Source: Polytrichum commune (lineage: Eukaryota; Streptophyta; Polytrichopsida; Polytrichales; Polytrichaceae). Taken from it: DNA of 64,000 nt. The notes under the pieces were generated by a model that saw nothing but the letters and a program-made list of their open reading frames with translations, was not told the DNA's origin and ran no database searches. Location: the NCBI GenBank assembly GCA_950295325.1, contig OX485805.1:12124501-12188500 (forward strand), in the 5' to 3' direction. Position 1 is the first letter of the stretch. Every line of letters starts with the position of its first letter. The translations under genes were made by a program, and so were the position numbers. Of the stretch, positions 1 to 64,000 are shown piece by piece.

Positions 1-240
1 AAAATTAAAAATAAAAAATAAAAAATAAAAACTAGGTAGGTAGGTAGGTAGGAGGCCAAGAGACAACCCACCGCAATGTAACTAGTAAACCCCACCATGC
101 ACCAAGAAGATTCTTGAGCAGGGTAGGGCCAACGAGCTCAACCTCATATCAGATTGCCCAATGTTGGTTATTTATTTATTTATTTATACATACATACATA
201 CATACATACATACATACATACATACATAAATATTTCCCAA
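1..240. repeat. Microsatellite cluster
   Basis: (AAAATA)n at the very start, (AGGT)n at 37-52, (TTTA)n at about 169-188 and (CATA)n at 188-228. Confidence 0.9.
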
Positions 241-499
241 TGACACATGACAAATTTCCAGTGACGCACAACAATTGATCATGACTCATATGCTTGTAGT
301 GCAAAAACACTATCAACTTTGATGACAACTCCTACACCACTCCTCTTATTACTCATCGAATACCTATTCGATCCAGCTCAAACATAAATTATTTAGTTGC
401 ATGGTTGTGTTCGAATTTTATATTTAGCATATGACTTGGGCCTCCACTATCCTACCTCCATGGGAAGGAACTTAGAAAAATAAGAAGAAACTATCACCA

Positions 500-675
500 A
501 CCTGAATAATGAATAAGGTCGGCATGAATAGAAAGAATATTGTGAATAATGTCGGTATTTTGAATGATAGTGCTTATTGTGGATAATATTTTCAGTGAAT
601 AATAACGGGGTGAACAATGTTTCTTGTTGAATAATGTCGGGATGAACAATGATTCCTGTGAATAGTGCCCGGAGT
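500..675. repeat. Short irregular repeats of a GAATAATGTCGG motif
   Basis: GAATAATGTCGG or close variants occur near 511, 543, 597, 630 and 659 with TGAACAATG between them. These make an open minus-strand frame of no evident function. Confidence 0.55.
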
Positions 676-920
676 TCAACTCCACCCAAATTTTCAATTG
701 TCATCTTGAATGTACGAATAGTAAAACAATTATCCTCGCTTTGTTTGGGGGACCAACAGAATATATTTAGAATATTCCATGGTCATGGAACCAACCCACA
801 TGGCTCAATAATGAGATGTATATCACACCCTCCACCCAATATTTTAGAACGTGTGCTCACAACCCACAATCTTTAAGACAAACGATCAACTAAACAACTT
901 TGTAAGGGACGTGTTTTCAC

Positions 921-1000
921 TAAAGCCCCCTTATCCACAACGGAGGAGTTTACATTGACGCCACGAACCTCAAGCCATTCCCCCTCCCCCCTCATTCATT
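921..1000. repeat. Single arm related to the foldback family
   Basis: CTAAAGCCCCCTTATCCAC, GGAGGAGTTTACATTGACGC and ACCTCAAGCC match the arm order at 33278-33335 with scattered differences. Confidence 0.55.
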
Positions 1001-1794
1001 GCTTGTGCAATATCTTCTCCCCCCCCCCCCCCCCCCAAAGTGAAAAATTCTTCCATACAACCATCATTTGAGTTTTTGATTCTCGTTCACGATTATGGTT
1101 TTCGACATCGCTTTTCTTTTTCTTTTCCCTTGGTGCTCTTCATTGTCCATTTCAACTTTGCCCATTATTATGTTCCGGGTGTGGATTCCGTCCCCCTTTT
1201 GCATCTATACAAACTTCGTGCCATCATTGTTTTGGTAAGCTCATATACATGTCCGCTTGGGGAGCGGTGGAGGGAGATTTGTCCGCTTATAATTGCCGTC
1301 AAACTAGGGTGATGTCACAAAGACAAAAGGGTTTTTTGACCACCCAAACCCCTTCAATGGGCACACATCATGAGCACACATTACCACCTACCATCGGAGT
1401 TTTATGGGTACCTCACCCCCTACATTTTCACCTTTTGTTATCCTGTCATGACTCTTTGTCGTTTTTTTTCTATCATTTCTTGTTTTCTATGTAGGAGACA
1501 AGCGAGGCCCAAATTCATTGCCATGTATTGAAACCGAGTACGGAATAAGGGGAGATGGTGCTAAAACCGCCACTAAGAATTAAGCATACATATTAAAACT
1601 AGATGTAAATTGCATGATTCTCGGTAGTAGACGATAAAGGATGCCAACGCACTAAAGTATGTCTTATTTGAGTCCCCCTACACACAAAACTTTACAAGGG
1701 TTCCAAGTTGTATTGGTAGATGCTTTAAAATCAAGACGGGAGATACTTGTCTTAAATATGTGTGCTAATGCCTCAGCTTTCGAGTGTACTCATT

Positions 1795-2702
1795 CTACAC
1801 TAAATATTGTATTTAATGTCACGGATTCTAATTCTCTTGCTCAATACTAAGGGCCACTTCACACACAAGCCAAGAGCCGTGACCATGGGATTGTGAGAGC
1901 CCAAAAGAAAGTGTTTAAAGGCCGTCCCAAGGCACCTCCAAAATCATGTAGTGTGCTCACGGATCCTAAGTGTAGTGTGAAGCCATATGTGACCAGACCC
2001 TCAACCAAATGCTATTTCAATGAATTTTTACTCATGCGGGTCCTCACGCATGATAAAATAGAATAAATCAACAGTTGTGAGCATTCGGAGTGCCATGGTT
2101 TCCCAGTTTTGTGCTAAGCCTACCTCCAAGAGGTAGTTTTCTAAAATAGTCCAAATGGACCATGAAACATGATCCATTCGATGCCATGTAGGAGTCCATG
2201 TAGGCTTTACATCCATCTTGCATCACACACTCCGTTGGTCCCTCAAGCGTAGGGTGAAGTGAACTTGGGACCGGCTCCGCCATTTCCACGAATGGGAGTG
2301 CTTGCAGTGTAATGGTCATGGGCTCTCAGTCTCGTGTGTGAAGCGGCCCTAAATGTAAACCATGGTGTAGTGTCACGGACACTAAATGTTGACCTAACAT
2401 TAGTTGTCATTCCTCATAATGTTTTATTTGGAGTTATTGATTTACAATGTTGCCAGTACTGACAATTACTGAGCAATTTTTCATCCAAATTTCAATCATT
2501 CATTACACCATTTCATCATAGGTTTGTTAGGATGCAAATTATGCCACAAATTTGTTTCAATAATTGTCATTTGGATGAGCTGAAAGTAATTTGAGATGAC
2601 AGTATTCGTAAACTTATTCATAGAAAGTGCCACTAAAAAAGTTACCGCAGTGACATAAAATACCATAATATATTATGACACTAAATATAATATTTAGCGT
2701 AG
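1795..2702. mobile_element. TACACTAAATA-ended element, split by a younger MITE
   Basis: The left end CTACACTAAATATTGTATTT (1795) and the right end ACTAAATATAATATTTAGCG with TAG (to 2702) are inverted repeats. Interior sequence matches the intact copy at 14211-14578 on both sides of an insertion at 1851-2349. TIRs resembling CACTA suggest that superfamily, but no target duplication is clear. Confidence 0.8.
1851..2349. mobile_element. Tourist-like (PIF/Harbinger) MITE nested in the element above
   Basis: About 38 bp of inverted repeat begins GGGCCACTTCACACACAAGC and ends with its inverse, GTGTGTGAAGCGGCCC. TAA lies on both sides (1848-1850 and 2350-2352). The 14211-14578 copy reads ATACTAATTGTAAAC at the same place, an uninterrupted site with a single TAA, which confirms the 3-bp target duplication. 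Confidence 0.93.
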
Positions 2703-2735
2703 ACCGTTGTTGATAAATGATGTGTTTATTGCTAA

Positions 2736-3494
2736 GGGCCATTTTACACACGTGATCAGGGGCCTTGAGAAAATGGACTTAGGATATCACATGGTCATGG
2801 TCAGTGTTTCAAAGACCATGACCAAGAGAAATGCACATCACTTTCTAAAAGTTTGGTCACAAGACATAGTGTACAAACAAACTTATATTAGATTGTAGTC
2901 ATTTAATGTAAATAAATGGAAATTGCTAAATTATTTACATGGTTTATTAGAACGACCACATGGATGCATCGCACGGTCACGTGACTTGATAAAATTTGAT
3001 TTTGCATCGCACACATGAAGATGAGCAAAGTATGAGATATGTTAGAATTGATAAACTTGGCCAACTTGGATGACAATTTAGAGCCTAGTCAACAACTTAC
3101 ATATTGATTGTGGTTGTTTCAACTAGCTTGAGGCCAATTTGACAACAACATTACTAATAAGGAGTGATGAAAAATTCAAATTTACTCCACATTATGCATG
3201 TTTAAAAACATTTTTTTAATCTAATGACATGGTCACCTTATTTTTGTTGAGATAACATAATTAGGTGCTTTCATTATAGAATATGGATGACCACTGAACA
3301 TTATCCATGTTTGAACATGTAGAATTCCATGTCACTGCCATGTTACTTTCTCATTCACGTTCTAGTATGCTCACCCATGATTTATTTTTGGTGAACTTGT
3401 GTAAAACAAATTGAGAACACCACTTCTTTCTCAACCAATGCAAGGTTTTCAAAAACAATGGTTATGGTCATTGGTCACTAGTGTAAACATGCCC
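2736..3494 (-). mobile_element. Tourist-like MITE, second family, 759 bp
   Basis: It starts TAA-GGGCCATTTTACACACGTGA and ends with the inverse, AGTGTAAACATGCCC. Parts match the copy at 12548-12980 in opposite orientation (GTGACATGG, GCTCACCCATG, GATAATGT blocks). The right flank is TAT rather than TAA, so the target duplication is imperfect. Confidence 0.65.
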
Positions 3495-3659
3495 TATGTT
3501 AGAGTGAAGTGTAGGTGAAACTCATCCATTCCATGGAGGGTGAAATGCAAAGATCAATGAACTATCTTGGATATTAATACTTTATGATGAGTGAACTACA
3601 AATGTATCACCAAAATGGAAAATTATTCTAGCAGGTGGATTAATCTGGTACAAAATTCA

Positions 3660-3730
3660 TAAGGTCTTTGTTTTTACTATAGCCTCTTCATCCACAATGA
3701 ATGAGTTTACCTAGTCAATGTGAAGCTTGT
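3660..3730. repeat. Single arm related to the foldback family
   Basis: TTTTTACTATAGCCTCTTCA, TCCACAATGAATGAGTTTAC and TCAATGTGAAGC align to the arm at 33270-33335. No partner arm is seen nearby. Confidence 0.5.
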
Positions 3731-5084
3731 AGAGAAGGAGTTATGGCATATGAGCGTACTTGGCATTCATCCAACATAAAATTCCTTAATTAGTAGGCAA
3801 CTTGGATTTTGTAATGATTCTACACTAGAGTTGGTTTTAAAGACCCCAAATTAGTGCACTCCAAGTCATTTGGGATGAATCAGCCACAAACTTATAGAAG
3901 CTCAAGTTTCTATGTTGGATGGATGAAAGGTGCGATTCAATGTGAAGTATATGGACACTACATTGTATAGTCACATCGGTGTGGGCAGAATAATAGTGTG
4001 GGCAACACTCAAGTGCGAAGAGATTCTTCCTTCACACTTGCTCCTTGAGTTGTTGTTGTTTCTATCTATTTAATTTATGTGGACAACACTATTGTCTAGT
4101 CATGATACAAATATCATGGCTCCAAGCAAAGGATGAGAATATGGACGTGATGTGGTCTTTGGCCATCATAAGGCGTCACAATGGTTGTCACACCATCACG
4201 TTGACCTTGACACAATGTGATGATGTTTGACTTTATTAAATGTAGTGATGATTCTAGTTTTTTTTAAATAAAATAAATCAATCGACTACTTCAATTGACA
4301 CACGCTAGGATTCCGCTTCAAGAAAACATCTTCAAAGAAACCCAAAAACCCAAACGTTAGATGTTGTTCTCCACAAGACTAATGGCCTATGATTATCTTG
4401 GTCATTTTCTATTTTTCTTGAAGCAAGTGCATCAATCCACTTGGAGCAGTCAGCTATTGATCAACCACTTCTAGTATTCCGACTTCAAAAATAACTAAAA
4501 ATCGAGAAGTTAAAAATGATGCACCTTTAGATCTTGTAGTAAACAAAATCTAACGGTTTGTATCTGTTTTAGAATTAAGAACTTGTTGTATTTTTTCCTT
4601 TGTTTCCAATCATTGTGTCAACTACAAAAAAATATTTGACTTTTACACAAAGAAGATTTCAGAAAAATGTGAACTATCAATCTTTGCGGCCAACAAGATC
4701 TAACATGTCATAACTTGTGGGGAAGTTTCATGTCTTGTTTAATTTACTTTTCTTTGAGGTCAACCATTGTGTAAAGTGTTAGGTGGTCATTGAATTTTTA
4801 AAAGAATCCCAAATCCCAAAATCTAATTGCTCAAAAATATTGGACCGTTAGATCTTGCAGCCAACATTGAATTTTTTTAAATCCCCCACAATAATGTATT
4901 AAGAAATCAATAAGACAAACACACTTGGAGGGGAGGCGGGGCCCTCGAACATGCCACAAGCCCACACCGCCACATAAAATGACAATAAACAAGAACCAAC
5001 CACCAACTGCTAAGAACAACCTCCAAAACAACCAACCAACCACCCATAGCCCAATAGATAGGAATTTCCTAGTTCCCATTAATC
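3731..5084. other. AT-rich DNA without recognised feature
   Basis: Short frames only. No terminal repeats or conserved coding segment seen before the LINE relic. Confidence 0.5.
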
Positions 5085-5400
5085 TTAAGATCATCGCCCT
5101 GACAAAGGACCTCTCTCGCGCCCACGAAAGGTTAAAGGCCTCCAACAAACCCTCCTTCGCAATTGAACAAATCTCAATGCATTTAAGAATCCCCACCCAA
5201 GCCGTTTTCACACCAAATATGCATTCACCTCAAATGAGGGTCGTTCACCTTGGAAACATCTCAATGGTTTTGGTTAAACGCGATGTGGTTGTGTTCGATC
5301 CAAATAGTCCACATTATGATTCCCCGAAGGAAGTACCAAATTTCAAACCAAGTTTTTAAATTTCTTCCCGATGTTGTCATCAAAGAGGTTGTGCTTCCAC
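5085..5400 (-). pseudogene. LINE reverse-transcriptase C-terminal relic
   Basis: Minus strand from about 5390 reads LKTWFEIWYFLRGIIMWTIW then IEHNHIAFNQNH, the tail after the zinc-binding region in plant LINE polyproteins (LW-x-IW-x-ERN-x-x-F). The next conserved block, KTAWVGILKCIEI ... FNLSWARERSFV, continues in another frame, with a stop at the junction. Only the last part of the polyprotein remains; no poly(A) tail or target duplication was found. Confidence 0.5.
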
Positions 5401-5665
5401 TCGAGGTGAAGCTCATCACTAACACGAGCATCACTCAACTCCATCGTAATAAAAGGGGTCCAATTCCAATTTCACGCATCATTGAATTTGTGCTTAATGA
5501 TTTTCCAAGTATTGGGTAAGCAAAAAAACGGCATTGACTAGAGATAGTGGTTAGAAAGTTCTTGATGCGCCACTCGTTCATTGCCACAACATGGTACCAA
5601 ACGCATTAGATGAAGGCGACTTCCTTTACCATATCACTTGGGGACTCAAGTGTTGGACCATCTAA

Positions 5666-6004
5666 GGGCCACTTTCACATGCGAGCCAAGTGTTGCGGTC
5701 GTGTAAGTGTGAGGATTCTTGATTCTCATCCAAAGGTTGTATCACTGACATGGTTTGCAGGAATTTGCATCAGGACTATCTTTTGGAGGTGGGCGTGACA
5801 CAAATTTCAGCAGAACATGAAACATTGTTCATTGTTTGCCATGTAGGAATTCATGTGAACGTCTCATCCATGATCATTTCTTTGGGCTCTTAGGTCTTCA
5901 CCACCTAGTGTGAAATGAACTTGGACAGTCTCGTCCTTTCCGACCAACGAGAGATCTTAGAATGCAATGGCCATGGACCTTTCGTGTCATGTGTGAAGTG
6001 GCCC
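5666..6004. mobile_element. Tourist-like MITE, 339 bp
   Basis: The inverted ends GGGCCACTTTCACATGCGAG and CATGTGTGAAGTGGCCC are flanked by TAA on both sides (5663-5665 and 6005-6007). The ends match the family of 1851-2349, but the interior is shorter and diverged. Confidence 0.88.
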
Positions 6005-6481
6005 TAAGCCATAGTTGTCATGAAGAAGTCCACGCCATTTCCGGACCACAAGGCGAGTACAAGGCTCTTCATCTATGAGAAGAGCCTTGCCGATCTTGGT
6101 GACGTAGTCAAGGAACGGGGTCGTGCATGTCCTTCCATGTCCACCTAGACGGATCACATTCAAGGGTAGCGACCTTGACATAGAAAATAGAAATAAAATG
6201 GGCTTTGCTCGGATCCCGCATTGGTACAAATGGAATCCATTCTCCAATTTGGCCAAGCTATATATCCTACTCCCTTTCTCATGTATAACGTGGAGGTTTT
6301 AGGCTCCTAGAGTCACAAACATTTTGAGCCCATAATTGTTTGCGTGGTCTCCCGAAGCGCCACAAAACACTTGGTTTCCACTTGACATTGTGATGTGAGG
6401 TGATTACTCAAAGTATACAACCGCATAGAGGTCCCAAATTGACCACGACGACACTCTTTGTGTTGATCCTCACCATTTTTA

Positions 6482-6982
6482 CCACTTCACACACGAGACT
6501 GCGAGCCCGTGACCGGGTCACTTCAAGCACTCTCATTGGTGGAAAAGGCGGAGCCGGTCCAAGTTCACTACTTCACACTGTGCTTGAGGGACCAACGGAG
6601 TATGTGAATGCAAGATGGATGTAAAGTCTACATGGATTCTTACATGACACATATTGGATCATGTTTCATGGTCACTTGAATCATTTTTGAAAACCACCTC
6701 TTGGTGGTAGGCCTACCACAAAACCAGGAGACCATGGCACTCCAAACGCTCACAACCGTTGGTTAAGTCTATTTTATCTGTGTGAGGACCCGCATGAATA
6801 GAAATTCATTGAAATAGCATTTGGTTGAGGGCATGGTCGCATATATGACTTCACACTACACTTGAGGATTCATGACCGCACTACATAATTTTGGAGGTGC
6901 CTTGGGGCAGCCTTTGGACACTTTCTTTGGGGCTCCCACAAATTTCATGGTCACAGCTCTTTGCTCGTGTGTGAAGTGGCCC
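6482..6982 (-). mobile_element. Tourist-like MITE, inverted copy of 1851-2349
   Basis: Interior blocks (GACCCGCATGAATAGAAATT, CATTTGGTTGAGGG) are the reverse complement of those in 1851-2349. The right end GTGAAGTGGCCC is followed by TAA; the left end, CCACTTCACACACGAG, has lost its GGG. Confidence 0.85.
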
Positions 6983-7449
6983 TAAGGTGATTGGTTATAG
7001 GTTCTTTTTTATAAAATTTCCCATAGGTTTCTTTTATCTTTTCATTCCAATTGGATCCCACTAGACCAATTTGGGGTCTTTCATGCTAATTTTGGAACCA
7101 AGTAAATTGAAGGAATTGTGTTTGGACCATTGTATATTATAGTTGATTGAGTTTCATTTTAGGTTATGTTGGTTGGGCCATCTCAAAGACCAACACATCC
7201 AACCCAACCCTACCAAAATTGGCGAGGACTAGATTGTTTTGTTGTTTGAACTTGACCACAAATCTTGCCAAGGTAATGGGGGTCTAGTTAGAAAGTTACC
7301 CATGCTTACTTTCTATCAATTTACCCCAACTACATTAATAAGTCTTATTAATGTGAGTTACCATTTGGAGTTACGCATTGCTATAAGTTTTTACCACCAT
7401 TGTCATTTCTTTGCCATCTGCCAATATGATACTATTTTTCAACATAAGT

Positions 7450-7640
7450 AGCTTCGTAACGTAAATGTTATTTACAATATGACATTGGGATACTTGAGAT
7501 GATAGTTTTGTGTTTCAGTATGCAAGGGGAAGACGTTATAGAGCAAACTTATGACAATTGGCATGTGTTATAGTATAATATGCAAGAGGAAGATGTTCTT
7601 GAGCATACTTATGCCAAGTGTCATATTAATTGTTTATTGT
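7450..7640. repeat. Partial copy of the 9502-10023 element
   Basis: It shares TTTAGTATGCAAGGGG-type and GCAAGAGGAAGAT blocks, in the same order and spacing as 9690-9800, but no terminal repeats. Confidence 0.6.
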
Positions 7641-8549
7641 GCAACTTCAAGGTTTCTTTACTTAGATTATTTCACACCATAGTTAGTTTAGTGTAGTCAA
7701 GCTCATTTGAGATGAAGCCAGTAAAGTTATTATGTTGGATGGATGAGAGATACTCTCATATGCAATAAGACTCTCATGATCTAAGTACCCTTAGTGTATA
7801 TTAGATAAATGATCAACTAGACATTGTATAATAATTGGAACTAGAGCCAAACATATTGATTAAAAAAATATGATTTGCGTAAACATAGAGTGTTCATTTT
7901 TCAACATTGAAAATAATCGAATGCTTATTAAATATTTGACATTTAGCTTAAAAATTTAGCATTGCATATCCTCACACTTTAAGCTACACTTAGCCCAAAT
8001 TTTTAACTAGTGCATAATCAAGGAAATTGTAAATTCTCATAAAATGGTGACCAATAAATAAACCTCGTAAAATATGTGCTCAACAAGTTTCACCCAACTT
8101 TCAAAATAGTAGGCTCCAATACACAACGAGCTAACAAGCTCTTAATTGAAAGATCTCTCCATGAAGTGTCAAACCCACGGTTTCATCCCTCTTTGAGGGA
8201 CTTTACGGTCAACGCCAATGTGTGGCTTATTATAAGAACTTTGAACAATTGCGCTTGACTTGGGTCAAAGCCATGGTGTAAGTTTGGGTCTCCATTGTTG
8301 GAGCCTTAACCATTAAGTTACGAATGGTGCTTATATCACGTGCTCAATAACTTACATGAACCCTCGGACCTCAAGTGAAATTTGATATGCCGCAATGCAA
8401 CTTGCAAGATGAGTGAGGGAATGGCCTGCATTTGAATTCGGAAGGAAGGCACTTTTCAATTCCGAATGCACACACAAATGTTAGAATGATTGGGCTCACT
8501 CTAAAGATAGTTTTTGTGTGTTATAATATTCTTGATGGGGGTTTCATCT

Positions 8550-8840
8550 GGGGCTCCCTAAATACCCCCGACGAGCGTTGCAGCTGTCAGGCTCGGAGGC
8601 CAGGTTCGGTGGGGTTCATTTTTCTGGCCCTCCCCGTTTTAGCCCCTTGGTGACTTTTTTTGGTTTTTTTTTGCTAAATTTGGGTCCTGCGGCCCCAAAT
8701 TACCCTAGAGAGCCCCTTGTGAGATCAAATAAGGCCCCACCCAATTAAAAAAAATAGGGGGCATGTTTTATCTCAACCCTGCCACCCCCTCCCGAACCTA
8801 GCCTCCGAGCCACGCTCGATGGGGGTTTTTGGGCAGATCC
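8550..8840. mobile_element. Mutator-like MITE with 9-bp target duplication
   Basis: GTTTCATCT occurs exactly on both sides (8541-8549 and 8841-8849). The ends, GGGGCTCCCTAAATACCCCC and the complement of TTTTTGGGCAGATCC, pair imperfectly for about 28 bases and continue into a further inverted block (GGCTCGGAGGC near 8591). A 9-bp duplication points to the MULE superfamily. There is no coding capacity. Confidence 0.85.
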
Positions 8841-8963
8841 GTTTCATCTTAGGTTTGATTGGTGGTGCCTAGATGAAAGATTGAGCCACATAGGTTTCTA
8901 GCCTTATCCACTCCTTAAACTCGAGAGGAGAATCAAAGTTTTGTCAATGGGCCAAGGCCGCTA

Positions 8964-9491
8964 CAGTCTACCCTTTATAAATGTTAACCCTCGGGAGTGG
9001 ATCAAAGTTAACATTTATAGAGGTGTTAACAATTAACAATTATAAAAATACTTTTTTGAGCAATACACAAATCTTAACATTTATAAATATAAGCAATTAT
9101 GAAGAGTCCTTATGAGAGAATACCATTCATAAAATTGCAAACCCAATCAAAACTTTATTCAATATCAAGTTTACAAATCACGGGTGAAGTATGAATCAAT
9201 GGTTCTTTGGTGAGATTCATCTGCATGCACAACTTGCAAATATTTCTCAATCTGCACCAACAAACCCACATACTTGGACACATCACATGAACGTGATTCC
9301 ATGTACCTTCTAATGGTACCAAATTTCATTCGTTAACATTTATAGAGTCAAATTTACAAAGAAGGGAGTACCATTCTATTAACAGTTAACACGTTTAACA
9401 TTTATAGTGTGCAATATGTGGGGAGTAGAAGAAAGTTAACATTTAGAGAGGGTTAACACTTATAGGTGTAACATTTATAGAGTGTGGACTG
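8964..9491. mobile_element. pogo/Emigrant-like element (Tc1/mariner), 528 bp
   Basis: Inside a TA duplication (8962-8963 and 9492-9493) the ends are CAGTCTACCCTTTATAAATG and, inverted, CAGTCCACACTCTATAAATG. These resemble the plant Emigrant terminus, which begins CAGT and has CTCTATAAAT. The motif TTAACATTTATAGAG recurs about eight times near both ends, likely as subterminal repeats. No transposase frame is present. Confidence 0.82.
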
Positions 9492-9501
9492 TACACCATT
9501 C

Positions 9502-10023
9502 ATGGTATTTAGTGTCACGCATACTATTTGTGAAGGGTCTAAACTAGATGCCTAGAGGTCTCAAAATGTCACACTTGCTGATTGTCGATATGATTCCATT
9601 CGTCAACACAAGTAACTTCTTTAAGTAAAAACAAAATCTACATTCTGACATTTAGGGTAGCACATTGGGATATGTTAGATGATGGTCTTGCGTTTTAGTA
9701 TGCAAGGGGGAGATATTTTTGAGCCCACTAATGGCAAGTGTCATGTGTTTACGTTTTAGTGTGCAAGAGGAAGATATTCTAGAGCATACTAATGGCAGGT
9801 GCCATTTATGTACACTTCCGTCAACTTGTAGACCATTGTGTAACATGGGGATGCACCTTAGAACAATATTGAGCATGCTTATGCCAAGATATTAGTAAGC
9901 ACACTTGAACGTCAAGTGTCATGAGGTGACACTTATGGTGAAGTTGTTAATCGTCAATGTAGTCTGGGATATGCCTCAAAATAAGGTAAGTGACACTATT
10001 ACACATGTGACACTAAATACCAT
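9502..10023. mobile_element. ATGGTATTTAGTG-ended element, 522 bp
   Basis: It has perfect 17-bp inverted ends, ATGGTATTTAGTGTCAC and its complement. The interior matches 56057-56422 (AAACTAGATG, AGGTCT, AATAAGGTAAGT) and, in part, 7450-7640. It lies just eleven bases past the pogo-like element. The target duplication is unclear. Confidence 0.8.
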
Positions 10024-10096
10024 AAAAAATGCAATGTTGTGTGCAATACCCTATTGTGATGTTGATTTTTGTGTGGTTATTGCACCCCAACTAGCA

Positions 10097-10325
10097 CTAC
10101 ACTAAATATTGTATTTAGTATCACTTTAATATTTGGAGTTACACAATGCTATGCCTTTCACTACTAATATTTTGTTTTATTAACCAAGTAAAGATGTTCA
10201 TGTTCTATAATGCCCAAACATCCCATTTTTTTACCTTTATTGGCAAAAAGTGAGATATACAGTAAATAGTTATAGCATTGCGTAATTCCAAATAATAAAT
10301 GACACTAAGTACAATATTAGCGTAG
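10097..10325. mobile_element. TACACTAAATA-ended foldback MITE, 229 bp
   Basis: Inverted arms of about 60 bases run from CTACACTAAATATTGTATTT through GAGTTACACAATGCTAT, mirrored by ATAGCATTGCGTAATTCC through CAATATTAGCGTAG. The ends match 1795-2702 and 14211-14578. Confidence 0.8.
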
Positions 10326-10327
10326 GA

Positions 10328-10432
10328 GAAATGTGATAGTTTCATGACACAACAATCTAACATGAAGTGACCATAATGACACCATCTCATGCCATTGTCA
10401 TTGTCACGAAACTACCACATTTCTACTAGTAT
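10328..10432. repeat. Inverted repeat next to the foldback MITE
   Basis: AAATGTGATAGTTTCATGACA near 10331 pairs with TGTCACGAAACTACCACATTT near 10405. A diverged relative lies at 11005-11105. Confidence 0.6.
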
Positions 10433-10459
10433 ACATCCCAACTAATGCAGAGGCAAATC

Positions 10460-11340
10460 CCCTATAGAAATTTTGTTTCCGTGTTACAAGTAAATTGATT
10501 GGTTTTTCACCTTAGGTAAGATTGGTGGGCCTATATCAACGAGTGTGGCTTCTACCTAGTAGCCCCACCCACCCTCAATTTGGGGGCAAGAGACAAAGTT
10601 TTGCCACTCAAGCTAAGGCAATCAATGTTGGATGTGGACAATGTTATCTTATTGTGATGTGTTCTTTGTGGTTATTTCTTCCCAATTGAGTCCCACCTTA
10701 CTAATTATGGGGTATCCAATACCACTTCGAGGGATGAATATGCTAAAGAAAGATTGTTTCCATGTTATAAAGAAACTTGGTTGGGTTTTTACCTTAGGTA
10801 AGATTGATGGGGCCCATATCAAAGAGCAAGATATCTAGGTTTGAGCCCCACCCCACCCCAAAATTTGGGGGGGGGAGGGGGAAGGACAAAGTCTCGGCAC
10901 GCATGCCGAGGCATATGATGTTCTATGTGATTTTTTGTGATTATGTCTTCCCAAGTAGGTCCCACTCTACCAATTCCCGAGTATTCAATGTTGGCACTCA
11001 TACAAATGTGATATATGAACGACACGCTCATCTACCATGAAACGACACAACGACTTGTCATTTCAGTCACTTCATGTTAAAAGGTGATCTCATGCAATTG
11101 CCATTTCTAGTGCACTCGTATAATTCCGGGGACGAATTGGCTAAAACAAGTTTGTTAGATGTTTCCATGTACATATACTAAACTTGATTAGGTCTTCGGC
11201 TTAGGGCATATAGAGGCGGGACCAAAAATCCACGAGCAAGACATCCACATAGATTCTAGCCCCACCCGCCCTCCAAAATTGGGGGAGGAAACAAAGAAGT
11301 CATCCCCGGGGTGAGCTAATTCCGTGTTATGGGGTTTATA
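10460..11340. repeat. Three diverged local direct repeats
   Basis: A block containing a GTTTCC-GT-TTA stretch, TTAGGTAAGATTGRTGGGCC, GAGCAAGA and CCCCACCC then TTGGGGG recurs at about 10470, 10755 and 11165. The copies differ by many substitutions and carry a G9 run at 10867-10875. Confidence 0.6.
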
Positions 11341-11371
11341 TATATATATATATATATGTATGTATCCAAAG

Positions 11372-12540
11372 TGTGACGTACTAAGATTTGTTTGTGCAGT
11401 TGCGCTTTTCCTCACAAATATGGTCGCCGCAAATCAAACAAGAGAGATTGCGATGCACTTTATTACCTCCCCGTTTTCGGTTTATCTTTTAATAATCGCC
11501 ACCTCAAAAGTATGCGCACGTCGCTTCCTTCCATATAGCAACCGACCGGGGTCTGGGGTGGGCCCCGTTCCCCGAGGCGGGGCCACCTCCTAAGTAGCTT
11601 ATTAGCTTACCTACGCTACTACGTACATATATATAGCCCTCCTCGTTGTTGCACCAAATATCCCTTATTATGACATTTGGAATAGTTTTAAAAAAGGTCC
11701 CTTATCCACCCCAATGCAATCCGAAGGAGAATCACGATGGCCTTCTAGCCTCCACTAATACCTAGCAAGGCCTGCCCTAAGCCCTAAAATCTACCCCTCA
11801 TGAGCCCTATAAGTAGAATGTAGGGCCCATCGGGAGGTCTTGAATAACTTTAAAGCTTGTGAATGATGCCAAGCGAGCCACCATTGCGCCTCGCTTACTT
11901 GCTCCTAGCCAATAGCGTGTAGCCACGTGGACTCCCGTACGAGATACTTTTACTACTTATAGAGTGGGAGGGTCCGAGAAATTCGATAAAGATGCATGCG
12001 ATTCCGCATGTTCACATGCTCATGTAACTCGAACTAGCTTTTGTGTCGTTCCGGGGTGTAGCTTATGTGGGTACTAATAACTAGCCTATAATCCGGTTAC
12101 TAGTCTTATAGGATACCTAAATTTGAGTGGGGTGGGGTTACGTGTGGATCTAAGAATGGGCATCAAAAACACATGTGCTTGATGGAATTTGAGCATGTGT
12201 GCTTTACGTGTTCACATTTCGTATTGGTTCTAGGTTTAATGATCGACATAATTTGGAAGGACGTACATGGTCAGTTGATAAGAAAGAGAAGTTTCATTCT
12301 CATAATACTCATGAGATATTCCTATGAGCTCTGGAAATTAGATATGCCACGGGAAGTAGCTACGGTTTTCATGTGGGTTTGTTACTTGTCTCGTACTAAT
12401 CTCACTTTTCATATCATGAGATGAGTGGGTGCAAAGCTAAAAGTGTCTGATTTTGGCCCACTTATGTTGAGACTGGGTAGCACGATACTTCCTATGGGGA
12501 GATGTGTGTTGATGGCCAATGAAGTGGCTCTCATTAGTTA
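11372..12540. other. Unassigned DNA with a GC-richer patch
   Basis: 11500-11600 is GC-rich (CGACCGGGG, CCCCGAGGCGGGGCC) and is followed by TATATATAGCCC at 11626, a possible promoter-like string. A frame at 12173-12424 starts with ATG but matches nothing I know. Confidence 0.35.
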
Positions 12541-12547
12541 CACCTTA

Positions 12548-12980
12548 GGGTCGGTTTACACTAGTGACTCATGACAATGACCACCACTTTTAAAATCCTC
12601 TCATTGGTTGAAAATGAGTGGCGGTTTACACAAGGTCGTTTAAAATAAAATAAAAAAGTGGCATGGGTGAGCATGTCAAAATGTGGATGAGAAAGTGACA
12701 TGGAATCTACATGTCCAAAGTGGATAATGTTTGACAATCACCCAAATAGGTTGTCTCAACATAAAATGGTAATCATGTCAATTGGGTCTATATTTGGATG
12801 AATATAAAACTAGTATATTATATTATTTACTATTTTCATAAAATCACTACATTATGGTTTAAGTCAGCTTTACACTTTGAAGTGTGAGGTGGGTTCATCT
12901 TTGTCACTGTAGCCAACCATGACCATGATAAATCCTATATCAATTTTATTCATAGTCATCGGTCACGTGTGTAAGACGGC
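12548..12980 (+). mobile_element. Tourist-like MITE, second family, 433 bp
   Basis: The left end is GGGTCGGTTTACACTAGTGA; the right end inverts to GGGGCCGTCTTACACACGTG. Interior sequence matches 2736-3494 in the opposite sense. TTA precedes it, but no matching 3' triplet is seen. Confidence 0.65.
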
Positions 12981-14116
12981 CCCACTATAAGATATGTGAT
13001 CATATTGCCAACCAATCCAACTTCCACAAACAAACTTATGACTTTACGGGTGGCTTAAACTGAAGGATGTGGTGTCTTGGATGGAAAAATATCCTAATTG
13101 TGAACATGTATGAAAAATGAATCATCATGTAACATTTAAGAAAACTTAGCGCCATAATTTAACTCAATCCAAGTAAAGAAACAATCTTGGTGGGTAAGGG
13201 TGCCTGACAAATAATGCCCTTAGCGAATATTTTCGAGCAAGGGTCATCTTTACTTGCCATTACCCGTTTCATTACCGCTATAATCATGATATGCACCCAA
13301 CATTGCTTTTAACATACATCCCATGTGAGACCCAAGGCTAAGCTACATAAGATCGTAATAGTGATAAGAAGGATGGCCTTCTTAGCCCTTGGTTTTCAGT
13401 GCATCCTACCTCTATGTCTACCCAATCACAGTGGGAAAATATGGGTGGGTGGATTGGATATTTGCAACTAACCATGTGAGAACATACGGGCTTGCCTTTG
13501 GAGGAGATTACTTGCTGGTATGTTTGTCCTCACATGTTCAAGGTGTTCAACCTTTTGAAGGAAGGTGATAATCTTCAAGAACTCCCTAGTTCTTGTGATG
13601 CCCGTTTCGGAATTGCATATAGAATTATACTTGGATATGAAGCAATAGCATAGTGCACGCCGGTGGCACACATTTGGTCATCTCTCTTCTTTCTCTTCCA
13701 CATCCAACTTGCTACATTGATCCTATTGTGAATTGATTTCTTCAAGTTGAATGCATCCCGGAGCTTGTAATATGAATAGATCTCAATAATCACCTATAAA
13801 AGTTCTTTAGACCGATATTGCATGTTACAATAGAGTTCATACACATGGATGATATATCTTCATTAGCAACCAATCGTTGCGAGGGTGCCAACCCCCGCCC
13901 TTAGTCACTTTATTTTAGAGGTATTGAAAGTTCAACCGCTTAAAGTAGCATGAATGTATGATGTCCCCCAATAGAAAGTTGTTGAATGTCATAACAATTA
14001 TGGACATGACACCTTAAGATATAGCAAGAAAACCGAGAACAAGGTTCTGGTAGATTCTCCCTCTTTCAAAAATCAGTGGGCAACAAGGTTCTTAAAACAT
14101 TATAGGCTTTATGGTT
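12981..14116. other. Unassigned DNA
   Basis: Short overlapping frames on the minus strand near 13468-13793. No recognisable domain or repeat. Confidence 0.45.
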
Positions 14117-14655
14117 GTAATGTATACCATTATTAAGTAGTGTGTATTTGTTCATGTGGGCCACAAGAATATAACCATGGGATGCCATAGCTAGTGCGGA
14201 TTCAAACTCACTACACTAAATATGATATTTAGTGTCACCAATTCTAATTGTCTTGCTCGATACTAATTGTAAACTGTGGTATAGTGTCAGCAACACTAAA
14301 TGTTAACCTAACAGTATTTGTCATTCCTTGTAATTTTTGGGGGGATTATAGATCTACAGTGTTGCAATAACTGTCACTTACCAAGTGATTTTTCAATCAT
14401 CCATGACAATACTTCATCACAAGTTGTTGACAAGAGAAGGTAGGGTTTTTGGTCAATGAATGAACTCATCCATCATCCATGACAATATTTGTTCAGCTTA
14501 TTCATAAGAAGTGTCATCTGAAAAGTTACCATAGTGACATTAAATATCATATGACACTAAATATGATATTTAGTGTAGTTGTGGCATCCCATGGTTATAT
14601 TCTCGGGGCTCACATGAATGAACGCACATTGCTTAATAATGTAATGTGAGCATGC
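14117..14655. mobile_element. ATAACATTAC-family element hosting a nested element
   Basis: Arms of about 70 bases (14117-14190 and 14582-14655) invert to each other, ending inward with AATATAACCATGGGATGCCA. The same arm pattern makes up the short elements at 18427-18592 and 19059-19219. The loop is occupied by the TACACTAAATA-ended element 14211-14578. Confidence 0.75.
14211..14578. mobile_element. TACACTAAATA-ended element, intact copy
   Basis: The ends CTACACTAAATATGATATTT and AAATATGATATTTAGTGTAG are near-perfect inverted repeats. It supplies the uninterrupted counterpart of 1795-2702. No target duplication is evident. Confidence 0.85.
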
Positions 14656-17600
14656 AACTTAAGTACCAAAATAAAAGATGTAGAAAGTTGACTATTGAGA
14701 TAATCTATACATAACAATTGTTGCCACTTGGAAATAATTTTAACCCCCAAAGGCCTAAGTAACCAAAAATCGGTTACAAGCATTTTTTCCAAGCCAATTT
14801 CTTTTTTCCATAGTATTTTTCCTCGCACTTGCATAACATTACAAAACTCTTTGGTTGTGTTTGGTGGGACTAGGCATCACATGAGTATGATTATCTTTTA
14901 ATTCCAGGTTTCCCCGTTTATGGGGGAGCACTCAAGCTATGTGCTGTGAACTTTTTGACAAACACCTGTAACTTATGATAGTTTCCGAATTGCAAGCTTT
15001 TTCTTTTTCTTTTGGAAAGAAACCATCATGCAAGTGCTTAGCAATATTATGCGCAACTAATAATTAAAGTTTACGCCATCTAGAACAAATGGGTAATCGA
15101 TTCTCTTTTTGATGGACCTCAAAGTGGTGGAAAGCGCCAATCATTTAGAGGTTGAGATCTATGGACATTATTCGATTTGTGTTTTCATGTTCTCCTACTT
15201 CTATCATTTAAATTTACACAATATAACGTGTGTTGCATTAGCAAATCTAGGATGAAGCATTGTAAAAATCAAACCTCTCTCCTTATTTATCCAAGATTAT
15301 TAAAAGTCCATCTTTATTGGTCCCTTAACTAAACACATAGGTCCTCCCAACTATGTTCACTTTTTGCGTATGAAGCGGTTAATGTTGTTTAAAGATACAG
15401 TCCAATCCGCTTCAAACATGTGTTTTTATAAGGTTTGTTTTTAGATCCTCACTTAACCATGCACCAATCACATATAGGCACTCAATCAAGAAAGGTAACC
15501 GAACAACACCCGCATACCTTCATTGTTGACTCCGGCTTTGACAAGAATTTTCTTCTTGGTTCCAATTGAGCATGTGTGTCGCATCAAGGTCGCACTTTAC
15601 CACATGACAACTAGTTTATTAAAGGCGAGTGCATTCAAATTTTCTCTGAGCATGTGGCTAGTTCATGTCAAGTGGATCCCACCCAAATTGGCCCCTCTTT
15701 GGTTTATGATTGAATAGTGAACGGTTTTTTTAATGAGGAATAGAAAGAAGAGTTATTGGGCTATGGGAGTCGGAGGGCAACACATTCGTCACCTTCACTA
15801 TTCGATATACACCAAACATGTTGTGGCCCACACAATCATTCAAGGAGTCGCACTAATGTATTTGTAAGATGACAAGCAGCGTCCGATATGGATAATGGGT
15901 TGTCGTTCTCTATTGACAATTCGTGGGCTTCCACTTTGCACTTGATGCAAGCCTCATACTAGTATTTTAATGGCCACTTATTGTTTGATCTAACAAAAGT
16001 GCAAACCCCTCCCCCAACTTAGAGGTAAGAGGGTCACAATCCGAGGAGCTCGTACATCGTTTATAATGCCACGACATAGTCTCATAGAGGAGCCATCGAT
16101 TGTAGTGCACACTACTCCATAGCTTTGATTGATAGTGTCGGCAAAACCAAACAACGTTTCCAACATTACCGTAGGTTAAAAGCCGATCATCACACACAAC
16201 AATGCTAAATTTAGGTGACAAATGATTTTGGGAAATGTTCAAGTAAGACGTGTTTTGTCGTGTTCATTTATTTCTACCTCACACAACTGTTGAAATGCGA
16301 AAACAATCCACTCTATGTAAGATTATGTAGATCTCCGTTGGTGATTCATTATATTGGTATCAGGTAGACAAGGGTTTACATAACATTACCCAATATTAGG
16401 GTGTTGCACTCTATCGCGTGAATTTTGGGAGCATCATGTGCTCATGTGTTAACAAACCTTCAACAATTTGAACATTGTTCAGTTTGAATATTGTTCATTA
16501 CGTGAAGACAAATTGAGCGTTGAACATGCGTGAGCTTCTTATACCAGAATGTGACTTTTCACATGTATCAAGAAATGCATGCATGTCATGTGGGGCTTGA
16601 AACCGACTATGCAAGTCACCGCATACGCATGGTTAGTCGCACTGAGAATTTGTGACCATGACTCATGGCCAACTACTAACATGTGACATGATTTTCGTCT
16701 TTTAAAAAAGGCACATTGTCTTATAGGTTCAACATTGTATTCATGTGCAAAGAATATGGGTTAACATGAAAATGCAAGGCTATATGTAGAACTTGGTCTA
16801 TGCCTTTAACACATTGTGGACCTCAATGCCACATAGAAGGTAAACTTATTTTGAATCATGCCCATCCAAGCAAAGTTAGTGAATTGAACATTGTACCACT
16901 TCCAACAATGAAATGCTTAATTTGAAGTTGTCATGCAAAAGACATGAACAAATTTCAACAAGCTCTTCCAAGAGGTGTAGAAAGTTTGAACAAAACACGT
17001 TATGAGCACGCGTTTGGAACTCGGTCGTGCAAAGATGTATTTGTTTTCTGGAGTTGTGTTCACCTACATAAACGTAGACTACCGAACAAAGTACAACCTC
17101 AGTCATGAGTTTAGGGTTTGAAATAGATGTGCAAAAACGGATGAACAAATTTGTACAAGAAAATATCACCTTTGCAGATCCAAGAAAAATTCCAACTCTC
17201 AAATCCAAGTTTAGAATCATCACAAACAACAAAAACTCACCATTGAAGACATGTTTACCTTGAGACCTTAAGGCACGTTATCTAGAACATGCACGTGGAC
17301 AACAAAAGATGAACTATATTCTCCATATTGTTCCCCCTTCTTGGGCGCATTTCAGACTTACATTGTCATTATTGGCTACCCTTCAAATTGTCTGAGCCAA
17401 GGGCACATTGCCCAATGTCTTTAACTCCCCCTTCCCGAATATAGGGAATGACACATTGCAACTTGCAAATCTCACGTATAGATAGATAAATACACATATT
17501 GGCTCCTACGAGAGTAAGCATGAATGAAGAGTCATATTGTTTATGGATGATTATACGCTTTCGAAAGTGCACGGTCTCGCATTATCAAGTGGAATATAAG

Positions 17601-17989
17601 CACATAATTCAAGACCCCAGGACCTGAAGATTCCAAGCCACTAAGGTAGCAACCCCTTACACCAAGAAGTTGAAGTATTTGGCCTTACTTGTGATAGCGG
17701 TATGAACCAAAAAATTCAAATCTAATAGAAAAAGAGAGACCATGTGTACAGCAATCCCCCCCCCCCCTCTCCCCAAATAAGTACAACTTTTTGAAGTGAA
17801 AAATTGTGTTGTCACCCGAAACCACGAGAGGGGGGAGGGGGTGGTCTAATGTTCACATGGTGTGCATTCTAATAATCAATATGTATTTATTATGCAAGAT
17901 TTCAGGGTTTGGTTTTGGGTGGGGTGTTGATTTTAGCACCCTTGTAACACTTTACATAGTGCTTGGAAGGAAGCTTAGAGAGCGGATTT
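14656..17989. other. Unassigned AT-rich DNA
   Basis: No gene recognised. The minus-strand frame 16876-17232 (118 codons) lacks any family motif. C12 run at 17756-17767. Confidence 0.45.
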
Positions 17990-18820
17990 TCTCAACATTC
18001 TTGATTCTACTCCCATGTGCAAAGCAACTTGGGAAAGGCCATCCGAAGGCAATAAAAATGGGTTGACCCCTTCACGTAGGTGGACACTCCATGCCGCCAC
18101 CTCCACTTTTATCATAAGGGTGAGCCATAGAACTAACAATATGTGCCATAACGGGGTAAGCAAGACCTTCATTAGCATTAGAAGTTTCAAAAAAAGTAAG
18201 CATAATCTAACATGATGTGTCATCTTGGACCGGCTTCGGTTTTTGATTCTAGCATCTTATAGTGTTTGGAAATTGGGATACTCACATGGACATGCCTCTA
18301 ATGAACAACAACAACAACAAAAACATTATGTGTGTGGGGAAAGAGAGCTTTGGCCGTCAATAGTGTGGAACAACCATTCACAACCCATTTCATTGTAACA
18401 TTTCAAAGTTGGATCGTGCATAATGACATGCATAACATTACTCAACGACGTGGCCTTCAGAATATAACAATGGGATGATGAGAGTTCGGTATGAATCTAA
18501 GTCTCCCTACACAACTTTTCGGGCATCTCATTGTTATATTTTAAGGGCCTTGCGGAACGAGAGTTGCACGTTGAGTAATGTTATGTGGGAACGGTCATTT
18601 CACGTCATTAAAGGTGCAAACCCCTTCACACATGATGACGGTCCATGCCACCACTACCTTGCCTTCATGGGCGAGGATGGACCCTAAAATGGGCTATCAC
18701 ATGTAGCATAGCATGCTACTGTTGCCAATTCCAACATTTGATAATGCTTGGAATTTGATTCATTTGTACAAACACGCCTTCAACAAACGCCAACGACAAG
18801 ACGTTGAGAGAGGACCATGG
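17990..18820. repeat. Diverged duplication split by a foldback MITE
   Basis: ACCCCTTCACGTAGGTGGAC through CATGCCGCCAC (18065) resembles ACCCCTTCACACATGATGAC through CATGCCACCAC (18608). TAGTGTTTGGAAATTGG and AATGCTTGGAATTTGA follow in the same order. The MITE 18427-18592 lies between them. Confidence 0.45.
18427..18592. mobile_element. ATAACATTAC-ended foldback MITE, 166 bp
   Basis: The arms GCATAACATTACTCAACG and CGTTGAGTAATGTTATGT are mirrored; inner arms AATATAACAATGGGATG and CATCTCATTGTTATATT are also mirrored. Almost the whole element folds back. Confidence 0.83.
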
Positions 18821-19058
18821 AAGAAAAGAAAAGAAAAGAAAATGAACATCAATGTATATTTTAACATTGACATGCGATGTCCATTCATTACATCCTATCC
18901 GTGTTCATATGAACATGGGGGTGGGGGTAGCTTGATGTGTATTTTTCAATAGGTGGACCGCAAGTATTGTTATATATTAAGTGTTCAATGCATATGATGT
19001 GTAGTGGTTATGGTACTTCTTTCTTTTCAAGTTTTCTTTTGTTTAGGATGATGTGCGT

Positions 19059-19219
19059 TACATAACATTACTTAGTGATGTGGGCCCTCAAAATATAACA
19101 ATGGGATGATGGGAGTTCAAAGTGATTCTAAGTCTCCTTACACAACTTTTCAAGCATACAACTGTTATATTTTAAGGGCCCACATAATGAGAGTTGTGCA
19201 TTTAGCAATATTATGTAGT
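19059..19219. mobile_element. ATAACATTAC-ended foldback MITE, second short copy
   Basis: TACATAACATTACTTAG on the left and TTAGCAATATTATGTA on the right, with AATATAACAATGGGATG mirrored by CAACTGTTATATT inside. Alignable throughout with 18427-18592. Confidence 0.82.
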
Positions 19220-19224
19220 CAAAT

Positions 19225-22200
19225 TGAAATTTGAGAAGAGGTTTCCATTAGTTTTTGGTTGTTGGGAATTTGAGATCCAAGATAGTTTTAGTGGTAGCAA
19301 TATGGATGGAGCCTCTTATCCCGACAATGATGATCTTTGGGGGGAGAATTGTCCATCCTTGTTGGGTTAACAAAGGAGAAGTAAGTTGTGTTTTCCTAGT
19401 TTTCTTGTGGTGGCTTCTTGCAGGAATTTATCGTTGTAGTATGTAAACTCAAAGACTTGGATTTTTAGGTTGGGTTCGGTGAGAATGGTGGTTGAGTCAT
19501 GTGCATTGTGCCATGTACGCAAAGAATGTTTGGGCATAGTCGGGTGAGGCATTTACATCTCAGGAGAGATAACATGTGCATGGGAAGGGCCATGAGGGAA
19601 TGGTATTGTTGGGTATTCTATTCTAGTGTTTTCTTGCGTTTATCAATGTGTAATATCTTGTAGTAGGCCAATAGGGTGTTGGCTAGTGCATGTATTGCCT
19701 CAGTGCGCCTATTGGTGCGGAGGTTATTTATGTGTTTATTTATGCAACATGATGGTAGATAAAGGCAGTTGTCATTTTCTTTAATTTGCATAGGTTACAA
19801 AGTGGAGAGATTTTTTTGTTTAAGGATGTGTTTTTTTCGGTAGTTGCCCATGTACTGGCCATAGTGCATCCATGATCCATGGTGCATTCCAAATTAGCTT
19901 AGACCAATTTTAGGTGTAGTTTGTTAGTGGAAAGCCATATTTTTAATATTTGGTATTTTGTTTGAGGCATGTGATATGACCACACTTCGGTATTCTTGTA
20001 ATTTTTTAGGTTTCTAATTAATCCATCATGTTGTGTCAAGGTGGGGGGATGGAGGGCCAAAATGACATTCGGTGGCCTATGAGGAGGCATGGGGTTTCTA
20101 TATTATGGAGTTCTAGTGCTCCTTTTTTGGGCTAGTTTGTTGTTTGCTTTGTTGTTCCATGTGATTTTCGTGTGGGCTTTGATTTTCTAATGGTAACGTT
20201 GTGTGAGGATTTTTTGTGGCATTGATTATGCTCGCAATGAGGAGTTTGTTTGGATGGTCGTTTAATGTGGTTAATTTAAAGGTAGATGTTGTTGAGGCTA
20301 TCTATACATATGAATGTGTTAGTGGTAAGTGACTTGATGTGTTCTATTTGCAATTTGTAGTGCATATAATTATGGTCTAAGATGTTTGGGTGCATGGTAC
20401 TTTGGTGGCCACGTGTACTTGTAATGGGCCATTGAAGACCCATGATTATGCAATGTTTCCATTCCTTTCTATGTCTTGGGGTGTAAAGGAGTTGTATGTG
20501 TGGTATGATTGGTGTGTGTGTGTGTGTGGGGGGGGGGTTGTAGTGTTATGCCGTTCTTTAGAACTTCTAGTGGATGGGGTGTGTAGTCATTGGAAAATGT
20601 GTTGCTGGGTTGTCTAATACTTGGGGGGAGGGAGTGAAGAAAAATTGAGATGCTTATTTGGTTGTGTTTTTTGTGACATGATTACTATTGAGGTGAGGAG
20701 TGGTTCTTTGGTGTTATAGTATGAGGAGAACATGGGTGGTGATGGGTAATGTATTGCTAAAGGGGGAAATGTGATGATAGGTGTTACGTTTGTTTGTTGG
20801 AGTGGGTTAAATGCGTTTTTGTATACAATCACTGTGATTTATGACTAGTGCAGTGGTGGAGTTTGGGTTGGTTTGGGTTGCTACTTTGACCCCTTTTAGA
20901 GCTTTGCATGCGAGTTCTATGTCCCTTAAATGTGTGAGGTTCTACCCATTCCATAGATTTGAGTATGTTGATCCAAGAGAACCAAGGACCTTATTTTTGT
21001 CATGTGGAGAGTGATAATGTATGAATTTGGTGGGGCATGTTAGGGGCTCGAGAAGTAGGAGTGGGTGATTTGAAAGGTGTTGGTGAGGTTGTCTAGTATA
21101 TCCGGGGGGAGGGTTTGGTGGTTGTGGGTGGGCGGGGTAGTACTCTGGGGGTAGTGTGACAAGGTTTTCATGTACTGGTTTATTAGTAAGAGTATTTCCA
21201 TGGTGAAGTCTTGGGGGTTCGTGGTGAGAGGATAAAGGTGTTTGTGGTAATATGTGTGGAGTATCTTTCCCATAGCCATGTGAGTCTTTCAAGTGGGATG
21301 GAGGCTTGCTAGTTGCCTTTGTGGTCATGAATTTGTGTGATGGGTCGAGGGGGGAGGGGGGGTTAGATTTATATTGTGGGTTTGTTGGTGACGATGTCCT
21401 CGTTTGGGTTGCAAGCTTGAATGTTTATATCTAGATGTGGAATTAGTAATGTGGACCATATGTATAGATTGTCAATCATTTGAGGTTTGTTAGTGTGTCT
21501 ATGAGTTTCATTTGTATGGTTTGTTGTTTGGTTTGTTGTACTAGTTGGGTAATGAGTAGTAGGTTGTGTTCGTATAGAAGATTATCGGGATTTAGGATGT
21601 GAGTTTGGGAGAGCCGTTTTGTGAATATGGTTTGTTGGCTAATCCATTGGCATTTGAAGTTGTGTGTGCATATTTTGGCACCCCATTTGTCCTTTTTGAA
21701 TGTTGGTTCACATGCCATTATGTGCATAATGGGGATTCCCATTGGTTGGGTTGGGGTGTTTTGTCTAGTTTGTATGATGAGGGCGGGAGGGGTGGATTCA
21801 TTTTAGTGTTGGGATGGTAGATTTGGGTTCAGGTTGGGGGGAAGAACGCTACATCTTGTACAAGTGCAATTTTGATTATATTGGATTTGGTATTATGTCT
21901 TTGTTGGAATTCTTGAAAGGTTAGAATATGTGTGTTTATGGGGTATGGTATTTCAAGTTAGGATGTTATGTTGAGGGAGGCTAATTTTTTTAGGACTTTT
22001 TTTTGAGTTAGCTTTCTAGTTGGGGTGAGGGTGTTGTAGAAAGGGCTTTTGGACCAATTGTCTTGAAGGAGCGAGTTGTTGAGTCGGAATTTGGTATATA
22101 TTGAGTCGATATGTATTTGATAGTTGTTATCTAGTATTTAAAAGAATCTCGCATGGGGGGGGGGGGTTTGGTGCAAGCTTGTGAGTTGAGGTGTGGGAGG

Positions 22201-22560
22201 TGATCAAGTCATCATGGGCCATTAAGTGTTTGGGTTGATTGTTTGCTTAATGTGGTGGGACACCTTGGGAGGAGGGAGAGTGTTTCTATGCCAAATGCCT
22301 CTGTAGGTAGTTGGGTAAAGATGGTCGGGAGTATTTGTTGTGTTGTGAGATTGCAGATGGTTTTTTTTTGTGAGCATGATAAGTTCATTGTGCATTTTTA
22401 CGATGTTTGGAATTTTAAAAGGGGGTTGCATAGAATGTATATTCAATTCCCGGTCTGATGACTATATTAAGCATCCTGATTTTTTGTTGAAGTGAGGCCG
22501 ATGACAGTAGAAGTGTTGTCCTTTGTTTATTTTTATTTTTACCATGATGGTTTCTTTTTG
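19225..22560. other. Strand-asymmetric G+T-rich block, possible minus-strand coding relic
   Basis: For about 3.3 kb the plus strand is strongly rich in G and T and poor in C, unlike both flanks. The minus strand is therefore A+C-rich and holds several open frames full of Pro, Thr, His, Asn and Gln, for example one at 20942-21328 and one at 21476-21742 containing KWGAKICTHNFKCQW. No domain is recognised. It could be an old coding element on the minus strand or a transcription- or replication-driven skew. Confidence 0.45.
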
Positions 22561-23275
22561 AATAGTCCACTTAAAAAATAAAGACTAGTTTGATGCCTAG
22601 ATATGTGTCTAGTCCATTCTGTGGCAGGATGGAGAGTTGTTGGTCTTTGTATTTCATGTTTTGGACTTTCACGTTTTGGACTTTCACGTACATGGTGAAT
22701 GTAAGTGGTTGGAAGTGGGACCATGGAGCCCAACCAACAACAACAACAACAACAACGTCGTCCATGGCCCATTCCCCGAGTACAATTCCAAAGCGGGAAT
22801 TCACGTTGCGTGTCGATCACGGCCCGAGAGAATCTTGCTACTAGTTCCAAATGAAAACGACCTTAGCCCAACTTACAATCGACTAATAATTGTGGCTCCC
22901 CCTCCTCCATTCTCCGTGCACGTGGAGAAAGAGGGAGAGGGAGGGGGGGGGGGGTTGCCAATATTGCAATCTCTTTCATGGCCAACCGAGCGTCACAAGG
23001 GGCACCACCGAATAAAGGGCATGTGTGTGTGTGTCCCAACTCATACTATGCCGTCACCCGAATCCACCCACACCTTCGCTAGCAATTCAATCAAAATCTA
23101 GATCATTGTTTGGGACAAGAATGTTTTATCCTTGTACCCGTGGGGGGGGGGGGGGGCTATGCTATGCCAACCAAATTTGACGTCCTTGGGAAAGCGGGTG
23201 AGGGCGAGATGTGGAATCAAAGGGCCGTGTGGGACGACCCAAGATGTGGGGAAAGCTAGCTCTTAGCTTCTTTAC

Positions 23276-23283
23276 TATAAATA
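23276..23283 (+). promoter_or_regulatory. Candidate TATA box
   Basis: TATAAATA sits in CTATAAATAGAAAC after GC-richer DNA with GCACGTGG at 22918. An ATG frame of 68 codons begins at 23331, but it is low-complexity (FSFLFLFLF) and unrecognised. The 14-base context also occurs at 36291 inside a MITE, so it may belong to an element rather than a gene. Confidence 0.25.
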
Positions 23284-23539
23284 GAAACCCGGGGGACAAA
23301 AGCTTTTGAGAGTCATATACCTCGACTTCAATGTTTGGTTTTGCGTTGCGTCATAGTTGGTGGCATTACTCGGCCTCTATGTTTTTTTCTTTTCTTTTTC
23401 TTTTTCTTTTTCCCAAATTTTCAAGAAAGCTGAAAAGGGGACTATCATTGGAGGGTCGATGGTATATACATGTGATATTTCAAAATTTTCGTCCAAATAC
23501 CAAGGACAAATTCACCAATTGTTTACCGTATTTATGATT

Positions 23540-26500
23540 TTGGGGATGCTCTGCCAATCACATCCATGAAAAACAACATGGTATATATATTTTTAGGATT
23601 TTGTATTCTATAATAATTTTCTCTCTTTTTTGGTAAAGAGAAATGGTTGGTTGGTACCGCATGATGGGTGGATGAGACCCGACAATGGATGGAATCCGTG
23701 AGGGCATCGCAAACTTCCGAGTGGTGGTGTATATTGGAATTCGTACACCTAGTGGTGTATATTGTGATTATTGTGTAAGATGTGCATTCATCTTATGGAA
23801 CAATTTACAACATAGAATTATAATGTGGCAAACAATAAAGGGTGATAACAGAGTGATGTCATAACATGATTCAGATCCATAACAATGTTTTGTGAGGACC
23901 GACAATATTCCCTCGAATATTTCCCAATATTCACCACATTTCATCTGAAGGTGGGGAATAATCCAAGATATGTTTCCAATTCCACAGAACATTATTATGG
24001 ATCTGAATAATGTTATGATGATTATAACAACATTAATTGAAATTTACGATGTGGTTTGAATATTTTGTCATCCTCATGAAATATAACGTTTTTGAGTCTC
24101 GAACGCATCAGTGTTTCTTTATGTACGTGTATCATTGGAGTCATCATCGAATGCTTCTAATTTTCTTCTCTCAAACACTTCATTTAAGCAAGGTGCGAAC
24201 AAGACTTTGATATGCATTGTAAGTAAATGTGAGCGAATGTTTAGTTTTCTTTCCTTCCTCATCCTATTATGTGCAGCACTTTGAGTGCAAAAATACACTT
24301 TTCCCATGCACATGCTCCCAACCAATGTAATCATAGGATCCACATTCTATATGTTTTTCTTTACCTCTCGAGGACAATGTGGAGTTGTAAAATCTTTCGA
24401 TTTGCCTCTACCATGAGGGCTCTTGGTAGACTTTAGTAGCACCCCCCTAAGACTTTTTCCCACTTTCATGCATGTTACTTAGTTGTTTTCTCCGACTACA
24501 CTAATCATCCCAATTAGTGAGGGATAGGGCTAATAGTGCGTGTGGGAAATTAGTGAAGGCACCACTAAATTTCTTTACACTATGAAAGTAGTGTCACCAA
24601 AATATTAGGAACCGTTGTTTGCTTGACATTATTCACTAAAAGTATTAGCACTATTCATTGACAAGCATATATTTGCATATATAAATACAGAGATATATAT
24701 ATTGTTATCACTCTACAAGCACCTTAGAACACACACTGATTTTCTTGAAGTGCATGGTAAATGAGCATGTATTCATGAATTCATTATCACTCAGTAGCAA
24801 TTTCAGTCCTCACTAATGTTAAGACTTGGCAGAATAGTCCGTGTGTTTCAGGAATTAGTACCACACACACTAATTGAGATAATCAATGTAGTCAGTCCAC
24901 ACATGGTTGTAGGCAATTGCAAATATGGACTTAGGGAGATAAATTCTAAATATGATCATTTAAAAAGAAATTTGAAGGTTTGCAAAGTTGCCAATGGCGT
25001 GCGTTCTTACGAACATCCATCAAAGTTTCAAGTTTGGTTTATCCAAAAACGAATGACGACGGGTCCGTTTAATGAGAGAAGTCAACTTAGCATATCTTAC
25101 TAGGAGATTATACCTTGTGTGTGGTAGGTTTTGAAAATTTTCTAGTTTCAATGTAATCACAACATTCAAGAGAAGCTCGGTTAAGCACTTTGTTCAAAAT
25201 GAGGTTTCCACTAATTTCAAAGAATACAAAAATGCTACTTGTTGGACACGAGGCCATGAAGGACCAAGGGAACTATGGTACACGGAGAGCTTTGTAGGGC
25301 GTACCAAATCCGTTTGAGAGGTTTTGCTTTAAGCATGGAGCCATTTCATGAAATGTAGACACTAATAAAAATAGGTTTCAATTTCACTTAAGATCTTTTT
25401 TGAATATTTCAACATGCAAGGTCATTGTTGGCCTGTGAAGGCATCTTCGTACTTCGACAATTGACTTAGTATCAAAAGAAGGGTTCGGTACAATAATTAT
25501 AGAATGATTCATGAGGAGAGAGAGAGAGTTTGAGATGGATGTGTGGATCGTTGAAAGTCAATGGTGCTAAAGCCATCATTTCAAGCAAGCGGTGAGCATA
25601 TACGGTATTTCTAGTTTTTAAGAAGTTCAACATTTTTTTCTTGTTAGCAATTGACAAGGGATTCCAATGCACTAAAGTATGTGTTTTTTTTGTTTTTAAT
25701 TGGAGGTTCATATGCAGTAGTTCTCATGGTTTATAATTTTATTGGGCAATAGATGGCCCAAAACCAACACGGGAACTCAGAGTTGAGGTAGTGGACTTTG
25801 TCAGAATCAATATGTATTATGTACTCATTATGTAGGATATTGAGGTGTTGCTTTTGAGAAGCTCTACCTTTCAAAAAAATGGTTGAGGTGATATGATTTG
25901 AACCTAAAGTCCAAGTAGGTAATTCTATAAGTTGATTGAGCACCTAAAGCTTCCTTTCATGGGAACTCTCCCCCATGTTGTCACATTCTAACCCCTAGTG
26001 ACCTAGGAGGCCAAGAAATGGTTTCAAGGGGGGTGTTTTTTAATAGGTCTTTTAAGTAGAGCTTTCCTTCATTAGGTTGAGCTTCTTCTTGCCAAAACAT
26101 CTTTCTGAAAATTTCCTACAATGACTTTGTTCTCATTTCGTGTCTATAAGTACTTGGCATTTTTATTCGCAATCTCCCTCCACGATCCTTACATTTTACT
26201 TGTTTGAAAAACCTACTATTTTGGAAAACCAACTCCAACCATCATATGAAGCTTAGAACCAAGGTCGATTGAACGAAGTTCAAGCAAGTTCTAATCCTTG
26301 GTAGTTAAGTGGTCAATTCATGGAGAAACATTGCTTCTTGAACAATTTGGTGGTGATCAATGACATGTTGCTTGTTCCCAACATAACAAATTAGTGTTAT
26401 TTTAATCCTCAATAAATTTTCGAGGTTGACTCATATTACGCTTCAAAACACATGTTGACACATGGTCAACAACCCATGCCTTGAGGAGTTCATATCAAAA

Positions 26501-27110
26501 TCCAAACAGATTCAACTCAAGACATCATTGATAAACATTCATGCTATTATTAGAATCACAACTCTTCTACTGAAACTTGGAATGACAATCGTAGTGATTT
26601 GCACTTGCAAATTGGATGACTTGACACTTCTCATCCAACGACCACAAAGGCATGTGGAATTGGAAGTGTGCACAAGAGGGCCGCGTACTTTAAGGTTGGT
26701 GTACATTAGGGTCTAGGTCCAAGATACTTGGGGCTCCAAACGCCCCTCAACGGATCTCACTTTCAACCTTAATTGGACCCAAGCTTAGAGACTGGTTTTT
26801 CAAACTAAAAAGAGGATTTCTTTGACTTGGGACTAACGAGATTCAACTAGAATATTACGATTCCACATTGTGGCCACTTCAAAAACAAATGCATACGGTG
26901 AACTTGGACCCTAGTGTAAACTCCTTGGGTCCCAAAAAAACACACTCTCGACCAATAGGAGTTTGGAGTTTCTTTGGTCTTGGACCCGAGTGTATATAAC
27001 CCATCCTTATTGGGAGCTCGGTGCATGTAAGCGAAGTAAGGTGATCCAATCATGCGACACAAGACATTTCGATTGGGGTTTTTGTCGATGGGAAATGATG
27101 GGCCCATGGT
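23540..27110. other. Unassigned AT-rich DNA
   Basis: No gene or clear element. A weak inverted pair (GTGTACATTAGGGTC near 26699 and GACCCTAGTGTAAAC near 26907) may be a decayed MITE. Confidence 0.4.
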
Positions 27111-27356
27111 AGTTGTAAATTACTCTCAACTGCCATGTCGTTTCCCAAGCATCAAAGGAAGAAAAAAATTATGAATCCATCATGGCCCTGCACCAAGTTA
27201 CAAGTGCACCCGGATCCAAACATGAGAAGCTCAACATTGCATGGGGTCCACAATTCTCCAACACTCGTCGGGCCTCATATCATTGTAAATAAGATGTCTT
27301 ATGTGTGTGACCGAACCCTCCCAAGGTCCGAGTCGGAGCCCACTTGTGGCTTGTTC

Positions 27357-27382
27357 GTATGTATGTATGTATGTATGTATGT
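27357..27382. repeat. (GTAT)n microsatellite
   Basis: Six and a half perfect GTAT units. Confidence 0.9.
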
Positions 27383-27574
27383 AACCCTAAAAACATAGCC
27401 TACGAGAATTAGAGGGAGATCAAGGAAACCGTGTGTAAAGTACGTGCATGGTTCCAACAAAAAGGAACGGAAGAAGAAGACACGTGGTGAAAACACATTG
27501 GACTACGTGCTCCAAATGTCTCATCGGCTCCATAGTCAACACGATGGGGGGGGGGGGGGGAGACATATATAGCT

Positions 27575-28110
27575 AGCTAGGTATTCGTTTGAAGAACCAA
27601 CACACATGCACTTTCGGTAATCGGAAGGAAATCAAGGAAGAGTCCAATTTTTTGTTGATGCTCCATCAAAGATTTGCTTATGCGACGCAACACGTGCTCC
27701 GATGTGTGGATACAATCGGTAGAAGTGGGAGAACACGAAAAGCGAGCCACTTAAGTTAACACCCGCGTGCCTCTATTTATCATCATCCCTTCACTTTAGT
27801 ACCCGCCACGAACTCACTCACTCATAGGTGTAGAAGCTGCCCCCCCCCCCCCCCTTCACCACCACCACCAAAAAACACACGATGGTGGCGAAAACTACGT
27901 ACTCGTTTGAAGAATCAACACACACGTGCTTTCGATAACCAAAACTCAATCAACAAGAAACTCCGATTCTTGTTGATGCTACACCATAGAGTTGCTAGCG
28001 CGCAACACCAACTCCGATGCATGAATACGATCGGTCTAGGGTTGGAGGAGGGCATGAAAAACAAGCGCCACTTAAACAAGCATCCCACGTATGTACCTCC
28101 GGTTCCATTC
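27575..28110. repeat. Direct duplication of a 200-bp block
   Basis: CGTTTGAAGAACCAACACAC (27587) through CTCCGATG, ATACAATCGGT and GCCACTTAA recurs from 27903 with about three-quarters identity, offset near 314 bases. A G15 run (27546-27560) precedes the first copy and a C15 run (27840-27854) the second. Confidence 0.65.
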
Positions 28111-28628
28111 TTCCCTTTTGAGTTTTGGCCATGGTCTCATACGCCGGGGACCACGCGTTTGTTAAATTAGTGTCGGGCGGTGGTGGTCTCCATCCACGAC
28201 CGCCTCCCCACAACACCCAAACAAACAAAAGACAAAGCAACAAACAAAAGTGATGCAATGTGGCTAGCACATGCACCTCGCGTAGGTGCGGTGCCGTGGG
28301 TGTAGCTCGAGCTCCGTGAAAAGGAGGGCATTCTTGAGGATTCGATGATAATTGAAACCCTACCCAATCCCACCAAGCTAGGCCTAGTAAAGTAGATGGA
28401 TGCATTCGCAAAAAGCGCTCCTTTTGGCCATACCTTACATACGGAAACCCGGGCACAACCTAGACCCTTAACCCTCAAAGGACCAAAGGGGCTCAATGTA
28501 CGGCCTACTTCTACGGTTCCTATGATTTCTACCAAGTCTTGAATTCGTATATATCTTGTCAATGAGTTGAAAATTGTGCAATCTTTACATCATCTTATGT
28601 GGGTGGGTTGGGGGGATAATCATGCTTT

Positions 28629-28955
28629 CACTACACTAAATAGGATATGTAGTGTTTGATTATATTTAATGTTGTTACCACCCTACTTTGTTCAATACTA
28701 ATCTTCAGTTCTTTGATAATTAATGTTAGAGGATTTGCTAAAAGATGTGTTGAAATTCTCCTTTTATCATTGTTATTTTTTCTTCTTTCATATCTTTACT
28801 AACACTAAATTCAAACATGTAATTTTTACATTACACCATAGTTGATATTTGGTGTTTGAGTTTACATTTAATGTTACTTACTTTCATAGGGTTATTTTTT
28901 TTAGTTTATGTGTTCATGTTTAGTGTGCCAAACATTAAATATCTTTAGTGTAGTG
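28629..28955. mobile_element. CACTACACTAAATA-ended element, diverged copy
   Basis: The ends CACTACACTAAATA and TTTAGTGTAGTG are inverted. TTCAATACTAATCTTCAGTT after the left end corresponds to the TCAATACTAA region of the 1795 copy. Flanking triplets TTT and ACA do not match. Confidence 0.65.
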
Positions 28956-31059
28956 ACATTCGACATGATCAAGGCACTGAGTAAGATCGATGTTCACATA
29001 TACATGGTATCTATACGAATACATGTCATGTTTAGATGAGTCTAAATTTTCCAAAATTTACTTCAACATAAATGTACGCTTTGGTTATTGGAGGAATGCA
29101 TTAGAGATATGGGTTGCTTTTGGGTGGGGTCATATCTAACATTTATAGGTTAAAAGTAGAAACAAGCAACTTCAAGTACCTATATATGACAATTTGAGTT
29201 TCATTTTGCACCCCAAAGTGTTCTAAAATTGTGTTTAAGGCGATTTTATTACATTTTAAGTTGAAATGAAAATGATGATCATGTTGAACCAACACCCAAT
29301 TATGAATTGCATTCCCCCAATTGGAGCATACATATATGTAAAAGAAATGGATATTTTTTTAGAAAGAATGTAAATTCAAGTACATGCCACATATATCTTA
29401 TCGGAAGTGTCCTATGTAATCGTAATTTTGCTTCCACTTTGTTGTAGGTCGATTTTAAGTGTAGTTTTAGTTTCATAAACCGAGTAGATTTTGATTGTTG
29501 TACTTGTTTAAGGCTTGTAAAAACTATCACAAAGACCATAGAAAGTATATCAATTCCGTCAAGGGTTAGCATATGTGTATTTACATTTAAAGGCGAAGAT
29601 CTTCAATTCCTCTGCTTTTGCACCAATTGATTCATTACAACGGCCTTTTCAACCTTGTACCGCACCTCAGTAAAGAAGCTCACCATTCCAAAGTGTAATA
29701 GGTACATAAGATGTAATCTACTATTCATTTTGGAAAGGTAGAACAACAAAGGCACATAGATGGTGAGGAAGCCAACAATGTTTAACGTTTTGAAACAGTT
29801 GGCCACCAATGGCGGCATGTTAAGCGGACGATGGAGCATGGTAGAGGGGGAAAGCGGGGGGGGGGGGGGGGGTGTGTGGCCTGGGACATTAATTCATATT
29901 TGTGGGTGCAACAAGCAAGGATGGCATGGGCCGAAATGGGTATATTATCTTTATATCTTTGGGTCCAACCGATAAGGTGTACCACTAAGGACTAAATGAA
30001 AAGGAGTCCTTGCATTTAATATGGAGTAATGTTTGAGGCAATACTCTCAACAAGTTTCCATTAATAAAATGTGATGACAATATTTATGATCATGTCAAGC
30101 CTTGACTATAAACCGATGTAAAGATCAAGATAAAAGCATGGTATCTATCTGAAGGAGTGTCGAGGATTGTGACAAAAAGGTGACGCGTGACACAATTTTG
30201 GTACACCTTATCATGGTTGACCCCTTTTCTTATTTAAAATTACTCAAGATATTTGTATAGATTTTTTGAGGTTAGGTTCAAAAAGGCAACAAAGTGAGGT
30301 ATGTGGCATTGTGTGACCAATCTTCTAAACTCGACGCCCATATGTCAGCACTATATGACAAGTATTACACCCAAAAAACACGTGTTACATAGAGTTGGAT
30401 GATGTGCTCAAATTTAGACACCATTGTAGGTTCAATAGTGAACACAATTGCTATATATCTTACTATTAAAATACATGCTTCAAAAAACTTACTTCTTCCT
30501 TTGGCAAACTCAATTTCATGATTTTACAAACCAATTTAACAATAAGTTTAACCAATTTCAATGGAATCATGATCCAAGTTTATTGTATAGATAACCAATT
30601 TACCTTGACTTTTTAACCAATTTCACTACATGTTGTGAAGAATTTAATGATTTGGTACCCATATTCATAACTTCATGAACTGTATAACTCTATTTCACAA
30701 ATAACCGTACATCATTTATAAGATTCTCCTAATTGCTCCCCACGATTAGTTATATGTCAAGGCTAGAGGCTTGCAAATAAACACACAACAAAGAGGAACC
30801 AATGAACAACGAGAAGGCAAAGAATGCGAAACAAGGAGGCGAGAAGTTGAGGATACAAGCACCACATATTGTGAAATTGGTTTGGAAGATTCATGAAGTA
30901 GTTGGAGGTAAATGGTCCATTGTCACGACATTGAGGTGTGCCACATGTCAAGTCAGTTTAGAACAATCTTGAACTAATTTAAAATGTTCGTGGAATTGGT
31001 AGAACACTATGTTAACATTGGTTGGAAGGTTCATGAACTAGCTTGGACCTCTTATGAAA
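28956..31059. other. Unassigned AT-rich DNA
   Basis: Several AACCAATTT motifs at 30530-30640, a G17 run at 29856-29872, no coding evidence. Confidence 0.45.
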
Positions 31060-31490
31060 TTGAGTTTGCACTTCTGTGTGATCATCCTAGCAATGGAGTA
31101 TGTAGCCTGGAAGATCGAGATGATCTTGACATGAGATTGTGTTAAATTGTAGTTGGGTGCAAACATTACCTTGTGATGATCATAATGATATCCTTTATAA
31201 TCCATAGCTTCGTAACCTAATATTGCACCAACCCCCACTTGTCATCATCTCTCTCAAATTTTGCAAATACATAATGTGGATGCAAAACACGTCGGTTTGA
31301 GCTTCGAATGGTCTTAGTGTAATACGGACTCAATAGTGTGAGTAGAAATGGATTAGCATGTACAAATTGGAAAATCGAGATGCTCTCGACATGAAGTCAC
31401 GTTCCGTTACATAGACGAGTTGGATGCAAATGTTACCTTGTTGCAATGGTGATGATCAAGGTGACCATTCTAATGATGCTCTTTGGATTC
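31060..31490. repeat. Diverged tandem duplication, offset about 260 bp
   Basis: GATCGAGATGATCTTGACATGA near 31112 and AATCGAGATGCTCTCGACATGA near 31372 head two alignable blocks, both with GTTGGRTGCAAA and TTACCTTGT farther on. Confidence 0.6.
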
Positions 31491-31753
31491 CATGCAAGGA
31501 TCTTTCATGGTGTCATGGATTCCATGTCCTTGTTACAAGTTGAGAGTAGATTTTGCAATGATGTAAAACCGCTCTACCGTGACCTTACTTAATGAAGGCA
31601 TTATTATGCACTCGTTGAATCTACATATCAAAACTTGAGAATTGGGTCATACCTTATTAGCAACACATTTTGATTTTTTGATTCTTCTTTGAAATAGTTG
31701 AGATGACTACTAGATAGTTATGTGGGGCGTGCGGACAAGCAGGCAGACGAAGG

Positions 31754-31777
31754 AGGGTTAGGGTTAGGGTTAGGGTT
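31754..31777 (+). repeat. Short telomere-like repeat
   Basis: Three GGGTTA units followed by GGGTTT. Read on the minus strand it contains the plant telo-box AAACCCTAA. It is too short to be a telomere scar with confidence. Confidence 0.6.
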
Positions 31778-31799
31778 TGCACTAGTATTTGGCAACCTC

Positions 31800-33070
31800 C
31801 AACGGGTAGATGTAGTAATCTCACACTATTTATGGTTGGTATTTTGACAAAACCAAGGGTTGGGATTTTGGGATTTGGTGAACTCTATTATCATCATCTA
31901 CATTGGCAATAAAACTTTCAACAACATACAACAAATGTATGAGTGCACGGTGGCACCGAAAAGGAAGTCAAGTGATCTCCATTTAGCATCTTATATGTTT
32001 GTATGTATATATATAAACAAACACAAACACAAACAATTTTCTTGACAACCAATTTTGGTTGGGTGCAACTAGTTTTTTATTTTTTGAATCAAATTTTTTG
32101 GTTGTTTAATTTGGACTAATCAAATGACTTATAAGTAACGTATGCATGTCTATAATGGACAATTCCAGTTTAAAATAAATCTTTGGGCATTGGGTTGGAT
32201 TGCAAATTGTCTCACCCATTTAGCAATTGTGAATTAAGGAGATTGTTGTTTCAAGTGTCACAATCAAAGTTGAGATGTAGAAGCTATAAGAGGTCAAAGT
32301 AAAAGTCCTCTTTCTCTTTGAACAATTACACACACCCTCCCAATTGTGTTAATTGCTAAACCTTGGCACTATCCTTATTTTTGCACACTTAGATAAACAT
32401 TATTGTAACACATGTCATTTTGGTGTCCATTCTTAAGTACAAGCCTTACCACATACCACTCAAATATAAGTGTATGCATAAGACTAGTGTACGATCAAGG
32501 CCCCCATGCCTTACTTCACATGAGTCTCATCACTGATGACCAGTCCAATCATGTATATAGATATGTGTGATTAGGTTGCATGTTTAACCAATGCAAATTA
32601 CATGTGATCAAAACCATATTACAAAACTTATAACCTTTTTTAGTCATCCATTTAACAACCACATGATAAAAGCATCTCTTGTAAATTTTTTTACGGTAGT
32701 AAACATTCAAGATAGCATGAGATGTCAATAAGTTATTGTGGGGCAACCTAATTGCAGAAATTGATGTTGTTTAGTAGCAAAAAAAAAACTTCTCCAAAAT
32801 TCTCCCCACATGACTACACCAATAAGTGCATTTAGGTTACCTCACGCTTATTTACCAACATTCCACAGTATCTCAATGAATATGTACTACCACAGTAACA
32901 AAACACATTTTCTATATATATATATATAATTTAATTTAATTTAATTTTTTTCTATTGTGGTCAGCATATCCCCAAATCATCAAACTTATAAGTTTTGTGA
33001 TCTAGTTTTGATCCAAAATAATGTGCATGCGCAGACAAACAACCTATTCTCAAAGGCAACCTAATTTCAC
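31800..33070. other. Unassigned AT-rich DNA
   Basis: Nothing beyond short frames and simple AT runs (for example 32914-32948). Confidence 0.5.
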
Positions 33071-33075
33071 AGCCA

Positions 33076-33767
33076 GGGGTTTGTGGTGTCTACGTAAACT
33101 CATCCACTGCAAAGGTGAAAACATAATGAATTATATTATCATTTGTAAATGACCGTATTTAGATCATGTGTCTTAAGAAATAGCATCAAAGCTCCCATAC
33201 TAGTCTAGTGGAGACATGTTGGGATGCATCAGTCCTCGATGTTAAAGGGGATCATTTATTTATCTTTTTATTTTTTTACTAGAGTCCCTTCATCCACGAT
33301 GGGTGAGTTTACATGAATGCTACAGATCCCAAGCCCAATTGTTGGCTTGGGATTCATGGCGGGTATGTAAACTCATCCACCGTGGGTGAAGGGGCTCTAA
33401 CAAAAACAACTCCCCTACAAGGGTCGAGGGCTGATTCATTCGAGCGAAACTCCGCCACACCAATTCCGAGTCTGTGATCAAGCCATTTATGTAGCTGCCA
33501 TCAACCATTCCATTCTCACAATACCAACACATCGCTTCACCCGAGTTTTTCAACACGAATCTACCACTGCAACGCTATGTCATGAAAACAACCCAAAGCA
33601 TCATTTTAAATAGAATCCGACTTCTTCCCGGCCCCACCCAACATATACACTCACTCGAACAACGTTATGTTACTACTTTTGAAGTCAAATAACCTAAAAA
33701 CATGCATTCACAATGCGTGTTCACCTACACAATAAATGAGTTTACATAGACACCACAAACCCGTTGC
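33076..33767. repeat. Outer inverted repeat around the foldback
   Basis: GGGTTTGTGGTGTCTACGTA (33078) through CTCATCCA pairs with TGAGTTTACATAGACACCAC AAACCC ending near 33767. The arms contain the same GTAAACTCATCCA motif as the inner foldback, so related elements appear to be nested. Confidence 0.7.
33224..33440. mobile_element. Long-armed foldback element, about 217 bp
   Basis: The arms are about 100 bases each: GATGCATCAGTCCTCGATG ... GAGTCCCTTCATCCACGATG ... ACAGATCCCAAGCC, a loop of about 8 bases, then GGCTTGGGATTCATGG ... ACTCATCCACCGTGGGTGAA ... GGGTCGAGGGCTGATTCAT. Diverged single arms of this family occur at 921-1000 and 3665-3725. Confidence 0.82.
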
Positions 33768-34022
33768 CATTGTTGTTCAGAGGCATTCCATTAATTCCCC
33801 TGGCTCTTGAACTCACATTATATTATATCATATTCCTTCGAGGACATGCACGCCTGCTTATAATAGACTAATACCAAAATATCATTAAAAAGATTTCGTG
33901 CTGTAGTATATAGCGGAGATCCTAACGACCCAATCACCATTTCGTATTAGGATATATGGATCGTTGACATAGTTACTTAACTAACTTCGCCACTTGCAAA
34001 AGTGCTAATTAATCGTTTGAAT

Positions 34023-34047
34023 ATTGTTGTTGTTGTTGTTGTTGTTG
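34023..34047. repeat. (TTG)n microsatellite
   Basis: About eight perfect units. A (CAA)n run of similar size lies at 22733-22756. Confidence 0.9.
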
Positions 34048-34226
34048 GTACATATATACCCGGTCCATGGGGGGTTGACATGGTCCCGATTTGGTCCCTT
34101 CAACGTTGACCGGTATTCCTAGTAAGCTCCGACATCCCTCGTGGTGCTAGGGAATGTCCTAGGGTTGCAGGAATATGGCGACCTTAAGGTGTATATATAT
34201 ATATGTGTGTGTGTGTGGGGCCCATG

Positions 34227-35408
34227 CAGTGTTCAAGATTGAAGTCTTCAATGCCCTTCAAACGCGATTTGGCCCTTCAAAATATACCTCTCTCAAAACA
34301 ACCCTTCAAAATGCAACCCCAAACTCAAAATGAAAACTTCACTTGACATCCTCAAAATTTTTACACCCGTCAACACTGTAGCGCTACAGTGACGAGGAGG
34401 TCGCTACAGTGACAACCTCAACACCTAGCAAATGATTCATTCAACATTGATCTGACTTGGAATTCAACTTTTTAGGTCTTGCAAAAGATTGGAATCCAAC
34501 CCTTTCTTTGGTAAGCATTGAGTCAATGTTGTAGTGTGATGTGATTCAATCAATGTGAAATCAGTGCTGATTTGGGTCTACAAATTTAAAGGTTTGTGAT
34601 GTAATTCACAGGCTAATCACGAATGAATGTTTTTTGTGGGGTGAAGGCCAGCACACTGGTAGTGGTGGAGCATGATGGTGGGGTTCTGAAAGGATCATCA
34701 ATTAGTGCAATTGCAACTGCGAGTGCATTAGGGGAAGGAAGCACAGTCCAAGCTCCATCCAGCTATTGATAAGGTACTGATTTAGGCTTTGAAATGTTGT
34801 TGTTTACAATTATAGCTTTGGCTCCTTAAGGATTTACACCACTTTTGAGGATGAGCTTCTTAGGTTATACACTACTTTTAAGGGTGAGAGTGAAATCATG
34901 TGCATGTGAAATCATGGCAATGACCGGGAGTTCATGATTAATTGGCCAACTATGATGTCGCTATGGCAAGCCATACTTGTGATCCCAACTAGCACTGTTG
35001 TTTGTGAGCGTGGTTTTTCAAAGCAAAATTGGGTTAAGAGTGAAAGGAGAACTAGACTCAACCTTGACACACTAGATGCTTTAATGAGGGTTAGTCTAAA
35101 TGGGTTAGGAGTTGAATTCATGGATTGGGATAGTATTTTTGAATCTTGGAAAATTGGCACAAGAACCAACAAGCGTAGGGCATTATCACTAGAAGAGGTG
35201 GAGTTAGATGGTTGATTCTTAATTCTTCACATTGTATTGGAAGCATGCACCATATAAATCATGCATAAGTTTAATATGAGTTTTTTATATTTTATTTCTA
35301 TATTACTGAATTGACGTCTTGAATTTGAACTAGCCCTTCAACCGAAGGGCTCAAATTTTAGAGCCCTTCAAAATGAAACTCATATGAGGGCTTCAATCTT
35401 GAACACTG
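34227..35408 (+). mobile_element. hAT transposon, internally deleted, 1182 bp
   Basis: The ends are a perfect 18-bp inverted repeat, CAGTGTTCAAGATTGAAG at 34227-34244 and its complement at 35391-35408. Both sides carry the 8-bp direct repeat GGCCCATG (34219-34226 and 35409-35416), the target duplication typical of hAT. Several CCCTTCAA motifs lie just inside both ends, like hAT subterminal transposase sites. The element keeps only the C-terminal part of a transposase. Identical ends and an intact target duplication suggest a fairly recent insertion. Confidence 0.93.
34934..35215 (+). pseudogene. hAT transposase C-terminal dimerisation domain
   Basis: The frame encodes LWQAILVIPTSTVVCERGFS followed by about 20 residues and LDTLDALMRVSLNG, the hAT dimerisation signature (IP-x-S/T-ER-x-FS ... 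L-x-x-LM). It is open from the stop at 34907-34909 and ends at 35215. The BED finger and RNase H-like catalytic core are absent, so the element could move only with a transposase from elsewhere. A second open stretch at about 34643-34770 reads KASTLVVVEHDGGVLKGSS and may be another exon. Confidence 0.88.
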
Positions 35409-35416
35409 GGCCCATG

Positions 35417-36158
35417 GGTTTGGTTTCCTAACACCTACCGATACGGGAATAATAGTGAAAAGGAAGTGACATATCTCTAGATTGGTTCATTAACATTACT
35501 AAGCAGCTACATGATGGTCTCCTTCCAAAGAAAGAGGTTGTGATCCTTTTCAAACAAAACTCTGATGATTTACACATGTTTGACAAAACGTTCACAGTAG
35601 TGATCGGGGGGATTTCTAGGCATAATCGGTTGAGATCCTAGTGTTTGCAAGTCCAACCAGTTACGTGTTGACATCCTTCGGTTTTCCTTTATTAAATTGG
35701 GGTATATTCTATGGATTTCTTCTAAAATGAAATGTAATGTGCCTACAGTCTTGAACTTCAACCGGTTATTTCTCAAACTCAACCGGTTCATTTGTAACTA
35801 ACTACCGGTTCTCTCTTGATCATACGTTCACAGTATGCATCTTGAGTGCTCCCCGTAAAAGGGGAGTCCCGGAATTAAAGGAGAACTATGCTCATGTGAT
35901 ACATGGTCCCATGGAACACGGCCAAGGAGCTTTGTCATGGTGTGTTGATTCATTCCGATTTGAGTTCGGTACACTAGTTTTGGGAATCCGACCCTGATTT
36001 AGGAGATAATATACTGTAGCTTCAACAATGAAGCCGTGGACTCTATAGTTAAAAAAAAAACAACAACATCTCACTTTTACCCTCCCCCGGCTTGCCCTCC
36101 CCCTCCATAGGTGTTGTGAACATTTACTAGGTGGCCCAGTTGTGGGGGACAGTTAAAA
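35417..36158. other. Unassigned DNA between hAT and MITE
   Basis: Contains four ACCGGTT or near-identical strings (about 35655, 35760, 35782 and 35804), possibly a clustered protein-binding motif. No gene. Confidence 0.35.
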
Positions 36159-36373
36159 GAGGGGATTGTCGCATACAAGCATACCTCTCATCCATCCAAC
36201 AATAATCCCATAAAGTATATGGTCAATTTGACTCAAAACTTGAACTTGATTAATTTGAGGTCTCTGAAGCTTAAAATGGTGTCAATCCAACTATAAATAG
36301 AAACATGTGAGCTGCATACTATTTCAAAAAAACTTATGAATGAGAGGTATGCTCGTATGTATTTAATCCCCTC
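36159..36373. mobile_element. MITE with 37-bp inverted ends, 215 bp
   Basis: The left end GAGGGGATTGTCGCATACAA then GCATACCTCTCAT is mirrored by ATGAGAGGTATGCTCGTATG then TATTTAATCCCCTC. The target duplication is not clear. The loop contains CTATAAATAGAAAC. Confidence 0.75.
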
Positions 36374-37174
36374 CCTCCATTTGTGGGCCACTTCCAACCG
36401 TGTGATTAATGGAGCAATATCTCATCCAGTTATCAAAACGCAAGTTGTGAAGATTTTCATTTCAAGTTCGAGGATTCAAGTTGAGATGCAAAAGTTATGA
36501 GATGTCAAAGTGAAGATATCTTTCTCTTTCGGTATTCATATGACCATTGGACCTAGAAATTAATGGTTCACATGTTTTGACCACATAGTCCAATCTCGAT
36601 ATAACACAAGATGTGTTAATTAAGAGTGTCGTTTCTCAATCACAAAGCATTTGCAAATAGCATTTAGGAGTGATCACATAAGGCCGGCATATATACTGCA
36701 GGGGGCTTGAACTTTCAATTCCCGGGTCTTTGATACTCGGAGTTTCATCCAAAATCAAACTATGAGGAGCTTTCACCAATCATTGAGCAAGTGTAAAGCT
36801 TCGCACGGGGATAAACTATGAGGAGGTTCACCAATCATTAAGGTTTCTCATAGAAGATCGTATTTTATCTAGATATACGTTATACCAAGGTCCTCAAGTA
36901 TATGCATAAATGTCGAGCATATATAGCCAAGTACCCATCAAGTGGCAAGCTCTCATTTGTTGACATGTATTTGTTGCCTATCTTCAGACATAAAGTTTTC
37001 TTCCACCAATCGATATTCAATGAAATAAATTTGATTCTAAAGTCCGGGTGGTCGAAAAGGCTAATGGGATTAAAAATACAGTCAACATGGTTGTAAACCA
37101 ACTAATATTCTAAAGTGGCAAAGTGCAGTAGCTTGTGTGAGAGGGAAAAACCAACCAACCAACAACAAAAATAA

Positions 37175-37200
37175 AAACAAACAAACAAACAAACAAACAA
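37175..37200. repeat. (CAAA)n microsatellite
   Basis: About six units after a degenerate CCAA stretch. Confidence 0.9.
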
Positions 37201-38072
37201 GGTAGAGGGGGTATTAACATACATAGAACACGGAATGGATGCTAAGGAAATAAAAGTCACCTACAATTAGTTCAGGTATCTCAAACATAAGATTGATGCA
37301 GGATTTCAGGGTCATTTTTTATTTTTATTTATTTTTATTTTTTTCCTCCTTCCCCTCGGGCAGCCCCTCCTCGAGGTTGGTGAGCACTCTGCAGCTTCTC
37401 ATGAACTTTTCTTTTTCTTTTTCTTTTTTCCTTGGGGGGGGGGGGTGTTTTTCGATCAGATTATTTTCCCTCAAATATCATGACATTTTAGGGCATACAT
37501 AAATAGCACACGAGCTTTGTATTAACACTCCTGTAATTCCTAGTATCTGCAATCCAAAGAAGAGTTTGGTAAAGATCAAAGATGACGAGGAATAAGTATG
37601 ATGTGTTTTTTTGGGTTTTTTTTTCGTAAGGTTGTTCTTTACATTAACACTAGACACACAGAATGTATTGATCTCATCTCCAACGTTGGATTTATTTCAA
37701 CTCCATTATCCATCTCTCTTCTCAAAATAAGTACTATTTCATGTACATGTTATCTTATTTTGAGCACCAAACATAATCAAATGTTCTTTTTTTGGGTGGT
37801 TCAATATTCTATCAAAACAAACACCTCTAGTATGACTCTAAGAACTCTTAACATGGCTTATTCAATAGGGTTATTCAAAAAAGGTAATGTACAACGTCCA
37901 CTCAATACTAATGACTTCAGACACACCTTTATGACCACATAAGAAAATCGCATGCACACTCTTTAAGAATTCATCAAATTTTGTTATTTTTATTGGATTG
38001 TTTTCTTGAATTTGTAACACATCAGAAGATGTTAAACCTCCTGGAAGTAACCACAATAAGCTCATCTATCTT

Positions 38073-38094
38073 ATATATATATATATATATATAT
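38073..38094. repeat. (TA)n microsatellite
   Basis: About eleven TA units. Similar runs lie at 11337-11357 and 34189-34204. Confidence 0.9.
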
Positions 38095-39029
38095 ACATAC
38101 TAATCCTAGAAGTTGGTTTGTTATGGGAGAACTTCAATTTTGTTGTAGTTGTTGATGACCCTAAACTACCGGATGATAGTGGAGAGGTACCCAAATTGAA
38201 CAGAGTGCTTGGCAGTTCGATTCTTGACTATGAAATTGTCTCTCTACTTGACAGAAAAACTAGCCAGGTGATCAAGTGCCTCATGTGTTCCAAACCTAAT
38301 AAAAAAAATTAAGAAAGAAAGAAAGAAAGAAAAGAATGTGTAAAGAAATTGTTTCTTCAACGACAGATAAGGCTAGAGACTGTTGGATGGCTAAACTATT
38401 CTACATGTGACATGAGTGGTTTATGAAAGCATTATGCTTGTGAGGTGCACTTGTAATACGGTCATGGGTTTGCAACAAGATGGGAAATACTTTCGTATTA
38501 TATTGTCAAGCAAGAAAATATAACATATAAAATACACATCACCATAAGTGGATGTAAATGAGACTTCACTCACCTAATGTAATGATGCAAAGTGCATGCC
38601 AAAACCGGGATTGAAAAACATTAAGGTAGCCGACCCGTTCATGACCAATTAAGCAATTTAGCACATATGTAGTTTAAGTATGAGTAGAGAAGAAAAAATT
38701 ATGCAGAGAAATTGAACTAAGAAGCGAATCACATTTTGTCATAATGTTTTTCACAATAACCAAATTACTATGATTTTTTAAAGTGGCCATTCTCTTTGAT
38801 TTGTACTCATGATATAGGCTACCATGTTTCCGATCATCGATTACTTACAAGACCAAGAACGCTTGATTCCCGTAATTGTTGATTGTGGCACTTGAATATG
38901 CTTGCAATCTAAACCTAGTTGCTAGTTGATGACATTTGGCTAAGTTAGGGTTTGACCATGACATGTCAACATTGATTAGGGAATGATATTGTGTTGCACA
39001 GAACTAGGTTGGCTAAGTTGCAAAAATGG

Positions 39030-39412
39030 GGTGGTGGTCAGGAATGAGTCAACTAACTTAGAGTTATCCTTCAATTCAATTGGAATTTTGGTCGGAAGCT
39101 GGTTGATTTGGATACAATATTTTCTATGCTCGGTAAGTTTATGGTGTATCCTTGGAATTTTATGGAGGTTGGAAGGAAGCATTTTCTATATCAGTTCATT
39201 GAGGGTCAGAAGTCATTTTGGCATGCGAAGAGGTGCTAAAATGGGTGTGGCCCAATACACCAATTTTGAATGTTCTTCGTTGAAACCTCCACACCGACTC
39301 TAAGCATGCACTGATAACTTATCAAACATGGAAAGTATAACATGCAAAACCAACCAACTTGTGACCAAAACTTTAATTGAGTTGAAGGATAACTCTATTG
39401 GCCCCACTTCTT
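39030..39412. mobile_element. Foldback element with arms of about 130 bp
   Basis: Left TTAGAGTTATCCTTCAATTC (39058) through GGTTGATTTGG and GTAAGTTTAT is mirrored by ATAACTTATC, CCAACCAACTTG and GAGTTGAAGGATAACTCTAT (to 39402). The arms are perhaps three-quarters identical. Confidence 0.7.
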
Positions 39413-41210
39413 CTCATAATGATGGGCACTCCAACTCAACCTGAACTTCCCAAGCTTGTGAAAGGTTGTTTCATGGGGGCTAGACTTTTTATAGGAAACC
39501 TAAATAACATGCATGGGTTGCTATGCAATTAAACCCCCCTATGTACAAGAGATTTATAGAGAAAGACAAATGTTTACATACTAACAACATGCTAGAAAAT
39601 GGACTCATGTATTTATACTAAGTTTTGAAATTAATGTGATAAATGCCTTTGCTAGATTTACAAAAAGACATCATGAATCAAATGAGCCTTTGTCGCATAT
39701 AAAATCCACTTTCACTTCCCAATGAGAACGTCATTGAACATTTTCTCATCCATAGCATGTAACTCAATGATTGCATCAAGCAAAACAAAGACAAAAGCAT
39801 AATAACTTAGCGACAATTCAAAAAGCAAAACTCAAGGGAGCACATGAGCACTTCAAGCGCCTCTGGTTTATTAAAACCTAGAAAACCAAATGCAAATCGT
39901 AACAAGAATGGACATGGTAGTCATTGAGGACTATTACCATATGACAATATTGGATGAAAACATAAATTAGATGAAACATGTATTGTCAAATTTTTCTCTA
40001 TACCTTAGGGCCCCTTGGCTATTGTACATCTACCTTTACTTCAAATTTCTTAATAGCCTTTTTAAATGTACACGTCGGAGAAAAATAACACCTCACCCTT
40101 ATGTATATTATGTACACTAATGCCTCAAATAATACTTTCTTCTCACACTCACATTAGTCTCTACATGCTTTGAAGAGTCCACTCCGTGGGGGTTGGTTTG
40201 AGTGCAATTCACTCAATGTTATTTGTGGAATTTTCATGCACGAGTTTTCGATGTTACAATGGAATTTGTTTGTGTTATCTTGAAACATGAGGGATGAGCT
40301 ACTTTGAGAGAGATAATGGGCAAGAATAACTCACAAAAAATGCCATGTTTTCTCCCTCAAAAAGGGCCTTTGACCAATCAAATTCACATGGAAAATGAGC
40401 AGAAGCTTGTGTGATCCACTAAATGGGAATAACTTAATATTTGAGCACCTCCACATAACTTCATGCCAAAATATGCAAACCATAATAGGCTAGTCACCTT
40501 GCATTTGGAGTATTTGAATTGTTCCATGTTTCTAAGCACATATATGCAAAGAATCCTCTAAAACTCAAAGAGTGCCCAAATGTTAAAAGGAATGGTCGAT
40601 GTGAGCACAAATGCTGTATTATCACGAACATAAAAAAAAATGATTTCCCCAAAATAAACATCATTGATGTCCATGCAAAGTTTGCATTGAAGTGCCAACC
40701 ATTGATCAGTGTCAACACCCTCACATGAGCTCCCAACACAACAAATACATGACCACTTCCCACTTATAAATCCATACTCTAATCATCTCCAAGTTGCAAG
40801 GCTCAAGAATCTATGGGTAGATATCCATGTTGGCTTGATGTTTTTAGTTATTTTGATTGTGGATGAACAAGTTGGGTGGGGTTAATATAGGGAAGAAATC
40901 ATCCATCAACCCAAAATGGGTTGCTTGGGAAGTTAGGGGTTATGTTCAACACCTTCATGAAAATTCCAATTGAAGAAACAAACGGAACCCCATCACCTTA
41001 GACCTACTTAGCACTCAGTGAAATGCTAAATTGAAAATCATGACCATGGGTTTGGAGTTTATATGACGATTACTAGAGTAGAGGTGCCCATTCCCTGATC
41101 AAGACCCCATCAACAATCTATAGGGTGCCATAATTTCGATTAGGCAAGGACTTATGTCGGTAATTTCTATTTGTGGGTGGTTATAATAAGGTTCCACTTT
41201 TCACGGTTTC
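39413..41210. other. Unassigned AT-rich DNA
   Basis: Short frames on both strands at 40494-40763 and no terminal repeats found. Confidence 0.45.
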
Positions 41211-41213
41211 TAA

Positions 41214-41392
41214 GGTTAGTTTCCATGTAGGTTGCTTGCCCACCAGTTTCTAGTGTGAATAAGGACAAACTTGCCCAAATGTAAAGGAAATATGGTGGGG
41301 TAGGGTTTGTATGTGTTTAACTAAATGTGAACACCTCTGACCCATTATTATCTAGAATCTAGTGGGCGAGCAACCTACATGGAAACTCACCC
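41214..41392. mobile_element. Tourist-like MITE, 179 bp
   Basis: The ends GGTTAGTTTCCATGTAGGTT and AACCTACATGGAAACTCACCC invert over about 33 bp, with TAA on both sides (41211-41213 and 41393-41395). It is related to 43025-43328. Confidence 0.9.
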
Positions 41393-41395
41393 TAA

Positions 41396-43024
41396 GTCTT
41401 AAACTTCGCTTATGGTACCAGTAGCAAATCAACAGTACCATCACACATGCCCCTAGTTTTGAGTGCTAATGTGAGGAGGAATTTGTCTCAAAACGAGTGG
41501 TTATAATAGACTCTAGACATTGGTAATGTGTTCGAGCCAACTTCTGACTCCCAAAATTCATAGTAATTTCATTTTAAGGGAAAAAAAAACCAAAAAAATA
41601 TGAAGTCTTCCTAATTTCTATCTTTCTACACGGAAAAAAAATGCACTGCCTTAAACTTCTCTAGATTTGGCGCAAAATCTTTTAAGTGATTGATGATGGG
41701 CGCCTCTTCTATAGTCGCCACGCGGCTTCACGAGAATGAATTTTGCAACCAAGTAGCTTTACAAACAACTAGGCAACTTCCTACCAACAAACTTCACGAA
41801 CATCATGTACCCCGAATATGTCACCGTGGCGCCCACTCCATCACCCCTTTTACAAAACTTTATACAAGCATGTGAGTCGAAAATCGCCTCCATAGCCGGA
41901 CGCTCCTTTGAACTCGTTTCACAACAATAGCATTTAACAACACTCACGATGACATTCACCTTGTTGTCGGTGTGAAAGGCTTGATTGGGTTGTGGGGCCC
42001 TAGTGCACGTGACAACCTCCATGCATGATATTACTACTTGTTACATTGATTTTCTTCACATTAAGAATGTGGGCTTTTTGGATTAGTTAACTCTAGGGAG
42101 GATTACCCAATACACTCATAATTTGTCCAAAATTTATGAGCAACATGTACGTGATACATTGATGTTTTTTTGATCGTTTTTTATACTGAGATATGGTGAA
42201 AGTTCATGGGAATATCATGTTCTTTCATGTTTAGTTTAAATCAATCAACTAAAATTAGTAATATATATCTAAATATATAATGGGAATATCCACATGTGTG
42301 ATTTTATTGGTGGATCCGTCCACAAAGCTCAAACATATTGTGATCACATACTACATATTTGACGAGAGAGGAGAGGGGATCACAAGTTGCAACAATAAGG
42401 AGACATCCACTAAAGCGAGTTATCATGGGGACATAATCGGTATGTCGGTGGAAACTAGAGGTTTATGGAACGAAATGGTCTTTGCATGGATACAATACTA
42501 GCACATGTGGGAAGGGGGGGGGGTCCTTAGAAGTATTCTCCACTTGGATTTTAAGCAACTTGTTCAAAAGACTTAAACAACCTTGGTCTAATATTTGCTT
42601 AACTGGTGAGCTCCATGTCACTTTGACTTGGCAACTTCCGACCAACAAACTCCATGATCATGTATGTGCACGCACACATGCACGCAACCGCCCCGCCCCG
42701 CCCGGGCAGGCAGGCGGGGGGGGGGGGGTGTCTCGGCGAAGATTCTCATGACGGGAGCCGCTTGTGTCACTTGGCCATGTAAGTATAATGTAAAGATTCA
42801 AAGTGTACTCCGTGAGCCACGCTCCCCCCAAATAATGTACCATGGGTGGGTGGGGGGGTCCTCAACCCCCCCCCCCTCCCGAGACCCCACATGCCGTGGC
42901 TCCATGTCTTGCTCTTTGAGCCAGGCCCCCACTGATACTGAAAGAGGTTAAAACTGTCCAGTAAAAACACGCCTCCCGTAGATTGTAAGGTCGGTGGTGA
43001 ACTCATCTCAATCGGGTGATGGTA
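41396..43024. other. Unassigned DNA with three G/C runs
   Basis: GGCAACTTCCTACCAACAAA (41772) recurs as GGCAACTTCCGACCAACAAA (42630), hinting at a diverged duplication. G/C runs at 42514, 42716 and 42866 with a GC-rich patch at 42690-42730. Confidence 0.4.
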
Positions 43025-43328
43025 GGGCGAGTTTTCATGTAAGCCGCCTGCCCACGTGATTATAGTGGGAACAAGAACACATGTAGAGTGGATCTGGTGG
43101 GATGGTGTTCATATGTGCCGATCAATATATTGGTTATTTCAAGTGTTTAATGTTTGTATGTGGCTAGTGGACACATGGAAGTCTAGCGGCCCAAGGCCCA
43201 CAACCCTCCACATTCTAGTAGGCCAACAGAATGTGCTTGGTTGGTTGCTTTTTGTTTATGGGAACACCTCCGACCCACTGGTATCCATAATCTAGTGGCG
43301 GGTGAGCAACCTACAAGGAAACTCGCCC
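43025..43328. mobile_element. Tourist-like MITE, 304 bp, same family
   Basis: The ends GGGCGAGTTTTCATGTAAGC and AACCTACAAGGAAACTCGCCC are inverted, and the interior ACACCTC-GACCCA and ATCTAGTGG blocks are shared with 41214-41392. The flanking triplets differ (GTA and TGA), so the copy is older or its edges have decayed. Confidence 0.78.
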
Positions 43329-43879
43329 TGAATCCACCAATTAAGAAGTGTTGGTTAACTTTTTATCGTGTCAAAGTTAAATCAACTATAAATTATTGAT
43401 GTTTGTCAAGGGGGTGAGAGAGGGGTCTAGTGAACCAACCCCCCCCCCCTCCTCCTTATGTTTGTGATTTGTTCATTCCAAGTAGGCGAGGTAGAGTGGG
43501 GGGTCCCTCCAAATACCATGACATGACTGTGATTAGTTCATTCCAACTGGGTCCTCTTTAGAATATTTTTTGCTATCTTGGACACTGATTCCAGAGCCAA
43601 AATAACTAAAGATTGATGCGACGGTTTGTTGTGTTAGGAAAACCAAAAAGTCAAAGCTTAACACCCGCTCCATGTAGACCACTTCAAGCCCACCACATAA
43701 CCACTTAAATAGATCAAATGCATGCTCTTTGAAAGTGAGCCAGAATTTGAGATTTACTCAACTAAATGATCAAATACCCTTTCTTATGATAGTCAATTTG
43801 TACAAGACTTGCTAATCGGTTGGATTTTTCTCTTGTATTTAGTGCACATCACGATCACGAGAGGCCAAACCTCGTGGAA

Positions 43880-44530
43880 AGTAACCATAAGAAGCTCATC
43901 TACCGTAATTGTGGTCATGTTTGCCTTTGATGAGCCCAAAAAAATAAAGGGTGGGTGGGGAGAAGTGGGGAGCAATAAAATACAATCATCCATGTGTGGT
44001 GGTGTTCAACATTACCATACATTGACTCCAGTTGGGCAATCCTATGCCCAAATTCAATTTTCACGTCATCGATCAAGAGGTTTGACCAAATGGCACGATG
44101 ACTCATGGCATTCAAATTACTTGTGCTTAGGATAATTAACAAAACACAACCCGACATTGTTGTGAGTTCATGTCTGATTGGACAAGTTTATAGTTGAGTA
44201 TGGTTATCTACATCATGTTTTAGGAAGTTTCAACCGCTGATACAATGACAAGTGGCACTTGGACCCTGGTAGTTACTAAAGTGTAAACAACCACACGTAG
44301 GTCAATTGAGTTCACTTTCAACTTCACTGAAAAAACACAATGGAGCATTAAAATGAATTTCGGTGTGTGATGTTCAGCATTCCCAGCCATGCACATTTGA
44401 GTGGGAAAATCTATGCCCAAATTCAATTTCCACGTCATTTTGTAAGAGGTTTTAGCCAATGGTAGATGACACATGGCACTTTTGTTTCAAAAAAAACTCA
44501 CACGTAGGTTAATCGAGCTCATTTCACCTT
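43880..44530. repeat. Diverged tandem duplication, offset about 365 bp
   Basis: TATGCCCAAATTCAATTTTC (44044) and TATGCCCAAATTCAATTTCC (44411) sit in blocks that also share GTGTGRTG-TTCA, AAGAGGTTT and GGCAC. A partial third start (CACACGTAGGTTAATCGAG) lies at 44502. Confidence 0.6.
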
Positions 44531-44542
44531 CGATGGAAAAGG

Positions 44543-44562
44543 GTGTGTGTGTGTGTGTGTGT
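44543..44562. repeat. (GT)n microsatellite
   Basis: Nine to ten GT units in the tail of the third local repeat copy. Confidence 0.85.
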
Positions 44563-44589
44563 TGTGGGGGAGGGGCTCAAAGGGGAGAA

Positions 44590-44865
44590 CAAGACATCAC
44601 AACATTTGCCTAGCAATTCCATACTAAGCGGATTAACTTGGGACTTACGAAACTATTTTCCATCCTCCAGTGCCTCTTTGATGAGAAACTTCCGAACAAA
44701 TCTTATAAAAAAACATTATAGAATCTTGTTCTTTCTTCTTAGTGGATTTTTATGGATTTTTGTAAAACAAAGAAACGATCTTGTCTTCAAACCCCCCCCC
44801 CTTGATGTTTGGTTGAGAATACCCGATATAGCATTTGCGATGTGCGTCTTGATCATGGTATGATC
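44590..44865 (+). pseudogene. LINE reverse-transcriptase C-terminal relic
   Basis: Reads KHYRILFFLLSGFLWIFVKQ then RNDLVFK, the same LW-x-x-x-x-x-RND-x-VF tail as in plant LINEs, and ends at a stop at 44863. The upstream domains are missing. A C10 run at 44792-44801 lies within the frame. Confidence 0.4.
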
Positions 44866-45179
44866 AAGTGACAAAGGACTCTCAAAAATATCAAGATTAC
44901 TCCGGGTCTCACTTTCAATAATATCTTGAAAGAACTTGATATGGTTGGATGTGTTAAAGACCTTATTACTTATCAAAGTAACTTAGTTGTTACTTGAAGA
45001 AAAGGAAAAAAGAAAAAGAACCCCCAAGATGGGTATCGGCACCTAATGCCGTGCAGGTCCATGTTTTGGCGTTGTTTTGTTCCATTTTCCTCTTGCAAAT
45101 TCAATTTGTTCAATTTGCTCCCCAATTTTTCTTTTCTTTTCTTTTCTTTAGTTTAAAATTCAAGAGGAGAGGAACAGCA

Positions 45180-45767
45180 GCAGCTGCTAGCAGGGGCTGC
45201 TGGGGCATCCACAACGTGAATTGCTGAGGCGCTTTAATAAAATCCACACGGTACGTACATGTGAAAGGCGCGGGCTCATTATCAGGTCCCCGGCGAGGGT
45301 TAGTAGTGTAGTACGACCACCCCCCGGCCCCCCCGCCCGGCCCGGCCCGGCCCAGGCCCAGGCCCATGTACGTGACGCGTACATCCCAGGCAGGCGCAAA
45401 AGACAAGTGCACTCTCCGGCAAGAAACCTGCGCTCTCGAGCTCCTGTGGCTCTCCGCCTGCCACCGATGTCGCCTGGTCGCCTTGCCATCGCCGCTTTAG
45501 CTTGCGAATTCGGCCTTTTCGACCTTTACCTTAGGTCATGCCTTGTAAGTAATGCGTCAACTGCCGCACATCTCTTAGAAACGCCTTTCTCGCGCTACTC
45601 CGTCGTCACTCACTAGAGCACCACATACCCCCCCCCTGCGCGCGCGGATTTTATCTTTCCAACCTCAACCTGGTCGGTGTGTGTTTGTTTCCCAAGCCTG
45701 TTTCAAGCCGGTCGCTCTGCTGGCCTTGCGTTGGGTGCAGAGAAGAGAACAGCAGCCCTTTTCTGTG
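45180..45767 (+). promoter_or_regulatory. GC/CpG-rich upstream region of the Dof gene
   Basis: This stretch is much richer in G+C and CpG than the rest of the window, with CCCGGCC-type repeats at about 45320-45360 and a near-palindrome TGTACGTGACGCGTACA at 45367-45383. It probably covers the promoter and first leader exon. No convincing TATA box is seen. A C9 run lies at 45628-45636. Confidence 0.4.
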
Positions 45768-46135
45768 GTGAGTAGCGAAAGGGGTTAGTGAAGCGAAGAG
45801 GAATGGCTCTAGGCTGAAGTTGCAGTTCTGTGCTTGATTCATATGCTTGGAAGCAAGGATAAGAAGGATTATGCTCAGAGTTTCGGTTTGGCTGCGGTTT
45901 GGATGAAGCAAGGAGGAGGCGTGTGGTAGTAGTTGGCGGGAGGAGGCCAGCAGCCGGACATGGAAGAAAATTTGTTGCGTTAGACGAGTGGCTGGTATTG
46001 GATAATAGTAGTGTAGACAATGCGGTGATGTGTGTATATGATTTCTTGGAGTCACTAGAGGTTTGGTAGTAGAAGCGTGGCTAATTGGATTTTGCAAGTT
46101 CGGTGAGAGGGTGATCAAACGATCCAGCTATGCAG
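45768..46135 (+). other. Possible 5' UTR intron of the Dof gene
   Basis: A good donor (TGTG followed by GTGAGT at 45768) and an acceptor (CTATGCAG ending at 46135) bracket 368 bases just upstream of the Dof start. Leader introns are common in plant transcription factors. Splicing would remove several upstream ATGs. This is inferred from splice-site motifs only. Confidence 0.35.
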
Positions 46136-46179
46136 GTGCGGAGGATTGTGGTAGTGTGAGTATTTAATCTAGATACACA

Positions 46180-46205
46180 ATGTGGTAATGTGTGGCGATG
46201 GATGA
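46180..46205 (+). promoter_or_regulatory. Two overlapping mini uORFs before the Dof start
   Basis: ATG TGG TAA at 46180-46188 ends in TAATG, whose ATG (46188) opens a second frame of five codons and a stop (46188-46205). That second frame runs across the Dof ATG at 46198 in another reading frame. Ribosomes using 46188 would terminate just past the real start. The arrangement suggests translational damping of the Dof protein, if the leader contains this stretch, which lies downstream of the proposed intron. Confidence 0.5.
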
Positions 46206-47127
46206 TTCTACGGGCTCAGAGTGGACGATGCTTCCTAGCAGCTCCAACCATGAGCAACAGCAACAACAGCAGCAACAGGAGAAGAAGGCGAGCCAATTAT
46301 TCGCGCAGAGGGCGCTGCAGGAGCGCCGTTTGAAGCCACCCGATCAAGTCATCGCGTGTCCTCGATGTCAATCGTTGAACACTAAGTTCTGCTACTACAA
46401 CAACTACAGCTTAACGCAGCCGCGGCACTTCTGTAAAAGTTGCCGTCGGTACTGGACCGCGGGCGGAACTTTACGTAATGTGCCCGTCGGAGGCGGGTGT
46501 CGGAAGAATAAGAGGACGAAGCCACGCACACCGGATGCGGCTAGTAGCGGCGGTGCTGTAAGCTCAGACAGCGATCATAGCTTATCCGTCGGTCCCGGGT
46601 TACAACATCATCAAGGATTCGGGGGTTCGGGGGGTTACTTGGATTCTAGCGAGGGTTCTTACGCCGGTGTAGAACAATCCGTCCGCGTCACGCAGGACCC
46701 TTCAGGCGAGGGAAGTCTATCCTTCCCGTTTCACCTGAGCCAGCCTACTCCTCTATCTCAGCATATGCACATGCATCCTTTTGAAGCCGGGATTCCGGGC
46801 ATCAACTTTTTTCGAGGTCCACGGCCGGAAACCACGTTAAACTTGCACCCTTCACCCGGGGATTTGAGCTCAATTTTCGACACTTCGAACGTCCCCAGGC
46901 CCGGCGGCTTAACATCATCTCTTAGTGAAGGTCTTGTATCATTCAGTAGTAACCACCCCGGCTACCCCGTCGCCGGCGTGGATCAACAATCATCAACTTA
47001 CGCAGGCTTGGAGGCGTGGAGAGCACACCAGGCGCAGCATCAGCATGCGCATGCGCCGAGTAGTGTTTGGGGAAACGAGGCTATGCAAGGCGAGGTGGAT
47101 ATGAAAAGACAACAGGTCAATTTCTAG
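46198..47127 (+). CDS. Dof-type zinc-finger transcription factor
   Basis: Nuclear DNA-binding protein of the plant Dof family, which binds AAAG-type sites through one C2C2 zinc finger. The ATG at 46198 gives 309 residues; the frame stays open three bases further up only through GTG and GCG codons, so 46198 is the first in-frame ATG. The finger is complete: Cys54, Cys57, Cys79 and Cys82 give CX2CX21CX2C, with [14 protein letters not shown] between the pairs and [14 protein letters not shown] after it. An eight-Gln run lies at residues 20-27 and a His/Gln-rich stretch near the C terminus; the rest is low-complexity Ser/Gly/Pro, usual for the family. The finger tail reads [17 protein letters not shown]: the TAGG is as in cycling Dof factors, the GGGCRKNK as in other Dofs. 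No intron interrupts the coding region. It lies in GC- and CpG-richer DNA unlike its surroundings. The family call is secure; the subgroup and target genes are not. Confidence 0.96.
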
Positions 47128-49778
47128 GAGAGTCCTGCGCAATCTGCGTGTGCGCCAGCTTAGACAAGGTATGTAAGAGAAGAATACGTAGAGCGGAACA
47201 GTAGGACCGAACGAGAATCGGTGCTCTCTTTGTGCAGCAGGACGTTTGCAGTCATGCCTTTCATTAAGCGAAAGTCGAAAACGGCAAGCTCGTCAGGAAA
47301 TTTGGTTTGTTCGAATTGATACATAGATATCTGTAAAGCGACTTGATTAAATGAACATCACTGGAACTGTTGTTCGTCAAGTCTCTCCTTGAAACCTTCT
47401 TAGATCTTGAAGACTTGAACTCACACAATCTATACAAGTGTTGGAGTTTGTTAGATTAACTTATTTGACAAAACCCTTCCCTAGTATGCGAACATCAACA
47501 CAACAAGGATGCTGCGGCGTATTGTAACATTCAGTTTCGCAGCCTTTCTAGACTGTGCGCATTTAAACCAAAAGCATTCCTCTCAAGTTGTCTATCTGAT
47601 CGAACTTCTTACAATCAATGGTCTAGTAAGCGTTGGCTGGTAATCAGAACTAGAGACGTTTGTTTAAATAGTTGGAAGTTTTTTCGGTTCTCCTGACTTA
47701 AGTCTGTTCCTGGCAACTCCGAAGCGGAGCCTGATTAAGCCAGCTTCGTAACGTAAGGGAATTTACTGTTTCAAATTTTTTTCGTCTTTTGTGCGGAAGC
47801 GTAGAGTCGATATGCATTCTTTCTTGCGTAGTTGGTGGCACGGCCTTTGGTCAAATGGTCCACGAACATTTGACTCACGGTGCACGTGTTTCCTCTTCCT
47901 TCATTCGGTTTTTGACCTGCGTTCCTCTACTGCTTTATCTGGTGTTAAATATACATGTAACTCATCGGTCTCTGGAATGGCTATCTCCGCTTTCTTAGCA
48001 TTTCTTGGTTACGGTTTCCTTCGACGATGTTTTTAAGACACTTTCAAAGAAATTTCCTGAAACGTCGTGGTGACCATCGATTGGTGACATTGGATCCATT
48101 TTGCTCTTGTGAGTACTAGCCACTTGTTTCGCGGCCAAGAGATCTGATGGAGGATTATGTTTCAGAGGGAAGACATTTTAATGCGGGGTTGAATCTCGAC
48201 AGGTCTCCTTGAAGATGTCTGTGAAAAGTATCGAATCCTGCAGATAAGAGTTGATGAGGCTAGCTCATTGCCCTAGCACGATAGGAGTTATTGACTGCAA
48301 ATCTAAGTGTGTCATGATTTTTCATATACGGCCAGCATCATGAGCACTGTTCTGATCGACGTTTACCGCTCTGCAGTGCCTACGGTCGAGGATTTCAGCC
48401 AATACGATCGAGTTGGATAACGCAAGGGCGAGCACAAAGTTCCCGCACCGAATTCGAAGGCCGGAAGTCCTCTAGCCGGGAAATTGGAATCAAAGCTTAA
48501 ACAAGACGTTGAGGATTTTGAGCAGCACGTTCTGATGAGACTCCAAAAAGGCACAACAATTATTAGAAATGGAGAATCTGCGTTGACTCACGTACTCTCT
48601 CACCCTGCATCATCTGGAATGTAAACTATAGATAGATGCTAAGTAATTTTCTGTTTCACTGCTTGGGAAGTGAAATTTCGGAGACAAGTAATCTGCAAAC
48701 ATACGGCTGGTGCAGCCGCTCGTGGGCCGTCGCCATCTCGTAGACTTGTAACATGTGGTAGTCAGTCAGTGTGAGAGATGACCTCACCTATTTAGATACA
48801 ATCATTCTTCGTGGCCCTGGTGGTCACCCTTTGAGCAGACAATGCAGAGAAGCAAAATCAATGGTGTTTTCAATAAGCATCGTGCCACTCATCAAGTGGC
48901 AACGACCAACTGAGTTCCAATGCACTTTGATGATGAATTTGCAGCCTGGAAAGTATATGGATCGATGCATGCAACTATCATTTGTGTTTCCCGAGTGATT
49001 CAACACCTGCCTTATGGTTTAGAGGTCACATCTACATCCTCGTGCTCGCTATCTCTTACTTCAGTTCGTCGTATCCTGTTGACGCTCACAGCTAGTTCTT
49101 CCTTACACTGCCAATTGAGTGAGTCCTTCTGCATCATAATAAAAGACTCTGACTTCTCATCCTTGTGTCATTCAATGGACACAAGTTTCTCTCTAGGACA
49201 GGACACAACCTATGATTGCAATTCTAATGTCCCCCATTCATTACTCTTCCCGGTACATGTCCTTTGAATCATCCCAACCCCGGCTTGGGTTCGTAAATCA
49301 GAACACATGGCATGACGTGATCGATGGAGCCAACTCCATTACTCCTCTCGCTATCATTACGTCCGATGTTCCTTTCAGCTGGTGATTCAAAACTCTAGCC
49401 CTCATGAGTACTCACCCTAGGCACATAATATTTGCCTACCTACAATCAGCAGGTTGTTGGCAGGATTCGAACAGCTAGGTTCGATGTCGACAAGAGTTAC
49501 GTCATACAGCAAACGTAAACGTTTGGCTTCTCCTGAGAACTTTGCAAACCCTAAAACTTGGAAATTATCAACAGCTGTATGTATCGCAGCTGGAAATGTC
49601 TCATGGAGTCTGCTAGCTGAAACTGCAGTTATTACCATGTGCCCAAAAGATGTTATGGGTCGAAAGATCAAACATCATTCATGCATTTCTGATCATATGA
49701 CAAAGATACGCTTGGAATCTGACAGCATGCATTGCATGGAAACCTTACAAGCCCGTGGAGAAAATTGTGTGCAGGACT
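47128..49778. other. Low-copy DNA downstream of Dof, no gene recognised
   Basis: Base composition stays more balanced than in the repeat regions and I see no copies of this stretch elsewhere in the window. The first few hundred bases are presumably the Dof 3' UTR, but no clear polyadenylation signal can be fixed. Open frames here, for example 49454-49783 (+), start at non-ATG codons, overlap frames on the other strand and match no family I know. Confidence 0.4.
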
Positions 49779-49969
49779 TTTGATGATAAGTAGTGGTGTC
49801 CAGGTGCACAGGAGATTTGAAGAAAGAATAGTGCTGCAGCTACATTATAGAGCAGATGCACCGTATGATCAAGAGTAATCAGAGTCATGTAGGTGTGGTC
49901 TTGGAACAATGTCTGTGACAATTGGATGTTCATGATCCTACCTAGTGGACACCACTACTTATCATCAAA
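49779..49969. repeat. Perfect 24-bp inverted repeat, MITE-like
   Basis: Both arms, 49779-49802 and 49946-49969, are TTTGATGATAAGTAGTGGTG plus TCCA and its exact complement, with 143 bases between. Ends this perfect suggest a recent small element. It marks the downstream edge of the Dof-linked low-copy region. Confidence 0.75.
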
Positions 49970-51637
49970 GTGTGTACTATCCTACAGTGGCTTGTAGAAA
50001 TTTCATCAATGTGATCCACAAATATAGTTGAAAGCACGATTAGACAACGAATATTAGAATCGAGTTCTGTGATCTCCAACATAGATTTCCTAATGCAAAT
50101 TATAGCTACTTCGCATCAAGTTTTAAAGAGTGCAGAGTGTGTTTACTAAGTACAAGATAGCATTTGTAGGATCAGGGAGTAGAGAAAAAAGCCCTTTCTG
50201 GTAAGGTGATTCCCATGTAAATAAGTTGTTGACTTTCAATAACACTCACATGATGCTTGCTCAGTTTGTTAGAAGTGTGTTTCATTCTTTGTATCTCAAT
50301 GTGCTCTGTGCATGTTATTCATAATCCCACCTAGTTCCTGGTGTACAGTGCCTTGATAAAGAGTCCATTAATGTGATCCAAAACCTCACTAGCTCCAATC
50401 ATGGATAGGCAGTGCATTTTAAAATAGAGTTTTATGATGTCCAACATGTATTAATGTCAATACTCTTGTGCTGCACAGCTACTTTTGTGTCTAGCTGATT
50501 TTGAAGAGTGCAGAGAGTGATTACAAAGTATAACATAGCAGTATCTGTAGGATCAGGAAGCAGGAAATTTGCCATTGGCGGAAGGTGATTTCAATGTAAA
50601 TAAGTTGATTGAATTTCAATGTAACTCACACGATGCATCCCCCATTCTATATAGCAGAAACAGATTGCCATCTTCACATCTCAATGTGTTCTGTTGCATG
50701 TTGTTCATGATCCTACGCAGTTCATGGTGTACTGTGGCTCGTAGAAAATCAACGTGACCCACAACTATATAGTCCCAAAGCCTGAATACCTAAAGTATGC
50801 TGGTGTTATTCGGTTTGTGTTTCTTATTCTTCATCTTCTAATGATCAGATTTATGTCTTCAAGTTTGTGTTGCATCAGCAAATCTAAGATGAAGCATCAA
50901 CAACAAGTGGATTAAGATACGACCTTCCTTGATTTAGTCATGGTTATCGGAAATGTATGTTTGTTGATTCCTTAATTGAATACATAGGTCCTCTTAAATT
51001 GTGTCCCCTATTTAGTGTGGAGTAACTAACAATTTCTGAAGTAGTCCAATTTATTTTAAACATGTGTGTTTATGGTGTTTGTACTTTGATCCTCACTTAA
51101 CCTCATACCGATCAAATATAGTAACCAAATAGCACCCACATACCTCAAGCACTGCATTTTACGTTGAGTTTTGCGATGTCCACCACAAATTAGTTCAAAC
51201 ATCTACAGTTGTGCTGCACAACTACTTTTAGTATGCTTTGAGCTGTGAAGAATGAAGAGTGAAGAGTTTGATTACTTACCAAGTATACTATAGTGTCTAT
51301 AAGATCAGGGAGCTGAGATATGACGTTGGTGATTTCTATGTAAATAAGTTGATAGATTTCAAATGTTACATGTCAATATACTAGAAATGGGTTTCATTCT
51401 TTGCTTCTCAATGTGCTCTGTTGCATATATACCCTTCCTCGTTCCACACCAAATCACCATGTTATTCTACAAAATAGAGAAATTAGTGTTGTGTTCACAT
51501 TTCACAACTTTAAAGCGGTGTTGTTTTTGGTGGCATTGGTGGTGGTCTTGGGGGTTGTTTGCAGAGGTGGTTTGAGGGTTGTCCTTGGCAAGTGTTGGTT
51601 TGAAACCTCTCTTACGTGGACGATGTGGCACACTTGA

Positions 51638-51657
51638 GGGGGGGGGGGGGGGGGGGG
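51638..51657. repeat. G20 homopolymer, longest of about twenty G/C runs
   Basis: Twenty uninterrupted G. Other runs of nine or more lie at 1019-1036, 10867, 17756, 20528, 22155, 22943, 23142-23156, 27546-27560, 27840-27854, 29856-29872, 37434, 42514, 42716, 42866, 43439, 44792, 45628, 54220-54235 and 55028. Confidence 0.95.
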
Positions 51658-53119
51658 AATGATCAAATCAAATCGTAATAACATGATTGGCAATGTTCAC
51701 GATTAGCAATGTTGGCATCAATGCAGGAGAAACATGCTGGAGATTTTTGGAGACATTGTTCACTTTGAGAGTGTTGAGAATACAAGGTGCAAGGAGTGAT
51801 GGTAAAAGAGTGCTTACAAAAACTCACACAATGACATTACATTATTCAGTTGAGTCTATACGTTGGGTGGGACTGGAAATAAGCCATATTCAATTTGGAA
51901 TTATGATGTGTTTATTCTCATAGCATAGCATTGCACTGGTAGATTCAGACTACAAAACTAAGGTGAAGTAATGTATTGATACTAATAGAATGGAATGGCT
52001 AATAGCAGCTAAATAGTGTTATGGACGTATGTGGATGAAGATTATTTAAATAGGAAGCCACTTTATTGCACAAAAATATTCAATTGAAGCTGACCACCCT
52101 AATTTGATGGCACATTATTTAAGCACCCACAGTATACAGCTAAGAGTGTACTTCGTATGAAGCTCTACAGAGTGCAGAGTGTGATGACCAAAGTATAATA
52201 TGGTCTCTGGATCAGGAAGGAAAGTAAAGGTCGTTGGTGTAAGGTGATATTCATGTAACTAAGTCGATAAATTTCAGTGCTGCTTGTCATTATGCATCCT
52301 CAGTTTACTAGAATAGGCTTTGTTCTTCACTCTTCCGTGTGCTTTGTTGCTGAGATTCATGAAAGAATTTGAAAGGAATTAGTGAACAAACAAGTAAATA
52401 ATGAAGTCAATTACAGTCCTACCACTTTGATACGACGACCTTGATATGCTCACACAAGTTCTGTAAACCAAACTCTCTATCAAACTCTAACTCTATAATA
52501 CGATTGAGACATTGTGAATATGAAACTCCTAGACCCCCAAAATGTCATATTTTAGAGGTAATAAGTGCATATATGGTGGGTCTCATGCGTGTATAAGTAG
52601 AGTTAATACTAAATTTATGTAACTTTCATATATGAAATGTGGTCCAAAAAAAAGTAATGTAAAATGATGTTGAAACATGAGGACTGATTGGTTGATGTGG
52701 TCTTGGGACAAAGAATAGAACCACTTAGTTTTGACCTTAATGCAGGGCCCTTGGACTCCTTAGATGTTGATGAGAGACTGTTGTTCAATTTCTTGGTGGT
52801 TAAAGGTATTTTTTCCATTCTAGGTGGATTATTAGCTTCGAATTTCAATAAGACTTCAAATCTTGATGAGAAAACAATGCTAATAGTAGTAACTAAGTGA
52901 TAAAGAGGTTAGTAATTATCAAAGTCAATGCAATGACCGTTCCTAGGAGATTAATGAAAAACAATTGCCATGTGATAAATCGGAAAGGATAGATTGAAAT
53001 CTAACCATAGACAAGTGTAACTTTTGATAGCCTAGTTTCTGCTTCTTGGCCAGCGATATAATTACGTAGGTTAAGGGGCGGTCAATAGAGACTCAAGAAG
53101 CTCCCTGGTCTAAGATTCT

Positions 53120-53980
53120 TGCTCTCTCAAGAAGAGAGTGGGGTCTTTCTATCGTTGTTGAGTAGTGCTATTATCTGAAGTAAAATTTCTAGGTGTGAAG
53201 CCCTTCATTCACCGTCAATTTATTTTCTATGGTCTTCAGTTGAGTGCGACAATCTTATGAGTACATCTCTAGGCAACATTGGTAGTGATTTTTGAGGAGA
53301 GAATTGAGTAATGGAGTGGAATGTGTGATCAAGACCATTGCCTAAATAATTTTCAGGGATTACAAGAGTTATCAAAGATTGATGGTGTCTGTTGCATCAT
53401 TTTGCATGATGAGTCACAGTATAAAGTTACTCGATACTCAGAAACTTTGGGATGGATCAGAAAGCACTCTCGAGAAGAGAGTGGACTTTATTTCGATATT
53501 CATACACCATAGTCTAAATGAAATGCATTGGGTGCGAAACCCAGAGTTCCCATGAAACTAAGTCCTTTGGATTTTATGTGGTGATGACAATCAGCTGCCT
53601 GAAGCTATTTACTTAATTGTTTTCTCTCTCGGGAAGGGGGTTGATTGAGGTTGTCGTAGACTGAGGCATGACTATAGTCTGAATAGACTACCATACCTGA
53701 AACCTTCATCAATTCAGAGCAATCTCAAGTGGAGTTTGGGCATGTCTAATAGTCTTCGAGTATGCCTTAAACATCTATGAATGTGTGGTGAATGCAGTAA
53801 TTCTTGGGGAAAAGGGTTAAATAAGATTTGATTATGACCATTGTCAATGTGAGTACCAAGGTGTGAATCCTTTGGTCAAGGAATCAAAGTTCTTGAACTA
53901 CACTTGGGTCAGTAAATTGTCGTGTCATCATATACGTCCAATTATTTCCACTCTCAAAAGGAGAGTTATAAAATTGTCCT
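53120..53980. repeat. Diverged direct repeats with CTCTC/GAGAG cores
   Basis: CTCTCAAGAAGAGAG (53131) and ACTCTCGAGAAGAGAGT (53467) with related stretches at 53623 and 53949 are followed by GGTGYGAANCC-type blocks. The relation is weak and the element type unknown. Confidence 0.35.
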
Positions 53981-54215
53981 TCGCAATCCATTACTCAATA
54001 AAAAGGACTGAGAATTAATTACTTCATGAATCATTGAATTTAAGAGGAAAAAATTTCATTAACGAAAGCAATCATTACATCATCAAATGACAGTGAGAAT
54101 CAACCTTTGGTAGAATTGCACAACGAGATTAGTCCACTAAGGTGATGTTAAAGACTATGGTCTTGGCCACCATCTAATTTGCTTTGACATGTGGTTTTGA
54201 ATACTTACAGAAGGA

Positions 54216-55041
54216 CTCAGGGGGGGGGGGGGGGGCACTGGCGAAAAACGTAGGAACTACGTGCGATAAAATATAGGGTCTTGTATAAAAATTTGGCGTA
54301 AAATTTGTAAAATTATTAGATGTAGTATAGGGTGCTCTTGGATTGTGATACATGATTATATGTAATATAGCATTTGACAAAACATGATTAAATTACCTAA
54401 GTGGTACATATAAAATAGCATGGAGAAAAAGCGATAGTTTCAAAAATTAAATACTTTGCCACCAAAATATAAAACCGGCCCCACTTTAGACCTTTCAGAA
54501 ATTGCATAAATGAGAAAAAAAATGCCGGCTAATTGCCTACATACATTAGGAAATGGGGGCTATCAACCGATAAATTTTGCACTCTCTAGGCCCACTCTCG
54601 GGTAAAAATTGAAAAATCCGAGCTACCTCCAGAAAGCTCGGCAATTAGTTGTTTCCTATACAGAACTCCCTGGACTCTGCTCCCACCCTCTCTCGCCCCC
54701 GCCTCCGTCAACCCTAGTTGGCAGACCTCAACTTGGTGCAAGAGTGGCACTCTGCTTCTCTGAGGCCCTGGAACAATCGGAGGATTCGGCTTCCAAACAA
54801 TCGAAAACAATCAAGCAATCACCACCGGAAGCCTGGACATATAAGTAATATAGGGTACCATAAAATCAACCATCCAAGAATTTATAATTACCAATAGGGT
54901 GCAAATAATCACAACAATTTACCATTATTTCAAAAATTAGCATCCCTTATAATCCTTTCTCATAGGTAAATAGCCCCCATTTTAATAGGTCATTATCGCA
55001 GGTGTATGCAAAATATACAAGGGAGTGCCCCCCCCCCCGAG
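54216..55041. mobile_element. hAT-like element with G-run termini, copy A
   Basis: The left end is CTCA then 16 G then CACT; the right end is the inverse, AGTG then 11 C then GAG. The flanks CAGAAGGA (54208-54215) and CAGAATGA (55042-55049) match at 7 of 8 bases, as an aged hAT target duplication would. Interior terminal sequence (GCGATAAAATATAGGGTC on the left; ATTATCGCAGGT on the right) matches copy B at 62095-63281. No transposase frame is seen, so it is non-autonomous. Confidence 0.75.
54586..54845. other. GC-rich insert inside hAT copy A
   Basis: About 260 bases in mid-element are markedly richer in G+C than the rest of the element and have no counterpart in copy B. The plus frame from 54609 opens MKNPSYLQKARQLVVSYTEL and runs 79 residues, ending at the stop 54846-54848. 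I do not recognise it. A host fragment captured by the transposon is the simplest reading. Confidence 0.4.
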
Positions 55042-55049
55042 CAGAATGA

Positions 55050-56056
55050 AGTCCTTCGATCAATCCAAGGAAGGACGATGGTCATATTGCCTCATTAAAT
55101 TCAAAATAAATCAATAAACACCATAAGCCGCAAGGTTGTTACTATAGTTCTTCATGATCCATTAAATTATCAAATAATTAAGAAGAGATTATTATTCATA
55201 TTGGGGTGCCTTTGGCCCTTGTTACATGTGGTTACTGATTACCCAAAAAGACTATTGATGAGTTGTAACTCCCTACATTGAAAATCCATGGTATAGCAAG
55301 CCGTGACTACTCGACTATAGCTGGTTGTAAAGGAAAGACCGTGCAATTGCATGCATTGCACTGAGTGACCCTCATAATCCACTTTTTAATCGCATAATTT
55401 CTTAAAAGTCACTTAAAACAAGGTTTCACCTAAGTTTTTTGCTCATATCTCAGTCCTAAATCATTGTGACCTATTAATTAACCTAATAATGACACTTAGA
55501 GTTCAATCTTACACTTATTTAATCTTCCATGTGTGGTTTTGTTGAATGGAACCCAATCCAAAGAACCTATCTACAAACCTTCACCTCTTGTGAACTAGCA
55601 GATTCTCAACATCATGCTCAATTCCTAACTACATTTTCTTTTTATAGACAACCCATTAGAGTTTACTCCTACAAACGTAATGAAACTACAAGCCATATCA
55701 CATAAGCTTAATAAGATATATGTTGCTAATCTGAAGTAGCAACATCAATGGACTATTGATTCCTTCTTCAAGTCCACATAGATTTCATGAGATTTTTTTC
55801 ATATTTGTAAAGACATTTGAAAGAATATTTATTTTGTATTTGAAAAAAATATTGAAAGTGTGTTTTCATGAAGTACCTCATTATTATGACAAAGAGGTCC
55901 AATTTGTCATATTATTAAAAATGTGACACCTTGATAATTCGATGTTTTTCTCATTTCCCAAACTTGTCATATTAAAGAGGTAGGACCATAAGTCCATTGC
56001 TACAAAGTTAGCTTTACTGTAAACACCTCCTATTGTGTTGCACAACTACACAGTTT
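55050..56056. other. Unassigned AT-rich DNA
   Basis: No gene, repeat or element ends recognised. Confidence 0.45.
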
Positions 56057-56422
56057 ATGGTATTTAGTGTCATGTGCACTATTTGCAAAGGACCTAAACT
56101 AGATGTCTATAGGTCTAGTAGTGTCACGTCTACTAATTGTCAACATGACATCATTTGTTGGTTCAAAAAGATGCTTAATGTTATTAGCATCTTTTTGAAC
56201 CAACAAAATTATTTGCACTTGACATTTCGTGTACCACATTGGGGTGTTTGAGTTGTTATTTTTTACCCCATTTTTGTATTACATGAAGATATTATTGAGT
56301 ATGCAAGTTACAAGTGTCATGTGGTTACACTAATGATCGACTTTGTTGGCCATTAGTGTAACCGTGGATAGGTCTTACAATAAGGTAAGTTACACTAATT
56401 AGTCATGTGACACTAAATACCA
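56057..56422. mobile_element. ATGGTATTTAGTG-ended element, second copy
   Basis: The ends ATGGTATTTAGTGTCATG and CATGTGACACTAAATACCA are inverted, and the interior matches 9502-10023. It contains a strong hairpin (56154-56207) and a second inverted pair, GGTTACACTAATG with CATTAGTGTAACC (about 56322-56364). Confidence 0.85.
56154..56207. repeat. Perfect 22-bp-stem hairpin
   Basis: The arms 56154-56175 and 56186-56207 are exact complements (core GGTTCAAAAAGATGC), and the loop is 10 bases. It lies inside the element 56057-56422 and is absent from the 9502 copy. Confidence 0.85.
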
Positions 56423-57500
56423 CACACAAAGTACTTTTGCATGAAGTTGTAAAGAGTGCAAAGTTCTATTACTAAGTTTAATATTGTTTTGTGGGTTCAA
56501 GCACATAACATTACTTAAGTATAAATTGATGCACTGTGGGGCCAGAAGTTTGCTAGACATTATGCCCTTTTTATTATGGGTTTCCCTTACAAAATGAGCA
56601 GTATTCAATCTTGTGAAAGTTGTAAAACGGCAACTTGCCAAAACCTAGGCTTGCCTAGCTGATTTTGTAGTTTGTATTCTAAAATATTGGTGAACAATTG
56701 TCAATGGGGCAAGTGGCCTCTTGTTGAGAGCTCCACATGGACATTGGCATCTACCCCAGGGAGTGCACTGTTCAAGTACTGTATTTATACACGTGGGTGC
56801 ACAAAAGGGGTATTATTTAAAACAAGCATGTACAAAATGTACGTACAAGAGACATATTGCTATTAAGCAAGAAGTAGATATACACGAGGCTATAGAAAAA
56901 TATATGTAAAGTACGCATTTACGCGTTTACGCATTCAAGTCAGACCTGGACCAAGAATCATGTGTTTTTTCATCCACTAAGTAACGACTTTATAACTAAA
57001 AATCCATGATTTGATATTATACATATAATAGGGCCATATTTTTGCATTTCCAAACATTTGTCCACATGTTATATACAATTTATGTATTTGTTTTTGGACC
57101 CTTGTGTATGTTTGGAAATGTATTTTGAAGCAATGAAATTTGTAAGTATATTGCTTGATTTTAGCAAAAATAAAATGTATACAGGGGTATTTTAATAAGG
57201 GGCATGCACGCACGTGATGCTTGGTTTTAACGAATAGTGCACTCCCTGAGGCATCTACTAGCTAGGTTGGTACCAATGCCAACTCATAGTGTGCACATGA
57301 AATGGGCTAGGAATTAGTGGAGGTTCTCAACCTTACTTTTAGAAAGGGAAGTGGAAAGTGAGAGGCTGAATACTGTTATGGAGCTGCAAAAAAGCCATTG
57401 GTGTAAGTTGATTCCATGTAAACAAGTCAATGAATTCCAATGTTGCTAACATGATGCATTCTCAATATTACTAGATAGGGTTTCATTCTTCTCCTCACAA

Positions 57501-58428
57501 TGTGGTTTGTTTTGCTAACATTCACGAAAATAATTGTCTTCCAAAGAAAAACTAACGAGTTAGGTAAATCAATCACCATTAGATGATCCAAGAGGATACA
57601 AGCTCATTGATTGCTCATCTCATTGTGTTTGTTGAGAGTTTGCAGTGGCAAGAAATGAGCTCCATTTGTTGGAGAAAGTGGATGGCCGCATCCATTTTTG
57701 GCAGTCAAAGTGGATACAACAATGGGTACGAGCTATCTCACCATGTTTTCCAACATAATATCCACTTTTCATGCAAAATAAGTGTTTATGGATATAAATA
57801 CGACAACGAGTGGGCTTTCTCTAAGGGACATCGCAAGGACACACTAGTGGTACAAAAGGACAATCACTCCATCATATAGGCATGCCACATGTAAGTGCTT
57901 AGTTAAGGACAAACTACACTATGAAGATCATAAGACTATCATCAAAAGCCGGCAATATTTTTACTGCTTTTTCTGTATCTTCTTGTAGTCAGAGTCACTT
58001 TATTTCACATGTAAATACCTATCTCCGACATAGGTAGATGATATCTATCATAAACAGTTATAACCGTTTTACCACTCTAATGTTCGTCTTTCTAAGATTC
58101 CACTATATCTTTGTCATGGCTACATTCCAAATCTTTTTTGAGAATCAATCAAATCTTCATATTGATTGATTTAAATTCCAATGATCATACTAGTGGAATG
58201 TACCATATTCCTATATGTCCTTATACTTCTCTTAATTGCTTAATATTCTTCTTTCATAATTGTCTTTGACAAAATCCCATATACTTATACTACTGGAATG
58301 TAATTCTAGTTCTACATACTTCATAATATCCCTATATACTCCTATATACTCCTCATATAAGCCCTTTCATACTTACATAATAGTTTCTATCTCTAAATTC
58401 TAAGTTTTCCTACACTAAGCCGATGGGG
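57501..58428. other. Unassigned AT-rich DNA
   Basis: An ATG-initiated frame of 98 codons (57583-57879) has balanced composition but no family motif. The rest is AT-rich up to the methyltransferase-like relic. Confidence 0.35.
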
Positions 58429-58554
58429 ACCCATTGCCGTGGGTAAGGGACCCTATAACCGCACGACTTCCTTGTATCTCCGTGGAAAGGGGGTCTAAAA
58501 CCATGACTGAGCTCCTAAAGGTTGTGGCCGAGAGCTCCTGACTCTCTTCGGCGT
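58429..58554 (+). pseudogene. Possible upstream exon of the methyltransferase-like relic
   Basis: After CTACACTAAG, an open frame reads ADGDPLPWVRDPITARLPC and continues about 20 more residues to a stop. Composition is coding-like against AT-rich surroundings. Its position fits an earlier exon, but I cannot fix a donor or show homology. Confidence 0.25.
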
Positions 58555-58724
58555 TCTTCTTCGTTCTTCTTCATGAATTTTTCCTTGCTCTTGGATGCTT
58601 GGTGATTAAGTGCCGTTGGGCACTTCCTTCTCTTTCAAATTGTTGTCATTTTCTCTTGATAGTGTTGTGACTCAACATTCAACAATTGGATTCTTATATT
58701 TTTCTTTGGATTTTTTATTTCCAG

Positions 58725-60050
58725 GCAGGTGGGAACGGGTCGTATTCGTCCTAATACCAAGCCTAAGGTGTACACATGGCTTGATCTACTCTTCGCAGAT
58801 GTGCCGGAGAACCTCTGTGTATCGGGCATCTCGTCATCATCGTCCGATGTTCCTCAATGGAACAAGCGTTCTTCCTCTTACTTTGAGGTTCTCTTTGCCT
58901 TTGCTAACGCCAACCTTCATGACGATGGCGTTCTTGTCTTTGCACACACCGCCGATCATGACGTGTCTAGATGCATATTTAACTAGGCACATACAGAGGA
59001 CTTGTTTGGCATGAATGACCTCGATTTCCAATCGCCTACTAATTCAGCGGATTTGGTAATTCTTTTCTTGCCTCATCCATTTGTATTCTATATTTTTTCC
59101 CTTGCATTTTTGTATTCCTAATTCTACCCTTTTCATTTCTTGCAGACTTGCAAGTTCTTCATCAAGGTTCTCGTGCGCAATGATTCTGTTTTGAATGTCC
59201 GGACCTCGGACTTCGAAGACATGGGTTACAATTTCAAGAGAGATGGTTGGCTCAACAGCTTCGCCGATGTCAAGAACCAGTCGATGAGGGAAGACGCGAT
59301 CCCTTGGAGAGCTGCTCGTAAAAAACGCCCCGAGTTCTTCTCCATCATTTTTTCCGCCCTCACGGATAAGGATGACATTATCATGGATTGGCAATGTGGC
59401 TTTGGTTGGTTTTTCTTCTCTTTGTTTTTTATTGTTTTGCTTTGTTTTTTACTTGTTTCATTTCCCATTCATTCTCTTATGCTCATCTTTTCACATTTCG
59501 TTTTTCTAGGAGGTTTTCTCATTGCATGTCGTTCCATTCAACGCCATATTGTGGCGCTTGAGTCGGATATCGACATCTTCAAGTCCATCCTCCTCCCCAT
59601 GCGTGAGACTGAGCAAGAACACATTTCTCAGCATGCTGCCCCACAACGAGGATCGGTTTTTGCTCCTCCTCTCCGGAAGATGGCGAAGCGCAATTTCGAT
59701 TTGCTGTGTGCGTAAGTTTATTTTTGGCTTCTTACTTGCTTGCTTGCATTTCTATCTTCTCGGATCGGACTTTTTGGCTTCTGCTCATTTTTTTTTGTTT
59801 TTTCGTCCTACATGTGCAGAGTTCAAAATGAGAGCCCATTCGTATCCTTAATGTGGACATGTTTGCAACCCCTTCGACAACCTTCAAGCTCCCTTCGTAT
59901 GTTGCTGACCTTGCCCATCTTTTGGCGAAAGCACCATCCCCACCTCCTAGTCGCACCCGCCCTCTCAACAAAGTAGTATTGGATTTCCTAGACCTAGAGG
60001 CCGAGCAGGGCAAGGATAGTGATAGACATGGTAGTTCTAGTTGTTGACTA
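58725..60050 (+). pseudogene. Relic of an N4/N6 DNA methyltransferase-like gene, four exons
   Basis: Four coding stretches are joined by GT-AG introns whose phases agree: 58725-59055, 59146-59404, 59510-59711 and 59820 onward; introns are 90, 105 and 108 bases. Exon 1 has FEVLFAFANANLHDDGVLVF, like the helix and strand after the catalytic motif of permuted N4/N6 amino-methyltransferases. Exons 2-3 give MDWQCGFGGFLIACRS then RHIVALESDIDIF, the expected layout of the SAM-binding motif (D-x-x-x-G-x-G) and the acidic end of the next strand. A D/S/N-PP-Y/F catalytic motif is not visible and would lie upstream. Exon 1 carries an in-frame TAG at 58984, and in exon 4 the likely reading (LPSYVADLAHLLAKAPSPPP) is in another frame than exon 3 predicts. 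It is therefore probably dead. It could be a host gene or a transposon-borne one. Confidence 0.5.
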
Positions 60051-60218
60051 CGCCTCGTGCGTTTGGAACCCCAATCTCCTATGTATTTTTTTATGTTTGA
60101 CTTATTTATAAGTTCATTTGTTGAATTTCCATTTCCCTTTTTCAAACCACATTTAACTCCATCATCTTACGTGTTTTTTTGCTTTCAATTGCTCTTTCAA
60201 TTACTGTTTCTTTTGGTT

Positions 60219-61672
60219 TGGTTATAATCTTCTAGTTCAAGTGTTGGACAATGTAGGGAACCTCTCGGTTCCGAGAGGGTCCAGGAGTGTGGTGTATGTA
60301 CCAGAATTTTTCTTGTCAAGGTAGGCCGACTTGGATGGCTTTTATGTTTTTTTGGTTGGGTGTATATATTCTAGTTGAGGGGTTGGAGTATGTGGGGACC
60401 CTCTCAGTTCCGAGAGGGTCCAGAAGTGGGGGGTATGCACCAGATTTCTGCTTGTCAATGTAGGCCAACTTGGATGGCTTTTATGTTTTTTTGGTTGGGT
60501 GTATATATTCTAGTTGAGGGGTTGGAGTATGTGGGGACCCTCTCGGTTCCGAGAGGGTCCAGAAGTGGGGTGTATGCACCAGATTTTTGCTTGTCAATGT
60601 AGGCCAACTTGGATGGCTTTTATGTTTTTTTGGTTGGGTGTATATATTCTAGTTGAGGGGTTGGAGTATGTGGGGACCCTCTCGGTTCCGAGAGGGTCCA
60701 GAAGTGGGGGGTATGCACCAGATTTTTGCTTGTCAAGGTAGGCCAACTTGGATGGCTTTTATGTTTTTTTGGTTGGGTGTATATATTCTAGTTGAGGGGT
60801 TGGAGTATGTGGGGACCCTCTCGGTTCCGAGAGGGTCCAAAAGTGGGGTGTATGCACCAGATTTTTGCTTGTCAATGTAGGCCAACTTGGATGGCTTTTA
60901 TGTTTTTTTGGTTGGGTGTATATATTCTAGTTGAGGGGTTGGAGTATGTGGGGACCCTCTCGGTTCCGAGAGGGTCCAAAAGTGGGGTGTATGCACCAGA
61001 TTTTTGCTTGTCAATGTAGGCCAACTTGGATGGCTTTTATGTTTTTTTGGTTGGGTGTATATATTCTAGTTGAGGGGTTGGAGTATGTGGGGACCCTCTC
61101 GGTTCCAAGAGGGTCCAGAAGTGGGGTGTATGCACCAGATTTTTGCTTGCCAATGTAGGCCAACTTGGATGGCTTTTATGTTTTTTTGGTTGGGTGTATA
61201 TATTCTAGTTGAGGGGTTGGAGTATGTGGGGACCCTCTCGGTTCCGAGAGGGTCCAGAAGTGGGGGGTATGCACCAGATTTTTGCTTGTCAAGGTAGGCC
61301 TACTTGGATGGCTTTCATGTTTTTTTGGTTGGGTGTATATATTCTAGTTGAGGGGTTGGAGTATGTGGGGACCCTCTCGGTTCCGAGAGGGTCCAGAAGT
61401 GGGGTGTATGCACCAGATTTTTGCTTGTCAAGGTAGGCCAACTTGGATGGCTTTTATGTTTTTTTGGTTGGGTGTATATATTCTAGTTGAGGGGTTGGAG
61501 TATGTGGGGACCCTCTCGGTTCCGAGAGGGTCCAGAAGTGGGGTGTATGCACCAGATTTTTGCTTGTCAAGGTAGGCCAACTTGGATGGCTTTTATGTTT
61601 TTTTGGTTGGGTGTATATATTCTAGTTGAGGGGTTGGAGTATGTGGGGACCCTCTCGGTTCCGAGAGGGTCC
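60219..61672. repeat. 139-bp tandem array with palindromic core
   Basis: Eleven near-palindromes lie exactly 139 bases apart, at 60257, 60396, 60535, 60674, 60813, 60952, 61091, 61230, 61369, 61508 and 61647. Each is GGACCCTCTCGG, TT, then CCGAGAGGGTCC; eight of eleven are perfect. Units also share GCACCAGATTTTTGCTTGTC and TTTTTTTGGTTGGGTGTATA. The first unit is more diverged than the middle ones, as expected when unequal exchange homogenises a centre. Because 139 is one more than a multiple of three, open frames of 75 codons recur in each unit in rotating phase; these are repeat artefacts. Confidence 0.97.
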
Positions 61673-62086
61673 ACGGGTTCAGGTATGTACCACATTTTTG
61701 CTTGTCAAGATAGGCCTTGTGGAGGGGTTGTAGAATGTTTGTGGTGTCTACACAAGTTGGGGTTAAGGGGTTCAACCTTTTTTGGTTGGGTTCATTTTTA
61801 TCGAGTTAAGGGGTTGGACTATGTAGTGACCCTCTCCTAACTATGGGTTGGGGGGATGCACCAGATTTTTGCTTGTCAAGATAGGCCCACTACGAGCGCT
61901 ATAATATTTTTTTGGTTGGGTTTATATCTTCTAGTTAAGGGCTTGCACTATGTGTGGAGGGTATGCACCAGATTTTTGCTTGTCAAGATAGGCCTACTTT
62001 GTGGAAGATTTGGTAGTTAGTGACTTTGCTTTCTCACTACATAGGGTAGGTAGTTTGTGGTCATTGCACCAGATTTTGCATGTGGC
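61673..62086. repeat. Decayed edge of the 139-bp array
   Basis: Recognisable pieces of the unit continue with indels: GCACCAGATTTTTGCTTGTC at 61857 and 61966, TTTTTTTGGTTGGGT at 61905, a broken palindrome (GACCCTCTCC) near 61827, and GCACCAGATTTTGC at 62066. Spacing is no longer regular. Confidence 0.85.
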
Positions 62087-62094
62087 ATTATAGT

Positions 62095-63281
62095 CACGGG
62101 GAGGTGACTATTGAAATTTTAGAAACCACATGAGATAAAAAATAGGGTCAATTTAATTCATCGAGGGTAAATTTTACAAATTCGTTAGATCTACCATAGC
62201 ATTGGAAATATGTCTTCTACATGATTATTTGTAAAATAGGGTGGTGAATAATTCCTTCATTTTAGTAATCACTAGAAAAAAAATAGAGTATTAGATATTG
62301 GATCCCCCCAAATGTGTGTAGTAAGATCAATAGAATAATTATGGGTTTGACTACTTGGATGAAGAATTGTGTAAATTTTGTCCAAATTTGAATGAAACGC
62401 GTTAGTATGGAGGGAAATGTTATGAATTTTTTTTGGGGAAAGAATGTTGTGATTGCGCTTTGCCTTGTACTATGCCTTGGAGGAAGACTTGGTGGAGTGG
62501 TTAGAGACTTCAAAGGTTGCCCGCTTCATGCCATCAATTAGTTTTAGTTATTCGTCATCATTGGTATTAAGCAAATCTCTCCAAAAATTTTAGTCTTATC
62601 ATGACATTGTAGAGGATATTGACATGTATTGGAAGGTGCATAGTTATATCCTAACCCTTCACATTGTAAATATTTGGTACAAGGTTGAATGTGTTTGTAA
62701 ATACAATTGAAGTAAATGTTTTCAATTTGTATATTTAGCTTTCTTTCATTTAAATGCAATCTTTTGTTTTTGGAGTACATAGTTGTACAAAAAATCATGT
62801 TTTGTGATAATTGATTGTGTTTCTTGTTTTGTTCTATCCGGGTTTACAACTTGTCTATGTTAGCTTGTACATTTTGTTATCTCCATGTTTATTGGTAACC
62901 CTTTTAAATGATATCCAAGTATTATTGATTGTGTTTTGAACGGCATTTTGAACGGTTTAGCATTGGTAAAACTAATTGAAACCGATTGAATGACAAGATG
63001 GATGCTATGGAGCGTTTGTTGCTCACATAGTCAATTTTGCAATGCTATAGTATTCCGTCTACTATTTGGTACTTGTACGATTTATAAAAAAAATACGATG
63101 CAAAAAATTAGCCTTTCTAAACAATTACAAATAAATATAGGGTGTTTAAAAATACGTCAAAGTAGCTTTATATCTACATATAGGGAGGAAAAAAATATTG
63201 AGAGGTGCATAAATATCCCCCCATTAAATACCCCATTATCGCACGTGGTTACAAAATGTAAGGAAGTGTGATCCCCCCGTG
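62095..63281. mobile_element. hAT-like element with G-run termini, copy B
   Basis: The ends are CACGGGGAGGTGACT on the left and GATCCCCCCGTG on the right, inverted to each other, followed by matching interior sequence (AACCACATGAGATAA left; TTATCGCACGTGGTT right). An exact 8-bp duplication, ATTATAGT, flanks it (62087-62094 and 63282-63289). It is 1187 bp long without a recognisable transposase. It sits at the decayed edge of the 139-bp array and is therefore younger than that edge. Confidence 0.85.
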
Positions 63282-63510
63282 ATTATAGTCATACTTATTA
63301 AGATTGCATCCCCCACTCAAGTTAAGATTCACCCCATTAATTTGGGGTAATCCAATCAAATATTCAACCCATAATGTTTGCCTCCACGTGCACCCTTTTC
63401 ACATTCGACGACTTCCTATCCCAAATGCTATATAACAAATGCAGGTTTTGGTTAGGCCTCTCTCGGCCACATTTGACAAAGGTTGCATTCTTGATTTCAG
63501 GTGTGTCTCT

Positions 63511-63911
63511 TCGGCCCCTCACACCAGATTCTCCTCTTGTTTTGTGTTAAACAATGTGTATAATTTAAGGGTCTAAAATTCTAATGGGCTTGAGGATTCG
63601 GCCCCTCACACCAGATTCTCCTCTTGTTTTGTGTTTGACAATGTGTATAATCTAAGGGTCTAAAATTCTAATGGGCTTGAGGATTCAGCCCCTTACACCA
63701 GATTCTCCTCTTGTTTTGTGTTAAACAATGTGTGTAATCTAAGGGTCGATTTGTAATGGGCTTGAGGTTTCGGCCCCTCACACCAGATTCTCCTCTTGTT
63801 TTGTGTTTGACAATGTGTGTAATCTAAGGGTCTAAAATTCTAATGGCTTGAGGATTCGGCCCCTCACACCAGATTCTCCTCTTGTTTTGTGTTTGACAAT
63901 GTGTGTAATGG
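63511..63911. repeat. 85-87-bp tandem array, about 4.6 units
   Basis: Units begin TCGGCCCCTCACACCAGATT at 63511, 63598, 63685, 63770 and 63856 (spacings 87, 87, 85, 86) and share CTCCTCTTGTTTTGTG and AATGTGTRTAAT. The last copy breaks off near 63911. CACCAGATT plus a following CTTGT also occurs in the 139-bp unit, so the two arrays may share an ancestor. Confidence 0.93.
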
Positions 63912-64000
63912 GGAAGATCGCGCTAATCCGACTTGATGGTGCCTCTTGCATTGTATTTGGACGAAGATGTACAATTGAGGGTCTTGGCCCCAAACTTGTT

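Follow-up and report, generated by a model that had tools for sequence, protein, structure and literature searches.

The window, a stretch of 64,000 nucleotides from the moss Polytrichum commune, carries towards its 3′ end four forward-strand exons that join in phase at 58729-60047, accompanied by two tandem arrays and by non-coding DNA that continues beyond the window. Together these features represent a 5′-truncated, dead fragment of a transposon accessory gene, of which intact copies are present elsewhere in the genome. Gene copies were assigned to three classes, A (window-like), B and C (young), and the exons listed below are numbered according to the intact gene, which has ten.

58678..58728, + strand: remnant of intron 6; similarity to relatives begins here (blastn), marking the 5′ truncation point
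58729..59055, + strand: exon 7 (motif IV region, LLFADVPEN), with an in-frame stop codon (58984-58986) and an in-frame deletion of 18 bp
59056..59145, + strand: intron 7, 90 bp, GT-AG, phase 0 on both sides
59146..59404, + strand: exon 8, spanning a target-recognition-like stretch and motif X and ending halfway through motif I
59405..59509, + strand: intron 8, 105 bp, GT-AG; class B copies have no intron at exactly this site
59510..59711, + strand: exon 9, which completes motif I and includes motif II
59712..59819, + strand: intron 9, 108 bp, GT-AG
59820..60047, + strand: exon 10 with the stop codon; frameshifting 1-bp deletion near 59834
60205..61716, no strand: tandem array with a 139-bp unit repeated 10.9 times; the units contain a palindrome whose core CTCGGTTCCGAG is exact in nine units
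63510..63909, no strand: further tandem array with an 87-bp unit, belonging to the window copy; one unit matches the 85-bp array of class A copy L025
63950..64000, no strand: 3′ non-coding part of the window copy, which extends beyond the window as far as its 3′ terminus, C3:12189341 (blastn to L025)

Blastn alignments of the window copy to four relatives (L021, L022, L023 and L027) begin at 58678 with 87% identity, and the copy is 87-88% identical to them. The sequence-only reading had described a decayed gene of four exons at 58429..60050. This extent holds from 58677/58678 onwards, whereas 58429-58677 bears no similarity to the relatives fetched; the exons are real, phase-consistent and bordered by GT-AG introns, but they are exons 7-10 of a ten-exon gene rather than exons 1-4. 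The stop that it placed in its first exon is present at 58984-58986, and L021 has a stop at the same codon, while the frame change in its last exon, early in exon 10, proved to be a 1-bp deletion when compared with four relatives. Decay was thus read correctly from both lesions, and the feature is almost certainly a decayed transposon gene. The window copy lacks exons 1-6 as well as the transposase and the element's 5′ end, and those class C protein parts other than exons 7-10 that were tried gave no match within the window at E<=1e-3.

The D-x-x-x-G-x-G SAM (AdoMet) motif recognised earlier was recovered as DWQCGFG (DWQCGFGG), interrupted by the 105-bp intron 8, through which the reading frame remains open in the window copy. 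Intron retention as the normal state of the gene was considered and rejected: intron 8 is exactly missing in class B, and intron 7 of class C measures 106 bp. The precise absence of intron 8 in class B copies at the window's junction provides natural evidence for a true intron and, along with the GT-AG borders, supports the proposed spliceosomal introns.

The tail of the window copy matches L025 at 63308-63426, in the array unit at 63592-63661 and from 63950 onwards (blastn, E down to 4e-116), and the matches at E 6e-65 and 4e-116 span the window's end. The 3′ end of the copy lies at C3:12189324-12189341, 0.84 kb past the window. Aligned without gaps, its last 18 bases show as many as five differences from the class C end, and over the 89 bases before them identity to the corresponding class C region is 98.9% (E 5e-36).

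The transposon family and its second gene

A search of the moss genome (407.8 Mb, nearly all of it in seven contigs of 42-78 Mb) returned at least 245 matched pieces; 150 of the 1063 candidates were scored, and a single gene copy can yield two pieces. A rare, single nuclear gene was rejected as a reading; the gene belongs to a large repeat family and is a high-copy transposon gene. The search for intact paralogues and for a transposon location, which had been proposed as a check, succeeded on both counts, with intact copies found inside DNA transposons. For closer comparison, 20 stretches of 10 kb around gene copies (L009-L028) were hand-picked from the matches listed. As a separate observation, the region of C4 at ~41.7-59 Mb holds many listed gene copies and palindrome sites, and is possibly a pericentromeric or non-recombining region.

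Four class C copies (L010, L011, L014 and L015) show 99.2-99.5% identity to L009 across ~6.5 kb, all stopping at the same base, and addition of the 5′ side of two copies bounded a young element of ~16.6-16.7 kb. Its ends, GGACGACACTTG on the 5′ side and GAGTTTCCC on the 3′ side, are flanked on each side by 10-bp target duplications. Among 12 end pairs, ten of which were chosen among plus-strand pairs with 0-1 mismatches, the duplicated 10 bp are identical in 11, and the remaining pair agrees at nine of ten bases; the elements with checked end pairs include a class A-like one (C1:46106086-46119708) and a class B one (C1:36367933-36383397). In the terminal inverted repeats, 41 of the 42 columns aligned inward from position 12 agree, and the outermost 11 bases differ.

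Genome-wide, the terminal 21-mers occur 250 times (5′) and 117 times (3′) at up to two mismatches, and the reversed patterns do not occur at all. When the 77 exact 5′ ends among 100 listed were paired with 100 listed 3′ ends, 46 had a 3′ end on the same strand at a distance of 8-32 kb (median 16.7 kb), compared with 0 of 77 on the opposite strand. Set against 84 listed methyltransferase-exon places and 69 listed transposase places (a hand count), 44 of these 46 paired elements contain a transposase place and 26 a methyltransferase exon; where both listed genes lie in one paired element, they are on opposite strands in 25 of 25 cases. A recurrent GGACGAGACTT variant was also observed among the 5′ ends, which, with the excess of 5′ over 3′ ends, suggests the existence of shorter derivatives having only the 5′ end in common.

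Of 1634 candidates for the transposase core, the 150 that were scored matched, including 19 identical ones (own locus included). By eye, the protein shows a DDE pattern like that of RNase H, along with a C-x-C...C-x-H stretch, and no Pfam transposase or SWIM profile matched the element's open reading frames at E<=10 or pieces of them at E<=5. Since no such profile matched, the Mutator-like label rests on the 10-bp duplications, which fall within the 8-11 bp of Mutator-like elements, and on the terminal inverted repeats, the MULE/SWIM profile being the one hallmark not found. Three more open reading frames of 151-173 aa occupy the 5′ half of the young element (L029, + strand, 805-1290, 5393-5845 and 5946-6464), the first of which had no Pfam match above a cut-off.

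On the strand opposite the transposase, class C elements carry the second gene, with ten exons and a product of 1041 aa (a ~1040-aa protein). Eight class C copies were examined. In five of them (L010, L011, L013, L014 and L015) the frame is fully open and all nine introns are GT-AG; the frame of L009 is also open, but this copy has lost one intron donor, at the end of exon 4, which is kept in the seven other copies, while L012 and L016 are broken. In exons 7-9, dN/dS is 0.07-0.21 in the eight of ten pairs with computable dS, where dS is saturated in two pairs, exceeds 1 in three of the other eight and is near saturation for several. These ratios indicate purifying selection on the domain encoded by exons 7-9. 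Mutator-like elements are known for capturing gene pieces, and the gene might accordingly be a passively captured host gene that hitch-hikes on the element; however, low dN/dS between element lineages and open frames in six of eight young copies make such an origin hardly credible.

Class B, judged from L018 and L020, is by sequence comparison a chimera, with exons 1-5 resembling class A and exons 6-9 resembling class C. Between L009 (class C) and L018, dN is 0.073 and dS 0.454 in exons 7-9, and dS is saturated in exons 1-5; between L018 and L028 (class A), dN is 0.123 in exons 2-5 and 0.299 in exons 7-9.

The methyltransferase-type domain

The sequence-only reading had proposed a permuted amino-methyltransferase and a check against PF01555. 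Pfam returned nothing for exons 7-9 of the window copy at E<=10, and the best relative reached 14.3 bits (E 0.039), below the PF01555 cut-off of 26.7 bits; at E<=1, this profile was matched by two of the eight members of the exon 7-9 set. The whole 1041-aa protein had no Pfam match at E<=5 and a single NCBIfam match at E<=5, to CcrM (E 0.04). Other profile searches with the window copy pointed to PHROGs methyltransferases (E 0.009 and 0.024) and, in the PDB, to DpnA (E 0.022). With an eight-member profile of spliced exons 7-9, DpnA ranked first in the PDB (E 0.0069), and individual members matched PHROGs methyltransferase family 18293 (8/8, best E 1.5e-4) and DNA methyltransferase family 3008 (7/8).

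Furthermore, a 12-row profile of the element proteins was aligned by hhalign with 11 phage amino-methyltransferases; the alignment extends over 63 residues, which include motifs X, I and II, and has a score of 43.0 and a probability of 82.9, compared with a mean of 14.8 (sd 2.6, maximum 22.0) in 60 column shuffles. Both this alignment and the DpnA match recover AdoMet motif I with motif X just upstream. The N-terminal half of the domain scored 13.4 against a mean of 12.1 (sd 2.2, maximum 18.6) in 60 shuffles; hhalign paired LDLLFADIPENL with VDLILADPPYGI at the expected place in this half, with a score inside the shuffle range, and the order IV-TRD-X-I fits by eye. The part encoded by exons 7-9 is very probably a METHYLTRANSFERASE-like, methyltransferase-type domain, and the C-terminal third of the protein appears related to permuted (beta-class) DNA amino-methyltransferases, the likeness residing in the AdoMet region. 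A relic of another Rossmann methyltransferase, for instance an RNA methyltransferase of the TRM5 type, is a very unlikely alternative source: a TRM5-TYW2 profile did match one relative at E 0.093, beside PF01555 at 0.039, whereas the best PDB and NCBIfam matches are DNA amino-methyltransferases, those in PHROGs are (DNA) methyltransferases, and the motif order IV-X-I suits the permuted class.

Motif IV reads D[IV]PEN in most copies read, across all three classes, with the single-copy variants LLFANVPEN (L027), DISEN (L017) and DIPKN (L003), and [DNS]PP[YFW] was found in none of them. In the 11 phage enzymes it reads DPPY in eight and DPPF, DFPY and DPIY in one each, so that the first proline varies and the aromatic residue is constant. 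Because the D[IV]PEN form extends through all three classes, the protein seems more likely to bind AdoMet or DNA, its catalysis lost or altered, than to act as an ordinary N6A/N4C methylase, and an ordinary active methylase without reservation was rejected on motif IV. It is unlikely that the protein is an active N6A or N4C DNA methyltransferase that writes its mark on the arrays and uses D[IV]PEN as a catalytic motif of an unusual kind. The AdoMet motif and motif X are kept across lineages that are 64-65% identical, constraint is strong, the first proline of motif IV also varies among the phage relatives, and published algal relatives have been suggested, in the portion of the text available, to modify their own transposon (PMC12477816), all of which would suit such an enzyme. 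Conversely, the aromatic residue absent here is kept in all 11 phage relatives, and rotifer N4CMT, according to the available part of its description, loses activity when the Ser and Tyr of its SPPY motif are changed (PMC8885841).

Structure prediction and wider searches added little to this assignment. AlphaFold modelled the methyltransferase part with a pLDDT of 39 and no residue at or above 70, from a shallow alignment whose first row contained an in-frame intron, and Foldseek gave no usable match. Scanning GTDB with the domain profile yielded 164 pattern matches, none confirmed, and IMG/VR yielded one locus from 114 candidates. The ParB fusion of this locus does not constitute independent support, since FYVAED, one of the two search patterns, is encoded on the opposite strand and probably matched by chance.

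At the N-terminus, the exon 1 stretch GKMFFVWEGNHRLTAWWRH (the EGNHRLTAW stretch) resembles, by eye, the ParB/sulfiredoxin motif. Pfam, PDB, PHROGs and profile comparison gave no support for this likeness. The hhalign score for a ParB-like N-terminal domain was 12.1, compared with a mean of 10.3 (sd 1.9, maximum 15.0) in 40 shuffles, and in a second test it was 12.3, against six controls that scored up to 23.0. AlphaFold, again from a shallow alignment, modelled exon 1 with a pLDDT of 49.5 and no residue at or above 70, Foldseek gave no usable fold match, and none of 50 IMG/VR candidates was confirmed. A ParB-type N-terminus is retained as a lead, since exactly this pairing of ParB and methyltransferase is present, as far as the available description goes, in a transposon protein published from a brown alga.

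Palindromic arrays and the proposed role of the protein

The palindromic array had been regarded as a neighbour of the gene; it is real, and it belongs to the same element. The core CTCGGNNCCGAG occurs 7400 times genome-wide, against 154 for the reversed control, and 206 times in the 20 gene-anchored 10-kb stretches, i.e., 10.3 per 10 kb against 0.18 genome-wide, a ~57-fold enrichment around gene copies. Sixteen of the 20 loci contain at least five core motifs. The 25-base palindrome of the window, at up to two mismatches, was counted 1261 times on the forward and 1131 times on the reverse strand, where one site may score on both strands, and its reversed pattern was not found. The arrays belong to the elements.

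Array position and unit length vary among copies: 139-bp arrays occur at two places in class A copy L027, one within intron 4 and one downstream of the gene, class C elements have units of 127 bp and longer between the transposase and the second gene, and the units of L025, L026 and L020 measure 85, 81 and 139 bp, respectively. The palindrome arms differ as well (CCTCTCGG-AA-CCGAGAGG, GGTCTCGG-AT-CCGAGACC and GGCCTCGG-AT-CCGAGGCC), with the core CTCGGNNCCGAG common to all. The chimeric L020 carries a class A-type array in intron 4, beside its class A-like exons 1-5, an agreement that linkage alone can explain because the array sits among those exons. The core is missing from L017, L018 and L019, and class A L028 has one; since three of the four class B copies thus keep the gene without the palindrome, the palindrome is not indispensable. 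A different pair of palindromes, ACTTCCATCCATGGAAGT and CGCTGTCCCGGGACAGCG, recurs 475 bp apart at L012:3119/3594, L013:6095/6570 and L020:7480/7955, and is probably another small repeat inserted in these elements.

We consider it reasonably probable that the window gene is a decayed accessory gene of a Mutator-like transposon family, and that its protein was a VANC-like factor on the family's own arrays. Under this model, the protein, a factor built from a phage-type methyltransferase, would recognise the palindromic arrays of its own transposon family, and once bound would alter chromatin or DNA modification there. Such modification would keep the transposase expressed, making the protein a self-targeted anti-silencing or marking factor comparable to VANC. 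Action on the family's own arrays, taken by itself and by analogy, is plausible but tentative.

The protein could instead aid transposition, for example by binding the ends or subterminal repeats with the transposase, with the arrays being by-products of slippage in non-coding DNA. The opposite orientation of the two listed genes in all 25 paired elements that hold both is compatible with such a role, as are the class B copies L017-L019, whose arrays lack the palindrome; yet the same core recurs with differing arms, centres and unit lengths across lineages, which would be unexpected from plain slippage, and we regard this alternative as rather doubtful. Returning to the VANC-like factor, a more far-reaching version, which we offer as speculative, is a self-contained epigenetic system of a plant transposon, in which a derivative of a phage-type methyltransferase with a re-tooled D[IV]PEN site would read or mark its own palindromic arrays, array and protein would diversify in each lineage, and the VANC-VANDAL strategy would have been invented independently.

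Relation to known systems and further observations in the window

Sola elements generate 4-bp target duplications. In Ectocarpus, Sola1-1_Ec32 encodes a 1104-aa transposon accessory protein with ParB-like and DNA methyltransferase parts, and, in the text available, ParB-methyltransferase transposon proteins are said to occur also in green and red algae and are proposed as possible binders and modifiers of their own transposon (PMC12477816). The moss family resembles these elements, so far as that text describes them, in the large element, the ~1050-aa protein, the gene opposite the transposase and the N4/N6-type domain. Unlike them, with the algal proteins compared by description only, it has 10-bp duplications, a plant host, the D[IV]PEN motif IV and palindromic arrays.

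In Arabidopsis, VANC proteins bind short motifs that build up as tandem repeats in introns and non-coding parts and diverge fast (PMC5735166; PMC10398659). VANDAL/VANC, as the available portions of these papers present it, shares with the present family a DNA transposon with an accessory gene, a short motif in non-coding tandem arrays and subfamily diversification. The VANC21 and VANC6 motifs (YAGTATTAY; AGTTGTCC and AGTTGTAC) differ in being, in our reading, non-palindromic, and VANC, unlike the present protein, is described in the text seen without mention of a methyltransferase ancestry (PMC5735166; PMC10398659).

The N4CMT of bdelloid rotifers, a host gene with SPPY and a chromodomain for which 4mC activity has been shown, is likewise a permuted amino-methyltransferase of bacterial type that has long resided in a eukaryote, and is linked, in the part of the text available, to transposon silencing (PMC8885841). 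The phage amino-methyltransferases (L035 and L038-L047) align with the element protein over the 63-residue motif X-I-II region, and seven of the 11 have a long N-terminal part (partly ParB-like), the others being stand-alone. They differ from the present gene in being single open reading frames of 221-463 aa with a DPPY-type motif IV.

Marchantia has an N4-cytosine methyltransferase. Searches of the open PMC literature listed no land-plant case of a transposon-borne methyltransferase, nor any paper with a title devoted to the Marchantia enzyme. ParB-methyltransferase accessory proteins are already known from brown, green and red algal transposons, according to the description available; as far as searches of the open PMC literature show, the plant host, the element with 10-bp duplications, the change in motif IV and the association with arrays are new. 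Bacterial-type methyltransferase proteins on transposons now extend from algae to a plant, with palindromic arrays as a concrete candidate target of the protein. Additionally, self-targeting can be tested on natural material, which comprises copies both intact and decayed, an altered motif IV and a natural chimera.

Two other features of the window were recorded. An open reading frame for a Dof zinc-finger transcription factor, a family characteristic of green plants, lies at 46189-47127 on the + strand (PF02701, E 6.7e-34), and the segment at 20001-22000, far from the gene copy, exhibits a very strong strand asymmetry, with a GC skew of +0.55 and an AT skew of -0.32.
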